Shown one piece after another: positions 1-64,000 of a stretch of 64,000 bases of DNA. The stretch comes from Sphingomonas psychrotolerans. GTDB taxonomy: Bacteria > Pseudomonadota > Alphaproteobacteria > Sphingomonadales > Sphingomonadaceae. The position numbers were made by a program, and so were the translations under genes. Location: contig NZ_CP024923.1 in NCBI RefSeq assembly GCF_002796605.1, forward strand, positions 3,975,501 to 4,039,500, written 5' to 3'. Within the stretch, counting starts at the first letter, position 1; the number at the start of each line of letters is the position of its first letter. The notes below the pieces were generated by a model. It was given only the letters and a program-made list of their open reading frames with translations, was not told where the DNA came from and ran no database searches.

Positions 1-419
1 TCGGGTAGATCCTGGCGGGCGAGCCCGAGCGGATCGAGATTGGCGGCGAGGTGGCCGCGCACGCGATAGGTGCGGATCAGCAGCATCGCGCGGATCGAAT
101 CGCCCGCCGCCTTGACGATATCGTCTTGCGACGGGGTGGCGGCTGCGGGCTTGGGCAGGGTGCCGGGCTTGGCCGGCTTGGGCGCGGGCTCCATCTGGGT
201 GGGGTCGAGCCCTGCCGTCAGCGCGTCGGTTTCGCTCAGCGGCCAGCGCGGATTGGCCCAGCTCGGGCCTTGGGCGGTGTTGTCGAGGCCCTCGAACCAT
301 TGCCGCCAGCCCGGCTCGATCGAATTCGGGTCGGCCTTGTAGCGGCGGTACAATGTCTCGACGAAGGCGGGGCTCACGCCGCCGGCGATGTCGTCGAAGT
401 CGAGGCCCTCATAGCCCAT
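1..419 (-). CDS. sucA: 2-oxoglutarate dehydrogenase E1 component, N-terminal part (cut by window edge)
   Basis: This is the first ~139 codons of the thiamine-diphosphate-dependent E1 subunit of the 2-oxoglutarate dehydrogenase complex, which decarboxylates 2-oxoglutarate and passes the succinyl group to E2. The frame opens with ATG at 419 and is open to the window edge. It reads MGYEGLDFDDIAG at the start. After a Pro/Ala/Lys-rich linker it reaches RTYRVRGHLAANLDPLGL, the segment typical of SucA N-termini, where an early helix binds E2 before the catalytic domain begins. The catalytic part lies outside the window. It follows sucD by about 60 bp on the same strand and is probably the last visible gene of an mdh-unknown-sucD-sucA operon. 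The family call is secure; only the length is unknown. Confidence 0.93.
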   Translation of the reverse strand, partial: MGYEGLDFDDIAGGVSPAFVETLYRRYKADPNSIEPGWRQWFEGLDNTAQGPSWANPRWPLSETDALTAGLDPTQMEPAPKPAKPGTLPKPAAATPSQDDIVKAAGDSIRAMLLIRTYRVRGHLAANLDPLGLARQDLP

Positions 420-478
420 GGTCAATTCCGTTCCGTGGTAGCGCTCACATCCTCATATAGGCGTGCGAGCGCAGCAAT

Positions 479-1363
479 TTACCCCTTGAGCACTTCGACC
501 AGCGTCGAGCCGAGCTCGGAGGGGCTGGCGGCGACGCGGATGCCGGCTGCTTCCATCGCCGCGATCTTGCTCTCGGCATCGCCCTTGCCGCCCGAGACGA
601 TCGCGCCGGCATGGCCCATGCGGCGGCCCGGAGGCGCGGTGCGGCCCGCGATGAAGCCGGCCATCGGCTTCTTGCGGCCGCGCTTCGCCTCGTCGATCAG
701 GAACTGCGCCGCCTGCTCCTCGGCGTCGCCGCCGATCTCGCCGATCATGATGATCGAGTGAGTCGCCTCGTCGGCGAGGAACAATTCGAGCACGTCGATG
801 AAGTTGGTGCCGTTGACCGGATCGCCGCCGATGCCGACCGCAGTGGTCTGGCCGAGGCCGGCATTGGTCGTCTGGAACACCGCCTCATAAGTCAGCGTGC
901 CCGAGCGCGATACGACGCCGACCGAACCCTGCGAGAAGATGCTGCCGGGCATGATGCCGATCTTGCACTCGCCGGGCGTCAGCACGCCGGGGCAGTTCGG
1001 GCCGATCAGGCGCGACTTCGAGCCCGAAAGCGCGCGCTTGACCTTGACCATGTCGAGCACCGGAATGCCTTCGGTGATCGTGACGATCAGCGGGATTTCG
1101 GCGTCGATCGCCTCGAGGATCGAGTCGGCTGCGAAGGGGGGCGGCACGTAGATCACCGACGCGGTGGCGCCGGTCTTCGCCTTGGCCTCGGCGACGGTGT
1201 TGTACACGGGCAGCCCGAGGTGCTCGGTGCCGCCCTTGCCCGGCGTGACGCCGCCGACCATCTGCGTGCCGTATTCCAGCGCCGCCTTGGTATGGAAGCT
1301 GCCGGTCTCACCGGTCATGCCTTGGGTGATGACCTTGGTGTTCTTGTCGACGAGGATGCTCAT
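479..1363 (-). CDS. sucD: Succinyl-CoA synthetase (ADP-forming) alpha subunit
   Basis: The alpha subunit of succinate-CoA ligase converts succinyl-CoA to succinate with substrate-level phosphorylation in the TCA cycle. The protein is 294 residues, the usual family length. It has the N-terminal CoA-binding Rossmann fold ([14 protein letters not shown], residues 12-25), the [16 protein letters not shown] block (residues 117-132) and the [16 protein letters not shown] loop, where His251 is the phosphohistidine. Its obligate partner SucC is not next to it; upstream is a secreted protein of unknown function, 5 bp away. Spacing indicates co-transcription with mdh upstream and sucA downstream. Confidence 0.97.
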
Positions 1364-1368
1364 GAGTT

Positions 1369-2007
1369 TCAGCGGCCCTTTTTGCTGGCAACGCGAAGAG
1401 AAAGTTGGATGCGGTCACCCGGCATGTCGCGACCGCCCCTGGTGATATGGGCGACAGCGATCAGCGGGGTTCCGTCAGTGGCCGTGACCGACCATTCGGG
1501 AGTCCACCATTTGGCTGGCTTGCCGTTCTTGCCCACCGCCTCGGCGGCATTGGCCGGAGGCGCGCCGAGCGCCGCCGTCATCGCGGAAACCACCGCGTCC
1601 TTCGCAGGCAGGCCGGCGACATAGAATGTCGCGTTGCACTGCGGCGACTTGTTTCCCAGAAAGACGTCGGCCTGAGAAATGATGACGCCCTCACCGCGCC
1701 AAAGGCCGATCGCAGGAGGATTCTTGCCGCCCATCGCGAACTGAACGGGTGTGAGCGACTGGGCTACGGCCGCCTTGCTCACGCCCACTGCCCGCGCGTC
1801 GCCGAGCACGCATACATTCTTGAAAAGGTCGGTCATGGCGGCCGGTTCGATCGCGACGGGCGCTGGCGGCGTGGCAGTACCGCCGGCAAAATCGAGCGAC
1901 ATCATGCGGCCGAGGTCGTCCGTCCACATGGCCCCGCTCTGCGCCGAAGCGACGCCCGGAAAGGCGAGCGCAACGAAACAGGCGGAGAGGATCAGACCGC
2001 GAGGCAT
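1369..2007 (-). CDS. Secreted protein of unknown function inside the TCA operon
   Basis: This 212-residue protein has a clear Sec signal peptide, with a hydrophobic stretch at residues 4-20 and a likely cleavage after ASA near residue 22. The mature part holds two cysteines (in KNVCVLGD and SPQCNATF) that could form a disulfide in the periplasm. I recognise no catalytic motif or named domain. It lies 4 bp after mdh and 5 bp before sucD, so it is almost certainly co-transcribed with them, in a place where sucC is often found in other bacteria. Nothing in its sequence resembles SucC, so it is an insertion and not a diverged subunit. Function unknown. Confidence 0.8.
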
Positions 2008-2011
2008 CGGC

Positions 2012-2989
<978 letters not shown>

Positions 2990-3185
2990 CTAGTCAAGCA
3001 ACCGCGGGGCGCAGCTGTGGCACCCCTGAAACGCGGGCGGCTTAGGCCCATAATAGAGTCGCCGCAACCCGAGACTCGCATCGCTTAGGGATTATCTTTG
3101 CAACTAATTCGCAAGTGCAATAGATCTCGGACGTATGCTCATGCACGCATCGCCATTGCGTAAGCGTGCGGTTCGCCAGCCTGTT

Positions 3186-3611
3186 TTAGCTCGTCGGGGC
3201 GCCGCTCAGGTCCTGATAGAACATCAGTGCGCTGCCATCGGGATCGTAGAAGGTGAGCAGCCGAACCATGCCGGGGATCTCCTGCGCCGGACCGTCCTGT
3301 CGCACCTCCGCGGCGTCGAGCGCGGCCTTGGCGGCATCGAGATCCGTCACCCCGAAAGTAAGGACGGCACCGCCGCCGACAGGTACCTGCTCGACTTCGG
3401 ACAGCCCGACATTCACTCGCGAGACCGATGTCGAGAGCTCGCACCACGCGATCTCGTCCATCCGATAAATCAGCTTCATGCCGAGCACGTCGCAATACCA
3501 GCGAATAGAACGATCGAGACTGGAGACGTTGATCGCGCAGGTGAGCCCGCCGTCATAGGCGATTGCAGACGAAGCAGCGGCTTCCGCGACAGCAGGGGCG
3601 ATGGTGTTCAT
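3186..3611 (-). CDS. VOC-family (glyoxalase/bleomycin-resistance fold) protein
   Basis: This 141-residue protein belongs to the vicinal oxygen chelate superfamily: SLDRSIRWYCDVLGMKL is the usual first beta-alpha unit, and LLTFYDPDGSALMFYQD is the characteristic second-half strand with a Glu/Asp-type end. The fold usually binds a metal and acts on small molecules, but the substrate cannot be read from sequence. The ATG at 3611 is preferred because GGAAG lies about 7 nt upstream, while a longer frame lacks such a site. It is divergent from a tandem winged-helix regulator beginning only 50 bp away, which suggests that regulator controls it. Confidence 0.85.
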   Translation of the reverse strand: MNTIAPAVAEAAASSAIAYDGGLTCAINVSSLDRSIRWYCDVLGMKLIYRMDEIAWCELSTSVSRVNVGLSEVEQVPVGGGAVLTFGVTDLDAAKAALDAAEVRQDGPAQEIPGMVRLLTFYDPDGSALMFYQDLSGAPTS

Positions 3612-3661
3612 CGATTTCTTCCTTTCGACTCTATGCTTCCATTTATATAGCTGATATTGAA

Positions 3662-4216
3662 ATGGGCAGGATGTCAACGGCCATCATTCCCGACGAGGTT
3701 TTGCGCAATCTCTGCGCCAATCGCTGGGCGCTGCCGGTGATGGCGCTGCTTTCACGCGAGGGCGGGTCGCGGTTCGCCGTGATCGGCCGGCATTACGCGA
3801 TGTCGCCGCACAGCCTGACACGGTGCCTCGAACATCTGCGCAGCCGCGGCTGGGTGATCCCCAATCCCGGACATGGGCATCCGCTTCGCCCCGAATATCT
3901 GCTGAGCGAGACGGGGCGCGTGGCGGGGGCTTTGTCCGAACGGATCATGGACGAGCGCCGGCGGCAGGGGATTGGTATTGCCGATCTGCCGCGCTGGAGC
4001 CTGCCGCTGGTGGTCGGCCTTGCGCCTGAATGGAGCCGCTTCGGCGAACTCCAGGCAAGATTGACGCCGGTCACCCCGCGCGCGCTGTCACAGACGCTTC
4101 AGACGATGATTGGCCGCGATCTTGTGACGCGACGACTTGAGGGCAGCTTTCCGCCGCTGCCGCTGTATGGGCTGAGCGGGCGCGGGAAGGACCTGGCGGC
4201 GGCGATGGCTGGGTAG
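3662..4216 (+). CDS. Transcriptional regulator with two tandem HxlR-type winged-helix domains
   Basis: The protein (184 residues from ATG 3662; a second ATG at 3671 is also possible) is made of two similar winged-helix units. The first begins RWALPVMALLSREGGSRF and the second RWSLPLVVGLAPEWSRFGEL. In each, an LP-x-(V/L) helix, an SRF turn, a Ser-rich recognition helix (MSPHSLTRCLEHL; VTPRALSQTLQTM) and a Pro-rich wing ending in a Tyr-Leu or Tyr-Gly-Leu strand follow in the same order. HxlR proteins normally have one such domain and work as dimers, so this looks like an internal duplication that makes a pseudo-dimer. It faces the VOC gene across 50 bp and is its likely local regulator. Ligand unknown. 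Confidence 0.75.
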   Translation: MGRMSTAIIPDEVLRNLCANRWALPVMALLSREGGSRFAVIGRHYAMSPHSLTRCLEHLRSRGWVIPNPGHGHPLRPEYLLSETGRVAGALSERIMDERRRQGIGIADLPRWSLPLVVGLAPEWSRFGELQARLTPVTPRALSQTLQTMIGRDLVTRRLEGSFPPLPLYGLSGRGKDLAAAMAG

Positions 4217-4246
4217 GCGAAATCCGCCTTGCTTCGCGAGGGAGGA

Positions 4247-6085
4247 TTAGTGCCCAGCCCGCTTTCGATACTCTTCCGCTAGCACGAAGAACGCCTGCTT
4301 GCGGGCCCCGGTTTCCGAGATCAGCCCCTTGCGGTTCCAGCCTTGCTGGAAGACCGGATGCTGGCGGCGTGGCGAGCGGAAGTCCTTGAGGAGCCATGGG
4401 CTCAACCCCGCCAGCGACGGCACCTTCGCCGCCATCGCCAGCGTCTGGCGATAATATTCAGCCTGGAATTCTTCGCTGAACTTGTGCGGATCTGCTGCGG
4501 CGTCGTTGTAACCAGCCTGGGCATCGGCGCCGAATTCGGAGAAGATCAGCGGCTTGTTCGCGGGCGAGCGCCATTCGAAGCTGGGCAGTTCGGCAAGCGG
4601 ATCCTGCGAATACCAGCCGTTATAGGTGTTGATCGCCATGACATCGAGATCGGCGACGAGCGGATCGTCGATGCGCATCACCTTGCCTTCGCGCTTGCTG
4701 AGCAGGGCCGCGGTGACCAGCCGGCTGTCGTCGATGGCGCGGACATCGGCGATCAGGGTGCGCAGGAACGCGTTGCGCGCGTCGCCGATCGGGGTTTCGT
4801 TGGCGACGCTCCACAGGGCGATCGAGGCGCGGTTGCGGTCGCGGACGATGTTCTCGCGGAGTTGCTGGCGGGCCGAAGCGAGCGTCGCCGGGTTGTTCCA
4901 GTTGACGCGCCAATAGACCGGGACCTCGCTCCACACGATCAGCCCGAGTTCGTCTGCCATGCGAGTCATCACTTCGCTGTGCGGATAATGCGCCAGGCGG
5001 ACGAAATTGCCGTTCAGCCCCTGCTTGATCTCGGTGAGCAGTGCGCGGGCGGCGGCAGGCGTGATCGCGCGGACCGGGTCCTTGCCGAGCTCTTCCTCAT
5101 GCATCGAGATGCCGCGCAGGAAGACGGGCTTGCCGTTGAGCAGGATCTGCGTGCCGCGCGTCTCGATCGTGCGGAAGCCGATCCTGTCCTGCAGCAGGTC
5201 GGTGCCCGACTCGATCCGGACATCGTAAAGAGTCGGCACTTCGGGCGACCAGCGCTTGAGCATGCCCGGCGCCGGCGCGCTGCTGGTCCAGCTGCCGCTC
5301 GAGTCGGTCTTGCCCGACAGCGTCAGCCCCAGCGCCGGAATGCGCACCGCGAGGTCACGGTTTTGCGCCTGATGCCCGTAGAGGCGGACATCGGCATGGA
5401 TGCGCCCGTCGCGGCCGAGCCGGACCCACGCGTCGTCGACGAAAGTCTCGGGGACGGTGACCAACGTGACCGAGCGGGTGATGCCGCCATAGGTTTCCCA
5501 GTCGGTGACGGGCGGGGGCACGTCGTCGTCGGTGCGCGCGGAATCGACGCTGATAGTGATCTGGTTGCTGCCGTCGCGGAGCAACTCGGTCACATCGAAG
5601 ACGAAGGGGGTGAAGCCGCCTTTGTGGCTGCCGACCGACTTGCCATTGAGGTAGACGTCGGTGGTGTAATCGGCGGCGCCGAAGCGCAGGAACATGCGAG
5701 TGCCGGCCGCGGGCTTTCGCGCGTCGAAGGTCCGCTGGTACCAGACAAGGCCCTGATAATAGCGCATCTCGGCGGCGTGACCGATCCAGCTGCCGGGGAG
5801 GTGCGTGACCGGCGAGCGCTGCATGTCGAACTCGTAGCGCGCGCGCGGGTTCTGTTCGAGGGCGTCGGCCTGTATGATATCGCTCCAGCGCCGGCTGCTC
5901 TCCCCCGGCATGCCGCCGTGGAAGCCCGCCTTGCCGTCGCGATAAGGATCGACCGACCAGTGCCAGGCGCCGTCGAGGCTCTGCGCGGGGCGCATGTCGG
6001 CGCCGGTGAGCACGGCTTGGGCGAAGGCGGAGGGGGCGAGGAGCAGGACCAGCAAGGCCAGCGCGCGCGACAACCGTCTCATCAT
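4247..6085 (-). CDS. Secreted glycoside hydrolase family 2 enzyme (beta-glucuronidase-like)
   Basis: This 612-residue enzyme has a signal peptide (residues 1-23, ending SAFAQ) and the GH2 layout: a sugar-binding jelly roll (residues ~35-205), an Ig-like domain (~210-305) and a TIM barrel from ~310. The acid/base Glu430 is in WSVANE and the nucleophile Glu517 in FSEFGAD, so the retaining catalytic pair is intact. The motif set resembles beta-glucuronidases more than beta-galactosidases, but the substrate is inferred only. It should act in the periplasm or outside the cell. It follows zapE on the same strand after a 55-bp gap containing a hairpin repeat, so it may have its own transcript. Confidence 0.88.
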   Translation of the reverse strand: MMRRLSRALALLVLLLAPSAFAQAVLTGADMRPAQSLDGAWHWSVDPYRDGKAGFHGGMPGESSRRWSDIIQADALEQNPRARYEFDMQRSPVTHLPGSWIGHAAEMRYYQGLVWYQRTFDARKPAAGTRMFLRFGAADYTTDVYLNGKSVGSHKGGFTPFVFDVTELLRDGSNQITISVDSARTDDDVPPPVTDWETYGGITRSVTLVTVPETFVDDAWVRLGRDGRIHADVRLYGHQAQNRDLAVRIPALGLTLSGKTDSSGSWTSSAPAPGMLKRWSPEVPTLYDVRIESGTDLLQDRIGFRTIETRGTQILLNGKPVFLRGISMHEEELGKDPVRAITPAAARALLTEIKQGLNGNFVRLAHYPHSEVMTRMADELGLIVWSEVPVYWRVNWNNPATLASARQQLRENIVRDRNRASIALWSVANETPIGDARNAFLRTLIADVRAIDDSRLVTAALLSKREGKVMRIDDPLVADLDVMAINTYNGWYSQDPLAELPSFEWRSPANKPLIFSEFGADAQAGYNDAAADPHKFSEEFQAEYYRQTLAMAAKVPSLAGLSPWLLKDFRSPRRQHPVFQQGWNRKGLISETGARKQAFFVLAEEYRKRAGH

Positions 6086-6097
6086 GCTCTCTCCCTC

Positions 6098-6129
6098 TAC
6101 CGTATTCCTGCGAAAGCAGGAGCACGGTA
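6098..6129. repeat. Hairpin repeat with GAAA loop between zapE and the GH2 gene
   Basis: The core TCCTGC-GAAA-GCAGGA forms a stem closed by a GAAA tetraloop, and outer arms TACCGT and ACGGTA extend it. The same core recurs, in inverted pairs, at 34923-34996 and 52855-52935. It sits just after the zapE stop codon and may end transcription or stabilise the zapE message 3' end. Confidence 0.6.
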
Positions 6130-6140
6130 TTTATGTCAGT

Positions 6141-7253
6141 CTAATGCTCGCCATGCCCCTCGGCCAGATATTGGTCGGAAGCCATTTCGTGGAGGCGCGA
6201 GGCGGTGCGCTCGAACTCGAACGCGCCGTCGCCGGCGATATAGAGATCGTCGGGCGCGGCATCGGCCGCGGCGAGCAATTTGACCCGGTTCTCGTATAGT
6301 GCGTCGATCAAGGTGACGAAGCGTGCCGCCTCGTTGCGGTTGTCGGGACCGAGGCGTGGGATGCCGACGAGGATGATGGTGTGGAAACGGCGCGCAATCG
6401 CGAGATAGTCGGGCGCGCCGCGCGCCTCGCCGCACAGCCGCTTGAACGAGAAGACCGCGACGCCCTTGACGCATTTCGGCACGCGAATCTCGCGGCCGCC
6501 CTGAACGGGCAGGTCGCACGCGGGGACCCGCGCGCGGTCCTCGACCGGATAGTCGGTGAGGCGGAAGAAGGCGGCGGAGAGCTGGGCGGTGGCTTCGGGG
6601 CCATTGGGGACGAGCCATGTGTCCATGCTGCCAAGGCGATCGAGGCGGTAATCGACCGGACCGTTGAGGGTCCGCACGTCCATCTTGCCCTCGATCAGTG
6701 CGATGAACGGCAGGAACAACTCGCGATTCAAGCCATCCTTGTAGAGTTCTCCGGGTGCGCGGTTGGACGTGGCGACGACGGTCAGGCCGTGGGCCATCAT
6801 CTCGGTGAACAGCCGCGAGAGGATCATCGCATCGGCGGGGTTGTTGACCACCATCTCATCGAAGGCGAGCAGGCGAATGTCGTCGACCAATGCTTCCGCT
6901 ACCGCGATTACCGGATCTTCGGTGTTCTTCTGGCGCTCGGCGTTGAGGCGTTGGTGCACCTCGAGCATGAATTCATGGAAATGGACGCGGCGCTTGCGGC
7001 GGATTTGGACGCAGTCGAACAGCAGGTCCATCAGCATCGATTTGCCGCGCCCGACGCCGCCCCACATATACACGCCGCGCGGCGGCTCGGGCCTGCGGCC
7101 AAGCGCGCGCCAGAGGATGCTGCCCTTTTGGGGGACGGCCTCGAGTTCCTGCGCGAGCCGGTCGAGCCGCTCGGCCGCGGCGGCCTGCTCTGCATCTGCG
7201 CGAAGCTCGCCGGCAGCGACGAGTTCGCGATAGCGGGCGAGGACCTTGCTCAC
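6141..7253 (-). CDS. zapE: Cell division ATPase ZapE (AFG1 family)
   Basis: AFG1/ZapE-type AAA-like ATPase, 370 residues. ZapE associates with the FtsZ ring in bacteria, and its mitochondrial relative AFG1/LACE1 acts on respiratory complexes. Visible motifs are Walker A GGVGRGKS (residues 65-72), the HFHEFMLEVH segment after it, and Walker B LLAFDEM (residues 128-134). The start is GTG at 7253, overlapping the stop of the upstream thioesterase gene as GTGA, which implies translational coupling. It lies downstream of sdhB and the thioesterase in one transcript. A place next to succinate dehydrogenase recalls the AFG1 link to respiratory complexes, but that is inference. Confidence 0.93.
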   Translation of the reverse strand: MSKVLARYRELVAAGELRADAEQAAAAERLDRLAQELEAVPQKGSILWRALGRRPEPPRGVYMWGGVGRGKSMLMDLLFDCVQIRRKRRVHFHEFMLEVHQRLNAERQKNTEDPVIAVAEALVDDIRLLAFDEMVVNNPADAMILSRLFTEMMAHGLTVVATSNRAPGELYKDGLNRELFLPFIALIEGKMDVRTLNGPVDYRLDRLGSMDTWLVPNGPEATAQLSAAFFRLTDYPVEDRARVPACDLPVQGGREIRVPKCVKGVAVFSFKRLCGEARGAPDYLAIARRFHTIILVGIPRLGPDNRNEAARFVTLIDALYENRVKLLAAADAAPDDLYIAGDGAFEFERTASRLHEMASDQYLAEGHGEH

Positions 7254-7702
7254 TTGGGCGAAGGCTTGCGGATCGTGCCGAGGAAGCTGGCGACCATCAC
7301 TTCGTCCTGCACCACGACGCCGCGCAGGAACAGCAGCCGGCCGGTCTCGCGAAGCAGCTCGATATGCGCTTCGGTGGCCACCCCGATCGCGCCGCCGGTG
7401 ATGAACTGGATCGACATATCCAATGTCGATGCGGGGCCGCTAAGCACCCCGAAGCTGCGTCCTGCGGCGAACAATGCCATGTCGATGAAGCCGGCGATCG
7501 CGCCGCCATGGATATGGTCGCGCAGGTTCGAATGCTGGTGGCGAAAGGTCGTGCGGACCCGCGCGACCTTGCCGTCGAGTTTGACCGACAGCGCGCCGAT
7601 GAAGCTGTTGAACCGCCCCTGGTCGAGGATCTCCCAGCGTTTCCAGCCAGGCAGATCGGGATCGTCGTCGTAGCGGAAGTGCTGCTCGACGAATTCGCTC
7701 AA
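7250..7702 (-). CDS. PaaI-type hotdog thioesterase
   Basis: This protein of about 150 residues has the hotdog-fold signature of PaaI/YigI thioesterases: [18 protein letters not shown] carries the HGG active-site turn, followed by TLDMSIQF and a C-terminal strand pair. Such enzymes hydrolyse acyl- or aryl-CoA esters; the substrate is not readable here. The best start is TTG at 7702, which overlaps the sdhB stop codon as TTGA and gives a normal family length. No ATG exists near that position. The stop overlaps the zapE start as GTGA, so sdhB, this gene and zapE appear translationally linked. Confidence 0.8.
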
Positions 7703-8481
7703 AGCGCCCGCTCGGCTTCCATCTTCTTGATCTCGGCGATCGCCTTGGCCGGATTGAGGCCCTTGGGGCACACGTTCGCGCAATTCATGATCGTGTGGCA
7801 GCGATAGAGGCGGAACGGATCCTCGAGCTGGTCGAGCCGCTCGCCGGTCATCTCGTCGCGGCTGTCGGCGAGCCAGCGATAGGCCTGGAGCAGGATCGCT
7901 GGCCCCAGGAACTTGTCGCTGTTCCACCAATAGCTCGGGCACGAGGTCGAGCAGCAGGCGCACAGGATGCACTCGTACAGGCCGTCGAGCTTGTCGCGCT
8001 GCTCGGGGCTCTGGAGCCGCTCCTTGCCCGAAGGCGTGGTCGAGACTGTCTGCAGCCACGGCTTGATCGAGCTGTACTGCGCATAGAAGTGCGTGAAATC
8101 AGGGACGAGGTCCTTGATCACGTCCATGTGCGGGAGCGGCGTGATGCGGATGTCGCCCTTGATGTCCTCGATCGCGGTGGTGCAGGCGAGGCCGTTGCGC
8201 CCGTCCATGTTCATCGAGCACGACCCGCAAATGCCCTCGCGGCACGAGCGGCGGAAGGTGAGCGAGCTGTCCTGCTCCGACTTGATCTTGATCAGCGCGT
8301 CGAGAACCATCGGGCCGCAGGCGTCGAGATCGACTTCGAAATTGTCGTAGCGCGGATTCTCGCCGCTATCGGGATCGTAGCGGTAGATCTTGAACTTCTT
8401 GACGCGCGTGGCGGACGCGTCGGCCTTGTGCTCCTTGCCCCTGGTGATGCGGCTGTTCTTGGGCAGGCGGAAATCGGCCAT
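7699..8481 (-). CDS. sdhB: Succinate dehydrogenase iron-sulfur subunit
   Basis: SdhB carries electrons from the flavoprotein SdhA through three Fe-S clusters to ubiquinone in complex II. The 260-residue protein has the plant-type 2Fe-2S cysteines in CREGICGSC plus a later Cys in LACTTAI, and the two C-terminal cluster motifs [12 protein letters not shown] and CANVCPKG. It is unusual that sdhB lies about 4.2 kb from sdhA, with a divergent ArsR/SDR pair and three other genes between, so the two parts must use separate promoters. It heads the transcript sdhB-thioesterase-zapE. Confidence 0.97.
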
Positions 8482-8564
8482 TCCTGGGAGTCCTCGAGAC
8501 TACGGTGTTGCGCGCGGGCTATGCCTTTCGCATTCGCAGCGCAACCCCATAGGCGCCGCAAAGC

Positions 8565-8894
8565 TCAGCCTTTATTGGCGAGCACCGCGGCGAGCAACCC
8601 GGGGAAGCGCGCGTCGAAATCCATGCAACGCAGCCGGTTGATCCGCTCGCGCCCCTCGACCTTGGTCTCGACCAGCCCGGCGGCGCGCAGCACGTTCAAA
8701 TGGTTGGAGATGGTGCTTTTCGGCGTGCTCTGGCCGCAGGCAGCGCTCGCATTGAGGCAGGGGCATTCGACCAGCCGCGCGATGATCTCCAGCCGTACCG
8801 GATCGGCGAGTGCGTGCAGCGCCGCAGCGAGGCTCACGTCTTTGAGGTCGGGGTGCACCAGGCGATCCATACTCCCGATATAGGAATGTTTCAT
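8565..8894 (-). CDS. ArsR-family transcriptional regulator
   Basis: A small winged-helix protein of about 109 residues with the ArsR pattern: LHALADPVRLEIIARL (helices 1-2), PKSTISNHLNVLRAAGLV (the recognition helix-turn-helix) and a wing ending in RINRLR. CPCLNASAACGQ holds three cysteines before the recognition helix and may sense metal or redox state. The start is uncertain: ATG at 8903 lies within the operator palindrome, ATG at 8894 has GGAA upstream, and 8870 is also possible. It is divergent from the SDR gene starting at 8999, and a palindrome in the shared region suggests it represses that gene and itself. Confidence 0.85.
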   Translation of the reverse strand: MKHSYIGSMDRLVHPDLKDVSLAAALHALADPVRLEIIARLVECPCLNASAACGQSTPKSTISNHLNVLRAAGLVETKVEGRERINRLRCMDFDARFPGLLAAVLANKG

Positions 8895-8901
8895 CAATTC
8901 C

Positions 8902-8924
8902 ATAGTTCGGTAATATTGAACTAT
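8902..8924. promoter_or_regulatory. Probable ArsR operator between the regulator and SDR genes
   Basis: A perfect inverted repeat, ATAGTTC and GAACTAT, separated by 9 nt, lies in the 104-bp divergent region between the ArsR gene and the SDR gene. The AT-rich arms stand out from the GC-rich surroundings. ArsR-family dimers typically bind such sites near their own promoter. That this regulator binds here is inference. Confidence 0.6.
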
Positions 8925-8998
8925 TCGTTGGGCATCCCAAATAACTGCCTGTCCCGGCAGCCGGCGAAGCGATTGGCTGGGGATTGGAGATTAGTAGA

Positions 8999-9742
8999 AT
9001 GTCGAAGAAGCTTCAGGGCAAGCGCGCGCTGGTGACCGGCGGATCGCGCGGGATCGGCGCGGCGATCGCCAAACGGCTGGCCGCCGACGGCGCCGATGTC
9101 GTGATCACCTATGCCGGCAACCATGACGGGGCGAAGACAAGCGTAGCGGCGATCGAAGCCGAAGGCGTCAAGGGCAAGGCGATCCAGGCAGATGCTGCCG
9201 ATGCCGAGGCGGTGCGGCGGGCGGTGGACGAGGCGGCGGCGTCGCTGGGCGGGATCGACATCCTCGTCCACAATGCCGGCGTGGCGGAATTCGCGCCACT
9301 TGGGGGCGAATCGCTCGAAACCTATCGCCGCGTCTTCGGAGTCAATGTCGAGGGTGTGCTGGCGGGAACGGTCGCGGCGCTGCCGCATCTGAGCGACGGC
9401 GCGCGCGTGATCCTGGTCAGTTCGGTGAGCGGCTTCACGGCGGGCTTTGCCGGGAACAGCGTCTACGGCGCCAGCAAGGCCGCGGCGTCGATGTTCGCAA
9501 AAGCCTGGGCGCACGATCTGGCGCCCCGTGGCATCCTGGTCAACGCGATCCAGCCGGGCCCCGTCGGTACCGACATGAACCCCGATGAGGGCGAGTTCGC
9601 CGATCAGATTCGCGCGTTGACCGTGCTGAAGCGATATGGCCGGCCCGAGGAGATTGCCGGCGTCGCGTCCTTCCTCGCGAGCGACGATGCCTCGTACATC
9701 ACCGGCGCGACCATCGACGTGGGCGGCGGCATCTTCGTCTAA
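8999..9742 (+). CDS. Short-chain dehydrogenase/reductase
   Basis: A classical SDR oxidoreductase of 247 residues. It shows the cofactor motif TGGSRGIGAA, the NAG motif in HNAGVAEF, the catalytic Tyr-Lys in VYGASKAA and the C-terminal substrate-loop signature ITGATIDVGGG. The ATG at 8999 has GGAG about 9 nt upstream and is preferred over an in-frame TTG at 8984. Basic and Ser residues after the glycine motif suggest NADP(H) use, but the substrate is unknown. It is divergently arranged with an ArsR regulator and is its most likely target. It lies in the accessory block that splits the sdh genes. Confidence 0.88.
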   Translation: MSKKLQGKRALVTGGSRGIGAAIAKRLAADGADVVITYAGNHDGAKTSVAAIEAEGVKGKAIQADAADAEAVRRAVDEAAASLGGIDILVHNAGVAEFAPLGGESLETYRRVFGVNVEGVLAGTVAALPHLSDGARVILVSSVSGFTAGFAGNSVYGASKAAASMFAKAWAHDLAPRGILVNAIQPGPVGTDMNPDEGEFADQIRALTVLKRYGRPEEIAGVASFLASDDASYITGATIDVGGGIFV

Positions 9743-9746
9743 AGCC

Positions 9747-10325
9747 TCAGATCAAGTCCAGCACGAGGCCGAGGTCGCGCGCCTCCTCGGCCTCGATATA
9801 CCAGTTCGAAGGCGCGCGTTTCTGGACTTCCTCGAAGGCGATCTTCGAGCCCGCGACGAGGTCGCGAAAGCCTTCCTCCTCGATCCGCACCGATTCCTCG
9901 ATCTCGTGGAGATTGGCCTTGAGCCCGGCGACGACGCTTTTGAGCGGACCTGCAATATCGACGGTCTTGGTGATGATCCGCTCGTGGACCATGATCCGGG
10001 TGCCGCGGGTCAGGAAGCGCTTGTCGACCGGGAAGCTCGCCATGAAGGTGGCGCCCGCCGAATAGACCGCGACCTTGCCGAGGAAGAGCGTTTCACGCCC
10101 GGTATAGTCGCGCAGCAGGCGGAGTTCGTCGCCCATCAGCCGGGCGACTTCGGGATCGCCGCCGAGCGTCGAGATCGCGATCACCAAGGGTCCATCGGCC
10201 GGCGCATCGGCCAGCTGTCGGCGGAAGCTCGCATACATGTCGTGATCCACAGGGCCGTGCAGCACGACGTGCGGCTGGCTGAGCAGGGGGTAGCGGGCGG
10301 CGCGATTTTCCTGAGTGTCGGTCAT
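9747..10325 (-). CDS. ClpP-fold serine peptidase-like protein, orphan
   Basis: This 192-residue protein follows the ClpP/crotonase fold: VVLHGPVD, then STLGGDP (oxyanion-hole strand), VAVYSAGATFMAS with the candidate nucleophile Ser89, and TRIMVHERI with His114. The Gly-Gly-Asp and Ser/His placement match Clp proteolytic subunits, but flanking residues differ from housekeeping ClpP (for example YSAGA in place of the usual MASMGA type) and no ClpX or ClpA gene is nearby. It might be a self-standing Clp-like protease or an acylhydrolase of the same fold. It is convergent with the SDR gene, 4 bp from its stop, and lies in the block between sdhA and sdhB. Confidence 0.7.
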   Translation of the reverse strand: MTDTQENRAARYPLLSQPHVVLHGPVDHDMYASFRRQLADAPADGPLVIAISTLGGDPEVARLMGDELRLLRDYTGRETLFLGKVAVYSAGATFMASFPVDKRFLTRGTRIMVHERIITKTVDIAGPLKSVVAGLKANLHEIEESVRIEEEGFRDLVAGSKIAFEEVQKRAPSNWYIEAEEARDLGLVLDLI

Positions 10326-10362
10326 CGCGTGCGCAACCCTTTGCGGGAGCCGCGGTTCCGCC

Positions 10363-11325
10363 TCACGGCTGGAGCGCGTCGGTCGCCGGCGCGCCGACCG
10401 GCGCAGTAGCGGTCTTGGGCATGCGCGCCTCGAGCGGGGCGAGCCACGCCTCGACCCCTTCGCCCACCGTCACCTGCGGGTTCGAAGACGGCAGGCGGTT
10501 CGACATTTCCCACTCGCTGATCATGTCGCGCGCCTCGACGAGTGCGTCGCCGAGCGGCTGGGGCTTGCGCAATGCGTGGTTGATCAGCGCGTCGCCGAAA
10601 AAGGTCCAGTCGTTCTCGGCGCGACAGCCGAACGAGGTGCGATCGGACGAGGCGGCAGTGAGCAGGACGGTGTTGTCGTTCGACAGGACCGGCACGAACA
10701 CGCCCGAATAACAGGCGGAGAGGATCAGCAGCCGGTTGCGGATGCCGAGCTCGTCGAGGATCGCGGCGAGGCGTTTGGGCGAGAGGATACCATAGCCTTC
10801 GTCGCCATCATGATAGGCGATGCCGATCTTGGCGCCGTGGCTGGTGGCGTAGAGAACGAGCACATCCTGCTTCTTGTCCATCACCTCGGCAACGCGGGCG
10901 AGGGCGAGCGTGAGCGATTCGAGGCTTCCCGCCGGGGCGTCGCCGTTGCGGGCGAGCAAAAGGGTTCGCCCGGCCGCGTCGTAGCGGCGAGACAGGACCT
11001 TGGCGGTCTCGCGCGCCTCGCGGCCGAATACCGGATCGCTGTCGAGCGCGACCGACACGACATAGGCGTCGACCAGCCCGGCCCGCTGCGGCAGGAGCGC
11101 ATCGGCGGTGCGGAGGAGATTCCGGCGGTCGGAAAGCAGCCATTTGGCCGGACGCCCACGCTCGAGCTGCGGCCCGAGCGCCACCGCGTCGGCGATCTCG
11201 GACTGGCTCGCGCCGCCGAGGATCTGCGGCCATTCCTTGGTGTGGGCGATCTGTACGACTTGCGTCGCCGCTGGAGCCGCGAGCAGCATCGCCGCTGCTA
11301 CCCATGCATGGAACACAAAACGCAT
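10363..11325 (-). CDS. Secreted peptidase C13 (legumain-like) family protein
   Basis: The 320-residue protein has a signal peptide (residues 1-20, ending APAA) and then the caspase-like clan CD pattern: His163 in LYATSHGAKIG and Cys205 in LILSACYSGVF, each after a hydrophobic strand, as in C13/legumain-type cysteine peptidases. The region between holds a variable loop, and a Thr-rich C-terminal tail follows. It should act in the periplasm or be exported. Substrate and role are unknown; legumain relatives cut after Asn or Asp. It follows a secreted unknown gene on the same strand by about 64 bp, and they may be expressed together. Confidence 0.75.
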   Translation of the reverse strand: MRFVFHAWVAAAMLLAAPAATQVVQIAHTKEWPQILGGASQSEIADAVALGPQLERGRPAKWLLSDRRNLLRTADALLPQRAGLVDAYVVSVALDSDPVFGREARETAKVLSRRYDAAGRTLLLARNGDAPAGSLESLTLALARVAEVMDKKQDVLVLYATSHGAKIGIAYHDGDEGYGILSPKRLAAILDELGIRNRLLILSACYSGVFVPVLSNDNTVLLTAASSDRTSFGCRAENDWTFFGDALINHALRKPQPLGDALVEARDMISEWEMSNRLPSSNPQVTVGEGVEAWLAPLEARMPKTATAPVGAPATDALQP

Positions 11326-11388
11326 ACAGCATGCCCCCGATTGTTACCGCCAATCTCGTGGGCCTCGTCGCGAAGTCAAGCTGCCGGC

Positions 11389-12618
11389 CTAGGGTGAATC
11401 TTCGGATTTTCGAAAATCGAACGGAGTTGGCAAGCTGCCATCCGCCCGGGGGAGGCGTTCCGGGCGCTGCGGGATGGGCCTGGCTGGATCGAGCAGGACC
11501 AGCGTCGCGCGACTCGGGGCGAAGAGGGCAGTGAGGCGTGCATGGACGGCCTGCGATGCTGCTATGTAGACCTGTTTGCCATGCAGCGCTCCCGGACGAA
11601 GCCGGGCGGTCACCTTTGTGAGCACCCCCATCAGATCTGCCTCGTCGACGCCTGCGAACATCTCGGGTCCTCCGCCGCTCTCTTCGAGATGCTTGCCGAT
11701 CCATTTTACCGAATCGCGATAGTTCGGAGCGCGCCGCGCTAGCAGGACCGTCGTCGCCGGAGACCCTTCGATCCAGTCGGGATCGACGCGCCAGAAGGCC
11801 TCGCGCAAATAGCTGTGCCATCCGAGCACGTCATGCGACGCAGGGCCAGGCAGCGGTGCGCCGCGCTCCGCGCGGTTCGCTTGCTCCGCTGCCCGCGAAG
11901 CGGCGTTGACGCGTTCGGCGAATGTCCGTGCCCCCCTCCACGCGCCCGGCGAGCGTTCGGTTGTCTTGCCCGATGCGAGGTCGATCGCCAGCTTGACGTG
12001 ATTTTCGTGGCCCATGCTTCGCGATTCGTCGGGCACGACCACGTCGATCACAAGCTGGCCGCCCTCGATGCGCTTGTCGCCGCGCCACTGGACGGAGCTG
12101 ACCGAGTGCGGAAGCGCGGCAAAGTAATCGGTGCCGAGCAACTTCTCGACCGAAAAGGTACGGACGCCACCGTTCGCGATATCGTAGATCACGATCGCGT
12201 CGTCACCATAGCCGATGGAGTGCCAATTATCGAAGGTGACGACATAGTCCATGCCATCGCTGACCAGCGCGTCGACGGGCGCCACGTCATTAACCAACGC
12301 GCGCGACCATATGCGCTCCCACCGCCCATCCGGGAGCCGGCGTTCGAGGGTGGCGTTGGATTGCGGCGTGCCGCCGGGGCGCTGACCAGCTTTTTCGGTG
12401 TGGTCGACTTTGCCCTCAAAAAAAGCGAGCTGGCTCTCGAGGTCGCGAGGGACGATCGTGAGACGGCACCCCTTGCTTGCCAACAGGTAGGTTCTGGTTT
12501 CCGGCAATGTCCACGAATCAGCGCAGGCCGGGCTTGCCCAGACCAGCGCGGCGGGGACGGCAAGCGCCGCCGCCGCGAGGCTGACGCAAGACGCTATCAA
12601 TCCCCGTTTCATCCCCAT
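11389..12618 (-). CDS. Secreted protein of unknown function, 409 residues
   Basis: The protein begins with a long signal peptide (about residues 5-33, ending SPACA). The mature part contains YVVTFDNWHSIGYGDDAI, which resembles a beta-propeller-like or WD-type strand pair, and a C-terminal half rich in Arg and Pro. I recognise no enzyme motif. It starts 28 bp after the sdhA stop on the same strand and so may be read from the sdhC-sdhD-sdhA transcript, with the C13 peptidase-like gene downstream. An alternative ATG lies two codons in. Function unknown. Confidence 0.7.
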   Translation of the reverse strand: MGMKRGLIASCVSLAAAALAVPAALVWASPACADSWTLPETRTYLLASKGCRLTIVPRDLESQLAFFEGKVDHTEKAGQRPGGTPQSNATLERRLPDGRWERIWSRALVNDVAPVDALVSDGMDYVVTFDNWHSIGYGDDAIVIYDIANGGVRTFSVEKLLGTDYFAALPHSVSSVQWRGDKRIEGGQLVIDVVVPDESRSMGHENHVKLAIDLASGKTTERSPGAWRGARTFAERVNAASRAAEQANRAERGAPLPGPASHDVLGWHSYLREAFWRVDPDWIEGSPATTVLLARRAPNYRDSVKWIGKHLEESGGGPEMFAGVDEADLMGVLTKVTARLRPGALHGKQVYIAASQAVHARLTALFAPSRATLVLLDPARPIPQRPERLPRADGSLPTPFDFRKSEDSP

Positions 12619-12645
12619 CGTCTCCTCGACGGGGTGTCCCCGTCC

Positions 12646-14448
12646 TCAGTACACGCGCTTCTTCGGCTTGATGTACTCGATCTCGTCGGTGAGCGTGTAG
12701 TCGTGGACCGGGCGATAGTCGATCGCGACGCCGCCGTCCTTGCCGCCCCAGCCGCCGAAGGTCGCTACGGTGTGCTTCATCCAGTTCGCGTCGTCGCGAT
12801 TGGGGAAGTCCTCGTGCATGTGGGCGCCGCGGCTTTCCTTGCGATTTGCGGCGCACTGGATCGTTACCACCGCCTGACCGATCAGATTGTCGAGCTCGAG
12901 CGTCTCGACCAGATCGGTGTTCCAGATCAGCGAGCGGTCCTGGATGCCCACATCGGCGAAGCTCTTATAGACTTCGTCCATGTGCGTGACGCCTTCCGCC
13001 AGCAAGGCGCTGTCGCGGAACACGGCGCAGTGGCGCTGCATCGTCTTCTGCATGTCGCGGCGGATCTCGGCGGTGGGCGTGGCGCCCCTGGCGTTGCGGA
13101 AATGGTCGAGCCGGGTGAGCGCGAATTCTTCCGAGCCCGCGGGCAGCGCGGCATGCGCGGTGCCGGGCTTGATGATTTCCTTAAGGCGGAGGCCGGTGGC
13201 GCGGCCGAATACGACGAGGTCGATCAGCGAATTGGAGCCGAGGCGGTTGGCGCCGTGGACAGATACGCAAGCCGCCTCGCCGATCGCGAACAGGCCGGGG
13301 ACGACCGTATCCGGATTGCCGTCCTTATTCTGGACGACCTCGCCATGATAGTTCGTGGGGACGCCACCCATATTGTAATGGACCGTCGGCGTCACCGGCA
13401 GCGGCTGGCGGGTCAGATCGACCCCGGCGAAGATCTTGCCGGTCTCGGTGATGCCGGGCAGGCGTTCGTGCAGGATTTTCGGGTCGATATGGTTCAAGTG
13501 AAGGAAGATGTGATCCTTGTCCTTGCCGACGCCGCGGCCTTCGCGCATCTCCATCGCCATCGAGCGCGCGACGACGTCGCGCGATGCGAGGTCCTTGGCC
13601 GACGGGGCGTAGCGCTCCATGAAGCGCTCGCCCTCGGAGTTGGTGAGGTAGCCGCCTTCGCCGCGCGCGCCTTCGGTGATCAGCACGCCCGCGCCGTAGA
13701 TCCCGGTCGGGTGGAACTGGACGAACTCCATGTCCTGAAGCGCGATGCCTGCGCGCAGCGCCATGCCATTGCCGTCGCCGGTGCAGGTGTGCGCCGAGGT
13801 CGCCGATTGATAGACGCGGCCGCCGCCGCCGGTGGCGAGCACCACGGCATGGCTGCGGAAGCGGTGGATGCTGCCGTCTTCCATGCAGAGCGCGATCACG
13901 CCGCGGCAGGCGCCGTTCTCCATGATCAGATCGAGCGCGAAATATTCGACGTAGAAGTCGGCGTCGTACTTCAGGCTCTGCTGGTAGAGCGCGTGGAGCA
14001 TCGCGTGGCCGGTGCGGTCGGCGGCGGCGCAAGTGCGCTGCACCGGCGGGCCTTCGCCCATATTCTGCATGTGGCCGCCGAACGGGCGCTGGTAGATCGT
14101 GCCGTTCTCGTTGCGGCTGAACGGCACGCCGGCATGCTCGAGCTCGTAGACCGCTGCCGGCGCCTCGCGGACCATATATTCGATCGCGTCCTGATCGCCG
14201 AGCCAGTCCGAGCCCTTGACGGTGTCGAACATGTGCCACGACCAGTGATCGGGCGAGTTGTTGCCGAGGCTGGCGGCGATGCCGCCCTGCGCGGCGACGG
14301 TGTGGCTGCGGGTCGGGAACACCTTGGTGATGCACGCGGTCTTGAGGCCCGCTTCGGCGCAGCCCATCGTCGCGCGCAGCCCCGAACCGCCGGCGCCGAC
14401 GACGACCGCGTCATAGGTGTGATCGATGATCTTGTAGGCGGCAGGCAT
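12646..14448 (-). CDS. sdhA: Succinate dehydrogenase flavoprotein subunit
   Basis: SdhA oxidises succinate to fumarate with covalently bound FAD at the inner face of the membrane. The 600-residue protein shows the FAD loop [11 protein letters not shown] (residues 16-26), the covalent-FAD His49 in [19 protein letters not shown], and the substrate/FAD-domain arginine block near the C-terminal third. The ATG at 14448 overlaps the sdhD stop as TGATG, fixing the start, although the frame is open further upstream. It is third in the sdhC-sdhD-sdhA set; its partner sdhB is not contiguous but lies 4.2 kb downstream. Confidence 0.97.
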
Positions 14449-14837
14449 CAGAGCGCGGCTCCGGCGGTGAAGGCGACCTTGAGGATCGAGAAGATCGCCA
14501 GCGTCGCGGTGGCGATGGTGAAATATTTGAGCAGGAGAAGCAGCACGAAGCGGGTGTGATCGTGCTGATAGTCCTCGATCACCACGGTGAGGCCGTGATG
14601 GAAGTGATAGAAGACGCTGACGACGAGCAGGATCATCGGCACGGCGGCCCAAGGCTGGGCCAGCCACGCGCTGATCGTGGGATAATCATATGCCGGCAGC
14701 AGCGCGATCGAGAGGAGGAACCACAATACGAGGACCAGATTCGATCCGGCGCTGATCTTGTGGTGCCACCAGCCCTCGGCACCCTGATGCGCGGAGCCGA
14801 GGCCGCGGACGCGGCCCAGTTCGGTGCCGTCACCCAT
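14448..14837 (-). CDS. sdhD: Succinate dehydrogenase membrane anchor subunit
   Basis: A 129-residue membrane protein with three hydrophobic helices (about residues 32-49, 62-82 and 98-122). [15 protein letters not shown] at the end of helix 2 holds the histidines typical of the haem b and quinone-site region of SdhD. Together with SdhC it anchors complex II and forms the ubiquinone site. The ATG at 14837 overlaps the sdhC reading frame by 8 bp, and the stop overlaps the sdhA start by one base, so all three are tightly coupled. Confidence 0.93.
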
Positions 14838-15258
14838 TGCTCTTCTCCAACAGGAACAACCAGAACGCCGAAGTTGCCACCACCGCGACGACGAATGTCG
14901 CCAGCGCGGTGCGCTTGTTCGCACCAAGTTCGAAATTCGCACCGGCGTCGAGGAACAGGTGGCGGACGCCCGATGCCATATGCTGGAAGAAGGACAAGGT
15001 CAGGCCGATGCCGAAGATGTAGCCGACCACGTTGAGCTTGCCCGAGCTGACCGTGAACAGATCGACGAACGCGCCATAGGCGGCCGGCCCCGATGCCATC
15101 GCGCTCAGCCACCAGACGAACAGGATCGTGCCCACGGTCGCCATGCCCGAACCGGTGGCGCGGTGAACGATCGAGACCGCCATCGAGGGGCCCCATTTCC
15201 AGATCGATAGGTGCGGCGAGAGCGGTCGCGCGGGGTTGCGGACGTTGGCCAAGGGCAT
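14830..15258 (-). CDS. sdhC: Succinate dehydrogenase cytochrome b556 subunit
   Basis: A 142-residue membrane protein and first gene of the sdhC-sdhD-sdhA transcript. The conserved N-terminal RPLSPHLSIWKW and SIVHRATG segments are the quinone-site and helix-1 signatures of SdhC, and the FFQHMASGVRHLFLD motif provides the haem-ligand histidine. Three transmembrane helices are visible. About 150 bp upstream, shared with a divergent chemoreceptor gene, should hold both promoters. Confidence 0.95.
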   Translation of the reverse strand: MPLANVRNPARPLSPHLSIWKWGPSMAVSIVHRATGSGMATVGTILFVWWLSAMASGPAAYGAFVDLFTVSSGKLNVVGYIFGIGLTLSFFQHMASGVRHLFLDAGANFELGANKRTALATFVVAVVATSAFWLFLLEKSNG

Positions 15259-15411
15259 TCCTTTCGGGTCGACGCCGCTTCCTTAGTCCGCAGTGCAACG
15301 GATGCAAGTCGGGATGCGCAGTCGCGATGGGTCCTAACCCGCTCTTAACCAATCTCCCGCCATAGCGGAGGGAATAGCGGCCGAGAGTTCCCGCGGCGGC
15401 TCCAAGGGGAT

Positions 15412-16782
15412 TTGTGTACTGTGGCATCGACCAAGGATCTGCCGGCACCCGGCACGATGAGCGCCCGGATCGACATTCGCGCACGGCTGCGCGTGTTCGA
15501 CGTCGAGGGATCGCTGGTGCGTTCGAGCCGCGAAACCTGGGAAGCGCTCGAGCCCGAGATCCACTCGGTGTCCGAAGCCTATTGGCAGCAATGGCTGCGC
15601 TGCTTCGCCGATGAGCGCAGCTGGGCGTCCGACGACACCGCCAAGATGATCGACATCGGCGTGGTATTTCTCAAGAACCGGTTCCTCGATACGCAGGGCA
15701 GCGCATGGATCGAATCGATCGAGCGCTCGGTCGCCGCGGCCTATGACGCCGATGTGCCGCCGATGGCTTTGCTGTCGATGATCAGCGCCAGCGATCGCGC
15801 CGCGTTGCAGGTGCTGACGCGCCGGCTTGCTTCGGATGACAGCCGGCTCGTCGGGCTGATCGATACGCTCATGCGTCTCTCGGCGCTCGAGGGCGACATC
15901 ACGGTCGAGCTCTACAACATGTACCGCGAGCACAGCGCGCAGACCGCGCGCGACCGGCTCGCGGCCGACTTCCGCGATTCGATCGGTCTGACCGTCGAGA
16001 GCGCGTCGCGCGAGGGCGATCAGCTCCGCGTGCAGGCCGTCCACACTTCGGCCTCGGCCCGCGGCATGCTCGGCAAGGCGTCCGAAGTCGCCGCCGCGGC
16101 CGAGCAATCGGCAGTGGCGATGCGCGAGGCCGCACAAACCGCTGCCGGGCTGATCCGCGCGATCGAGGATGCGCGCATGGAAGTCGAGGCTGCGGCCGAG
16201 ATCGCCACCCGCGCCTCGGGTCAGGCGGGTGCCGCCGTCGGCATGTCCGAGATGCTCTCCGATCACGCCAAGTCGATCGAGTCGATCCTCGGGCTGATCC
16301 GCGACATCGCCGGGCAGACCAATCTGCTCGCGCTCAATGCGACGATCGAGGCGGCGCGTGCCGGCGATGCCGGTCGTGGCTTCGCGGTCGTTGCGCAGGA
16401 AGTGAAGAGCCTTGCCAATCAGACCGCCCGCGCGACCGACGACATCGCCGCCAAGATTGCATCGATCCAGTCGGCGACGCGCAGCACGGTCGAGACCAAT
16501 GCCTCGATCCGCGAGACCGTCGCCGAAGTGCAGGAAAGCGCGAACCGCATCCGCACCGCAATGGAGGTGCAGGCACAGACGGTGACGGCGATCACCGCCG
16601 CAGTCGACGAGACTGCGCTCGCCGCCGACTCGATGTCCGCCACGATCGGCGCGATCCGCGAGGATACCGAGACCGTGGCATCCGAAATCGACCGGGTGGG
16701 TCAGGGCTTCGCCGCCCTCGACGCCCAGCTCGGCACGCTAAAGTTCAGCGCCAGCGACTTCGTATCGAAAGTCGCGGCCTAG
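15412..16782 (+). CDS. Cytoplasmic methyl-accepting chemotaxis-type protein with globin-like N-domain, copy 1
   Basis: A soluble chemoreceptor of about 456 residues with no transmembrane segment. Residues ~20-170 are all-helical and follow the globin-coupled sensor (protoglobin) pattern, including [19 protein letters not shown] where sensors such as HemAT have the proximal haem histidine. No His is present there, so haem binding is doubtful. From residue ~215 it is a standard MCP signalling domain; [20 protein letters not shown] is the hairpin tip that contacts CheA and CheW. There is no C-terminal CheR-binding pentapeptide. The start is uncertain: TTG 15412, GTG 15421 and ATG 15457 are in frame, with AAGGGG just upstream of the first two. 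A paralogue follows 11 bp downstream. Confidence 0.85.
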
Positions 16783-16793
16783 GAGAGACGCAA

Positions 16794-18158
16794 ATGGTGG
16801 GACGGCGCGAACCGGGACGTTGGAGCGGGGGAACCCGCTCGGTCGAGGAGCATCGGCGGGTCTATGACTGGGACGAGGCGGTATTGCCTGCCTGTGCCGA
16901 GATCAGCCAATTGCTCGAGGGACATCACGAGGATATCTCCCGCGCTTTCTGGAAGCATTTCATCGTCCTGCCGGCGAGCGCGCCGATGCGCGCAGCATTC
17001 GAGGACGCACGTAATTTCGAGGAACAGGTCCAGCTCGGCGCGCGCTATTCGCAGCTGAAATATGGCAGTCCGTTCACCGAGGCGTGGGTGGAGATGGCGT
17101 GCGGCTATGCGGCCGAGACCTATAAAGGCGGGGTGCCGTTGCCCGCGGTGCTCGCCTCCTTCGCCTATGCGCACAGCGCGACCATGGCGGTGCTGCGCGA
17201 AAAGGTCTCCGATGCCGATCGGCTCGGTCGGCTTTGCGACGTGGTGCAGCGCCTTGCGATGGCCGAGGCCGATCTGATGGCGGGCCATCTCGGCGCCACC
17301 GACGCGGCCCAGGTCAGCGAAGAGCGGCGCGACAGCTCGGCGCGCTTCCGCGCCAGCATCAGCGAATCGATCGAAGGCGCGACGGCGCTGGGCAACCGCA
17401 TCCGCGTCCAGGCGCAGGGCGCGTCGAATTCGGCGCGCGGCATGCTGGGCAAGGCCAGCGAAGTCGCCGCGGCGGCCGAGCAATCGGCGGTCGCGATGCG
17501 CGAAGCCGCGCAGACCGCGGCCGGACTGATCCGCGCGATCGAGGACGCCCGGATGGAAGTCGAGGCCGCGGCCGATATCGCGACGCGCGCCTCGGGCCAG
17601 GCGGGGGCTGCCGTGGGGATGTCCGAGATGCTTTCCGATCACGCCAAGTCGATCGAATCGATCCTCGGGCTGATCCGCGACATTGCCGGTCAGACCAATC
17701 TGCTCGCGTTAAACGCTACGATCGAGGCGGCGCGTGCCGGCGATGCCGGTCGTGGCTTCGCAGTGGTGGCGCAGGAAGTGAAGAGCCTCGCCAGCCAGAC
17801 CGCCCGCGCGACCGACGACATCGCCGCCAAGATCGCCTCGATCCAGTCGGCGACGCGGTCGACGGTCGAGACCAACGCCTCGATCCGCTCGACGGTCAAC
17901 GAAGTGCAGGAAAGCGCCAACCGCATCCGCACCGCGATGGAAGTCCAGGCGCAGACCGTGACCGCGATCACAGCCGCAGTCGACGAGACTGCGCTCGCCG
18001 CCGATTCGATGTCGGCGACGATCGGCGCGATCCGCGAGGACACCAAGACGGTGACCAGCGAGATCGACACCCTCCAGCACGACGTCGCCGAAGTCGACGA
18101 CCGGCTCAACCAGCTGCGTGCCGCTGCGGAGACCTTCTCGAATTCGGTCGCCGCCTGA
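16794..18158 (+). CDS. Cytoplasmic methyl-accepting chemotaxis-type protein with globin-like N-domain, copy 2
   Basis: Tandem paralogue of the preceding gene, 454 residues, soluble. The N-terminal ~175 residues again look like a protoglobin fold ([20 protein letters not shown], then [17 protein letters not shown] and [12 protein letters not shown]), and again no His lies at the proximal haem position. This input domain differs strongly from that of copy 1, but the signalling domain has only about five residue changes over some 205 residues. GGAGAG lies before the ATG. The two genes form an operon, and the proteins could form mixed arrays that read different cues through one output. Confidence 0.87.
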
Positions 18159-18196
18159 TCTTGGCGCCGCCCCGGCCTTCGGGCTAGGGCGGTCCT

Positions 18197-18895
18197 ATGA
18201 CCAATATCCTACTCACCGGCGCCAGCCGCGGGATCGGCGCGGCCATTGCCGACTCGCTGACCGGCGAAGGCCTGCGGCTTGTCGGCCAGGGCACGCGCAG
18301 CGGCATTCCTGCCGATTTCAACGATCCGGCCGCGCCGCAGGCGCTCTGGCAGAAGGCCCTCGATGTGCTCGATGGGCGGATCGACGTGCTGATCAACAAT
18401 GCCGGTATCTTCGAAAGCAATCCGCTCGACCTCGATCATGACGATTGGGTTGCAGGATGGGAGCGGACGATGCGGGTCAATTTGACCGCATCGGCCGAAT
18501 TGTGCCGGCTCGCGGTGCGCCACTGGCAGGCCGAGGGCCGGCCGGGTCGGATCGTCAACGTGGCCAGCCGTGCTGCCTATCGCGGCGACAGCCCCGCACA
18601 TTGGCATTATGCCGCGTCCAAGGCGGGCATGGTGGGCATGACCAAGTCGATCGCGCGCGGCTATGCGAACCAGGGTATCCTCGCCTTCGCGATCTGCCCC
18701 GGCTTCACGATGACCGGCATGGCCGAGGAGTATCTGGCCAGCCGCGGCGGCGAGAAATTGCTCGCGGACATCCCGCTCGGCCGCGTCGCCGCGCCTGAGG
18801 AAGTGGCGACGCTCGCGCGCTTCTGCGCGCTCGAGGCGCCGCCCTCGATGACCGGCGCGGTCCTCGACGTGAACGGGGCGAGCTATGTCCGCTGA
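18197..18895 (+). CDS. Short-chain dehydrogenase/reductase
   Basis: A classical SDR of 232 residues. TGASRGIGAAIA is the cofactor-binding motif, INNAGIF the NAG motif, and HYAASKAGM carries the catalytic Tyr-Lys pair. VASRAAYRG holds the catalytic Ser. The substrate is unknown. Its end overlaps the start of prmA by 11 bp, so the two are co-transcribed and perhaps translationally coupled; no functional link to ribosomal methylation is evident. Confidence 0.88.
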   Translation: MTNILLTGASRGIGAAIADSLTGEGLRLVGQGTRSGIPADFNDPAAPQALWQKALDVLDGRIDVLINNAGIFESNPLDLDHDDWVAGWERTMRVNLTASAELCRLAVRHWQAEGRPGRIVNVASRAAYRGDSPAHWHYAASKAGMVGMTKSIARGYANQGILAFAICPGFTMTGMAEEYLASRGGEKLLADIPLGRVAAPEEVATLARFCALEAPPSMTGAVLDVNGASYVR

Positions 18896-19826
18896 GGTCG
18901 ACAGCTGGAAGACCAGCTTCCCCTGCACCCGCGCCGAGGCCGAGGCGATCGATGCCGGCGAGCTGGCGATCGACGCGGTGCTGATGACCACCGAGGAAGT
19001 CGAGGACGATGTCGAGCGCTGGCGGCTCGACGCCTATACCGAGCAGGAACCCGATGCGGCGATGATTGCGGCGCTGCGCGCATTGGCGCCGAGCGCGGCA
19101 GGCGTCGCGCCGGTGATCGAGCCGCTGACCGACGAGGATTGGGTGGCGATGAGCCAGCAGGGGCTCGAGCCGATCCGCGAAGGCCGGTTCGTGGTGCATA
19201 CCAGCGCGCATCCGGTCGATGCGCCCGAAGGCGGACGCGCCTTCCTGATCGATGCCGGCCGCGCGTTCGGGACGGGGCATCATGCGACCACCTCGGGATG
19301 CCTCAGGATGCTCGACGCGATGGCGGACCGCGCCTTCGCGAGCGTCATCGACGTGGGCACCGGCACCGGGCTGCTGGCATTCGCGGCGGCGCATCTCTGG
19401 CCTGAGGCGCGTATCGTTGCGACCGATATCGACCCCTCCGCGATCGAAGTGACGCAGGTAAACGCCGCGGCGAACCGGATCGGGGGTGTGGACCTCGTCG
19501 TCGCCGACGGCGCGCTCAGCGATGCGATCACGGCGCAGGCGCCTTATGATCTGGTGATCGCCAATATCCTTGCCGGGCCGTTGGTCTCGATGGCGCCCGA
19601 GCTGGCGGCGATTGCCGATGCCGGCGCGACGATCGTGCTCGCGGGGCTGCTCGAGACGCAGCGCGTGCAGGTGGTGGCGGCGTTTGCGGGCTGCGGCTGC
19701 ACGCTGGAGGAATTCGATCGCCGCGGCGACTGGACGATCCTGCGGCTGCGGGCGGGGGCAGCGCGCTACGTGCCGTCCACGCCGCCCGATCCCAAGGGAC
19801 GTGACGGCTGGGCGCTCGATATTTGA
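18885..19826 (+). CDS. prmA: Ribosomal protein L11 methyltransferase
   Basis: PrmA methylates lysines and the N-terminus of ribosomal protein L11 using S-adenosylmethionine. The 313-residue protein has the N-terminal L11-recognition domain and the catalytic domain with AFGTGHHATT, the SAM loop DVGTGTGLL, IDPSAI at the ribose-binding acid, and VIANILAGPL in place of the NPPY motif, all as usual for PrmA. It is the downstream gene of a two-gene unit with the SDR and ends 3 bp before the convergent DUF gene. Confidence 0.93.
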   Translation: MSAEVDSWKTSFPCTRAEAEAIDAGELAIDAVLMTTEEVEDDVERWRLDAYTEQEPDAAMIAALRALAPSAAGVAPVIEPLTDEDWVAMSQQGLEPIREGRFVVHTSAHPVDAPEGGRAFLIDAGRAFGTGHHATTSGCLRMLDAMADRAFASVIDVGTGTGLLAFAAAHLWPEARIVATDIDPSAIEVTQVNAAANRIGGVDLVVADGALSDAITAQAPYDLVIANILAGPLVSMAPELAAIADAGATIVLAGLLETQRVQVVAAFAGCGCTLEEFDRRGDWTILRLRAGAARYVPSTPPDPKGRDGWALDI

Positions 19827-19829
19827 CGC

Positions 19830-20366
19830 TCAGCCGGCGTTTGGATCCCGGATGCTGACCTCGCCATAGGTCATGAACACCAGCGTATTGCCGGCGGGGC
19901 CGCGATAGCCGCCCTGCGCGTCCGCGAGATGGCAAGCCAGCGCAGTGAAGGACCAGCCGTCGGATTCCTCGGCTTCGATCTTGCGGGTGGTGAGCGCCGC
20001 GAGGCCGTGCTGCTCGCCGAACTCACGTACGCGTTGCGCATGTGCGGAGACCGGCTCTGGCACCGAAGGGTGGTCCCAGCCCCATAGCCAAGTGCCGTCG
20101 GCGGTGTTGAGCGTGCCCACCACCTGCACCGGCGCAGTGATCTCCCAGCCCTTGTCATTGACGAAGGTGATCGTCCCGGCTTCGAGATCGGCCGCCCAAC
20201 TTTCACCTGAACCCAAGCCCCACATTCCCATCGCGGCTTCGGTTTTGAGCCGCAGCTCGGCGTCGGCACGCTCGAAAATTGCGTCGCTTGCAGCATCGAC
20301 TGCGACTGGTTTCTCGATCGGAGCGGGGCTTTCCCTCTTGCCAAACAGAGAATCGAGAAACTTCAT
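19830..20366 (-). CDS. Small cytoplasmic protein, probably DUF6882 family
   Basis: A 178-residue protein without signal peptide or membrane helix. The repeated Trp pattern (GWEITAPVQVVG, then TWLWGWDHPSVPEP) and the FGEQHGL segment resemble a family of small proteins labelled DUF6882, whose function is unknown. Family assignment is from memory of the pattern and is tentative. Its ATG overlaps the phhA stop as TGATG, so it is translated with phenylalanine hydroxylase. No catalytic residues are recognised. Confidence 0.65.
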   Translation of the reverse strand: MKFLDSLFGKRESPAPIEKPVAVDAASDAIFERADAELRLKTEAAMGMWGLGSGESWAADLEAGTITFVNDKGWEITAPVQVVGTLNTADGTWLWGWDHPSVPEPVSAHAQRVREFGEQHGLAALTTRKIEAEESDGWSFTALACHLADAQGGYRGPAGNTLVFMTYGEVSIRDPNAG

Positions 20367-21244
20367 CAGGCGCGGCCCCGTGCATATTCCTGCGTACCGT
20401 AAGTGATGACTTCGTCGGTCGGCAGGATCTCGGCGACGGGGATGTCGGGCAACGGCAGGATTTCTTCGTAGAGCGGCGCGAAATCGGTCTCGATCGTCAC
20501 GCGTAGCAACTCCTCGAAGCTCGGGATGACGAAGTAATTCTGCTGGAAATCATCGATCCGATATTCGGTACGCATCACCCGGCGGAGGTCGAAGCCGATC
20601 CGGTTGGGGCTCGGGTCTTCGAGCGCGAAGCGGCTCTCGGCGGAGCTCGATACGATGCCGGCGCCGTAGATGCGCAAGCCTTCGGCCTCCCGCACCAGCC
20701 CGAACTCGACCGTGTACCAATAGAGCCGGCCCAACTGCTTGAGCGCGCCGAGCTCCATCGCGCGAACGCCGCCGCGGCCATAGGCTTCGAGATAATCCGC
20801 GAACACCGGGTCGGCGAGCATCGGCACGTGGCCGAACACGTCGTGGAATACGTCGGGCTCCTGGAGATAATCGAGCTGGTCGGGACGGCGGATGAAGTTG
20901 CCGGCGACGAAACGGCGATTGGCCATGTGGTCGAAGAACACCGTGTCGGGGACGAGGCCGGGGACCGCGACCACCTGCCAGCCGGTGAGCTTCATCAGCC
21001 GCTCGGACAATTCCTCGAAATCGGGAATGCCCGATTCGGACAGACGCAGCGCATCGAGGCCCTTGAGATAGGCCTGCGCAGCGCGGCCGGGGAGAAGCTT
21101 CGCCTGACGCTCGAACAAGATGTCCCAGGTCGCGTGTTCCTCGGCGGTGTACGCCTGCCAATTCTGCGGTATCGTCCAGTCGGCCGCCGCGCCCTCGGGC
21201 GGACGGTCGAGGACATGGGTGTCGTTGGTCATCGGAACCGCCAT
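20366..21244 (-). CDS. phhA: Phenylalanine 4-monooxygenase
   Basis: A monomeric bacterial aromatic amino acid hydroxylase that converts phenylalanine to tyrosine with tetrahydropterin and a non-haem iron. The 292-residue protein has the iron ligands His134 and His139 in PDVFHDVFGHVPML and Glu180 in YWYTVEFGLV. It lacks the regulatory ACT domain of animal enzymes, as usual in bacteria. ATG at 21244 and 21232 are both possible; neither has a strong ribosome binding site. It is co-transcribed with the DUF6882-like gene and divergent from the TIGR02117 gene. No pterin recycling gene (phhB) lies in the window. Confidence 0.95.
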   Translation of the reverse strand: MAVPMTNDTHVLDRPPEGAAADWTIPQNWQAYTAEEHATWDILFERQAKLLPGRAAQAYLKGLDALRLSESGIPDFEELSERLMKLTGWQVVAVPGLVPDTVFFDHMANRRFVAGNFIRRPDQLDYLQEPDVFHDVFGHVPMLADPVFADYLEAYGRGGVRAMELGALKQLGRLYWYTVEFGLVREAEGLRIYGAGIVSSSAESRFALEDPSPNRIGFDLRRVMRTEYRIDDFQQNYFVIPSFEELLRVTIETDFAPLYEEILPLPDIPVAEILPTDEVITYGTQEYARGRA

Positions 21245-21257
21245 AGCATTGTTGCAA

Positions 21258-21926
21258 ATGATACGAAATGGCCTGGTGCGGACCCTGCGCTGGACATGGA
21301 AGCTGTCGCTCGCTTTGGGCGTGGCGATGCTCTGCTATCTTGCCGCGGGACTGGTGGGAAGCGCGATACCCGCCAATCGCGGGTGGAAGCCTTCGGCACA
21401 GGGCGTGACCGTCTATGTGATCGACAACGGCATCCATACCGATCTGGTGCTGCCGGTCTCCGCGGAGGGCGTCGCGTGGGACGACCTGATCCGGCCCGAG
21501 CATCTCGCCGATCCGGCGCGAGCCGCCGCGAGCCACCTCGCATTCGGCTGGGGCGACCGCGACTTTTATCTGAATACCCCGACCTGGTGGGACGTGAACC
21601 CGCTTCGAGTCGCGCGCGCGATGGCCGGCGCGGGTGAAACCGTGATGCACGTATCGCACATCGCGGAACCGCAAATCGGGCCCGATGCAAAAGCGATCAC
21701 GCTCAGCCCCGAAGAATATCGGCGGCTGGCGGCATTTCTTCGGGGGACTTTCGGCGAAGGGGCGCCGGCACGCGGCTATGGCGCCGCTGATGCGTTCTAC
21801 GGCGCGCGGGGTGGGTACAGCCTGTTCCGTACCTGCAATGCCTGGACGGGCGAGGCGCTGCGCGCCGCGGGCGTCCGGGCCGGAATATGGACGCCGTTTC
21901 CCTCGGGAGTGATGCAATGGTTCTGA
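21258..21926 (+). CDS. TIGR02117 (DUF2459) family protein
   Basis: A 222-residue protein with one N-terminal membrane helix (residues ~13-36) and a periplasmic domain. VYVIDNGIHTDLVLPV and the following HLAFGWGDRDFYLNTPTWWD are hallmark segments of the family TIGR02117/DUF2459, first noticed near urease genes and of unknown function. FRTCNAWTGEALRAAG contains a conserved Cys-Asn pair that resembles a papain-like active site, so a cysteine hydrolase activity is possible. The ATG at 21258 gives a typical length. It overlaps the next gene by 10 bp. Confidence 0.8.
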   Translation: MIRNGLVRTLRWTWKLSLALGVAMLCYLAAGLVGSAIPANRGWKPSAQGVTVYVIDNGIHTDLVLPVSAEGVAWDDLIRPEHLADPARAAASHLAFGWGDRDFYLNTPTWWDVNPLRVARAMAGAGETVMHVSHIAEPQIGPDAKAITLSPEEYRRLAAFLRGTFGEGAPARGYGAADAFYGARGGYSLFRTCNAWTGEALRAAGVRAGIWTPFPSGVMQWF

Positions 21927-22663
21927 AACTGGCCGTACCCGCCTCCGCCGAGGTACCGCCGCCGCCGCTGGCATTGCTTTCCGAATGGCCGCGCGCCGCC
22001 TGGGGGCTGGGGCGGCTGATCCGCGAGTGGAAGACGCTCGACGACGTACCACGAGGCGATGGCCGCCCGGTGCTGCTGCTGCCCGGGCTGGTCAATTCGG
22101 ACCGCTCGAACTTCGTGATGCGGCGCTATCTGGCGCGCCTCGGCTATCGCGCCGAAGGCTGGGCACTCGGCAGGAATCTGGGCGCGCGCGCGATCGGACC
22201 CGAAGGCGAACGACTGATGGAGCGGATCGCCACGCTGCATGCAGAGACCGGTGAGAAAGTCACCCTGATTGGCGTATCGCTCGGCGGGATCATGGCTCGG
22301 GTAGCGGCGCACCGGCATCCCGAACTGGTGCGCGAAGTGATCACGATCAGCGCGCCTTTCGCCGGCCCGCCGACCTGCACCAATGTCTGGCGTCAGTTCG
22401 AATGGCTGACCGGCGAGAAGATCGACGATCCGGCGCTGAACGCACGGCTGAAAGAGGCGGCGAGGCCGCTACCCGTCCCGGCGACAGCGATCTGGAGCCG
22501 CAATGACGGGCTGGTGAATGGCCTGATCTGCCGCGAGCCAGAGGATTCGGGCGCGCGCGCAATCGAAATCAGCAGCAGCCATTTATGGGTTCAGATGAAG
22601 CCCGAAGTGCTGCGCGCCGTGGCGCAGATACTGGGCGATCACTCAGGATCCGAGGCGCGGTAG
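21917..22663 (+). CDS. Alpha/beta hydrolase
   Basis: A soluble alpha/beta hydrolase-fold protein of 248 residues. VLLLPGLVNSD is the oxyanion-hole strand, IGVSLGGIMAR carries the nucleophile elbow G-x-S-x-G, IWSRNDGLVN the acid region, and SSSHLWVQMKPEV the histidine. The substrate is unknown; relatives are lipase or esterase-like. The start at ATG 21917 lies 10 bp inside the preceding gene, showing coupling with the TIGR02117 protein. The 3' end overlaps a convergent small lipoprotein gene by 25 bp. Confidence 0.83.
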   Translation: MVLKLAVPASAEVPPPPLALLSEWPRAAWGLGRLIREWKTLDDVPRGDGRPVLLLPGLVNSDRSNFVMRRYLARLGYRAEGWALGRNLGARAIGPEGERLMERIATLHAETGEKVTLIGVSLGGIMARVAAHRHPELVREVITISAPFAGPPTCTNVWRQFEWLTGEKIDDPALNARLKEAARPLPVPATAIWSRNDGLVNGLICREPEDSGARAIEISSSHLWVQMKPEVLRAVAQILGDHSGSEAR

Positions 22664-22923
22664 CCGTCATAGGACTGGCAATTGTCCGGGTTCTTCTTGC
22701 ATTCCTTCTCGCGCTTGCGGCGCTCCTTGCCCTCTTTGGCTTCCTTCTCGCGCATCTTCTTGCCGTAATTGCGATCGGATTCTTCCTGGCTGGTGGTCGT
22801 CCAGTCGACTGCCTGCGAGCCTGCCTTGACCGGCAGCGTGGCAACGTCCCACGCGGTCTTGGCGATGCAGCCGCCCGAAAGGAGGGGAAGCGCGATGACG
22901 ATCGGGAGAAGCAACTTGCGCAT
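22639..22923 (-). CDS. Small lipoprotein with a charged tail
   Basis: A 94-residue protein with a signal peptide and a lipobox LLSGGC, so the mature form begins at Cys19 and should be lipid-anchored. After a short hydrophobic stretch the C-terminal half is very rich in Lys and Glu (KKMREKEAKEGKERRKREKE), predicted to be a long helix or coiled coil, with one Cys pair near the end. No family is recognised. It follows the GDPD gene by 5 bp and overlaps the convergent hydrolase gene. Confidence 0.7.
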   Translation of the reverse strand: MRKLLLPIVIALPLLSGGCIAKTAWDVATLPVKAGSQAVDWTTTSQEESDRNYGKKMREKEAKEGKERRKREKECKKNPDNCQSYDGYRASDPE

Positions 22924-22928
22924 GAATT

Positions 22929-23996
22929 CTACTTTCGATGTGCGGGCGAAGCGGATGCCGACGCGCGCGCTGTTACACCTATATATGGATAATCGCTGAA
23001 GAAGCCGTCGACGCCGAGTCCGATGAAATACGCGATTTCTTCGGCGAGCCGACCCTGTTCGGCCGGGCCGCCGGCGGTGCGATACGCGGGAAGCAGGAAG
23101 AAATTCTCGGCGCGGAAGGTCCAGGGGTGGACCTTGAGCCCCGCGGCATGCGCGTCGGCGACAAGGCTGGTGGCGGGACCCGAGGCGGGGAGGATCATCG
23201 TCCGTTCGGGGCCGATCCCCGCCGCATAGCCTGCGATCCGCGCGAGCCCCGCGGGCATCGCCATCGCCGCATAGCTCGGCTCGGCGCCGTCCGCGGGACC
23301 GCCGCTCGCGCTCATCAGCTGGATGAGGGGCACGCGAGTCATCGACTTGAGCTTCTTCAGATTGGCGACTTCGAACGACTGGATGAACACCGGCGCATCG
23401 GCGCGGTCCCAGCCGGCCGAGTGCAGGGCCGCGATCAGCCGTTCCTCAAGCGGCAGGCCGATGGCGGCGAAATAGCTCGGGTGCTTGGTCTCGGGATAGA
23501 TGCCGATCGTCCGGCCGGTTGCACGCGAGGCCTGTTTGGCCAGCGCGATGATCTCGTCGAGCGTCGGGATCTCGGCCTGTCCGTCGTAGCGCATATTGCC
23601 GGGGCGGAGCTGAGGGAGCCGTTCCTTCGCACGGAGCGTCTTGAGTTCGGCGAGGGTGAAATCCTCGGTGAACCAGCCGGTCACCGCGGCACCGTCGATC
23701 TGCTTGCTGGTCTTGCGGCTTGCGAATTCGGGATGCGCGGCCACGTCGGTGGTGCCCGAAATCTCGTTCTCGTGGCGCGCGACGAGAACGCCGTCGCTGG
23801 TCGGGACGAGATCGGGTTCGATGAAATCGGCGCCCTGCTCGATGGCGAGCTGATAGGCGAGCAAGGTGTGCTCGGGGCGTTCGCCGCTGGCGCCGCGGTG
23901 CGCGATGACGATGGGCGAACCGGCCATACCTCTCTCCTGCACGCCGACACAGGCCGGCGCCAGCAGCAACGTCGTGATCGCCAGCGATCTTGCCAC
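22929..23996 (-). CDS. Glycerophosphodiester phosphodiesterase, exported
   Basis: A GlpQ-type enzyme of about 355 residues that cleaves glycerophosphodiesters to glycerol-3-phosphate and an alcohol. IAHRGASGERPEHT is the catalytic motif with His-Arg and Glu; FIEPDLVPTSDGVLVARHE supplies the metal-binding acids and the second His. The N-terminus is a signal peptide ending near Cys17 (APACVG), possibly a lipobox. The frame extends further upstream, but GTG at 23996 has GGAAAG about 6 nt before it and gives a sensible signal peptide. It is divergent from xdhC and followed by the small lipoprotein. Confidence 0.88.
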   Translation of the reverse strand: MARSLAITTLLLAPACVGVQERGMAGSPIVIAHRGASGERPEHTLLAYQLAIEQGADFIEPDLVPTSDGVLVARHENEISGTTDVAAHPEFASRKTSKQIDGAAVTGWFTEDFTLAELKTLRAKERLPQLRPGNMRYDGQAEIPTLDEIIALAKQASRATGRTIGIYPETKHPSYFAAIGLPLEERLIAALHSAGWDRADAPVFIQSFEVANLKKLKSMTRVPLIQLMSASGGPADGAEPSYAAMAMPAGLARIAGYAAGIGPERTMILPASGPATSLVADAHAAGLKVHPWTFRAENFFLLPAYRTAGGPAEQGRLAEEIAYFIGLGVDGFFSDYPYIGVTARASASASPAHRK

Positions 23997-24052
23997 GAAA
24001 CTTTCCACCGTCCAGGCGTTATCGGGCGGTTGTGACGAGAGCGAGGCGAAGC

Positions 24053-24967
24053 GTGGCGGAAAACGACGGAGTGCTGGCAGCGGCGCGGGCGTGGGCAGGC
24101 GCACCGATGGCGCTCGCCACGGTCGTTTCGACCTGGGGTTCGGCGCCCCGGCCGCGCGGCAGCCATATGTTGGTGCATGGTGACGGGAGGTTCGAGGGAT
24201 CCGTCTCGGGTGGATGCGTGGAAACCGACATCCTTGCCACGGCGGCGGAGGTGATCGCCGGCGCGCCGGCGATGGTGAAGCGCTACGGCGTAGCCGACTC
24301 GGCTGCATGGGAAGTGGGTCTGCCTTGCGGCGGCGAGATCGCGGTGCTGGTGCAGCCGGTATCGGCCGAGGGCTTTGATCCGCAGCTGTTCGAGGCGATC
24401 GAAGCCGCGCGGGCGGGCGGTGCGTTCCTCGACGTGGGGACCGATCTTGCGACCGGCCGCAGCGCTCCGGGTTCGCAGGGGGATTTCGTCAATCGCTACG
24501 ATCCCCCCCGCCGGCTGCTGATCGTCGGCGCGGTGCAGATCGCGCAGCGGCTCGCCGGGCTGGCGCGCGAGCTGGGCATCGTCACCCATGTGATCGATCC
24601 CCGCGGACGGTTTCTCACCGAAGAGCGTTTCCCGGGCGTGATTCTCGACGACCGCTGGCCCGACGAGGCCGTGACTGCACTGCGCCCCGATCGCGCCACC
24701 GCGGTGGTAACGCTCAGCCACGATCCGAAGATCGACGATGCGGCACTGGTCGCCGCACTTGGCCATTCCACCGGCTATGTCGCGGCGCTGGGATCGCGCA
24801 AGAGCCATGCCGCGCGGCTGGAGCGACTGCGCGCTGCGGGTGTCGCGGAGGCGGATCTCATGCGGATCGAGGGACCCGCCGGGATCCACATCGGCGGGAT
24901 CGGGCCTGCGGAGATCGCGCTTTCGATCGCCGCTTCGATGGTGAGGAGTTTTCATGCTGACGCCTGA
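24053..24967 (+). CDS. XdhC/CoxI family molybdenum-hydroxylase maturation protein
   Basis: About 304 residues with the two XdhC domains. The N-terminal part has VVSTWGSAPRPRGSHMLVH and GSVSGGCVE (with the conserved Cys), and the C-terminal Rossmann part has LLIVGAVQIAQRL and THVIDPRGRF. XdhC-type proteins carry molybdenum cofactor and help load the sulfurated form into xanthine dehydrogenase-type enzymes. The start is a GTG at 24053 with GAGG upstream. It overlaps the MocA-like gene by 14 bp. The only molybdenum hydroxylase subunit in the window is 33 kb away at 57720. Confidence 0.87.
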   Translation: MAENDGVLAAARAWAGAPMALATVVSTWGSAPRPRGSHMLVHGDGRFEGSVSGGCVETDILATAAEVIAGAPAMVKRYGVADSAAWEVGLPCGGEIAVLVQPVSAEGFDPQLFEAIEAARAGGAFLDVGTDLATGRSAPGSQGDFVNRYDPPRRLLIVGAVQIAQRLAGLARELGIVTHVIDPRGRFLTEERFPGVILDDRWPDEAVTALRPDRATAVVTLSHDPKIDDAALVAALGHSTGYVAALGSRKSHAARLERLRAAGVAEADLMRIEGPAGIHIGGIGPAEIALSIAASMVRSFHADA

Positions 24968-25550
24968 ACGGACTGCGCTGATCCTGCTCGCGGCGGGACG
25001 CTCGCTGCGCTTCACCGATGCGGACAAGCTAGCCGAGCCGTTCCTCGACAAGCCGCTGGCTTACCATTTGGTGACGGCGCTGGAGAATGTGCCGTTCCTG
25101 ACGCGCATCGCCGTGGTTTCCGCCACCAGCCTCGATTTTGCGGCTCTGGGCTATCGCGTCGAGCCCAGTCTCGATCCTTCGCTCGGGCAGGCGCGGTCGT
25201 TGTGCCACGGCGTCTCGGCTGCGAAGGCGGCGGGCGCCGATGCGGTGCTGGTCGCGCTGGCCGACATGCCGCGGGTGACGGCGGCGCATATCTACCGGAT
25301 GTTCGATGCGGCCGATGGGGCGGACACGATCGTCGCCTCGAGCGACGGCGTGCAGCCAGGTCCGCCGGCGCTGTTCGGCCGGAACCTGTTCGATGCGCTG
25401 CTCGATCTGAAGGGCGATGAGGGCGGGCGCGAGCTGATCAAGCGCGGGCATCATGTCGTCACCAGCCCGGCGGAGCTGGTCGATGTCGACACGCGCGAGG
25501 ACCTCCACAAGCTGCGCGCTCTTTATGGACTGCCGACCGACGGGAAGTAG
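24954..25550 (+). CDS. MocA-like molybdenum cofactor nucleotidyltransferase
   Basis: A 198-residue nucleotidyltransferase of the MobA/MocA family. LLAAGRSLRF and DKLAEPFLDKPL are the nucleotide-binding segment, and LVALADMPRV carries the metal-binding Asp. MocA adds CMP to molybdopterin to make the dinucleotide cofactor used by xanthine dehydrogenase-type hydroxylases, and pairing with XdhC supports that reading. The specificity (CTP or GTP) cannot be read safely, so MobA is an alternative. It ends 3 bp before the convergent MacB permease gene. Confidence 0.85.
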   Translation: MLTPERTALILLAAGRSLRFTDADKLAEPFLDKPLAYHLVTALENVPFLTRIAVVSATSLDFAALGYRVEPSLDPSLGQARSLCHGVSAAKAAGADAVLVALADMPRVTAAHIYRMFDAADGADTIVASSDGVQPGPPALFGRNLFDALLDLKGDEGGRELIKRGHHVVTSPAELVDVDTREDLHKLRALYGLPTDGK

Positions 25551-25553
25551 AAA

Positions 25554-26759
25554 TTACTCGTGCCGCAGCGCGTCGATGGGATTGAGGCTCGCCGCGCGGC
25601 GTGCGGGGAAATAGCCGAACACCACGCCGATCAGCGCCGAGACGAGGAACGCGATCACGTTGATCTGCGGCTCGAACATCCATTCGACCTGCATCAGCGG
25701 GGCGAGCCCGAGCACCACCAATTGCGCCACCAGCAGCCCGACCAGCCCGCCGAGGCAGGAGAGCACCACGGCTTCCATCAGGAATTGCATCAGCACTTCG
25801 CTCGCCACTGCGCCGATCGCGAGGCGGATGCCGATCTCGCGGGTGCGCTCGGTGACCGAGACCAGCATGATGTTCATGATCCCGATTCCGCCGACGACGA
25901 GGCTGATCGCCGCCACCGCAGTGACGATCTGGGTGAGCAGGGTGGTGATGCCGGTGAGCGTCGCGCTGATCTGCGCGGTGTCGAAGATGTTGAAATCGTC
26001 TTCCTTGCCGCCGCTGATCTGGCGTCGTTCGCGCAGCACCTGTTTGATCGACTCCTGAACCTGCGCGCCGTCATAAGCGGGGTCCACGCCGACCAGCATC
26101 AGTCTGATGTCGCGGCTGCCGGTGAAGCGGCGCTGGACCTGCTTGATCGGCATGATGATCACGTCGTCCTGATCGCCGAACCCGCCCTGGCCGCGAGTCG
26201 AGAGCGTGCCGATCACGTCGCACGACACGCCGTTGACGCGCAGCCGCTCGCCGACTGCCTCGCCGCCGCGAAACAGGTTGGTGCGGATCGTGTTGCCGAT
26301 GATGCACACCGCCTTGCCCGCCTGCTCCTCGGCGCGAGTGAAGACGCGGCCCGAGACGAGCGGCCAGGGCTGGACCTGGAAGAAGGCGCTGGTGGTGCCG
26401 TTGATCGTCGTCGACCAATTGGCGCCCTGATAGATCACCGTCGCAGTCGATTGCGCCTGGGGGGCGACGGCGTTGACGCCGGCGACCTGCCGCGCGACTG
26501 CCTCGACATCCGCTTCCTTGAAGTCGGGTGGACGCGGGCCACCACCGCCGCGGCCGAACCCTTGGCCCGGGCGGATCTGGAGGACGTTGGTGCCGAGGCT
26601 GGCGACCTGTTGCTGCGCGGCCTTGGTGGTCGCCTTGCCGAGCGTGACCATCGCCACCACCGCGGCGACGCCGATGATGATGCCGAGCGTCGTCAGGAAC
26701 GAACGCAATTTGTGACGGAAGATCGAACGGACCGCGAGCGAGAAGGTGGTGCCGAGCAT
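25554..26759 (-). CDS. MacB-type ABC transporter permease
   Basis: The membrane part of a MacAB-type exporter, 401 residues. It has an N-terminal helix (residues ~16-40, RSFLTTLGIIIGVAAVVAM), a large periplasmic domain with a Gly-rich loop (FGRGGGG) and three C-terminal helices in the FtsX pattern (GGIGIMNIMLVSVTERTREI). In E. coli MacB the ATPase is fused to the permease; here the ATPase is a separate gene just upstream. The ATG at 26759 overlaps the ATPase stop as TGATG. MacAB systems export macrolides, haem precursors or lipopeptides; the cargo is unknown here. Confidence 0.9.
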   Translation of the reverse strand: MLGTTFSLAVRSIFRHKLRSFLTTLGIIIGVAAVVAMVTLGKATTKAAQQQVASLGTNVLQIRPGQGFGRGGGGPRPPDFKEADVEAVARQVAGVNAVAPQAQSTATVIYQGANWSTTINGTTSAFFQVQPWPLVSGRVFTRAEEQAGKAVCIIGNTIRTNLFRGGEAVGERLRVNGVSCDVIGTLSTRGQGGFGDQDDVIIMPIKQVQRRFTGSRDIRLMLVGVDPAYDGAQVQESIKQVLRERRQISGGKEDDFNIFDTAQISATLTGITTLLTQIVTAVAAISLVVGGIGIMNIMLVSVTERTREIGIRLAIGAVASEVLMQFLMEAVVLSCLGGLVGLLVAQLVVLGLAPLMQVEWMFEPQINVIAFLVSALIGVVFGYFPARRAASLNPIDALRHE

Positions 26760-27472
26760 CAGGCGGGCTCGCGCGCGTGGTTGTCGATCCGCTCGACCAG
26801 CCCGTCCTTGAAGTGGATGATCGTCCGCGCAAAGGCGGCCATGTCGGGTTCGTGGGTGACCATTATGACGGTGATGTCGCTGGTCCGGTTGAGATCGGTG
26901 AGCAATTGCATGATCTCTATCGAGCGCTCCGAATCGAGATTGCCGGTAGGCTCGTCGGCGAGGAGGACGTCGGGGTTGGTGACGAGCGCGCGGGCGATCG
27001 CGACGCGTTGCTGCTGGCCACCGGAAAGCTCGGCGGGGGTATGGTCCCACCATTGCTTGAGCCCGACTTTGTCGAGCGCGGCCATCGCGGTCTCGCGGCG
27101 CTCCTTCTTGCCGTCGCCGCGATAGAGCAAGGGAAGCTCGACATTCTCGAGCGCCGAGGTGCGCGCGAGCAGGTTGAAGCCCTGGAAGACGAAGCCGAGA
27201 TATTTGCGGCGGAGCAAGGCGCGCTGGTCGCGCTCAAGCCGTTCGACATGCACGCCCTTGAACAGGAACTGCCCGTCCGTGGGTACGTCGAGGCAGCCGA
27301 GGATGTTCATCGTGGTCGACTTGCCCGAGCCCGACGGGCCCATCACCGCGACGAAATCGCCGGCCTGAATGTCGAGGTCCACGCCTTTCAGCGCTTGGAA
27401 GGCAGTCGCACCCTGGCCGTAGAGCTTGGTGACGCCGCGCAGCCGGATGATCGGCGTTTCACTGCCCGCCAC
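26759..27472 (-). CDS. MacB-type ABC transporter ATP-binding protein
   Basis: A 237-residue ABC ATPase of the LolD/MacB class. It has Walker A GPSGSGKST, the Q-loop FVFQGFNLL, the signature LSGGQQQR and Walker B VLLADEPTG. The start GTG at 27472 is chosen because a perfect AGGAGG lies 5 nt upstream and the protein then matches the family length; the frame stays open further upstream within macA. It overlaps the adaptor gene by 14 bp and the permease gene by 1 bp. Confidence 0.92.
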   Translation of the reverse strand: MAGSETPIIRLRGVTKLYGQGATAFQALKGVDLDIQAGDFVAVMGPSGSGKSTTMNILGCLDVPTDGQFLFKGVHVERLERDQRALLRRKYLGFVFQGFNLLARTSALENVELPLLYRGDGKKERRETAMAALDKVGLKQWWDHTPAELSGGQQQRVAIARALVTNPDVLLADEPTGNLDSERSIEIMQLLTDLNRTSDITVIMVTHEPDMAAFARTIIHFKDGLVERIDNHAREPA

Positions 27473-28853
27473 GCTGGCCTCCTGCGCCGCCGGCACCTTG
27501 GCGCCGCTGGCCGCCGCCCTGTCGCCGCTGGCTACCGGCCTCGGCAGCAAGCTGGCCGGTGATCACTTTCATGCCGGGCTTGAGATCGCCGCCGGTCACT
27601 TCGGTGACGGTGCCGTTGGTGTCGCCGGTGGTGACTTGCACCGGCTGGGGCTGGCCGTCGTCGCCGAGGATGTAGACGGTCTGCTGCGCACCGCGACTCA
27701 TCGTCGCCGCCTTGGGCTGCGCGCCGCCACCGCCGCCGCGACGTCCGCGCGGAACGAGCGCACCCGCGATACCGCCCTGGCCGCTGCTCGTGCCCGCTCC
27801 GGGACGGAAGCGCAGCGCCGCATTGGGGATGAGCAGCACGTTGGGCCGCGCCTTGGTGACGATCTCCGCAGTCGCGGTCATGCCGGGGCGGAGCTGTTGG
27901 TCGGCATTGGCGACGCTCAGGGTCGCCGCATAAGAGACGACCTGCGACTGAGTCGTGGTGGTCGTGGTGGTGGACTGGCCCGAGAGGTTGGAGCCGAGAT
28001 CGACCCGTGTGATCGTCGCCGGGAAGGTCTTGCCCGGAAAGGCATCCACGGTGAAGCTCGCGAGCTGGCCGTCCTTGACCGAGCCGACATCGGCCTCGTC
28101 GATCGCGACCTGCAGCTCCATTGCCGACAGGTCCTCGGCGATGACGAACAGCGTCGGCGTGTTGAACGAGGCGGCGACGGTCTGGCCGGCGTCGATCTGG
28201 CGGGCGAGCACGACGCCGTTTACCGGCGAGCGGATCACCGCCTTGTAGCGCCGTGTCTCGTTCGAGGAGAGCCCGGCGCGCGCCGCGACGACATTGGCCT
28301 GCGCCGCAGCCAATGCCGCGTTGGCGCGCTGGAAGGCGGCACGCGCCTGTTCCATCTCGACCTTGGCGGGAACACGCCCCCCCGAGAGGCGGCTGACTTC
28401 CTCGAGCCGGGCGAGCTGCGCGCGCGATTCGGCGACGGTCGCCTGCGCTTGCGCCACCTGCGCCTGCTGGGCGTTGAGCTGAGCCCTGCCCTGGGTGATC
28501 TCGTCGTCGAGCTGCGAGGTGTCGAGCACCGCGAGCGGCTGGCCCTTCACGACGCGGTCGTTGACGTCCACGGTGACGGTCTCGACCAGACCCGAAAGCT
28601 CGGAGCCGACCTGCACCTGATTGGTCGGGGCAAGTTTGCCCGTGGCGGAAACCGTGACGGTGAGATTGCCGCGCGCGGCCTCTTCGGTGGAATATTGCGT
28701 GGCGGTGGCACCGCCGAACACGAAACGCGACAGCAGCAGCACGGCGAGCAGCACCACTACGCCGACGATGATCCATTTGAGCCAGCGCCGCCACCACGGG
28801 CGCGCGGGCGTACCGAGGAAATCATTGAGGTTCGAATTGGGATCAGTCGCCAT
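27459..28853 (-). CDS. MacA-type periplasmic adaptor (membrane fusion protein)
   Basis: A 464-residue adaptor with one N-terminal membrane helix (residues ~26-46), lipoyl halves flanking a coiled-coil hairpin (residues ~115-195, rich in Ala and Gln), and beta-barrel and membrane-proximal domains. ATGKLAPTNQVQVGSELSGLV is the usual MacA first strand. The C-terminal tail has two Gly/Arg-rich low-complexity stretches (RGRRGGGGG near residue 355 and the last 20 residues), uncommon in MacA, which may be disordered. It joins the MacB transporter to the outer membrane factor encoded just upstream. Confidence 0.9.
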   Translation of the reverse strand: MATDPNSNLNDFLGTPARPWWRRWLKWIIVGVVVLLAVLLLSRFVFGGATATQYSTEEAARGNLTVTVSATGKLAPTNQVQVGSELSGLVETVTVDVNDRVVKGQPLAVLDTSQLDDEITQGRAQLNAQQAQVAQAQATVAESRAQLARLEEVSRLSGGRVPAKVEMEQARAAFQRANAALAAAQANVVAARAGLSSNETRRYKAVIRSPVNGVVLARQIDAGQTVAASFNTPTLFVIAEDLSAMELQVAIDEADVGSVKDGQLASFTVDAFPGKTFPATITRVDLGSNLSGQSTTTTTTTQSQVVSYAATLSVANADQQLRPGMTATAEIVTKARPNVLLIPNAALRFRPGAGTSSGQGGIAGALVPRGRRGGGGGAQPKAATMSRGAQQTVYILGDDGQPQPVQVTTGDTNGTVTEVTGGDLKPGMKVITGQLAAEAGSQRRQGGGQRRQGAGGAGGQRGGQ

Positions 28854-30333
28854 TCGCGGTGCCGCCTGTGGTCGATGGGGCCCGCGCCGGGGCCGTGGGA
28901 GTGACTTCGCTGTCCCAGCCGCCGCCGAGCGACTGATAGAGCTGGATCAGCGCGGTCGATTGATCGGATTGCGCGCCGACAAGGCCGTTGCGCGCCGAGA
29001 GCAATTGGCTCTCGGCCTGGTTGAGCGTGGTGAAATCGGACAGGCCCGAGCGATATTGCATGCGCGCGAGGATCGCCTGGCTGTTCGCCGCTTCCAACGC
29101 GATGCGGAACTCGGCTTCCCGGCGCTGCGCTGCCTGCAGCGCGATTACCGAATTCTCGATGTCCTCGAGGCTGGTGAGCACGGTCTGCTTGTACGAGAGG
29201 AACGCGCCGTCCGCCGCAGCCTGTGCCGAGCGGACCTGGCTGCGGGTGCGGCCGGCGTCGAAGATCGTCTGGGCGATGTTGGCGAACAGCCGGCCGGTGA
29301 TCACGTCGAAGATCGAGCTGAGCGCGCTGCTGCCGACGTCGATGCTGCCGCCAATGCCGAGCGAGGGGTATAGCTGTGCCTCCGCGACGCCGATCTGCGC
29401 GGTTGCCGATGCGAGGTTGCGTTCGGCGGCGCGGATGTCGGGGCGCTGGCGCAGCGCTTCGGCGGGGATGCCCGCAGCAACTTGGGCCGGACCGCGCGGG
29501 ATCGGCTTGACGGCCTCGAGCTCGGCCTTGAGCGCGCCGGGCGCCTGGCCGGTGAGCACACCGAGCCGCGAGACGAAGCCGTTGTAATTGGCCTCGAGGC
29601 TGGGGATCGTCGCGGCGGTCTGGGCACGCTGGGCGCGCGCCTGTTCCTGGTCGATCGTCGAGACCAGCCCCGCCTGCACCCGCCACTGGGCGATCTGGAG
29701 ATTGTCCTCCTGCAGCGCGAGCGAATTGCGCGCATTGGCGAGCTGCGCCTGCGCGGCGCGGGCGAGGACGTAATTGCGCGCGGTCTCCGCCTCGATCGAG
29801 ATCAGCACCGTCGCATAGTCGAAGCCTGCGGCTTCGTAGCCGGCGCGGGCGGATTCGACGCCGCGGCGGACCCCGCCGAACAGATCGAGTTGATAGTTGG
29901 CATCGGCGCCGAGCGAGAAGCTGTTGCGGCCGCCGGTCGAGAAGGAGGTGACGCTGCCGTCGGGAAGTGTCGTGGTGGTCGTCCCGCCGCGAAGCGATTC
30001 GCTGCGCGCTGCGCCGCCCGAGGCACTGATACTCGGGAACAGCGATGCGCGCTGCTGGACCAAAGATTCGCGCGCCTGGCGCAGTCGAGTGACTGCCTGG
30101 GCGATGTCGAGGTTCGACGCCTGCGCCCGCTGGACCAGCGACGCCAATTGCGGATCGTCGAACTTTTCCCACCACCGGGTCAGGTCTTCGCGGGCGCGTT
30201 GGTCGGCGGGGACCGAATAGCGATCGGGCACGCCAAGCTCGGGCGCGGTGCGCGGGCGATAGTCCGGCCCCGCCGCGCAGGCGACGAGCGGCAAAGCGAG
30301 AATGAGCGTCAGGGCGATCGGGCGTCTGGCCAT
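28843..30333 (-). CDS. Outer membrane efflux lipoprotein, NodT/OprM type
   Basis: A 496-residue TolC-superfamily protein with a lipobox LPLVACAAG, so it is a lipid-anchored outer membrane factor of the NodT class. Two repeats of the TolC fold are visible, each with a long amphipathic helix pair (VQRAQASNLDIAQAVTRLR in the first, AERNLASATAQIGVAEAQL in the second). The ATG at 30333 gives the signal peptide; upstream in-frame codons lack one. It is the first gene of a four-gene efflux operon and overlaps the adaptor gene by 11 bp. Confidence 0.92.
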   Translation of the reverse strand: MARRPIALTLILALPLVACAAGPDYRPRTAPELGVPDRYSVPADQRAREDLTRWWEKFDDPQLASLVQRAQASNLDIAQAVTRLRQARESLVQQRASLFPSISASGGAARSESLRGGTTTTTLPDGSVTSFSTGGRNSFSLGADANYQLDLFGGVRRGVESARAGYEAAGFDYATVLISIEAETARNYVLARAAQAQLANARNSLALQEDNLQIAQWRVQAGLVSTIDQEQARAQRAQTAATIPSLEANYNGFVSRLGVLTGQAPGALKAELEAVKPIPRGPAQVAAGIPAEALRQRPDIRAAERNLASATAQIGVAEAQLYPSLGIGGSIDVGSSALSSIFDVITGRLFANIAQTIFDAGRTRSQVRSAQAAADGAFLSYKQTVLTSLEDIENSVIALQAAQRREAEFRIALEAANSQAILARMQYRSGLSDFTTLNQAESQLLSARNGLVGAQSDQSTALIQLYQSLGGGWDSEVTPTAPARAPSTTGGTANGD

Positions 30334-30500
30334 GGCTGGCAAGATGGTCGGCGGAGGCGATCGGTTCCACCTAAAATATGTCGCAGTTTGTCGCAGCTTC
30401 AGAAAAACTACGGCTTGGAGCGGTGCCGTAACGGATTCCGCGACTTGCGCGGGGGCGTCGGTTCGGGACATGGAGCGCGGGCAATAGGAGCGGATTCAAG

Positions 30501-32438
<1,938 letters not shown>

Positions 32439-32449
32439 GCCGCGTTACT

Positions 32450-32469
32450 CCTCCCCCTGGCGGGGGAGG
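32450..32469 (+). terminator. GC-rich hairpin after acs
   Basis: A perfect 8-bp stem, CCTCCCCC and GGGGGAGG with a TGGC loop, lies 12 bp after the acs stop. There is no T-tract, so it may be a factor-dependent terminator or a stabilising hairpin, and not a classical intrinsic terminator. Confidence 0.55.
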
Positions 32470-32558
32470 GTTGCGTTCGTCGCTCACGATTGCCCGTTGC
32501 GCCCGCCACAGGCCGGCGATACACTCCGATAATACACTGGATTACGGGGAATTCTTTC

Positions 32559-34595
32559 ATGAAGATCAGGGCTTTGGCGCGCCTCGCTGCGGGCGTCGCG
32601 CTGGTGGTGACTGCGCCTGCGTTTACTCAATCGACCTCCGGCGGGGCGAAATATGGCAGCTTCGGCGTCGATCTTACTGCGCAGAAGGCCGGGGTGAGGC
32701 CGGGCGACGATTTCTGGACCTTCGCCAATGGCGGCTGGAACGAGCGCACCCAGATCGCCGCCGACCGTGCCTCGGCCGGCTATGGCGTGCTGCTCACGGT
32801 CGAGGCCGAAGCGAACGTCCGCGCCATCCTCGACGACATGGCGAAGAACCCGGCCGCATATGGCGCGTCGGGCAAGCAGGTCGGGGATTTCTACGCGACG
32901 TGGATGGACGCGGCGGGGATCGAGGCGCGCGGAACCGCGCCGCTCAAGCCCTATCTGGGCAAGATCGCCGCAGTGAACGACCTTGCGGGTCTGCAGGTCC
33001 TTTTCGCAAGCCCCGGCTATGCCGCGCCGGTCGAGCTGGGGGTGATCCCCGACCTCGCCGATCCGACGCGCTACACCGCAGTCGCCGGTCAGGGCGGGCT
33101 CGGCATGCCCCGCGATTATTACCTGCTCGACGGCGAGAAATACGTCGCGTTCCGCACCGCCTATCGCGCCTATGTCCAGAAGATCCAGGAACTTGCCGGC
33201 ATCCCTGACGCGAGCGCCAGGGCTGATGCGATCGTCGCGCTCGAAACCGCGATCGCGAAGCAGCAATGGTCGCCCGAGCAGAGCCGGGACATCGCCAAGC
33301 TCAACGATCCGCAGCCGCTTTCCGGGCTGGAGGCCAAGGCGCCCGAGTTCGACTGGGCACTGATGCTCAAGACCGCCGGGCTCGATTCGTCGCCGACGGT
33401 GTTGATGACCCAGAACACCGCGATCACTGCGATCGGCAAGATCCTCGTCGCGACGCCGCTCCAGACGTGGAAGGACTATCTGGCATATCGCTTCGTCAGC
33501 GATCACGCGCAGTTCCTGCCCAAGGCGTTCGACGATACCCGCTTCGGCTTCTACTCGACCACGCTCAACGGCGTGCAGGTGCAGCGCGATCGCTGGAAGC
33601 GCGGCATACAGCTCACCAACGGCGCGTTGGGCGAGGCGGTCGGCGCGATCTATGTGGCGAAGCACTTCCCGCCGGCAGCCAAGGCGCAAATGAGCGAGCT
33701 GATCGAGAACCTCCGTGCCGCTTATCAGGAGCGGATCACCGGTTCGACCTGGATGGACGATGCCACGCGCAAGGCGGCGCTCGCCAAGCTGGCGGCGTTC
33801 GAGCCGCGGATCGGGCACCCCGATAAATATATCGACTATGCGGCGTTGAAGGTCGAGCGCGGCGATGTGCTCGGCAATGCGATGCGCGCGGGCGAATTCC
33901 AGCACCAGCTTCAGCTTCAGCGTTTCCCCAAGCCGGTGGATCGCTCGCTGTGGGAAATGACGCCGCAGACGGTGAACGCCTATTACAACCCCTTGGCGAA
34001 CCAGATCACTTTCCCGGCCGCGATCCTGCAGCCGCCTTATTTCGATCCCGACGCCGATCCGGCGGTGAACTATGGCGCGATCGGCGCGATCATCGGCCAC
34101 GAAATGGGGCATGGCTTCGACGATCAGGGCAGCATGTTCGGCCCCACCGGCAAGTTCGAGAATTGGTGGACCGATGCGGCCAAGAAGGGCTTCAAGGAGC
34201 GCACCGCGGCGCTCGCCGCCCAATATAATGCGTTCGAGCCGATCCCCGGCACCAAGATCAACGGCGCGCTGACTCTCGGCGAGAATATCGGCGATCTCGG
34301 CGGAGTCGAGGCGGCCTATGCGGCGTACCAGAAATATCAGGCCAAGCACGGCAAGGCGAAGGTGATCGACGGGCTCACCGGTGACCAGCGCTTCTTCCTG
34401 TCTTACGCGCAGGCGTGGCAGTCCAAGGCGCGCGAGAACGCCCAGCGCCAGCAGCTGCTCACCGATCCGCACTCGCCGCCGATGTTCCGGGTCAACGGTA
34501 TCGTCCGCAACGTCGACGCCTGGTACAAGGCGTTCGACATCAAGCCGGGCGACGCGCTCTATCTGCCCCCCGAGCAGCGCGTGCACATCTGGTAA
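32559..34595 (+). CDS. Secreted M13 family zinc metallopeptidase (neprilysin/PepO-like)
   Basis: A 678-residue zinc endopeptidase with a signal peptide (residues 1-23). The M13 signature runs VNAYYNP (substrate-binding), HEMGH at residues 514-518 (zinc ligands and catalytic Glu), GENIGDLGG with Glu575 as third zinc ligand, and a C-terminal VRNVDAW. These enzymes cleave short peptides in the periplasm. The ATG at 32559 is chosen for the signal peptide that follows it. It ends at a strong intrinsic terminator. It lies alone between acs and the 19-codon unit. Confidence 0.93.
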   Translation: MKIRALARLAAGVALVVTAPAFTQSTSGGAKYGSFGVDLTAQKAGVRPGDDFWTFANGGWNERTQIAADRASAGYGVLLTVEAEANVRAILDDMAKNPAAYGASGKQVGDFYATWMDAAGIEARGTAPLKPYLGKIAAVNDLAGLQVLFASPGYAAPVELGVIPDLADPTRYTAVAGQGGLGMPRDYYLLDGEKYVAFRTAYRAYVQKIQELAGIPDASARADAIVALETAIAKQQWSPEQSRDIAKLNDPQPLSGLEAKAPEFDWALMLKTAGLDSSPTVLMTQNTAITAIGKILVATPLQTWKDYLAYRFVSDHAQFLPKAFDDTRFGFYSTTLNGVQVQRDRWKRGIQLTNGALGEAVGAIYVAKHFPPAAKAQMSELIENLRAAYQERITGSTWMDDATRKAALAKLAAFEPRIGHPDKYIDYAALKVERGDVLGNAMRAGEFQHQLQLQRFPKPVDRSLWEMTPQTVNAYYNPLANQITFPAAILQPPYFDPDADPAVNYGAIGAIIGHEMGHGFDDQGSMFGPTGKFENWWTDAAKKGFKERTAALAAQYNAFEPIPGTKINGALTLGENIGDLGGVEAAYAAYQKYQAKHGKAKVIDGLTGDQRFFLSYAQAWQSKARENAQRQQLLTDPHSPPMFRVNGIVRNVDAWYKAFDIKPGDALYLPPEQRVHIW

Positions 34596-34617
34596 GCGCC
34601 TCCCCATCGTAACGCGG

Positions 34618-34651
34618 ATCGCCCCGGCAGAGATGTCGGGGCGATTTGTTT
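34618..34651 (+). terminator. Intrinsic terminator of the M13 peptidase gene
   Basis: A 9-bp perfect stem, ATCGCCCCG and CGGGGCGAT, with a 10-nt loop, is followed by TTGTTT, 22 bp after the stop codon. This is a classical Rho-independent terminator. Confidence 0.85.
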
Positions 34652-34671
34652 CGACGGCTTCACAGAAGCGA

Positions 34672-34759
34672 TTGCAGTTTGTGCAACCGCAATCCGGAAA
34701 CATTGCATTTGCCGCTGGCACCACAACGACCCAAATGCGTCCTATGCTGCATTGCAGCA
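34672..34759 (+). promoter_or_regulatory. PhaR-type operator region upstream of a 19-codon ORF
   Basis: This stretch holds TGC-rich inverted repeats unlike the flanking DNA. TTGCA and TGCAA arms with a 5-nt spacer lie at 34672-34686, a CATTGCATTTGC run is at 34701-34712, and a perfect palindrome TGCTGCATTGCAGCA is at 34745-34759. The core CTGC-ATT-GCAG has the form CTGC-N3-GCAG reported for PhaR of Paracoccus denitrificans. The same 15-mer occurs before the phasin gene at 41760-41774. Binding is inferred, and phaR itself is not in the window. Confidence 0.7.
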
Positions 34760-34782
34760 GAGACTTTCATGAGGGTTGTCCG

Positions 34783-34842
34783 ATGTTTTCCTTGATCGCG
34801 CTTTATCTCTCGCACCGCCGCAACGCCGCACAGGCAGGCTGA
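34783..34842 (+). CDS. Possible 19-residue micro-protein (or leader of a small RNA)
   Basis: An ATG at 34783 with GAGGG 8 nt upstream opens a 19-codon frame MFSLIALYLSHRRNAAQAG ending at 34842. The peptide has a short hydrophobic front (FSLIALYL) and a basic middle, so a membrane-associated or protein-binding role is thinkable. It has its own operator-like promoter region upstream and an intrinsic terminator 20 bp downstream, making a complete compact unit between two larger genes. Alternatively the product is a small RNA and the frame is incidental. No family is recognised. Confidence 0.5.
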   Translation: MFSLIALYLSHRRNAAQAG

Positions 34843-34862
34843 GCGAGCCCGCAAGTTCTACC

Positions 34863-34898
34863 GAAAAGGGGGAAGCGGCGACGCTCCCCCCTTTTCGT
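34863..34898 (+). terminator. Strong terminator of the 19-codon unit
   Basis: A near-perfect 15-bp stem runs from GAAAAGGGGGAAGCG through a GCGA loop to the matching arm ending CTTTTC at 34896. The arm ends in T-rich sequence, giving an intrinsic terminator 20 bp after the small ORF. On the other strand it could also end readthrough from the GFA gene. Confidence 0.8.
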
Positions 34899-34922
34899 AT
34901 CTGGTGCTTTCACTTGCTCCAC

Positions 34923-34996
34923 TTCCCTGCGAAAGCAGGGGTCCAGAGCCCAGAGCGCATCGCTTGCAACCCTGGACCCCTGCTTTCGCAGGGGAA
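34923..34996. repeat. Inverted pair of GAAA-loop hairpins (REP-like)
   Basis: Two 24-25-nt arms at 34923-34946 and 34972-34996 are almost perfect reverse complements, so the whole 74 bp can fold as one long hairpin. Each arm also contains a small hairpin of its own, CCCTGC-GAAA-GCAGGG. The pair lies between convergent genes. The same design occurs at 52855-52935 and one half at 6098-6129. With the terminators, micro-ORF and operator sites this accounts for the 34596-35016 gap. Confidence 0.75.
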
Positions 34997-35016
34997 CGGA
35001 TCAGCCGACGAATTAC

Positions 35017-35418
35017 CTAGCCCCCCGCAGCCCGCGCAAAGTGCGGCACGTCCGGGTTCGAGCGGATCCATGACAGCCGCTCGCCGGTCCAGATTTCCTT
35101 CTCGGGCGGAAAGATCTCGGGATCGTCGAGCGTGGCGGTGGTAACGTCGAACAGCCCCGGCCGGCTCGCCCGGCGATACGTAAGGGTGGATCCGCAGCGC
35201 GCGCAGAACCCCCATTCCACTCCGGGCGACGATTCATAGACCGCCACCTCGCCGGCAAGGATCTCCACCTTGTCTTCGGGAAAGATCGCCCAGGCGAGCG
35301 TCGGCCCGCCGGTGATCCGGCGGCAGTCGGCGCAATGGCAGTGGGTTGTGGCGGCGGGTTCGCCGCTGACGCGGTAGCGCACCGCGCCGCAATGGCAGCC
35401 CCCGTCGGTCGACTCCAT
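35017..35418 (-). CDS. GFA-family (glutathione-dependent formaldehyde-activating type) zinc protein
   Basis: A 133-residue protein with the GFA zinc ligands: CHCGAVRY, THCHCADCRR and FCARCGSTL supply the conserved cysteines of the Mss4-like fold. The name comes from a relative linked to S-hydroxymethylglutathione formation, but most family members have unknown roles. It starts 1 bp after the stop of the POT transporter gene on the same strand, so it is the second gene of that unit. Confidence 0.88.
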   Translation of the reverse strand: MESTDGGCHCGAVRYRVSGEPAATTHCHCADCRRITGGPTLAWAIFPEDKVEILAGEVAVYESSPGVEWGFCARCGSTLTYRRASRPGLFDVTTATLDDPEIFPPEKEIWTGERLSWIRSNPDVPHFARAAGG

Positions 35419-35419
35419 C

Positions 35420-37213
35420 CTATGTGACCCCGTGCATCCATTTCTTGAGCGGCCAGCTGAGCAGCAGCAGGAGCACGCCCAGCCCGATCGCCCAATAGGA
35501 GATCAAGGTGAACATATCGAGGTAGGTATTGAGGCTGACCTTGAGGTTGGTCACCTGCCCACCCACCGTATCGACGCTGGCGATCTGCGCGATCATCCCG
35601 GCGAAATATTGCGCCACCGAGATCGACAGGAACCACACGCCCATCATCAACCCGACCACGCGCGCGATCGACAGCTTTGTGATCATGCTGAGACCCACCG
35701 GCGAGATGCAAAGCTCGGCGAAGCTGTGGATTAGATATAGGCCCGCAAGCCACCAGAGCCCGACCTGAAAGTTGGTATCGGCGAAGCTGGCGCCCCAGAC
35801 GAGCAGCAGGAAGCCGCCCGCCACGCCGATCAACGCGATGCCGAATTTGACCGGAATTGAGGGCTCGAGCCCGCGCCTGGCGAGGCCGGTCCACAACATG
35901 CTCATGAACGGCGCGAGCAGGATGATGAAGGCGGCGTTGAAGAACTGGGTCTGCGGGGCGGTGATGCTGAACAAGCCGAACACCGAGAGATCGGTATTGC
36001 GGTCGGCGAACAGAGTGAGCGACGAGCCGGCCTGCTCGAACAAGGTCCAGAACACCACGTTGAACACGATCAGCGTCATTGCCGCGAGCATCATCTGGAA
36101 TTCCTGGCGGCTGCCCGCGACGAACGACCAGATCAGAATGCCCGGGACCGAGAGAAGGAAGGTGCCGAACAGGAATTTGCCCATCAGCGGCAGTGAGGCG
36201 ATGTAGCCGAGGATCCCCGATCCCGCCGCGGGCTCGACCGAGTTCATCAGGTTGACGTAGAGGAAGTAGAACACCGGCACGATCAATAGCGCGCCGGCAT
36301 AGATGAACCATTGCTGGCGCTCGACCTCGGGGCGTGCCGGTGGCTCCCCATAACCGGCGAGCGAGTTGCCGTTGAACTGGATCAGCGCCCACGAGACCAT
36401 CATGCCGATCGCGGCGAGGCCGAAGCCCGCCCACCAGCCGAGCACCACTGCAAGCAACGGGCAGAGGATCTGGGAGAAGAACGATCCGATGTTGATGCCC
36501 ATGTAGAAGATGGTGAAGCCGGCGTCGCGTCGCCTGTCGCCGACTTGGTACAGTTCGCCGACCATCGTGGAGATGTTGGGCTTGAAGAAGCCGTTGCCGG
36601 TCGACACCATCGACAGGCCGATCAGCATCACCATCACGTAGAACGGGCTGCGATCAGCGTCCGATTCGAAGGCGCCCTTGGCGATCTTGCGGACTGGCGC
36701 GCCATTCTCGAGCAGGTCGACCGAGCCGTCGTCATTGCCCTTGATCTCGAGCTTGCGCGCGCCGTCTACGACATAGCGGACTTCGCGATCACCGGCCTTT
36801 TCGATCGAGACTTCGTAGCGCTGGCCGTCGATGCTCGCGTGAGGCTGCGCGGTCGGGCCGCCGAAGCACAGGATCAGATAGCCCAGCGACATGACGATCG
36901 CGCCGAACTTCACGGCGCGCTTCGAGCCGAGGAACTGGTCGGCGAGGTACCCGCCGATTAGCGGAGTGAGGTAAACCAGCGCAGTGAACCCGCCATAGAT
37001 ACCCGTCGCCTGCCGGTCGCCGAACATGAAATGCTGGGTGAGGTAGAGCGTGAGCAGCGCGCGCATGCCGTAGAAGCCGAAGCGCTCCCACATCTCGGTG
37101 GTGAACATGCGCGCGAGCTGGCGGGGATGGCCGAACCAGGTCTTTTCCGCCGCGGGATTGACGTGGCTGATATCGGGTTCTGCCGGGCTGTCGGCGGTTG
37201 GCGTTTCGACCAT
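35420..37213 (-). CDS. POT/PTR2-family proton-coupled peptide transporter
   Basis: A 597-residue MFS transporter of the proton-dependent oligopeptide family. TEMWERFGFYGMRALL is the ExxERFxYYG motif on helix 1 and FTIFYMGINIGSF the PTR2 signature on helix 5. About 60 residues (~124-185, from QPHASIDGQRYEVS to ESDADRS) form a hydrophilic insertion between early helices, larger than in compact bacterial POTs. It imports di- and tripeptides with protons. A ~140-bp repeated element lies in its upstream region. The GFA gene follows directly. Confidence 0.92.
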   Translation of the reverse strand: MVETPTADSPAEPDISHVNPAAEKTWFGHPRQLARMFTTEMWERFGFYGMRALLTLYLTQHFMFGDRQATGIYGGFTALVYLTPLIGGYLADQFLGSKRAVKFGAIVMSLGYLILCFGGPTAQPHASIDGQRYEVSIEKAGDREVRYVVDGARKLEIKGNDDGSVDLLENGAPVRKIAKGAFESDADRSPFYVMVMLIGLSMVSTGNGFFKPNISTMVGELYQVGDRRRDAGFTIFYMGINIGSFFSQILCPLLAVVLGWWAGFGLAAIGMMVSWALIQFNGNSLAGYGEPPARPEVERQQWFIYAGALLIVPVFYFLYVNLMNSVEPAAGSGILGYIASLPLMGKFLFGTFLLSVPGILIWSFVAGSRQEFQMMLAAMTLIVFNVVFWTLFEQAGSSLTLFADRNTDLSVFGLFSITAPQTQFFNAAFIILLAPFMSMLWTGLARRGLEPSIPVKFGIALIGVAGGFLLLVWGASFADTNFQVGLWWLAGLYLIHSFAELCISPVGLSMITKLSIARVVGLMMGVWFLSISVAQYFAGMIAQIASVDTVGGQVTNLKVSLNTYLDMFTLISYWAIGLGVLLLLLSWPLKKWMHGVT

Positions 37214-37344
37214 GCGGAATTTCGACCTTTATATATCGGTTTCCGGGACTTGGCCCGGCGCATGGGCGGTCAAACTAGACGGAAAGTCGCGGGTGTAAAG
37301 CGCGAGGCCCGGCGCCCTCCCGTCCTGCCGGGAGCGCCGGGGCG

Positions 37345-37487
37345 CTTGCAATGTAGGATTTCGTCTGCTTGCCTCGCCGGGCCGGTAACCGGCCGCTCTT
37401 TGACTCGGTTGATGCCCTGCGCGATCCACGACGCACGAAAGAAAGTTGCGTGATCAATCGCGTTTCCGCAAACTGAGTCAAGCTAAG
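37345..37487 (-). repeat. ~140-bp conserved intergenic element, copy A (upstream of POT transporter)
   Basis: Read on the minus strand, toward the POT gene, this begins TTGACTCAGTT, passes AACGCGATTGATCACGCAAC and ends with a 27-nt stretch (37345-37371) identical to 45366-45392. Copy B lies in the same orientation relative to its downstream gene. Both ends and a middle GTCAA-GAGCGG segment match while the rest varies, and copy A has a strong GGCCGG-TTA-CCGGCC hairpin. TTGACT with ATTGAT 17 nt later looks like a promoter. In the 37214-37587 gap I see nothing else of note. It may be a regulated promoter-leader or a small RNA gene. Confidence 0.65.
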
Positions 37488-37587
37488 CGGCTCGCCACGG
37501 GATCTTGAACTGGTCCTCGTCGCCGCGGACGATTTCCGATCATAAACCACGGTTGGCGCGCGGCGGATCGGCCCCTAGATCGCAGGC

Positions 37588-38187
37588 ATGACCTTCAATG
37601 ACCGCGCCACGCCGCTCAGTCTTCTCCAGACCCGCCGTTCGGGCAAGCCGCGCGACATGGTGGCGCCCGGGCCGAGCCTCGAACAACTGCATGCGATAGT
37701 CGCGATCGCGGCGCGCACGCCTGATCACGGCAAGCTGGCGCCGTGGCGCTTCGTGATCGTACCTGACGAGGCACGGCCTGCGCTGGCGCTCAGGCTGGTC
37801 GAGATCCAGCGCGCCGAGAAACCTGACTGCAATGCGCGCGACGAAGAGGCGACGGCGCAGTTCGTGACGCAGGCGCCTGCGTTGATCGTCGTGCTCTCTG
37901 CGGCGGTGCCCGGACACAAGATTCCCGAATGGGAACAGCAACTATCGGCAGGGGCGGCGTGCATGAACCTGCTCCATGCGGCGCATGCGATGGGGTTCGT
38001 CGGTAGCTGGCTGACCGGTTGGGCCGCCTATTCGGAGCAAGTGCGCGACTTGTTCGGCGCGGCGCCGCAGCGGATCGCCGGGTTCGTCTTCATCGGCACG
38101 CCGGGGCGCGAACTCGAGGAGCGGCCGCGCGGCAAACTGTCCGAAATCGTACACGAATGGAATCCCGGGTATGGACCCGATCGCTAA
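37588..38187 (+). CDS. Nitroreductase-family FMN protein
   Basis: A 199-residue member of the FMN-dependent nitroreductase superfamily of the YdjA type. LLQTRRSGKPRDM carries the phosphate-binding arginines, ARTPDHGKLAPWRFVIV the FMN-contact segment, and SAGAACMNLLHAAHAMGFVGSWLTG the helix and glycine turn typical of the fold. It should reduce nitro or quinone compounds with NAD(P)H, but the natural substrate is unknown. It ends just before the GntR regulator gene, whose operator touches its stop codon. Confidence 0.87.
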   Translation: MTFNDRATPLSLLQTRRSGKPRDMVAPGPSLEQLHAIVAIAARTPDHGKLAPWRFVIVPDEARPALALRLVEIQRAEKPDCNARDEEATAQFVTQAPALIVVLSAAVPGHKIPEWEQQLSAGAACMNLLHAAHAMGFVGSWLTGWAAYSEQVRDLFGAAPQRIAGFVFIGTPGRELEERPRGKLSEIVHEWNPGYGPDR

Positions 38188-38188
38188 T

Positions 38189-38206
38189 TGGTGTATTATT
38201 GCACCA
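38189..38206 (+). promoter_or_regulatory. Candidate GntR self-operator
   Basis: Inverted arms TGGTG and CACCA with an 8-nt AT-rich spacer end at the first base of the GntR ATG. GntR-type regulators of the YtrA group often bind near their own start. The proposal is inference from symmetry and position. Confidence 0.4.
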
Positions 38207-38562
38207 TGACAGCGCTCGAGCACGACGACTCACCCGTTTACCTCAAACTCCGCGCCACCATCGCCGCGGCGATCCTGCGCGGCGAATATCGCGCGGGCGA
38301 CCAGCTTCCCTCGGTGCGCGCGCTCGCCGCCGAGCACGGGGCCAATCCGCTGACTGTCGCCAAGGCCTATCAGAGCTTCCAGGACGACGACTATGTCGAG
38401 GTCCGCCGCGGAGTCGGCATGTTCGTGCTGCCGGGCGCGGTCGAGCGGCTGCGCATCGCCGAGCGCGAGCGTTTCCTCAATGGCCATTGGCCGCGGGTAC
38501 GCGATCACATCGCGCTGCTCGGGCTCGACGTTAACGAGCTTCTCGACCGCGAGACCGCCTGA
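38206..38562 (+). CDS. GntR-family regulator, YtrA-like
   Basis: A 118-residue regulator with the GntR winged helix: VYLKLRATIAAAILRGEYRAG and QLPSVRALAAEHGANPLTVAKAY hold the characteristic LPS-R-LA and helix-turn-helix. The C-terminal part is only about 45 residues, as in the short YtrA subfamily, so it has no large ligand domain. The ATG at 38206 is preferred over an upstream TTG. YtrA proteins often control ABC or membrane genes; here the neighbour is a nitroreductase. Confidence 0.87.
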   Translation: MTALEHDDSPVYLKLRATIAAAILRGEYRAGDQLPSVRALAAEHGANPLTVAKAYQSFQDDDYVEVRRGVGMFVLPGAVERLRIAERERFLNGHWPRVRDHIALLGLDVNELLDRETA

Positions 38563-38575
38563 CCTCCCTTTATTC

Positions 38576-38602
38576 GTCATCCCGGCACAGGGCCGGGGTG
38601 AC
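38576..38602. terminator. Bidirectional hairpin between GntR and aminotransferase genes
   Basis: Arms GTCATCCCGGC and GCCGGGGTGAC pair with one mismatch between convergent genes. A similar GC-rich repeat occurs at 63916-63935. It is probably a shared transcription end or a dispersed repeat. Confidence 0.55.
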
Positions 38603-38616
38603 GAGGAAGTAAGGCG

Positions 38617-39825
38617 CTAGCCCGCTTTCACGCTGGGTGTGTTGACCCCCATCGACTGCAGGTACTTCCGCACGTTGCGCGCCGCCTGACGCAGGCGCTG
38701 CTCGTTCTCGACCATTGCGATGCGAACGAAGCCCTCTCCATTCTCGCCGTAACCGACGCCGGGCGCGACTGCGACCTTGGCATGGCTGAGCAATTGCTTC
38801 GAGAATTCGAGGGAGCCGAGATGCGCGAGTGCCGGCGGCAGCGGCGCCCAGGCGAACATCGATGCGCGCGGAGAGGGGATGTCCCAGCCCGCGCGGCCGA
38901 AGCTCTCGACCAGCACGTCGCGGCGCTTGTGATAGAGCTGGCGATTCTTCTCGACGATGTCCTGCGGGCCGTTGAGTGCCGCACAGGCCGCGGCCTGAAC
39001 CGGAGTGAAGGCGCCGTAATCGAGATAGGATTTCACGCGAGTCATCGCCGCGATCAGCTGTTTGTTGCCGACCGCGAAGCCGATCCGCCAGCCGGCCATC
39101 GAATAGGTCTTTGAGAGCGAGGTGAATTCGATCGCGACGTCCTTCGCGCCCTTCACCTGCAGGATCGAGACGGTCGGGTTGCCGTCGTAATAAAGCTCGG
39201 AATAAGCGAGGTCCGAGATGATCCAGACCTTGTTCTCGCGTGCCCAGGCGACGAGCCGTTCGTAGAAAGCGAGGTCGACCGTCTCGGCGGTCGGGTTCGA
39301 CGGGTAATTTACGACAAGGATGGAGGGGCGCGGCACGGTGAAGTTCATCGCGCGCTCGAGGCTCTCGAAATAATGCTCGTCGGGCGTGGTCGGCACCGCG
39401 CGGATCGTGGCGCCGGCGATGATGAAGCCGAAAGTGTGGATCGGGTACGATGGGTTGGGCGCGAGGATTACGTCGCCGGGCGCAGTGATCGCCGTGGCGA
39501 GGCTGGCGAGACCTTCCTTCGACCCCATGGTCACGACCACTTCGCTCTCGGGGTCGATCTCGACGCCGAAGCGGCGGCCGTAATAATTCGCCTGGGCGCG
39601 GCGCAGGCCGGGAATGCCCTTGGACTGCGAATAGCCGTGCGCGTCGGGCTTGCGGGCGACTTCGCAGAGCTTTTCGATTACGTGATCGGGCGGCGGCAGA
39701 TCGGGATTGCCCATGCCGAGATCGATGATGTCCTCGCCCGCCGCACGCGCCGCTGCCCGCATGCCGTTTACCTCGGCGATGACGTAGGGCGGCAGCCGCT
39801 TGATGCGGTAGAACTCTTCGGACAT
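38617..39825 (-). CDS. Class I/II aminotransferase, AlaC type
   Basis: A PLP-dependent aminotransferase of about 402 residues. VVVTMGSKEGLASLATAI is the cofactor-pocket start, VVNYPSNPTAE the Asn-Pro loop and SLSKTYSMAGWRIGF the Schiff-base lysine motif. The pattern matches the AlaC/LL-diaminopimelate aminotransferase-related group, most likely a glutamate-pyruvate transaminase that makes alanine. ATG at 39825 is used; a GTG two codons earlier is possible. It is divergent from phaC and convergent with GntR. Confidence 0.87.
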   Translation of the reverse strand: MSEEFYRIKRLPPYVIAEVNGMRAAARAAGEDIIDLGMGNPDLPPPDHVIEKLCEVARKPDAHGYSQSKGIPGLRRAQANYYGRRFGVEIDPESEVVVTMGSKEGLASLATAITAPGDVILAPNPSYPIHTFGFIIAGATIRAVPTTPDEHYFESLERAMNFTVPRPSILVVNYPSNPTAETVDLAFYERLVAWARENKVWIISDLAYSELYYDGNPTVSILQVKGAKDVAIEFTSLSKTYSMAGWRIGFAVGNKQLIAAMTRVKSYLDYGAFTPVQAAACAALNGPQDIVEKNRQLYHKRRDVLVESFGRAGWDIPSPRASMFAWAPLPPALAHLGSLEFSKQLLSHAKVAVAPGVGYGENGEGFVRIAMVENEQRLRQAARNVRKYLQSMGVNTPSVKAG

Positions 39826-39847
39826 TTCCACTTCTCTCTCGAATTTG

Positions 39848-39863
39848 GGCGCTGCATTGCGCC
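39848..39863. promoter_or_regulatory. TGC-rich palindrome between aminotransferase and phaC
   Basis: GGCGC and GCGCC arms flank TGCATT, giving CTGCATTGC in the core, nearly the PhaR-type operator seen at the phasin and micro-ORF promoters, but the last GCAG is GCGC. It lies 95 bp before phaC. It is weaker than the other two sites and could be chance in GC-rich DNA. Confidence 0.35.
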
Positions 39864-39957
39864 GTGATGCGTTCCTACGCCATTCCTGCGTGTCCGGGAA
39901 TGACGAGTTGGCTTGTCGGCGCTAAAGGTTCGCAGTCGCCGATCGAGAGGGAAACGC

Positions 39958-41679
39958 ATGGAAGATACCACGACGCCGCCTCCCCGCCTCGAGGACCTCC
40001 AGCACTGGACCTGGGTGTTGGGCAAGGCACAGCAGATGATGCTCGAGAATGGCTTCGATCTGATGCGCCAGGTGCCGACGGCCCCGGCGATGGATCCGGC
40101 GAGCGCGCTCAGGGCCAGTGCGAACTTCTGGGCCGACACGATGCAGCTGTGGCAGCGCTTCCTTGATCCGGCGCATGCGATTCCGTTCGAGGAGACGCCC
40201 GAACAGGCGAAGGACAAGCGCTTCAAGGCGCCGCAATGGCGGGAGGAGCCGGTGTTCGACTTCCTGCGCCAGAGCTATTTCGTGATTGCCGACAATCTGC
40301 TGAAGGGCGTCGACGCACTGGAAGGCGTCGATCCGAAGCAGAAGGAGCAGATCCGCTTCGCGACCAAAGGCTTCATCGACGCAGTGAGCCCGACCAATTT
40401 CCCCGCGACAAATCCGCAGGTGCTCGAGAAGATCGTCGAGACCAAGGGCGAGAGCCTGCTCAAGGGCCTGCAGAACATGTTGTCGGACATCGCCAAGGGG
40501 CAGATGACGCAGACGGCGGAAGGTGCGTTCGAACTGGGCAAGAACCTTGCGATGACGCCGGGCAAGGTGATCAAACGCACGCCGCTCTACGAGCTGATCC
40601 AATATTCGCCGGTAACCGAGGAGGTCTATGCCACGCCGCTGATCATCTTCCCGCCCTGGATCAATCGCTTCTACATCCTCGACCTGACCCCGGAGAAGAG
40701 TTTCATCGGCTGGGCGGTCGCGCAGGGGCTGACCGTGTTCGTCGTGTCGTGGAAGTCTGCCGACGCCAGCATGAAGGACGTGGTGTGGGACGATTATGTC
40801 GAACGCGGCCAGATCGACGCGATCGACACTGTCCGGGAGGTGCTCGGTGTCGAAGGGGTGCATGCGATCGGCTATTGCGTAGCGGGGACGACGTTGGCGG
40901 CAACGCTGGCCGTGCTCGCAGCGCGGGGCGAGCCCGAAAAAGTGAAGAGCGCGACCTTCTTCACCGCGCAGGTGGATTTCTCCGAGGCCGGCGACCTGCA
41001 GATGTTCGTCGATGACGATCAGCTGGCGCGGATCAAGAGCCTCAGCGGCGAAGGATTCCTCGACGGGCGCTATATGGCGATGACTTTCAACCTGTTGCGT
41101 GGCCGCGACCTGATCTGGAGCTATGTGACCAACAATTATCTGATGGGGCAGGATTACGTGCCGTTCGATCTGCTTCACTGGAATTCGGACGTCACCAACC
41201 TGCCCTCGACCTGGCATTTGAGCTATCTCACGGATCTGTACCGCGACAACAAATTGGTGACGCCGGGGCTGCTCTCGATCGCGGGAACCCCGATCGATCT
41301 CGGCAAGGTGGCGACTCCGACCTATGTCCAGGCTGGTCGCGAGGACCATATCGCACCTGCAGCAAGCGTGTGGAAAATCACCCACCATCTCAAGGGGCCG
41401 CTCAAGTTCGTGCTCGCCGGATCGGGGCACATCGCCGGGGTGGTGAACCCGCCGGCCGCGGGGAAATACCAATATTGGGTCAACAACGCGAAGGTCGAGA
41501 CGCTCGCCGAGTTCATGGCCGGCGCGAAGGAGACCAAGGGAAGCTGGTGGCCCGATTGGGTTGGGTGGATCGAAAGCGTCGATTCGAGGAAGGTGGGTGC
41601 AAAAGGTGCACGTGTGCCCGGAAAGGGCAAGCTCAAGGCGATCGAGGATGCACCGGGGAGCTACGTCCGCACGCGCTGA
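39958..41679 (+). CDS. phaC: Class I poly(3-hydroxyalkanoate) synthase
   Basis: PhaC polymerises (R)-3-hydroxyacyl-CoA into storage polyester on the granule surface. The 573-residue protein has the lipase-like box GYCVAGT with nucleophile Cys307, the catalytic Asp463 in GREDHIAP and His491 in GSGHIAG. Cys, Asp and His occur in the order and spacing seen in the Cupriavidus enzyme. Class I is indicated by length and the absence of a separate PhaE or PhaR subunit. AGAGGGAAA lies before the ATG. The phasin gene follows 116 bp later with its own operators, and phaB lies 19 kb away. Confidence 0.95.
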   Translation: MEDTTTPPPRLEDLQHWTWVLGKAQQMMLENGFDLMRQVPTAPAMDPASALRASANFWADTMQLWQRFLDPAHAIPFEETPEQAKDKRFKAPQWREEPVFDFLRQSYFVIADNLLKGVDALEGVDPKQKEQIRFATKGFIDAVSPTNFPATNPQVLEKIVETKGESLLKGLQNMLSDIAKGQMTQTAEGAFELGKNLAMTPGKVIKRTPLYELIQYSPVTEEVYATPLIIFPPWINRFYILDLTPEKSFIGWAVAQGLTVFVVSWKSADASMKDVVWDDYVERGQIDAIDTVREVLGVEGVHAIGYCVAGTTLAATLAVLAARGEPEKVKSATFFTAQVDFSEAGDLQMFVDDDQLARIKSLSGEGFLDGRYMAMTFNLLRGRDLIWSYVTNNYLMGQDYVPFDLLHWNSDVTNLPSTWHLSYLTDLYRDNKLVTPGLLSIAGTPIDLGKVATPTYVQAGREDHIAPAASVWKITHHLKGPLKFVLAGSGHIAGVVNPPAAGKYQYWVNNAKVETLAEFMAGAKETKGSWWPDWVGWIESVDSRKVGAKGARVPGKGKLKAIEDAPGSYVRTR

Positions 41680-41708
41680 GGCTGCTCGTTCCGTAGCGTA
41701 AACGACTT

Positions 41709-41774
41709 TTGTGCACTGCACAATATTTCTTCTTGCAATGCACGCAACTGCTCTTTATATGCTGCATTGCAGCA
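41709..41774 (+). promoter_or_regulatory. PhaR-type operator region upstream of the phasin gene
   Basis: Three TGC-rich sites are packed in 66 bp: a perfect palindrome TTGTGCACTGCACAA (41709-41723), TTGCAATGCACGCAA (41733-41747), and the perfect palindrome TGCTGCATTGCAGCA (41760-41774). The last contains CTGC-N3-GCAG, the PhaR recognition form, and follows TATAT as if placed over the start of transcription. PhaR repression of phasin is well established in PHA-producing bacteria. The exact 15-mer recurs at 34745. Confidence 0.75.
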
Positions 41775-41795
41775 ATAGTCAGGGGACCGAGTCAC

Positions 41796-42554
41796 ATGGC
41801 CACCAAGGGACCGAAAGCGCCGGCGAAGCCGATCGCTCCGAAGCCTGCGGCGCGCGCCACGAAGCCGGCAGCGCCCAAGGCTGAGGCTGTCGCAGCCAAA
41901 ACCGAGAAGAAGCCCGTGCCGAAAGCCGTCATCGAAGCAGTTGCTCCGGTGAATGCTGCCGGACCGGCTCCGGTCGTGGAAACAGCGTCGCAGGAAGTAG
42001 TGAAAACCGTTCGAGTGGCGGCAGAGCAGACTGAAGTCGCCGTCGCGGAAACCGTCAACGCAGCCGAAGCCGTCATCGAGACCGCCGCGGCGCCCATCGT
42101 CAAGGAAACCAGCACCATGGCTACCAATTTCGAGAACAACACCGTCAAGGCCCAAGCTCTGTTCGCCGACTGGAACGATCGCACCAAGACCGCCGTCGAG
42201 AAGTCGACCAAGCTGGTCGAGGAAGCCAACGAGTTCGCCAAGGGCAACCTCGAGGCCGTCGTCGAGTCGAGCCGCATCGCTGCCAAGGGCCTCGAGACCC
42301 TCGGCCAGGATGCTGCCGAATATGGCCGCAAGTCGTTCGAGAACGCGACTGCCGCACTGAAGACGCTCGCGACCGTCAAGTCGCCGGCCGATTTCTTCAA
42401 GCTGCAGAGCGACTTCGTTCGCGGCGCATTCGACGCGTATGTCGCTGAAGCTTCGAAGAATACCGAAGCCGTGCTCAAGCTCGCCGGCGACGCCGCGCAG
42501 CCGATCTCCGGTCGCTTCGCGGTTGCCGCCGAGAAGGTGAAGACCGTCGCCTGA
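41796..42554 (+). CDS. Phasin with long Ala/Pro/Lys-rich N-terminal extension
   Basis: Phasins coat PHA granules. Residues ~108-252 form the family's helical domain (from MATNFENN, then NDRTKTAVEKSTKLVEE). Before it lies a ~107-residue low-complexity segment, with Ala-Pro-Lys repeats (PAKPIAPKPAARATKPAAPK) and later Val/Glu-rich sequence, resembling the basic tails that let PhaF-type phasins bind DNA. An internal ATG at 42117 begins exactly at the core domain and could yield a short form. The ATG at 41796 has AGGGGA upstream. It has a strong terminator and PhaR-like operators. Confidence 0.9.
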   Translation: MATKGPKAPAKPIAPKPAARATKPAAPKAEAVAAKTEKKPVPKAVIEAVAPVNAAGPAPVVETASQEVVKTVRVAAEQTEVAVAETVNAAEAVIETAAAPIVKETSTMATNFENNTVKAQALFADWNDRTKTAVEKSTKLVEEANEFAKGNLEAVVESSRIAAKGLETLGQDAAEYGRKSFENATAALKTLATVKSPADFFKLQSDFVRGAFDAYVAEASKNTEAVLKLAGDAAQPISGRFAVAAEKVKTVA

Positions 42555-42586
42555 GCGCATTTTTGCGCTCCAGTAAACGCGTAGAC

Positions 42587-42621
42587 GGGCGGTTGCCGCA
42601 GGGCAGCCGCCCTTTCTTTTT
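42587..42621 (+). terminator. Intrinsic terminator of the phasin gene
   Basis: Arms GGGCGGTTGCC and GGGCAGCCGCCC form a long GC-rich hairpin with a GCA loop, followed by TTTCTTTTT, 33 bp after the stop. It is a classical terminator and fits a highly expressed gene. Confidence 0.88.
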
Positions 42622-42701
42622 GACGGCGCGTGCTTCTTTTGAAGATTAATGGCGTGGCCTTGGCCTTGCCTCGACTCCGACGAGCCCATATTTTCAGCGC
42701 G

Positions 42702-43073
42702 ATGGCCGAAACCAGCAAATTCATAATCCGGATGGCCGAGGACGGCGACGACGGCGACGACGACACGGGGACGCGCGATCCGTCGGTCGGACTCGCGACG
42801 CGGACTCGCACGCGCACCAAGAAGCCGACGCCTTACCGCGTGCTGATGCTCAACGACGATTACACCCCGATGGAGTTCGTCGTGCTCTGCCTGCAGCGCT
42901 TCTTCCGGATGAACATGGAGGAGGCGACTCGGGTGATGCTCCACGTCCACCAGCGCGGCGTCGGCGTCTGCGGGGTATTCAGCTACGAAGTCGCCGAGAC
43001 CAAGGTCAGCCAGGTGATCGATTTCGCCCGGCAGAACCAGCATCCGCTGCAGTGCACGCTGGAAAAAGCTTAG
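42702..43073 (+). CDS. clpS: ATP-dependent Clp protease adaptor ClpS
   Basis: ClpS binds ClpA and passes N-degron substrates to ClpAP. The core from [18 protein letters not shown] to [16 protein letters not shown] is the full ClpS domain, including the N-degron-binding Asn-Asp-Asp and the His in MLHVHQRG. An acidic N-terminal extension precedes it. The start may be ATG 42702 or 42732; neither has a strong ribosome binding site. clpA is not adjacent; the neighbours are phasin and a Crp/Fnr regulator. Confidence 0.92.
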
Positions 43074-43094
43074 CGAGACCCTCTGCGCCGAAGT

Positions 43095-43832
43095 TCAGCT
43101 GCGCGGCGGCGGCAGCCAGCTCAGATCGAGGCCCTTATAGCGGTTCACATAATTTGCGGCATGCCCGAGCGCACGCTCATCAAGGAGCGTAACGCGCCCG
43201 GATTCGCGGGTGATCAGGCCGTCCTCCTCGAGCTGGCGCAGCATGCGATTGACGTGCACCGCGGTGAGACCGGTCGCATCGCCGATCTCTTCCTGGGTGA
43301 GACCGAGCGCGAAGGCATTGGCGATGCTTTTATTGGTCGTGCGCAGGCGATTGCGCAGCTCGAGCAGCAATGCGGCGACGCGCGCCTTGGCACTGGTTCG
43401 GCCGAGCGCGGCGAGCCGGTCAGTCAAAGCGACGCGCTCGATCTGGCAATAAACGAGGATCAGCGCCGAGAGCCGCGGATGTTCGCGCATGATCTCGGCC
43501 AGTGCGGCGCGATCGAACGGCGACACCACGCAATCGGAAAGCGCGGCGAGCGTCTCGGGTGCTTCCTGATACACCGCGCTCGACACGCCGAGCATGTCGC
43601 CGGGAAACAGGAAGCGGAGGATCTGGCGACTGCCGTCGGCGAGCAGCACATAGCTCATCATCAGCCCCTTGCGCAGGATGAAGAGCTCGTTGCACGGCTC
43701 GTTCTCACGCTGCAGCACCGCCCCGCGGCGCACCGGCCGCTGACGTTCCTCCAGTTTTTCGAGCGCATCCCTCTCCCCTTGGGAAAGCTCTACGAGCTCG
43801 CTCACTATATCCGCGAAACAACTACCCGACAC
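43095..43832 (-). CDS. Crp/Fnr-family transcriptional regulator
   Basis: About 245 residues with an N-terminal cyclic-nucleotide-like beta barrel ([29 protein letters not shown]) and a C-terminal winged helix ([30 protein letters not shown]). No four-cysteine Fe-S motif is present, so it is not an O2-sensing Fnr; the ligand is unknown. The frame opens upstream without ATG: TTG 43862, GTG 43832 (with a G-rich stretch before it) and GTG 43805 are candidates. A palindrome ACGAATTCGT at 43831-43840 may be an operator. It is divergent from murA. Confidence 0.87.
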
Positions 43833-43956
43833 GAATTCGTATTCCCCCCGTCCCCAGTGCAAAGCAGTGCAGCGGAATCAATGCATTAAAGTCGATCAAC
43901 CCGTTTCACGGCCCGTCGCGCTTGCACCTGCGTCCCGAGGAGCTAGAAGCTCGGCC

Positions 43957-45240
43957 ATGGACCGTATCCTCATCCGCGGCGGAAACCGCCTTTCCGGAAA
44001 AATCGCCATTTCGGGCGCGAAAAACGCCGCGTTGACGCTGATGCCCTGCGCATTGCTGACCGACGAACCGCTCACGCTGCGAAATCTGCCACGGCTGGCC
44101 GACGTCGACAGCTTCGGACATCTACTGAATGAGCTCGGCGCCTCGACGGCGATCGAGGGTACCCGCCCCAATGATTTCGGCCGGGTGATGACCACGCGCG
44201 CCGGCAAGCTGACCTCGACCGTCGCGCCCTATGACATCGTGCGCAAGATGCGGGCGTCGATCCTCGTGCTCGGGCCGCTGCTCGGCCGCGCCGGCGAAGC
44301 GACGGTATCGCTGCCCGGCGGCTGCGCGATCGGCAACCGGCCGATCGACCTGCATCTCAAGGCATTGCAGGCGATGGGCGCCGAGATCGAGGTTGCCGCG
44401 GGCTATGTGAAGGCGAGCGCGCCGGGCGGGCGGATTGCGGGCGGACGCTTCCGCTTCCCGGTGGTGTCGGTGGGCGCGACCGAGAATGCGCTGATGGCGG
44501 CGGCGACCGCGAGGGGCACGACCGTGCTCGAAAATGCTGCGCGCGAGCCCGAGATCGTCGATCTGTGCAATCTGCTGGTCGCGATGGGTGCCCGGATCGA
44601 CGGCATCCATAGCGAGACGCTTACCATCGAAGGCGTCGACCGGCTGCATGGCGCGACCTATGCGGTGATGCCCGACCGGATCGAGGCAGGCAGCTATGCC
44701 TGCGCCGCGGCGATCACCGGCGGCGATCTCGAACTGGTCGGCGCGGATGCGGGCGACATGCGTGCGACGCTCGACGCGCTGATCGAGGCAGGCGTCACGG
44801 TCGAGGAGAAGCGCGATTCGGTCCGCATCGCCGCGCCGAACGGGATCAAGCCGCTGACCTTGTCGACCGCGCCGTTCCCCGGCTTCGCCACCGACATGCA
44901 GGCGCAGTTCATGGCGATGCTGTGCAAGGCCGACGGCGCCAGCGTGCTCACCGAGACGATCTTTGAGAACCGCTACATGCACGTGCCCGAGCTGGCGCGG
45001 ATGGGCGCCAATATCGACGTGCGCGGGCGGACCGCAGTGGTGCACGGCGTCGACAAGCTGGTCGGTGCCCCGGTGATGGCGACCGATCTGCGCGCGTCGA
45101 TGAGCCTGATCCTCGCCGGGCTGGTCGCCGAGGGCGAAACGCAGGTCCAGCGCGTCTACCATCTCGACCGCGGCTATGAGCGGCTGGAAGAGAAGCTCCA
45201 GGGCGTCGGCGCCGATATTGAGCGTGTCGGCGACGGCTAG
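43957..45240 (+). CDS. murA: UDP-N-acetylglucosamine 1-carboxyvinyltransferase
   Basis: MurA catalyses the first committed step of peptidoglycan synthesis, joining phosphoenolpyruvate to UDP-GlcNAc. The 427-residue protein starts [14 protein letters not shown], has [12 protein letters not shown] with the conserved lysine, and the active-site Cys123 in [12 protein letters not shown], the site attacked by fosfomycin, so the enzyme should be fosfomycin-sensitive at this position. ATG at 43957 gives the family's normal N-terminus. It is a single gene, divergent from the Crp/Fnr regulator. Confidence 0.96.
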
Positions 45241-45252
45241 GCCTTCGTTCCC

Positions 45253-45392
45253 TTAAGTTGACTCAGTTCACGAAAACGAGATTCATCTCGCAACATTATT
45301 TCACGAGATGGAGTCAAGTTGCGGACATGTGAAAGAGCGGTCGAGCATCGTTCGGCACGGCGAGCCAAGCAGACGAAATCCTACATTGCAAG
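45253..45392 (+). repeat. ~140-bp conserved intergenic element, copy B (upstream of a secreted protein gene)
   Basis: Starts with TTGACTCAGTT at 45258, continues AACGAGATTCATCTCGCAAC (a CGAGA-TTCA-TCTCG hairpin) and ends with a 27-nt stretch identical to copy A. TTGACT followed after 17 nt by ATTCAT reads like a promoter. The end is 9 bp before the ATG of the next gene, so the element includes that gene's leader. The hairpin letters differ between copies (GCG-CGC in A, CGAGA-TCTCG in B), hinting that structure is conserved more than sequence. Confidence 0.65.
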
Positions 45393-45401
45393 GCTGGTGA
45401 T

Positions 45402-45899
45402 ATGACACGATCATGGTGTGCGCGGGGCACTGCGACGATATTGTTTGTCCTGGCGCCAACGGCCGTTGCCAAGTCGCAGACTGTCCATACGCCCGTAGCT
45501 GGCAGCGCCGAACGCACCGCGATCGTCAAGACGTTGCACGCGGGTGACGATGACCCGCAGTCGCGTTTCACATTCCGCCAATTTCGCGTTTTGCGTGCCG
45601 GATCGCGGGCAATTGCCTATGTCCATGGGGCGGGTCCCATCGGTGACTTTCAGGCCATCCTGAAGCGTGACGGCCAAGCCCCATGGCGCAAAGTCTGGGG
45701 TGAAAGTGACGGCGGCAGCAACAGCTGCGAAACGGGCGCGCAGCATTATGCCTGGGCCCTGCGGCTGATTCGGACCTACACGGCCGCCCCTGACGCAATT
45801 TTTCCGGGGATCGTTGCGCGAACGGGAGAATTGAAACGCATGGCGCAAGCAGATCCCGAGCTGCAGTGTGTCGGCGACCTGGATGGCGGCCCGGAGTGA
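45402..45899 (+). CDS. Secreted protein of unknown function
   Basis: A 165-residue protein with a signal peptide (residues 1-26, hydrophobic LFVLAPTAVA). The mature part has FRQFRVLRAGSRAIAYVHG and two cysteines (SNSCETG; LQCVGD). It has no recognised family. It follows copy B of the ~140-bp element by 9 bp, with GGTGA as a ribosome binding site, so the element is probably its promoter and leader. It may be single, since the next gene is convergent. Confidence 0.7.
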   Translation: MTRSWCARGTATILFVLAPTAVAKSQTVHTPVAGSAERTAIVKTLHAGDDDPQSRFTFRQFRVLRAGSRAIAYVHGAGPIGDFQAILKRDGQAPWRKVWGESDGGSNSCETGAQHYAWALRLIRTYTAAPDAIFPGIVARTGELKRMAQADPELQCVGDLDGGPE

Positions 45900-45968
45900 C
45901 GGGCACATGCAGGTTGGGCAGCGCAACGAGTCGCTAGCGGCTATGAACGTGCTCGCGCCGATTTCGAC

Positions 45969-48293
45969 CTAACGCGCGGTACTCGTCGAGAAGGGACGGG
46001 CCGCGCGCGAGGTCGCCCAGCTCCGGTTCGGTTTCGCCTGCATCGTGAAGCGCAGCTCGCCACCCGCGGACAGTTCGTCGTGCGTGATGTAGCTGCGGTC
46101 CAGTGGCTTCCCGTCGAGCGTGACCTTGCCGATATAGCCGTTGGTCGCCGACAGGCCATCCGAGAGGACAGTGAAGCGTTTACCGTTTGGCAGATTGAGC
46201 GTCGCGCGATCCACGAACGGGCGGCCGATCACATACTGGTTCGATCCCGGCGCGACCGGATAGAAGCCGAGCGCCGTGAAGACGAGCCATGACGACATCT
46301 GGCCGAGATCGTCATTGCCCGAGAGACCCGCCGGGCCGGTCTTGTACTGGCTCTCGACGATCTGCTTGAGCCGCTCCTGCGTGCGCCACGGCTGGCCGGC
46401 GAAAGCGTAGAGATAGGCGACGTGGTGGCTCGGCTCGTTGCCATGGATATATTGGCCGATCAGCCCGGCAATGTCCTCGGCATGGCTGTAATCGAGCTTC
46501 GAATTGTCGAAGTCGAACATCGCGTCGAGCTTTTTGACCGCGGCCTTGTCGCCACCGAGCAGGCCGAACATCGCCGCCTGGTCCTGCGGCACGAACCACG
46601 AATATTGCCAGGCGTTGCCCTCGGTATAATCCGAGCCATAGTTGATCGCGGTGGGATCGAAGGGGGTGCGGAAGCTGCCGTCGGTTTTGCGGGCGCGCAG
46701 GAAGCCGGTCTTCGCGTCGAAGCTGTTGCGCCAATTGCCGGCGCGCTTCTCGAAGCTGGCGGCGACCTGGTCCTTGCCGAGCGCGCGCGCCATGCGGGCG
46801 ATGGTCCAGTCGTCATAGGCGTATTCGACGGTCTTCGACGCGGCCTCGGGCTCCTTGTCGATCGGCGCGTAGCCGAGCTTCATATAGTGATCGAGCCCGC
46901 CATAGGGGCCGTAGCTTGCGCTCTTCACCATCGCGTCGAGCGCGGCTTCTGCGTCGAAGCCGCGGACGCCCTTGAGATACGCGTCGGCGATGACGGGAAC
47001 GGCGTGGTAGCCGATCATCGTCCACGTCTCGCGGCCGTGGAACTGCCAGACCGGCAGGATGCCGAACGGGCTTTGCTGCTGGCTGGCGAGCAGCGAATTG
47101 ACGAAGTCCGCATTGCGGCGCTCGGGCTGGACGAGCAGCAGCAAGGGATGCTCGGCGCGGAACGTGTCCCAGAGCGAGAAGGTCGAGTGGAAAGTGAAGC
47201 CTTCGGCCTTGTGGACCTGATCGTCGGGACCGCGATAGCGCCCGTCGGCGTCGGAGAAGACGCTGGGGGCCATCAGTGCGTGGTAGAGCGCGGTCGAGAC
47301 CATCGTTTTGGTCGGTGCCGGCGCCTCGATCTCGATCGCGCCGAGCGCCTGCTCCCATGCGGTGCGCGTGCTCGCGCGGATCGCGTCGAAGCCGCCGGGC
47401 TCGCTGTCGAGATTGGCGATGGCGCCGTCCTCGTCGACGCTGGAGAGCGCGACCTGGAGTTCGAGCGGCTTGTCGAGTTTGCCGAAATCGAGCCGGGCGA
47501 CGAGTGCGCGGCCGGCGAGCTGGTCGAGGTCGTCGCGCCCGCGGCCCGGACCCTGGAAGCCCTTATAGTCGATCTTTTCCTCGCGGTTGAGGAAGGCGTG
47601 GCCGGTCAGCGGCGTCGAGGGGCGGATCGCGAAGAACAATTTGCGCGCCGGCGCCCAGCCGCGGGTCTCGCGCGATCCTGTGATCGTGCCGTCGGGGCGG
47701 ATGCGGATCGACGACCAGAGCGTCTTGCCCGGATAATTGTAGAGCACGCTGCGCAAATCGAGGATCAGGTGTGCGGGGGTGCCGGCGGGGAAGGCGTAGC
47801 GATGGACGCCGACGCGGGTGCCGGCGGTGAGCTCGGCGCGGATCTTCGCGTCGGCGAGGGTGACGGCGTAATAACCGGGCTGCGCGGTCTCGGTGGCGTG
47901 ATCGAAGCGCGAGCGATAGCCCGAGCCAGGTTTGGCTGCGTCGCCGGGTTCGAGCAGTACGCTTTCGCCCGCCGCGGGCATGATCAGGAAGTCGCCGAGA
48001 TCCGAATGGCCCGCGCCCGAGAAATGGGTGTGCGAGAAACCCTGGATCGTCGGGTCGTCGTAGCGATAGCCGGCGGCATGGCCGTAGCATTCACGAATGA
48101 CGCAGCCGGTGTCGGTGTCAGGGCTCAACTGGACCATGCCGAAGGGCGCGACGGCCCCCGGAAACGTGTGACCCTCGCCGCCGGTGCCGATGAACGGGTC
48201 GACGCTTTCGTAAGCAGTCTGCGCGGCGAGCGGCGCGGTGGTGAGGGAAAGGGCGGCGAGCGCAGCCAATGCGCGGGGAAAGCTACTGGGCAT
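45969..48293 (-). CDS. Exported glycoside hydrolase family 92 (alpha-mannosidase)
   Basis: A 774-residue GH92 enzyme, a calcium-dependent inverting exo-alpha-mannosidase that acts on mannose-rich glycans. The signal peptide covers residues 1-24. The GH92 start VDPFIGTGGEGHTFPG and PFGMVQLSPDT are unmistakable, and the (alpha/alpha)6 domain carries LWDTFRAEHPL and GNDDLGQMSSW, the catalytic acidic region. The ATG at 48293 gives the signal peptide; upstream codons are in frame but less suitable. It is divergent from an MFS transporter across 155 bp, suggesting joint mannoside use. Confidence 0.92.
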   Translation of the reverse strand: MPSSFPRALAALAALSLTTAPLAAQTAYESVDPFIGTGGEGHTFPGAVAPFGMVQLSPDTDTGCVIRECYGHAAGYRYDDPTIQGFSHTHFSGAGHSDLGDFLIMPAAGESVLLEPGDAAKPGSGYRSRFDHATETAQPGYYAVTLADAKIRAELTAGTRVGVHRYAFPAGTPAHLILDLRSVLYNYPGKTLWSSIRIRPDGTITGSRETRGWAPARKLFFAIRPSTPLTGHAFLNREEKIDYKGFQGPGRGRDDLDQLAGRALVARLDFGKLDKPLELQVALSSVDEDGAIANLDSEPGGFDAIRASTRTAWEQALGAIEIEAPAPTKTMVSTALYHALMAPSVFSDADGRYRGPDDQVHKAEGFTFHSTFSLWDTFRAEHPLLLLVQPERRNADFVNSLLASQQQSPFGILPVWQFHGRETWTMIGYHAVPVIADAYLKGVRGFDAEAALDAMVKSASYGPYGGLDHYMKLGYAPIDKEPEAASKTVEYAYDDWTIARMARALGKDQVAASFEKRAGNWRNSFDAKTGFLRARKTDGSFRTPFDPTAINYGSDYTEGNAWQYSWFVPQDQAAMFGLLGGDKAAVKKLDAMFDFDNSKLDYSHAEDIAGLIGQYIHGNEPSHHVAYLYAFAGQPWRTQERLKQIVESQYKTGPAGLSGNDDLGQMSSWLVFTALGFYPVAPGSNQYVIGRPFVDRATLNLPNGKRFTVLSDGLSATNGYIGKVTLDGKPLDRSYITHDELSAGGELRFTMQAKPNRSWATSRAARPFSTSTAR

Positions 48294-48448
48294 GGGGCGG
48301 GTTAAAGCATGCGCCGAGGACCGTTCCAACCCTGCTTCGATTTGGGTGTTGGTCCCGCGCGACAGCACGATCGCGGTTTGCACCAGTCCGATTTTGCTCT
48401 TCACGCCGCTCTCCCCTATGCCCGTTGCGGGGCAAGGGGCGACCTTAC

Positions 48449-50026
48449 ATGCAGGCGGGCAGTACCTTTATCGACCGGCGCGGCGTGTGGCTGTTCGTGC
48501 TCGGCTGCGTCGCGGTCACGATCGGTGTGCTGATGCACATCCCCATGTTCCTGATGGGCAAGGACATGCACTATATGCTCGCCGGCATGCCGATGGGCTG
48601 GGACATGGTCGGCGGGATGGGGCTGATCGTCGTCGGCTGCCTGATCGCCGCCTGGGGTCTGCTGCCACGCAACGTCTCGGCGCAGCTCGCGGCGCAGGAC
48701 GATTTCGAGATCGCCGCGCCGGAGGACGCGCATCTGGGACCGGCGCATTGGGGGCTGATGGTAGTGCTGGTGGTCGCGCTGATCATCGACATCATGAAGC
48801 CCGCCGCGCTCGGCTTCACCGTGCCCGGCATGGTCATGGAATATGGCGTGTCCAAAGCCACCGTGTCGCTGGTGCCGTTCTTCGCCTTGTGCGGGACGGT
48901 GACCGGATCGGTGGTGTGGGGGGTGCTCGCCGACATCTATGGCCGCAAGGCGACGATCCTGCTTTCGGCGGTGATGTTCGTCGGTACGTCGATCTGCGGC
49001 GCGATGCCCAGCCTCGCGTGGAACATCGGCATGTGCTTCATGATGGGCGCCGCGGCGGGCGGCATGCTGCCCGTCACATATGCCCTGCTGGCGGAGATGA
49101 TGCCGAGCAAGCACCGCGGCTGGAGCCTCGTGCTGGTCGGCGGGCTCGGGGCGGTCGGCGGCTATTTCGCGGCGAGCGGGGCCTCGGCGCTGCTCCAGCC
49201 GATCTTCGGCTGGCGGATATTGTGGCTGCTCAACCTGCCGACCGGGCTGTTGCTGGTGCTGCTGGGCGTGTTCATTCCCGAATCGGCCAAGTTCCTGCTC
49301 GCGCGCGGGCGGCGCGCCGAGGCGGCGGCGGTGATGGCGAGGTTCGGCTCGACGGTGCGCAAGGTGGCGGCGCCCAAAGCCGATGCGCGGACGACGGCGG
49401 CGCATGTTCCGCTCACCGGCGCGAAGCTGATCGGCAAGCTGGTCGCACTGTCGACCGCCGCGATCGCATGGGGGCTGATCAATTTCGGGCTGCTACTGTG
49501 GCTGCCCGCCGATCTGGTGAGCAAGGGCTATTCGGTCGCGGTGTCGAGCAAGCTGCTCGCCGCCTCGGCGCTGATCGCCTTCCCGACGGTGTTCCTGTGC
49601 GCGTTTCTCTACAGCCGGTGGAGCACCAAATGGTCGCTGGTCACGGTGATCGGGATCACCTTTCTGGGGCTGATCGGGGTGATGTGGCTGGAGCTGGTCG
49701 GCGGGATGAGCCCGGTGCTGCCAGTGGCGCTGCTGATCGTCGGCTCGAACGGGATCATCGCGATCGTGCTGCCCTACACTGCCGAGAGCTTCCCGATGCG
49801 CGTGCGCGGGCGGGCGACCGGCTGGGTGGCGGCGTGCACCAAGGCCGGCGGCGTGCTCGCGCAATTGCTGTCGATCACGGCGCTGGTGCCGGCGATGGGC
49901 TGGGCTGCGGCGGCGATCCTGGTGCCGACCCTCGTCGCGCTCGCTTTGGTCGCGTGGTTCGGGCGCGAGACCCGCGGCGCCGATCTGCGGCAGCTCGACC
50001 AGGCGATGGACGCGTCGCCGATTTGA
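48449..50026 (+). CDS. MFS transporter, sugar/organic-acid type
   Basis: A 525-residue major facilitator. ADIYGRKATIL is the loop 2-3 MFS signature, and MPVRGRATGW-like MRVRGRATGWVAA the matching half. Before the MFS core there is an extra N-terminal region of two helices (residues ~11-31 and 45-70) separated by a short Met-rich loop (MFLMGKDMHYMLAGMPMGWD), unusual for the family. The ATG at 48449 has AAGGGG about 9 nt upstream. It faces the GH92 mannosidase gene, so uptake of a released sugar is plausible, but the substrate is not known. Confidence 0.82.
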   Translation: MQAGSTFIDRRGVWLFVLGCVAVTIGVLMHIPMFLMGKDMHYMLAGMPMGWDMVGGMGLIVVGCLIAAWGLLPRNVSAQLAAQDDFEIAAPEDAHLGPAHWGLMVVLVVALIIDIMKPAALGFTVPGMVMEYGVSKATVSLVPFFALCGTVTGSVVWGVLADIYGRKATILLSAVMFVGTSICGAMPSLAWNIGMCFMMGAAAGGMLPVTYALLAEMMPSKHRGWSLVLVGGLGAVGGYFAASGASALLQPIFGWRILWLLNLPTGLLLVLLGVFIPESAKFLLARGRRAEAAAVMARFGSTVRKVAAPKADARTTAAHVPLTGAKLIGKLVALSTAAIAWGLINFGLLLWLPADLVSKGYSVAVSSKLLAASALIAFPTVFLCAFLYSRWSTKWSLVTVIGITFLGLIGVMWLELVGGMSPVLPVALLIVGSNGIIAIVLPYTAESFPMRVRGRATGWVAACTKAGGVLAQLLSITALVPAMGWAAAAILVPTLVALALVAWFGRETRGADLRQLDQAMDASPI

Positions 50027-50130
50027 TTGATTTGGGTTAAATTGCAGTCTGTTGGCGGCCCTTACAGGTCGTTTGCGGGAACCATCGGGCGGGCCTGCCG
50101 GTTTGAATACCGGCAGGAGAGCATACCAAC

Positions 50131-51027
50131 ATGGCTACACGTCCGAGCGATTTCGCAAATGATGCGGGTTCGCAATTTCTAACCGACAGCTTTCAACGGG
50201 GCCTCGCGCACTGGAATCGCGAGCGGCTCGAGCCCGGCTTTCCCAGCCATGACTGGAGCCGGATATTCGAACGCGACATCAAGATGCAGCGGCTCGAAGG
50301 GGCTTTCCTTGAAGAGCTTCGCGCCGAAGTGGCCGACGAGGCCGCTGCGGCGCCGACCGATGTCGAGGGCTTCATCGCGTGGTTCGAAGGGTTGAAGGAG
50401 CGCGGGCCCGGGCAGGGTGACCCGCTGTTCCCGTGGCTCGCCGAAGAAGCGAACCGCGACGAATTACGCTGGTTCTTCGAGCAGGAGGCCGCGGGCGAGG
50501 CCGGGTTCGACGATCTGGTGGCGATGACGCAGGTCAAGCTGCCGGTCCGCCCCAAGCTCGAGCTCGCGCGCAATTATTGGGACGAGATGGGCCATGGCAC
50601 TGCCAAGGGCATGCACGGCCCGATGCTCGATGCGCTGGTCGAGACGCTCGCAGTCGAGCCGGTGATCGAAAAGACCGTGTGGGAGAGCCTGAGCCTTGCC
50701 AATGCGATGACTGCGATGGCGACTAACCGGCGCTATGCATGGCATTCGGTCGGCGCGCTGGGTGTGGTTGAGCTGACTGCGCCGGGGCGCTCGGCGCTGG
50801 TTGCCGAAGGGCTCAAGCGTGTCGGGCTGACGCCGAAGGAAGCCCGGTACTTCACGCTCCACGCAGTGCTCGACGTCAAGCATAGCGAGGACTGGAACCG
50901 CGAGGCGATCAGGCCCGCGGTCGAAGAGGATCCGCGCCGCGCGACGGCGATGGCCGAGGGCGCGCTGATCCGGCTCAAATGCGGCGCACGCTGTTTCGAG
51001 GCGTATCGCGCGCGACTATGGGGCTGA
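50131..51027 (+). CDS. Haem-oxygenase-fold (HDO-like) putative diiron or iron redox enzyme
   Basis: A 298-residue all-helical protein. It has the carboxylate/histidine pattern of the haem-oxygenase-like diiron oxidase group: FFEQEAAGE (Glu119), YWDEMGHG (Glu152, His155) and LHAVLDVKHSEDW (His244, Asp248, His251). Related enzymes do oxidative C-C or N-oxygenation (UndA, SznF) and others in the group are uncharacterised. The substrate cannot be read from the sequence. It stands alone between the MFS and nucleotidase genes. The alternative annotation would be a TENA/PqqC-like protein, but the metal motif argues against it. Confidence 0.75.
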   Translation: MATRPSDFANDAGSQFLTDSFQRGLAHWNRERLEPGFPSHDWSRIFERDIKMQRLEGAFLEELRAEVADEAAAAPTDVEGFIAWFEGLKERGPGQGDPLFPWLAEEANRDELRWFFEQEAAGEAGFDDLVAMTQVKLPVRPKLELARNYWDEMGHGTAKGMHGPMLDALVETLAVEPVIEKTVWESLSLANAMTAMATNRRYAWHSVGALGVVELTAPGRSALVAEGLKRVGLTPKEARYFTLHAVLDVKHSEDWNREAIRPAVEEDPRRATAMAEGALIRLKCGARCFEAYRARLWG

Positions 51028-51089
51028 CGCTGAGCGAAATCACGCGGTAACATCTCCCCGCCACGGCGTGGCGGATGGAGGTGGTGCGG

Positions 51090-52847
51090 ATGCGTGGTGT
51101 GATCGGGATGCTGGCGGCGACTTTGCTGGCCGGGTGTGCGGGGCGCGTCGCCGAGCCGGGTGCTGCGCCCGCAACGGCGCCAGTCTCGGTCCAGATCATC
51201 GCGTTCAACGATTTCCATGGCAATCTGGAGGCCGGCAAGCTGGCGGTGGATATACCGGGTGACGGCGGCGTCATGCGCGTGCCCGCCGGCGGCGCCGCCT
51301 ATTTCGCCTCAGCGGTGGCCAAGCTGCGCGCGGGGCATCCGAATAGCGTAACCGTCTCGGCAGGCGACATGATCAGCGCAAGTCCGCTGGTCTCGTCGAT
51401 GTTCCTCGACGAGCCGACGATCCACGCGATGAACCTGATCGGAGTTGATTTCAACGCCGTCGGCAATCACGAATTCGATCGCGGCCAGAAGGAACTACTC
51501 CGTCTCCAGAACGGCGGCTGCGAGAAGAACACCAAGCGCGTGCCCTGCGCGATCGAGCCGTTCGAGGGCGCGGGGTTCCGGTATCTCGCCGCCAATGTCG
51601 CCAAGGATGACGGCGGCACGCTGTTCCCCAGCTATGGCATCCGCAGCTTCGGTAAGGGCACGCGGCAGGTTCGCGTGGCGTTCATCGGCATGACGCTGAA
51701 GGGCACATCGACCTTGGTGATGGCGAGCGGCGTCGCGGGGCTGAACTTCGAGGACGAGGCGGATACCGTCAATGGGCTGGTACCCAAGCTCAAGGCCGAA
51801 GGCGCCGACGCGATCGTCGTGCTGATCCATCAGGGCGGCTACAGCAAGCTGGCCTTCGACGCGAACAGCTGTGAGGGCATGACCGGCGACATCTTGCCCG
51901 TCTTGCAGCGGCTCGATCCGCGCGTCGATCTCGTCGTCTCCGGCCATACCCACAACGCCTATGTCTGCGACTATGGCAGCGTGGATGCGACCCGGCCGCT
52001 GCTGCTGACCAGCGCGGGATATGGCGGGACTTTGCTGACCGACATCCGCCTCGATATCGATCCGGTGGCGGGCCGCGTCGTGGCGAAGCGCGCCAACAAT
52101 GTGCTCGTCCAGGGCGAGGCGTTCACCGGCGCCAAAGGACCGGTGCCGATCAGCGAGCGCTATGCGCGATTCGTCCCCGAGCCGCGGGTGGCGGCTTTGG
52201 TCGCGCGCTATGCGGCGGCGACGAAAAGCTATGCCGAGCGGCCGATCGGCCGGCTGACCGCGCCGGCGCCGCGCACCGACGAGGACATGCGCGAACAAGT
52301 GCTCGGCAATCTGATCGCCGACGCCCAGCTCGCCGCGACGGCGTCGCCCGCAAATGGCGGCGCCGAGATCGCGCTGATGAACGCGGGCAGTGCCCGCGTA
52401 TCGCTCACCCCGCGTGCCGACGGGACGATCACGTTCGGCGACATCTATGCCGCGCAGCCCTTCGGCAACACGCTCGTGATCAAGAGCCTGACCGGCAAAC
52501 AATTGCGCGCGGTGCTCGAGCAGCAATTCGACGAAAACAAAGCGGGCGGGCGCAATTTGCTGTTGGTCTCACGCGGCTTCGGCTTCGGCTATGACCTTGG
52601 CAAGCCGGTGGGGCAGCGGGTGGTGGATCCGCGGCTGAACGGCGCGCCAATCACGGACGATCGCGTCTATCGGGTGGTGGTCAGCAACTTCCTCGCCAAT
52701 GGCGGCGACGGTTTCACCACGCTGGCCGGGGGCGAGGAATTGCTGACCGGGGTGGCCGATCTCGACGCGCTCGAGGCGTATTTTGCGAGCGGGCCGGTGA
52801 CGCCTCCGGCCACCGATCGCACCAAGGACCTGACACTGCGCAATTAG
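51090..52847 (+). CDS. UshA-like 5'-nucleotidase / metallophosphoesterase lipoprotein
   Basis: A periplasmic or surface lipoprotein of 585 residues with a lipobox LLAGCAG. The metallophosphoesterase domain shows FNDFHGNLE, AGDMISASP, VGNHEFDRG and SGHTHNAYV, which coordinate two metals; the C-terminal 5'-nucleotidase domain has MNAGSARVSLTPR and SNFLANGGDGF, the substrate-binding aromatic. It should release phosphate from nucleotides or sugar nucleotides. The ATG at 51090 is chosen because GGAGGT lies 8 nt upstream, although an ATG at 51075 is also in frame. It ends at a hairpin repeat. Confidence 0.9.
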   Translation: MRGVIGMLAATLLAGCAGRVAEPGAAPATAPVSVQIIAFNDFHGNLEAGKLAVDIPGDGGVMRVPAGGAAYFASAVAKLRAGHPNSVTVSAGDMISASPLVSSMFLDEPTIHAMNLIGVDFNAVGNHEFDRGQKELLRLQNGGCEKNTKRVPCAIEPFEGAGFRYLAANVAKDDGGTLFPSYGIRSFGKGTRQVRVAFIGMTLKGTSTLVMASGVAGLNFEDEADTVNGLVPKLKAEGADAIVVLIHQGGYSKLAFDANSCEGMTGDILPVLQRLDPRVDLVVSGHTHNAYVCDYGSVDATRPLLLTSAGYGGTLLTDIRLDIDPVAGRVVAKRANNVLVQGEAFTGAKGPVPISERYARFVPEPRVAALVARYAAATKSYAERPIGRLTAPAPRTDEDMREQVLGNLIADAQLAATASPANGGAEIALMNAGSARVSLTPRADGTITFGDIYAAQPFGNTLVIKSLTGKQLRAVLEQQFDENKAGGRNLLLVSRGFGFGYDLGKPVGQRVVDPRLNGAPITDDRVYRVVVSNFLANGGDGFTTLAGGEELLTGVADLDALEAYFASGPVTPPATDRTKDLTLRN

Positions 52848-52854
52848 GTCTGCC

Positions 52855-52935
52855 GTGCTCCTGCGAAAGCAGGAGCCCAGAGTTACTAAGGACGTCGCTT
52901 GTGATTCTCGGTGCTCCTGCTTTCGCAGGAGCACC
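52855..52935. repeat. Inverted pair of GAAA-loop hairpins (REP-like), second copy
   Basis: Arms at 52855-52876 and 52910-52935 are reverse complements, and each also folds alone as CTCCTGC-GAAA-GCAGGAG. The design equals that at 34923-34996, with a different central spacer. It lies between convergent genes (nucleotidase and PLP enzyme), where it may end transcription from both sides. Confidence 0.78.
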
Positions 52936-52943
52936 GAGACAAT

Positions 52944-54251
52944 TTAGACCGCCTGCAGCGCCTCTTCGAAGTCGGCGATCAGATCGTCGGCGTCCTCGAC
53001 TCCGATCGAGATGCGGACGAGGTTGTCGGTGATCCCCAACGCCTGCTTGCGCGCTTCGGGTACCGACAGATGGGTCATGCCCGCAGGGTGGCTGGCCAGC
53101 GTCTCGGTGCCGCCCAGACTGACCGCGAGCTTGGCGATCTTGAGGCTGTCGAGGAACGCGAACGCCTCCTTCTCGCCGCCCTTCAGATAGAGCGAGAAGG
53201 TCGAGCCGGCGCCGGTGCAATGGCGGTTGTAGATGTCGGCCTGGCGGCTGCCCTCTTCGAGGAAGCCGAGATAGCCGACATGCTCCACCTTGGGATGGGT
53301 GCGAAGGAATTCGCAGACCTTGACCGCATTCTCGCCCGCACGGCTCATGCGCAGTTCGAGCGTTTCGAGGCTGCGCAGCAGCATCCACGCGGTGTGGGGA
53401 TCGCAGATCGTGCCGATCGTGTTGCGCATCAGCCGGATCGTGTTGATGTGCTCCTTCGAGCCGAGCACGCCGCCTGCGACCAGATCCGAATGGCCGCCGG
53501 CATATTTGGTGAGCGAATAGACGACGATGTCGGCGCCCTGCTTGAGCGGCTGCGCCCACAGCGGGCCGAGAAAGGTATTGTCGATCGCGATCGGCGGCTT
53601 GGCGCCTTTGAAGATCGCGTCGCGGCTCGCCGCGACGGCCTCGACATCGACCAATGCATTGGTCGGGTTGGCCGGCGATTCGAGATAGATCAAGGCGACG
53701 TTGCCGCTCGCGGCCCGGTTCAGCACCGCGTCGATTTCCGGGCGCGTCGCGCCGGCGGGGAAATCGAGCCAGTGCACGCCGAAGCGGCCGAGGATGCGCG
53801 CGATCAGCGTCTCGGTCGCGGCGTAGAGCGGGCCCGAATGGACGATCGTGTCGCCCGGCTTGACCATCGACAGGAACAGGGTGGCGATCGCCGACATGCC
53901 CGAAGAGAAAGCGAGCGCGTCCTCGGCGCCTTCCCAGATGCCGAGGCGATCTTCGAGGATTTCCTGATTGGGACCGTTGAAGCGCGAATAGACGAGGCCG
54001 TCCGCGCCGCCGGGCCGCTTGCCCGTGACGCCCTCGAAGTGGCGCTTGCCCGCCGCGGCGTTGGGAAAGACGAAGGTCGAGGTCAGGAAGATCGGCGGCT
54101 TGAGCGACCCTTCCGACAGCACCGGATCATAGCCATGGCCCATCATCATCGTCGACGGCTTGAGCTCGCGCCCGCCGATCTTGTCGACGCTGGCCTTGGG
54201 ACGACGCCGCGCGGTGGCGCCGGTCAGCTCGGCTTCGGTTTCGTCGGTCAT
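52944..54251 (-). CDS. Cys/Met metabolism PLP-dependent enzyme (cystathionine gamma-synthase family)
   Basis: A 435-residue enzyme of the transsulfuration family. The N-terminal YSRFNGPN, the GMSAIATLF pocket, IDNTFLGPL with the PLP-contact Asp and the Schiff-base lysine in VVYSLTKYAGGHSDL are all present. The family includes cystathionine gamma-synthase, beta- and gamma-lyases and O-acylhomoserine sulfhydrylases; I cannot tell which reaction is catalysed. It is slightly longer at the N-terminus than MetB. The ATG at 54251 has GGAGAG upstream. It is single and convergent with the nucleotidase gene. Confidence 0.87.
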   Translation of the reverse strand: MTDETEAELTGATARRRPKASVDKIGGRELKPSTMMMGHGYDPVLSEGSLKPPIFLTSTFVFPNAAAGKRHFEGVTGKRPGGADGLVYSRFNGPNQEILEDRLGIWEGAEDALAFSSGMSAIATLFLSMVKPGDTIVHSGPLYAATETLIARILGRFGVHWLDFPAGATRPEIDAVLNRAASGNVALIYLESPANPTNALVDVEAVAASRDAIFKGAKPPIAIDNTFLGPLWAQPLKQGADIVVYSLTKYAGGHSDLVAGGVLGSKEHINTIRLMRNTIGTICDPHTAWMLLRSLETLELRMSRAGENAVKVCEFLRTHPKVEHVGYLGFLEEGSRQADIYNRHCTGAGSTFSLYLKGGEKEAFAFLDSLKIAKLAVSLGGTETLASHPAGMTHLSVPEARKQALGITDNLVRISIGVEDADDLIADFEEALQAV

Positions 54252-54297
54252 GGGGCTCTCCGGATTTGTTTGATCGCTCCCTAGCCGAAGGAACGTC

Positions 54298-55062
54298 TCA
54301 ATTGATACCAATTATCGCGATCTGGCGGCCGTAATCGGGCTCGCCGCGATGCGTCGCGCGGCGGAAGCTGTAGAAACGGTTTTCGTCGTAATAAGTGTCG
54401 AGGCCGAGCACTTCGACGGTGCGGATTCCCGCTGCGGCGAGGCGATGCGCGACATAGGCTTCGAGATCGAACTGGTGGTGCCCGGACTTGCCGTCGGCGA
54501 AGAAGCGTTCGTTGGCCGGATCGGCTTCGGCGAAGCGGCGGAAAAAGCCATCGTCGACTTCATAGCTGGCGCGGGCGATGCACGGGCCGACTGCGGCGGC
54601 GATGCGCTCGCGCCTCGCTCCGAGCGTTTCCATCAGCGCGATCGTCGAATCGGTGACGCCGCCGATCGCGCCTTTCCACCCGGCATGCGCGGCGCCGACG
54701 ACTCCCGCTTGCGTGTCGGCGAGCAGCACGGGCGCGCAATCGGCGGTTAGAATGCCGAGCGCCAGCCCCGGCCGGTCAGTGACCAGGGCGTCGGCGCGCG
54801 GGCGCAGCCGCTCCTCATACGGCTCGATCACGGCGACGGCGTCGGGCGAATGCACCTGGAAGAGCGTGACGAGGCGGCCGCCGGGGAGCACCGCCTCGCT
54901 GGCGCGGCGGCGATTTTCGGCGATCAGCGCCGGATCATCGGCCGAGCCGGTACCGACGTTGAGTCCGGCGAGCATGCCGGTCGAGACGCCGCCGCGCCGC
55001 CCAAGAAAGCCGTGCGCTACGCCGTCCAGCGCGCGGGCGCGGATCACTTCGACATGGCTCAC
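54298..55062 (-). CDS. pgeF: Peptidoglycan editing factor PgeF (multicopper-oxidase-like, DUF152)
   Basis: A 254-residue member of the family formerly called polyphenol oxidase or laccase domain. FQVHSPDAV, TADCAPVLLAD and GAAHAGWKGAIGG hold the conserved His and Cys metal ligands. PgeF removes wrongly incorporated amino acids from peptidoglycan stem peptides; other members act as purine nucleosidases. The start is a GTG at 55062 overlapping the GNAT stop as GTGA. It is third in a coupled set midA-GNAT-pgeF. Confidence 0.92.
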   Translation of the reverse strand: MSHVEVIRARALDGVAHGFLGRRGGVSTGMLAGLNVGTGSADDPALIAENRRRASEAVLPGGRLVTLFQVHSPDAVAVIEPYEERLRPRADALVTDRPGLALGILTADCAPVLLADTQAGVVGAAHAGWKGAIGGVTDSTIALMETLGARRERIAAAVGPCIARASYEVDDGFFRRFAEADPANERFFADGKSGHHQFDLEAYVAHRLAAAGIRTVEVLGLDTYYDENRFYSFRRATHRGEPDYGRQIAIIGIN

Positions 55063-55577
55063 AGATCCATGCTCCAGATGCGGTCGTCATCGACATGATC
55101 GCCGACACGGAATGCATTCTTGCCGATCTCGCGAAAGCCGTAGCGCGCGTAAAAGCGCTGGGCACGATGATTGTCGACATAGACGCTGAGGACGATCCGC
55201 GCGGCGCCCCGCGCGCGGGCGGTGGCGATCGCCCAGTCCATCAGCGCCTGCGCCGCGCCGCTGCCCTTGCCGCGCTCGGCGAGATAGAGCTGGTGCAATT
55301 CGATCGCGGAAGCGTCGGGCTCGATCGGCAGCGTGACAGGGCCCAGGTGGCAATAGCCGAGCAGGCCGTCATCGTCCTCGGCAACCCGAAAGGCATTGCC
55401 GGATTTCGCGAACTCGTGCGCCCATGCGGCGGGCGTGAATTGGCCGAGAAAGGCGGCGAGATCGGCGGAGCGATAGAGATGGCCGAACGTCGCGACGAAG
55501 CTTTCGCGGTACAGCGCGTCGATCTCGGGGAGGTCGGCGGGGGTGGCGTCGCGATAGCGGATCATCGTGGCGTTCAT
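55059..55577 (-). CDS. GNAT-family N-acetyltransferase
   Basis: A 172-residue acetyltransferase. LHQLYLAERGKGSGAAQALMDW is the acetyl-CoA loop of the GNAT fold (motif A, R/Q-G-x-G-x-A), and NHRAQRFYARYGFREIG the C-terminal motif B. The target could be a small amine or an N-terminal peptide; nothing in the sequence decides. It overlaps both neighbours by 4 bp, midA upstream and pgeF downstream, so it is part of a tightly coupled trio. Confidence 0.86.
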   Translation of the reverse strand: MNATMIRYRDATPADLPEIDALYRESFVATFGHLYRSADLAAFLGQFTPAAWAHEFAKSGNAFRVAEDDDGLLGYCHLGPVTLPIEPDASAIELHQLYLAERGKGSGAAQALMDWAIATARARGAARIVLSVYVDNHRAQRFYARYGFREIGKNAFRVGDHVDDDRIWSMDL

Positions 55578-56674
55578 TCGAACCCCGCCGGCACCGGCCA
55601 GCCCGGGGCGGTGAGCGCGATGACCTTGAACAATTCGCCCATCTGCTCCGGGTCGATCAGCCGGTCGCGATCCATGGCGAGCGCCTCGGCGCGATCGGGC
55701 GATGCCCTGGTGAGCGCTTCGGCGCGGGGCTCGATCCCGAGCGCCTTGAGGAACGCGCCCTGCGTGACCGGGCCATGGACGATCAGTCCCTCGAGTTCGG
55801 CGGCTTCCTTGAGCGTGGCGAAATCGACATGCGCAGTGAGGTCGGCCTCGCCGGGATGTTCGAACGGATTGGCATAGGCATGGCCGCGCACTGCCTGGAG
55901 CGTGTCGCCGATCGCCGGACCTTCATAGCCATAGTCGATGATCAGCGCCGCGCCGCCCTGCGTGAGCAATCGTGCGGCAAGGTTGCGCAGGATGGCGACG
56001 CTGGCGGGCGAGGTCTCGAGGATCGATCCCGGATCGGCGTGGAGCAAGTCGCGCGGGATGATCATGTCGAAGCTGCGGTCGCCGACGACCGGCAGGAACA
56101 AAGTGTCCTGGCAGGCGACGAGCCGCTCGCGCCAGCCCTCTCCGGTGGCGACCAGCTGGCGGATCGGCAGCGCGTCGAAGAATTCGTTGGCGACGACGAG
56201 CAGCGGCGCGTCTTCCGGCAGTCCGACCAGATCGAGATGCCATTCGGCGCCCGGCACGCGCTCGGCCTGTGCGGCGCGGAGCGTGGGGCTGTTCTCGACG
56301 AGGTCGACCGGCGGTGCGAGACCCGCCCTGGCCATGGCGCGGAGCGCATCGGCGGCAAGCGTGCCGCGTCCCGGCCCGAGTTCGACATAGCGCGCGGCCG
56401 GCCGCCCAGCGCGATCCCAGAGATCGGCGAGCCACAGCCCGATCAGCTCGCCGAACATCTGGCTGATCTCGGGCGCGGTGGTGAAGTCGCCGCGGCTGCC
56501 CAGCGGATCGCGCGTCGCATAATAATGCGTATTGGCCGCGCCCATATATTGCGAGAGCGGGATCGGCCCGGCGAGGGTGATCGCGCGGGACAGGCGTTCG
56601 GCGAGCAGCGGCGCGGCGGCGTTTTCGATGCGCTCGGCGGACGAAGCTGCGAGGGGATGATCGGGATTGGTCAC
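55574..56674 (-). CDS. SAM-dependent methyltransferase, MidA/NDUFAF7 family
   Basis: A 366-residue protein of the MidA/NDUFAF7 family. VELGPGRGTLAADALRAM is the SAM-binding loop, and VVANEFFDALPI the acidic, aromatic motif of the active site. NDUFAF7 dimethylates an arginine of a complex I subunit in mitochondria; the bacterial homologue probably acts on the equivalent NuoD-type protein, but that is inference. The start is GTG at 56674. It is coupled by overlap to the GNAT gene. Confidence 0.88.
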   Translation of the reverse strand: MTNPDHPLAASSAERIENAAAPLLAERLSRAITLAGPIPLSQYMGAANTHYYATRDPLGSRGDFTTAPEISQMFGELIGLWLADLWDRAGRPAARYVELGPGRGTLAADALRAMARAGLAPPVDLVENSPTLRAAQAERVPGAEWHLDLVGLPEDAPLLVVANEFFDALPIRQLVATGEGWRERLVACQDTLFLPVVGDRSFDMIIPRDLLHADPGSILETSPASVAILRNLAARLLTQGGAALIIDYGYEGPAIGDTLQAVRGHAYANPFEHPGEADLTAHVDFATLKEAAELEGLIVHGPVTQGAFLKALGIEPRAEALTRASPDRAEALAMDRDRLIDPEQMGELFKVIALTAPGWPVPAGFE

Positions 56675-56723
56675 ACTATGTCCCTAACGCGTCGCATCCG
56701 TGCCGTCATCCCGGCGCCAGGGC

Positions 56724-57608
56724 TCAGGCGACGCTTTCGGATCCGGCGATCGGCTCGACGCGCTGGCGGCGGCCCTTGGCGGTGGCGATCAGATAGATGC
56801 CCCCCACGATCATCGGAATGCACAGCCACTGGCCCATGTGCAGCCCGGTGGCGTCGACCAGCCAGACGAGCTGTGCGTCGGGCTCACGGAAGAACTCGAC
56901 GAAGAAGCGGCACAGGCCATAGCCGAGCACGAAGATGCCGACGAGCTTGCCGGGCTGATAGCGCGAATCGGTCCGCCAGAAGAAGAACCAGAGCACTACG
57001 AAGAGCAGCACGCCCTCGAGCCCCGCTTCGTAGAGCTGGCTGGGGTGACGGGCGGGTTCGGGCAGGCCGGTCTCGACGGTATTGCGGAAGACGACCGACC
57101 AGGGGAGGTCCGCCGGCTTGCCCCACAATTCGCCGTTCACGAAATTGGCGAGGCGGCCGAAGAACAGACCGAACGGCGCGACGCAGGCGACATAATCGTG
57201 GATTCGCAGCCAGCTCAGCCCCTGGCGCCGCGCGAGCAGGAGGATCGCGACGGTCGTGCCGATCACCCCGCCATGGAACGACATGCCGCCATCCCACAGC
57301 CGGATGATCTGCGACGGCGCTTCGACGATCATGTTGGGCGCGTAGAACAGGACATAACCGAGCCGGCCGCCGAGGATGATGCCGAGCGTCGCATAGAAGA
57401 CCAGATCGTCGGCGTGGCGTCGCGCCATCGGGGCGCCGGGCTGGGCGAGCAGCTTGAGCAGATACCACCAGCCGATCAGGATGCCGGCGATATAGGCCAG
57501 CGAATACCATTTGATCTGGAAGAAGCCGAGATTGACCGCGACCGGGCTCAGCCCGAGATCCTTGAACTGGATATGATCGCTGGCGGCGGCGAGAAGGTGG
57601 AGCAGCAC
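56724..57608 (-). CDS. lgt: Prolipoprotein diacylglyceryl transferase
   Basis: Lgt adds diacylglycerol to the lipobox cysteine of prolipoproteins in the inner membrane. The 294-residue membrane protein has [13 protein letters not shown] with the essential His, [13 protein letters not shown] (Lgt signature Asn and Glu) and [13 protein letters not shown]. About seven helices are visible. The start is GTG at 57608 with GGGGAA 9 nt upstream; the frame is open far upstream through the neighbouring gene's antisense, which is not coding. Several lipoproteins in this window would depend on it. Confidence 0.94.
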
Positions 57609-57719
57609 GGTCTTGTCGTTCCCCGGCAATCGTTCGTCGGCCTGCGATAGAGCAGCCGTGCGGTAAACCCAAGACCGCAATGGCTGGCGTAGGCGCAAGC
57701 CCCGCGATAGAGCAATGCG

Positions 57720-59960
57720 ATGGCCCGGGACCCCAGCGCGCGCATCAGGCTCGATCGGCGGACGCTGCTGATCGGCGGCGGCGCCGGCATCGGGCTGGTC
57801 GTGGCGTGGGCGGCATGGCCGCGCACCTGGCTTCCCAATTTGACCGCGGCGCCCGGCGAAAGTCTGTTCGGCGCGTGGCTCAAGATCGGCAGCGACGGGC
57901 ATGTTTCGGTCGCGGTGCCGCAATGCGAGGAAGGGCAGGGAGTCTATACCGCCTTCCCGCAGATCATCGCCGACGAGCTCGGTGCCGACTGGAAGATGGT
58001 TGGAGTCGAGCCCGCGCCACTCAATCCGCTTTATGCCAACCAACTGGCGGCGGAAGAATTGTTCGAGGCGGCGCTGGGCGAGCTCCCCGACGCGCTCCGT
58101 GCGAGCTATGTCCGGCGAACCGGGCTGTTGCTGACCGGCGCCTCGACGTCGGTGCGCAATTTCGAAGGCGAGCTGCGCCGCGCCGGCGCGGCCGCGCGCG
58201 CATTGCTGTGCAAGGCGGCGGCGAAGCGCTGGGGCGTCGACTGGCAGGCGTGCGGGACGTTCAACCACCTTGTCTTCCAGGGCAATCATAAGCTCGGCTT
58301 CGGCGCGCTCGCGGCCGAGGCGGCGGAGCAGAGCCTTCCCGACACCGTGCCGCCGCGCGTGGGCGACGAGGCGCGGCTCTATGGCCAGCCGCTGCCGCGG
58401 CTCGATGCGCCGCCCAAGGTCGACGGCAGCGCCTTGTTCGCGGCCGATATCCGGCTGGCCGACATGGTCTATGCCTCGATCCGGCAGGGGCCGGTGGGCG
58501 AGACCGGGCTGGCGCGCATCGACCGTGCCGCCGCCGACAAGATTCCCGGCATGCTCGCGGTCGTCACCACCGACGACTGGGTGGCCACCGTCGCGAACAA
58601 TAGTTGGGCGGCCGATCGTGCGCTCGATTCGATGCGGCCGCGCTTCCGCACCCCCGAGCCAGTGGTCAACAGCGACTCGATCGAGCAGGCGTTGAGCGCG
58701 GCGTTCGACGGCGCGGGATCGCGCATCGCCGCGGCGGGCGATCTCGCAGCGCAGTTCCGCGGCGCGCAGCTGGTCGCGGCCGAATATCGCGTCGGGCTGG
58801 CGCTTCATGCCTCGCTCGAGCCGATGACTGCCACGGCGGTGTTTCGCGACGGGCGGGTGACCTTGTGGCTGCCGACCCAGGCGCCCGGGCTCGCGCGCGC
58901 TGCCGCGGCGCGCGCGGCGGGGGTCGCCGAGAACGACGTGATCCTCCACCCGACCATGGCCGGGGGCTCGTTCGGCGCGAAGCTCGAAACCGACGTCGCG
59001 GCGCAGGCGGCGTTGCTGGCAGTGAAGATCGGTCGGCCGGTCCAGCTGACCTGGCCGCGCGGCGAGGATTTCCGGCGCGATCGCTTCCGTCCCGCCGCGG
59101 CGGGACGGATGAGTGCACGGCTCGACCCGCAGCGCCGGCTGACCGGCTGGCTCGCCAAGATCGCCGCGCCGGCGAGCGGACGCGAGCTTGCACAACGCTT
59201 GCTTCACGGCGATGCGCTGCCGGCCGCGGCGCTGGCGCTGGGCGGGGGCGATGCGAGCGCAGTGGCGGGTGCGGTGCCGCCTTATACGATCCCCAATTTC
59301 GCAGTTGACTACCATCCCGCGACGATCGGCGTGCCGACCGGCTATTGGCGCTCGGGCGCGCATAGCTACACCTGCTTCTTCACCGAGAGCTTCCTCGACG
59401 AACTCGCGCACGTCGCCGGGCAGGACGCCTTGTCGTTCCGAATGGCGATGCTGGGCCAGCAGCCGCGGCTTGCGCGCTGCCTGCAAGTCGTGGCGCAATT
59501 GGGCGGCTGGCAGGGCGGCCAGCCGGGGAGCGGGCAGGGGATCGCCTGCCACAGCTTCCGCGGATCGCACATCGCGGTGCTCGCCGAGGCACAGTTGACC
59601 AGCGATCGGCGAGTCAAGGTCGAGCGGCTGGTCGCCGCAGTCGATTGCGGACGGATGGTGAATCCCGATCTGGTGATGCAGCAGATCGAGGGCGGATTGT
59701 TGTTCGGGCTCGCGGGCGCGGTGGGTTGCTCGACCGGGTTCACCGAGAATGTCGCCGACGTTCGCGAGATTTCCGAGCTGCGCCTGCCGACGCTCGCCGA
59801 CTGCCCCGACATCACCGTCGAGCTGATCCGCAGCGGCGCCGAGCCGGGTGGGGCGAGCGAGCTGGCGGTGCCGCCGGTCGCCCCGGCGATCGCCAATGCG
59901 TTGCAGGCTGCTACAGGCGTGCGCTTCCGCCGCCTGCCTCTGTTATCGGACATCGAATGA
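57720..59960 (+). CDS. Molybdopterin-dependent aldehyde oxidase/isoquinoline oxidoreductase large subunit (IorB-like)
   Basis: A 746-residue molybdenum hydroxylase large subunit of the IorB type. An N-terminal [14 protein letters not shown] looks like a twin-arginine or membrane-anchor segment. [21 protein letters not shown] is the molybdopterin contact, and [20 protein letters not shown] the C-terminal region with the catalytic Glu in an altered GGASEL setting. No iron-sulfur small subunit gene is next to it in either direction. Its stop overlaps hemH as ATGA. Maturation could need the XdhC/MocA pair at 24 kb. The substrate, probably an aldehyde or heteroaromatic, is unknown. Confidence 0.85.
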
Positions 59961-60964
59961 CTCCCCCCGGCGACCATCCGACGATCCCGACCCGCAAGGT
60001 CGGATTGCTCCTCGTCAACCTTGGCACGCCCGATGCGGCGGAGGCGGGCGCGGTGCGGCGCTATCTGGCCGAATTCCTGTCCGATCCGCGCGTGATCGAG
60101 ATTCCGCGCTTCGTGTGGAAGCCGATCCTGCACGGCATCATCCTGCGCACCCGGCCTGCGAAGTCCGCACATGCCTATAAGCAGGTCTGGCGCGAGGACG
60201 GATCCCCGCTCGCCGCGATCACCCGCGAGCAGGCGGCGGCGCTGCAGGGTGCGTTCGGGCCGGACGTGATCGTCGATTATGCGATGCGTTATGGGCGCCC
60301 GGCGCTCGGCGACCGGCTGCGCGCGCTCAAGGCGGCGGGGTGCGAGCGCATCCTGATCGCGCCGCTCTACCCGCAATATTGCGCGGCGACGACCGCGACC
60401 GCCAACGACGCGGCATTTGCGGCGCTGGCGCAGATGCGCTGGCAGCCGGCACTGCGCACCCTGCCGCCGTATCATGACGATCCGGCTTATATCGATGCGC
60501 TGAAGACCTCGGTGGAGGCGTCGCTGGCCGCGCTTGATTTCGAGCCACAGGCGATTCTCGCCAGCTTCCACGGCATGCCGCAGCGGACGCTGGAGCTCGG
60601 CGACCCCTATCACTGCCACTGCCAGAAGACCGCGCGGCTGCTGAGCGAGGCTCTGGGGCGGGAGCTGACGATCACTTTCCAGTCGCGGTTCGGCCGCGCC
60701 AAATGGCTCGAGCCGGCGACTGATACGGTGTTGGCGGGGCTTCCGGCGAAGGGCATCACCCGGATCGCACTCGTCGCCCCGGGCTTCTCGGCGGACTGCG
60801 TCGAGACGCTCGAGGAGCTTTCGATCCGCGGCCGCGAGACCTTTGTCGCCGCCGGCGGCACCGATTTCGCGGCTTTGCCTTGTCTCAATGCAAGCCATGT
60901 CGGCGTGGCGATGCTCAAGAAGATATTGGCGCGGGAACTTGCGGGCTGGGCAGACGCTGCCTAG
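59957..60964 (+). CDS. hemH: Ferrochelatase
   Basis: HemH inserts ferrous iron into protoporphyrin IX, the last step of haem synthesis. The 335-residue protein starts LLLVNLGTPDAAEAGAVRRYL, has APLYPQYCAATT, the catalytic His in SFHGMPQRTLELGDPYHCHC and the acidic APGFSADCVETLEEL. The ATG overlaps the preceding molybdoenzyme stop as ATGA, so the two are translationally coupled. Iron-sulfur cluster cysteines of the animal type are not evident. Confidence 0.95.
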   Translation: MTPPGDHPTIPTRKVGLLLVNLGTPDAAEAGAVRRYLAEFLSDPRVIEIPRFVWKPILHGIILRTRPAKSAHAYKQVWREDGSPLAAITREQAAALQGAFGPDVIVDYAMRYGRPALGDRLRALKAAGCERILIAPLYPQYCAATTATANDAAFAALAQMRWQPALRTLPPYHDDPAYIDALKTSVEASLAALDFEPQAILASFHGMPQRTLELGDPYHCHCQKTARLLSEALGRELTITFQSRFGRAKWLEPATDTVLAGLPAKGITRIALVAPGFSADCVETLEELSIRGRETFVAAGGTDFAALPCLNASHVGVAMLKKILARELAGWADAA

Positions 60965-61000
60965 CGTTGCGTAACGAAAACGAAGAGAGGATGGCAGCTA

Positions 61001-61723
61001 ATGGCACGCGTAGCGATCGTGACGGGTGGAACGCGCGGAATCGGCGAGGCGATCAGCCTTGCGCTGAAGGACGCGGGCATGACGGTCGCGGCCAACTATG
61101 CCGGCAACGACGAGAAGGCCCGGGCCTTCACCGAGCGCACCGGCATCAAGGCCTATAGATGGGACGTCGGCGATTTCGACGCCTGCGCCGCGGGCGTGGC
61201 GCAGGTCGAGGCCGAGCTCGGTCCGGTCGACGTGGTGGTCAACAATGCCGGGGTCACCCGCGACGGCACGATTCTCAAGATGAGCCGCGATATGTGGGAG
61301 GACGTGATCCGCATCAATCTGGGCGGCTGCTTCAACATGGCGCACGCGACCTTCCCCGGCATGCGCAGCCGCAAATGGGGCCGGATCGTCAATATCGGCT
61401 CGATCAACGGGCAGTCCGGGCAATATGGCCAGGTCAACTATGCCGCGGCCAAATCGGGCATTCACGGCTTCACCAAGGCGCTGGCGCAGGAAGGCGCGCG
61501 CGCCGGCGTGACAGTCAACGCGATCGCGCCGGGCTATATTGATACTGACATGGTCGCCGCGGTGCCGCCCGAGGTGCTCGAGAAGATCGTCGCCAAAATC
61601 CCGGTCGGCCGGCTCGGCCAGGCGAGCGAAATCGCGCGCGGCGTGGCGTTCCTGTGTTCGGAGGAAGCGGGCTTCGTGACCGGGTCGACTCTGTCGATCA
61701 ATGGCGGGCAGCACATGTACTGA
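61001..61723 (+). CDS. phaB: Acetoacetyl-CoA reductase
   Basis: NADPH-dependent SDR that reduces acetoacetyl-CoA to (R)-3-hydroxybutyryl-CoA for PHB synthesis. The 240-residue protein has TGGTRGIGEAIS, VNNAGVTRDG, and SINGQSGQYGQVNYAAAKSG with catalytic Ser, Tyr and Lys, a signature typical of PhaB and FabG; SINGQ-GQ-GQ-NY is more PhaB-like. It lies 19 kb from phaC with no beta-ketothiolase gene (phaA) in the window. The ribosome binding site is GAGAGGA. A FabG role cannot be fully excluded. Confidence 0.9.
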   Translation: MARVAIVTGGTRGIGEAISLALKDAGMTVAANYAGNDEKARAFTERTGIKAYRWDVGDFDACAAGVAQVEAELGPVDVVVNNAGVTRDGTILKMSRDMWEDVIRINLGGCFNMAHATFPGMRSRKWGRIVNIGSINGQSGQYGQVNYAAAKSGIHGFTKALAQEGARAGVTVNAIAPGYIDTDMVAAVPPEVLEKIVAKIPVGRLGQASEIARGVAFLCSEEAGFVTGSTLSINGGQHMY

Positions 61724-61731
61724 CAGGAAAT

Positions 61732-61785
61732 GGGCCGGCTCCGCGAGGAGCCGGCCCCCCGGTCCTCGATACGCTACGCGAGGAC
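61732..61785 (+). terminator. Two GC-rich hairpins after phaB
   Basis: The first, GGGCCGGCTCC-GCGA-GGAGCCGGCCC (61732-61757), is a perfect 11-bp stem with a GNRA-type loop. The second, GTCCTCG and CGAGGAC (61762-61785), overlaps a directly repeated CCTCGATACGC. No T-run follows, so this is a probable transcript end without a classical U-tract. Confidence 0.55.
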
Positions 61786-61910
61786 CTCGATACGCAAACT
61801 ACCTTGCTGCCTATAGCCGTCACTCCTTGGCATTGGCTGAACGCACTTGTTATCCGAGGTTCATCTTCCGCGGGGCTGGCTCGTTCAGGCCGAACGGCTA
61901 TGGCGGACCA

Positions 61911-62936
61911 ATGCGTTTCGCCGTTCCGCTCTCGTCGCTCCTGATGCTGTCGGTCACCGCCTCGGGGATCGAGCCGCGCCAGATCCTCGGCGACCGGCCG
62001 AAGATGATCGCCACGCCGGTGCCGCTCGACCCTTCCGATCCCGCCCGGACAAGGCTGGGAGCGCTCATTTGGCTCGGCGGGCTGAATCTGCGAAGCGACG
62101 ATCCGGCGTTTGGCGGCTTTTCGGCGATGCGTGTGGTGGGAGACAGGTTCACCCTGCTGAGCGACGGCGGCAATCTCGTCACGTTCCGCATGGGCGCGGA
62201 TCTGCGCCCGCGTGAATTGCGCTTCGCCGATCTGCCCGGGCCGGGTACCGGCGCGATCAAGCGACACCGCGATTCCGAATCGCTGGCCTGGGACCCGGCG
62301 ACCGGGCGGGCGTGGATCGGCTTCGAGAACCGCAATGCGATCTGGCGCTATGATTCGAGCCTGACCCGCGCCGAGCGGAGCGTTCAGCCGGCGGCGATGG
62401 CCGACTGGTCGATCGCCGGTGGCGCCGAGGCGATGGTGCGGCTGCGCAGCGGCGAATTCCTCGTGATCAGCGAGACGGCGCGGCCGCGGGGCCGGCCCGA
62501 CGCCCGGATCGTATTGCGCTTTGCCGGGGATCCGACCGAAAGGGTGCGGGCGCCTGAACGCCTCGCTTACGTGCCACCGGCGAATTATGACCCGACCGAC
62601 ATGGCCGAGCTCCCCGATGGGCGGCTGCTGGTGCTCAATCGCCGGCTCACACTGTCCGGATTGTTCACTGCCAAACTGGTGTTGATCGACATGCGCGGAC
62701 TGCGCGCCGGGACGGTGGCGCGCGGCGTCGAGCTGGCGACGTTCCAACGCCCGGTGCAGCACGACAATTTCGAGGCGCTGGCGGTCACCCGCGAAGGCGC
62801 GGACACGATCGTGTGGATCGCGTCGGACGACAATGGCGAGATCTGGGAGCAGTCGCTGCTGCTCAAGTTCCGGCTGGACCTGAAGGCTAACCCCGGACAA
62901 GCGAAAAGCCCGCCCCCCGCGAAGGGAACGGGCTGA
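61911..62936 (+). CDS. Secreted esterase-like activity of phytase family protein
   Basis: A 341-residue protein with a signal peptide (residues 1-20) and a six-bladed beta-propeller pattern of the family named for esterase activity of phytase. GGFSAMRVVGDRFTLLSDGG, SESLAWDPATGRAWIGFEN and NFEALAVTREGADTIVWIAS are the repeating blades. Activity (phytase, phosphatase or esterase) is not established for most members. The 3' end of this gene overlaps the rpmB terminator on the opposite strand. Confidence 0.82.
   Translation: MRFAVPLSSLLMLSVTASGIEPRQILGDRPKMIATPVPLDPSDPARTRLGALIWLGGLNLRSDDPAFGGFSAMRVVGDRFTLLSDGGNLVTFRMGADLRPRELRFADLPGPGTGAIKRHRDSESLAWDPATGRAWIGFENRNAIWRYDSSLTRAERSVQPAAMADWSIAGGAEAMVRLRSGEFLVISETARPRGRPDARIVLRFAGDPTERVRAPERLAYVPPANYDPTDMAELPDGRLLVLNRRLTLSGLFTAKLVLIDMRGLRAGTVARGVELATFQRPVQHDNFEALAVTREGADTIVWIASDDNGEIWEQSLLLKFRLDLKANPGQAKSPPPAKGTG
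62904..62934 (-). terminator. Intrinsic terminator of rpmB inside the convergent CDS
   Basis: On the minus strand, arms AGCCCG and CGGGCT with an extra G-C stretch form a stem followed by TTTTCGC, 24 bp after the rpmB stop. It lies within the last 33 bp of the coding sequence of the convergent phytase-like gene, so that gene's C-terminal codons also serve as a terminator. Confidence 0.75.
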
Positions 62937-62957
62937 CGCCAATCCGCAAAAGACTGG

Positions 62958-63257
62958 TTAGGCCGCGGTCTTCTCGGCAGTCGACGCCTTGCGCACTTCG
63001 CGCTTCAGGCGACGAGCGCGCAGCGACAGATCGTCTTCGCTGGTCTTGAGCAGCCAATTGTCGAGACCGCCGACATGCTCGACCGAACGCAGGCCGTGCG
63101 TCGAGACACGCAGACGGATGCTGCGGCCCAGCGAATCCGAGATCAGCGTGACATTCTGCAAATTGGGCAGAAAAGTCCGCTTGGTCTTGTTGTTGGCGTG
63201 GGAGACGTTGTGTCCCACCTGCCGGCCCTTGCCGGTCAGCTCGCAAATGCGCGACAT
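62958..63257 (-). CDS. rpmB: 50S ribosomal protein L28
   Basis: A 99-residue ribosomal protein. [20 protein letters not shown] is the conserved N-terminus, followed by [13 protein letters not shown], the strand that contacts 23S rRNA. The single Cys (CEL) in place of a Zn-type CxxC pair marks the zinc-free form. It lies alone on the minus strand and is followed by an intrinsic terminator. Confidence 0.96.
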
Positions 63258-63418
63258 CGCTTTAAATCCTGGTTCTTGGCATAAGCCGGAAAGGCCGCGC
63301 CGATAGCGGTAATGGCCGGGTGCGTCAACCGATTCGCCGATCAAAGCGCCAGCCGACGCAACCCACTTGGCGCTTGCGGCGTTATTACGCAAACGATTCG
63401 ATCAGGGAGATTAAGGCA

Positions 63419-63715
63419 ATGCGTGCAATCCTCGTGCTGATCGGGCTGATCGCCCTTGGCGTGGTAGCAGCGATGGCGACGGGCATGCTGCGGTTCAACC
63501 AGCAGCAAGGCGCGAGCCTGCCGACGGTGACCCTGCAGTCCGAAGGCGGCCAGCTGCCCAAATATAGCGCGGAGACGGGCAGCGTCGGGATCGGCAATAC
63601 CGCGAGGACCGTCGAGGTGCCCACCGTGGAGATGAAGAAGGCGACCGTGGTTCTCCCGACGATCGACGTGAAACAGGCGCCGGGCACGCCCGCGCCCACG
63701 CCCGCCGCGAAATAA
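63419..63715 (+). CDS. Small membrane-anchored protein of unknown function
   Basis: A 98-residue protein with one N-terminal hydrophobic helix (residues ~4-20, ILVLIGLIALGVVAAMA), then a periplasmic or cytoplasmic tail rich in Val, Thr and Pro ending in PTPAAK. No family is recognised. The ATG at 63419 has AAGG upstream. Its stop overlaps the start of the YqaE gene as TAATG, so the two are translationally coupled. Confidence 0.72.
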   Translation: MRAILVLIGLIALGVVAAMATGMLRFNQQQGASLPTVTLQSEGGQLPKYSAETGSVGIGNTARTVEVPTVEMKKATVVLPTIDVKQAPGTPAPTPAAK

Positions 63716-63909
63716 TGCAGGCCGGGCGAATCGTTGCCGCAGTGCTGCTGCCGCCGTTGGGCGTGTACCTCGCGCGGGGGCCGGGGCGGGACTTCCTGAT
63801 TGCGTGCGGGCTGACCGTGCTGGGATTTTTGCCGGGCGTTGCATTCGCGCTGTGGGCGGTGCTGCGTCATAGCCGATCGGATGCGCCGACGACTGCGGCT
63901 ACTGCATAG
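63715..63909 (+). CDS. YqaE/Pmp3-family small membrane protein
   Basis: A 64-residue protein with two helices (residues ~5-20 and 28-48). AAVLLPPLGVYLARGPGRDFL is the Pmp3/YqaE signature (LPPLGVxL...G...DFxI), followed by LPGVAFALWAV. Members affect membrane potential and stress tolerance in yeast and plants; the bacterial role is unclear. It overlaps the preceding small gene by one base. Confidence 0.85.
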   Translation: MQAGRIVAAVLLPPLGVYLARGPGRDFLIACGLTVLGFLPGVAFALWAVLRHSRSDAPTTAATA

Positions 63910-63915
63910 TCATTG

Positions 63916-63935
63916 CCCCGGTCGAAGTGCCGGGG
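63916..63935 (+). repeat. GC-rich hairpin after the YqaE gene
   Basis: Arms CCCCGG and CCGGGG with loop TCGAAGTG, followed by TGACGAAG, lie 7 bp past the YqaE stop. It resembles the repeat at 38576-38602 and may be a terminator. The remaining 65 bp to the window end show nothing I can assign. Confidence 0.5.
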
Positions 63936-64000
63936 TGACGAAGAGGGTCAGGGGCAGTAGTCCACCGTCATGTTCCCCCTCCCCCAACCGATGCGCGCCG

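Follow-up and report, generated by a model that had tools for sequence, protein, structure and literature searches.

A conserved sphingomonad micropeptide gene as a probable member of the PHA regulon

PhaR sites conform to CTGC-N3/4-GCAG, the N4 variant being quoted here as given in an earlier reading of this DNA made from its letters alone (the sequence-only reading). The closest described system to the locus reported here is the PhaR (AniA) regulon of alphaproteobacteria: in the excerpts of PMC12542648, PhaR of R. sphaeroides binds CTGCNNNGCAG, and PhaR of S. meliloti represses phasins, PHB depolymerase, exopolysaccharide genes and the sRNA MmgR. The present locus, in Sphingomonas psychrotolerans, resembles this regulon in that a CTGC-N3-GCAG operator lies over the -10/start region and is shared with a phasin gene and, as in S. 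meliloti, in that other perfect sites lie at surface-polysaccharide genes (PMC12542648, same excerpts). It differs in possessing an extra conserved block in the middle of the promoter and in being found only in sphingomonads; the text of PMC12542648 does not contain the words "small protein", and its excerpts yielded no micropeptide target. MmgR, too, is a short stand-alone unit under PhaR (PMC12542648, excerpts); however, it is an RNA regulator, whereas the sphingomonad unit is a conserved coding sequence. Phasins (Phasin_2, PF09361) are connected to the micropeptide gene by an identical operator, yet the phasin is a protein of 252 aa with a PF09361 domain, and none of the 21 micropeptide members compared with Pfam matched any of its families.

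A further point of comparison is the ssrA tag, whose terminal Ala-Ala is recognised by ClpX and whose AAND portion is recognised by SspB. The long members of the family carry a tail, AN[D/E]...xAA, that resembles the local tag AANDNEALAIAA; unlike the tag, this tail is gene-encoded, belongs to a small protein, is gone from the short form in the window, and usually has 8-9 residues from AN[D/E] to AA, compared to 6 in the tag. Among ssrA-like C-degrons, cleaved RseA, which ends in VAA, is listed with SspB/ClpX in the excerpted part of PMC8138137. The PhaR regulon, C-degrons and small proteins as a class have been described before; the family, its operator link and the combination were not found in the open-licence literature searched. 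The string MFSLIALY was absent from it, and nothing on the gene was found in open-licence work on the PhaR regulon, sphingomonad small proteins, PHA small proteins, ssrA-like small proteins or Caulobacter SspB. The wording of the operator motif does not occur in PMC9049629, nor do PhaR, PHB, AniA or polyhydroxy in PMC10117765.

The window is the whole stretch of DNA that was analysed, 64,000 nucleotides in length. The sequence-only reading had pointed to a compact unit within it, and the 15-mer, the ribosome binding site, the ORF and the 3' hairpin are all in place, with GAGGG and the 19-codon ORF located as it had stated. The parts of the locus and its reference genes are as follows:

32490..34595, + strand: M13 peptidase gene, the upstream neighbour, used for synteny
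34673..34686, + strand: distal TGC-type repeat TGCAGTTTGTGCAA; such an element occurs in 41/57 family promoters, against 7% of random places
34704..34712, + strand: mid block TGCATTTGC of TGCA-N-TTGC type, a family promoter element found in the alignment of relatives
34743..34748, + strand: putative -10-like hexamer TATGCT, overlapping the operator, in a TATGCTGC register common to the phasin and galU promoters
34745..34759, + strand: PhaR-type operator TGCTGCATTGCAGCA, a conserved 15-nt dyad containing CTGC-N3-GCAG
34771..34775, + strand: ribosome binding site GAGGG; by eye, most relatives have a purine-rich GAGG- or AGGG-like stretch
34783..34842, + strand: micropeptide gene MFSLIALYLSHRRNAAQAG, 19 aa plus stop with its ATG at 34783, the positional orthologue of 36-45-aa proteins
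34862..34897, + strand: hairpin with a GCGA tetraloop by folding, its core conserved; a probable terminator that could serve both strands
35420..37213, - strand: POT-family transporter gene, a neighbour used for synteny and for a tree
39913..41679, + strand: PHA synthase gene phaC (PhaC_N, PF07167, confirmed by domain search), given as context
41760..41774, + strand: operator at the phasin promoter, an exact match to that of the micropeptide gene
41796..42554, + strand: phasin gene, 252 aa (Phasin_2, PF09361, confirmed by domain search)

An earlier ATG at 34769 opens only 8 codons in another frame and is absent in the close relatives G125 and G207. A promoter scan reported no consensus promoter around 34743..34748. 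The hairpin had been described as a strong intrinsic terminator: it is indeed strong by folding and conserved, but its GC stem is followed by TTTT only, and a scan for consensus terminators called none here. A hairpin core AGCG-GNRA-CGCT stands 3' of the ORF in 8/8 short-form genomes, with the loops GCGA (five times), GTGA, GAAA and GCAA, and a T6 tail follows it in one of the eight.

A PhaR-type operator in a fixed place

The palindrome shared by the two promoters had been noted before, and both copies were located as exact matches. Even with as many as 3 mismatches allowed, the window has no further copy, and the whole genome holds three exact copies. Perfect sites of the 12-position form TGCTGCNNNGCAGCA (TGCTGC-N3-GCAGCA) number four in the genome, against about 0.6 predicted by its base composition; they precede the phasin gene, the gene that we take to be galU, a Bac_transf sugar transferase gene and the micropeptide gene. 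Across the family, at least 10 of the 12 positions are matched 16-28 nt before the start in 57/58 places, and all 12 in 29/58. These places come from 53 genomes of the genus, from G618 and from four Sphingobium loci; because L122 is apparently the same genome as G618, their true number is probably 57. Slots drawn at random from the same loci reached at least 10/12 in 26/9,761 cases and all 12 in 0/9,761, and 83/5,659 of all ATGs in these loci, micropeptide genes included, had an operator at this lower threshold. The distance in G208 was measured from the second codon, the start being an upstream GTG. The only miss is G262, where the ORF is broken as well (7 codons, a real decay). Throughout the family, an operator of the CTGC-N3-GCAG type holds a fixed position.

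The TGC-rich repeats that the sequence-only reading saw upstream of both palindromes are present, and upstream repeats proved to be a family-wide trait. Between -52 and -32 relative to the palindrome, 56/57 family promoters have a block of TGCA-N-TTGC type, compared to 1% of random places, and the distal repeat is the less frequent of the two. G262 was left out of the upstream, tail and codon counts, as were L109-L118, L120 and L124-L127, which appear to repeat genomes already counted. When the phasin promoter was searched with the same pattern, the mid block did not turn up, the TGC repeats there being different ones; for this reason, a second regulator is possible, or a variant PhaR site, and TGCATTTGC may be read either as a second PhaR-type site or as the site of another regulator. 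The TATGCTGC register recurs at the phasin promoter (41758-41765).

The host encodes PhaR (PF07879 at G000:C1:2434841, G000 being the host genome). Since PhaR is near-universal in the genus, being present in 291/295 genomes and in all 53 that bear the gene, its co-occurrence is uninformative and adds little. The phasin-like genes of G002 and G011 are preceded by an operator of the same form, and among the matches listed for 41 genomes only six sites stand before a micropeptide or phasin-like gene. With at most one mismatch the genome has 64 sites (16 for the reversed pattern); operator-like sites are therefore not confined to PHA genes. As far as sequence can speak to it, the suggestion that the unit belongs to the PHA regulon is well supported by the operator held in common with the phasin gene, by where this operator lies and by the remaining perfect sites, and the micropeptide gene is likely to be controlled by PhaR.

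A micropeptide core under purifying selection

In a DNA comparison with 61 genomes, the palindrome preceded a 45- or 44-codon ORF starting MFSLIALYFAHRR in two same-genus genomes; of the matches, G002 and G023 clearly belonged to the family, and G029, matched only weakly (E 0.39), turned out to belong as well. The other matches were mostly chance, and L006 and L013, on inspection, are not members. A codon pattern for MF-x-LIALY was found in 21/250 same-genus genomes, at one place each and in every case at the start of such an ORF, the reversed pattern being found in 3 genomes. A profile search with E up to 0.01 recovered the family in 53/295 same-genus genomes, one copy each, leaving 242/295 without a match at this cut-off. 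Extended to 397 genomes, the search gave 151 genomes matching at E up to 1, mostly by chance, from which the host's own, G618 and G008 rows were retained; inspection outside the genus covered L082, L091 and L096, which hold no such ORF, and members in other genera may have been missed. A large protein database contributed 117 family members by profile, assigned, where a source is given, to Sphingomonas, Sphingobium, Novosphingobium or Pseudomonadota and labelled hypothetical or uncharacterized. The long forms measure about 36-52 aa. No Pfam or NCBIfam model matched the 21 members tested, and one 42-aa member had no match on plasmids.

The codons of these genes have changed in the manner of a coding sequence. 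Of 57 genes, 41 have a TCN codon for serine 3 and 15 an AGY codon, the remaining one having threonine, and leucine 4 is coded by both CTN and TTR. The pN/pS ratio over codons 2-13, from simple pairwise counts uncorrected for saturation, is 0.41 for the 57 genes, 0.27 for the 8 short forms and 0.14 for G000, G125, G136 and G207. The core MFSLIALY..xxRR is under purifying selection, short forms included. The ORF of the window shares the core (MFSLI.L....RR), the orthologous position and the operator, and it is almost certainly a translated, selected micropeptide. A check of conservation in relatives had been proposed; once run, it found ORF, operator and hairpin retained with synonymous codon change, and this conservation settles the question of a chance origin.

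The 19-aa ORF of the window is a shortened orthologue of the family of about 36-52 aa. Its gene order, Acs, M13 peptidase, micropeptide, (GFA), POT transporter, nitroreductase-like and GntR, is common to S. gei (19 aa, L120) and to ten loci with 44-45-aa proteins (L109-L118), the POT gene being a distant one in three of the ten (L111, L117 and L118); the labels Acs, OMF, nitroreductase-like and GntR are our presumptive ones, taken from the sequence. The 36-39-aa forms also adjoin a POT gene. Around the remaining members, within 0.6-6 kb on each side, no neighbours of the Acs/M13/POT type were found, and in six loci outside the Acs/POT-linked ones no common neighbour was apparent by eye. In a tree of the POT proteins, the 16-19-aa forms of G000, G125, G207, G250 and G136 make up one clade (100/98), which joins five genomes with 36-39-aa forms (94/94). 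The protein shrank to 16-19 aa in this clade of the window. The short form of G065 is accompanied by a different POT protein placed elsewhere in the tree, and G179 and G259 have no usable POT stretch and lie outside it; a second loss of the tail is therefore possible.

Tail, core and a possible mechanism

Between the core and the end, the long forms are nearly unalignable; the end itself is constant. All 49 of 49 terminate in Ala-Ala (25 LAA, 18 RAA; shuffles gave a mean of 5.2 and a maximum of 13). The element [AVP]N[DE] is found in 36/49 (shuffle mean 1.9, maximum 6), its N lying 8-13 residues (for the most part 12-13) before the C-terminus; the AN[DE] element is absent in 13/49. In the database set, 115/115 distinct members end in AA, a count somewhat biased because the last columns of the search profile are AA, and 70/115 have an AN[D/E] element near the end; the length limits of this profile exclude short forms, and the relatives are not independent. 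The tmRNA tag ANDNEALAIAA, which is AANDNEALAIAA with the tmRNA-borne alanine, was found in 25/25 genomes tested, and the host encodes the SspB adaptor. On the strength of the AA end, the AN[D/E] element, the local tag, SspB and the RseA precedent, the tail can be read as a gene-encoded, ssrA-like degron, and the chances that it serves ClpXP in this way appear to us about even. The copy in the window ends in AG, and five of the eight short forms have no AA end; a degron therefore cannot be the core function.

In the core, about nine hydrophobic residues in a row precede basic ones. Its predicted structure, a model of the peptide alone and as such uninformative on partners, is a single helix of moderate mean pLDDT (69), with residues 1-10 at 88. 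The helical hydrophobic moment is low (0.2-0.3 over residues 1-11), unlike that of a classic amphipathic granule-binding helix. Because the core is too short to cross a membrane, we propose, as a guess that is somewhat less likely to be right than wrong, that it docks on the face of a PHA granule or of a membrane.

Taken as a whole, the best explanation is a monocistronic, conserved sphingomonad micropeptide gene of the PHA regulon, to which we assign a probability of about 0.6. In the absence of PHA, PhaR would likely occupy the operator across the -10/start region and repress the gene; as PHA granules form they would titrate PhaR off the DNA, and the micropeptide would probably be made together with the phasin. 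The hydrophobic start and the basic residues might then dock the peptide on a hydrophobic surface, be it granule or inner membrane. In the long relatives, SspB and ClpXP may recognise the free tail, which would shorten the life of the peptide or bring the protease to the docking place; in the clade of the window the tail has been lost, and what is left would be the docking core. We also entertain, as a rather improbable extension, that the long forms imitate the tmRNA tag, are encoded by a gene and are placed on the surface of PHA granules or on the membrane once PhaR is titrated, the head holding on and the AAN[D/E]...AA tail recruiting SspB and ClpXP, such that carbon-storage status would locally control proteolysis, or the mimics would compete with ssrA-tagged proteins; the clade of the window would possess the head only. 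On the preferred reading, an overlooked protein family, with members down to 16 aa that annotation has missed, joins the presumed PHA-storage regulon. The short forms would offer a natural series in which an apparent degradation tail was lost within one clade with the core still under selection, and the ssrA-like tail would provide a testable link from carbon storage to ClpXP proteolysis.

Alternative readings and other operator sites

The sequence-only reading had left peptide and RNA side by side. A regulatory sRNA like MmgR, with an incidental ORF, would agree with the repression of mmgR by PhaR in S. meliloti (PMC12542648, excerpts) and with a transcript that would be short and end in a conserved hairpin; nevertheless, the ORF has been conserved through codon changes that are synonymous or that switch serine between TCN and AGY, its length varies by whole codons, from 16 to about 52, among species, the whole transcript is no more structured than its shuffles (z -1.0), and no Rfam family reached its gathering score within the window. 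The conserved ORF with its serine-codon switches, the unstructured transcript and the lack of an Rfam match decide for a peptide gene, and the RNA reading, rejected on these grounds, keeps only a very slight chance. About as slight is the chance that the gene in the lineage of the window is a decaying remnant of a longer protein: truncation from 36-45 to 16-19 aa in one clade and the true decay of G262 would suit such a course, but the core of the short forms has a pN/pS of 0.14-0.27, and operator, ORF and hairpin are kept in all eight of them.

Two further explanations retain the micropeptide, and we consider both unlikely, to a similar degree. The operator may be read by a regulator other than PhaR, with a coincidental or indirect PHA link; the mid block, whose pattern recurs in 56/57 family promoters and yet gave no match at that of the phasin, speaks for this, as do the 64 near-matching places in the genome. 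It has to be set against the identical 15-mer at the phasin promoter, the TATGCTGC register shared with phasin and galU, the match to the published PhaR site and the operators of the same form before the phasin-like genes of G002 and G011. Alternatively, PhaR would control a membrane-bound small protein acting on exopolysaccharide export or on an inner-membrane enzyme, with Ala-Ala as a routine turnover signal. Here the hydrophobic start followed by Arg-Arg, the perfect sites before galU and the sugar transferase gene, and the control of exopolysaccharide by PhaR in S. meliloti (PMC12542648, excerpts) are countered by a hydrophobic stretch that at about 9-10 residues cannot reach across a membrane, and by the lack of a common neighbour in the loci inspected outside the Acs/POT-linked ones.

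Several other sites deserve mention. The perfect operator at G000:C1:81806-81820 (L177) is just before galU, beside a UDP-glucose dehydrogenase-like gene, and has the TATGCTGC register; that at G000:C1:61120-61134 (L001) lies 80 nt before the Bac_transf sugar transferase, given the chosen ATG, and within a longer open frame. Perfect operators before these two genes suggest that PhaR may also control exopolysaccharide in the host. A near-perfect operator, TGTTGCGATGCAGCA, at G000:C1:632902-632916 (L184), stands between divergent genes that look like a TonB-dependent receptor and a DeoR-type regulator; the names GalU, UDP-glucose dehydrogenase, TonB receptor and DeoR are presumed from our reading of the sequence. 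A CTGCANTGCAGCA site precedes an ORF of 114-122 aa in L038 (G001), L047 (G019) and L044 (G021); that of G001, MKLNTDEDRV...FEAIVKQQAIAATYNRGSVTLAPH, has no Pfam match, that of G019 is related to it, and the start of that of G021 looks alike. Finally, a large inverted repeat with arms like CCCTGCGAAAGCAGGGGTCCAG occupies 34924-34996, between the micropeptide and GFA genes; it looks like an intergenic repeat element, and similar letters occur downstream of the G125 copy.
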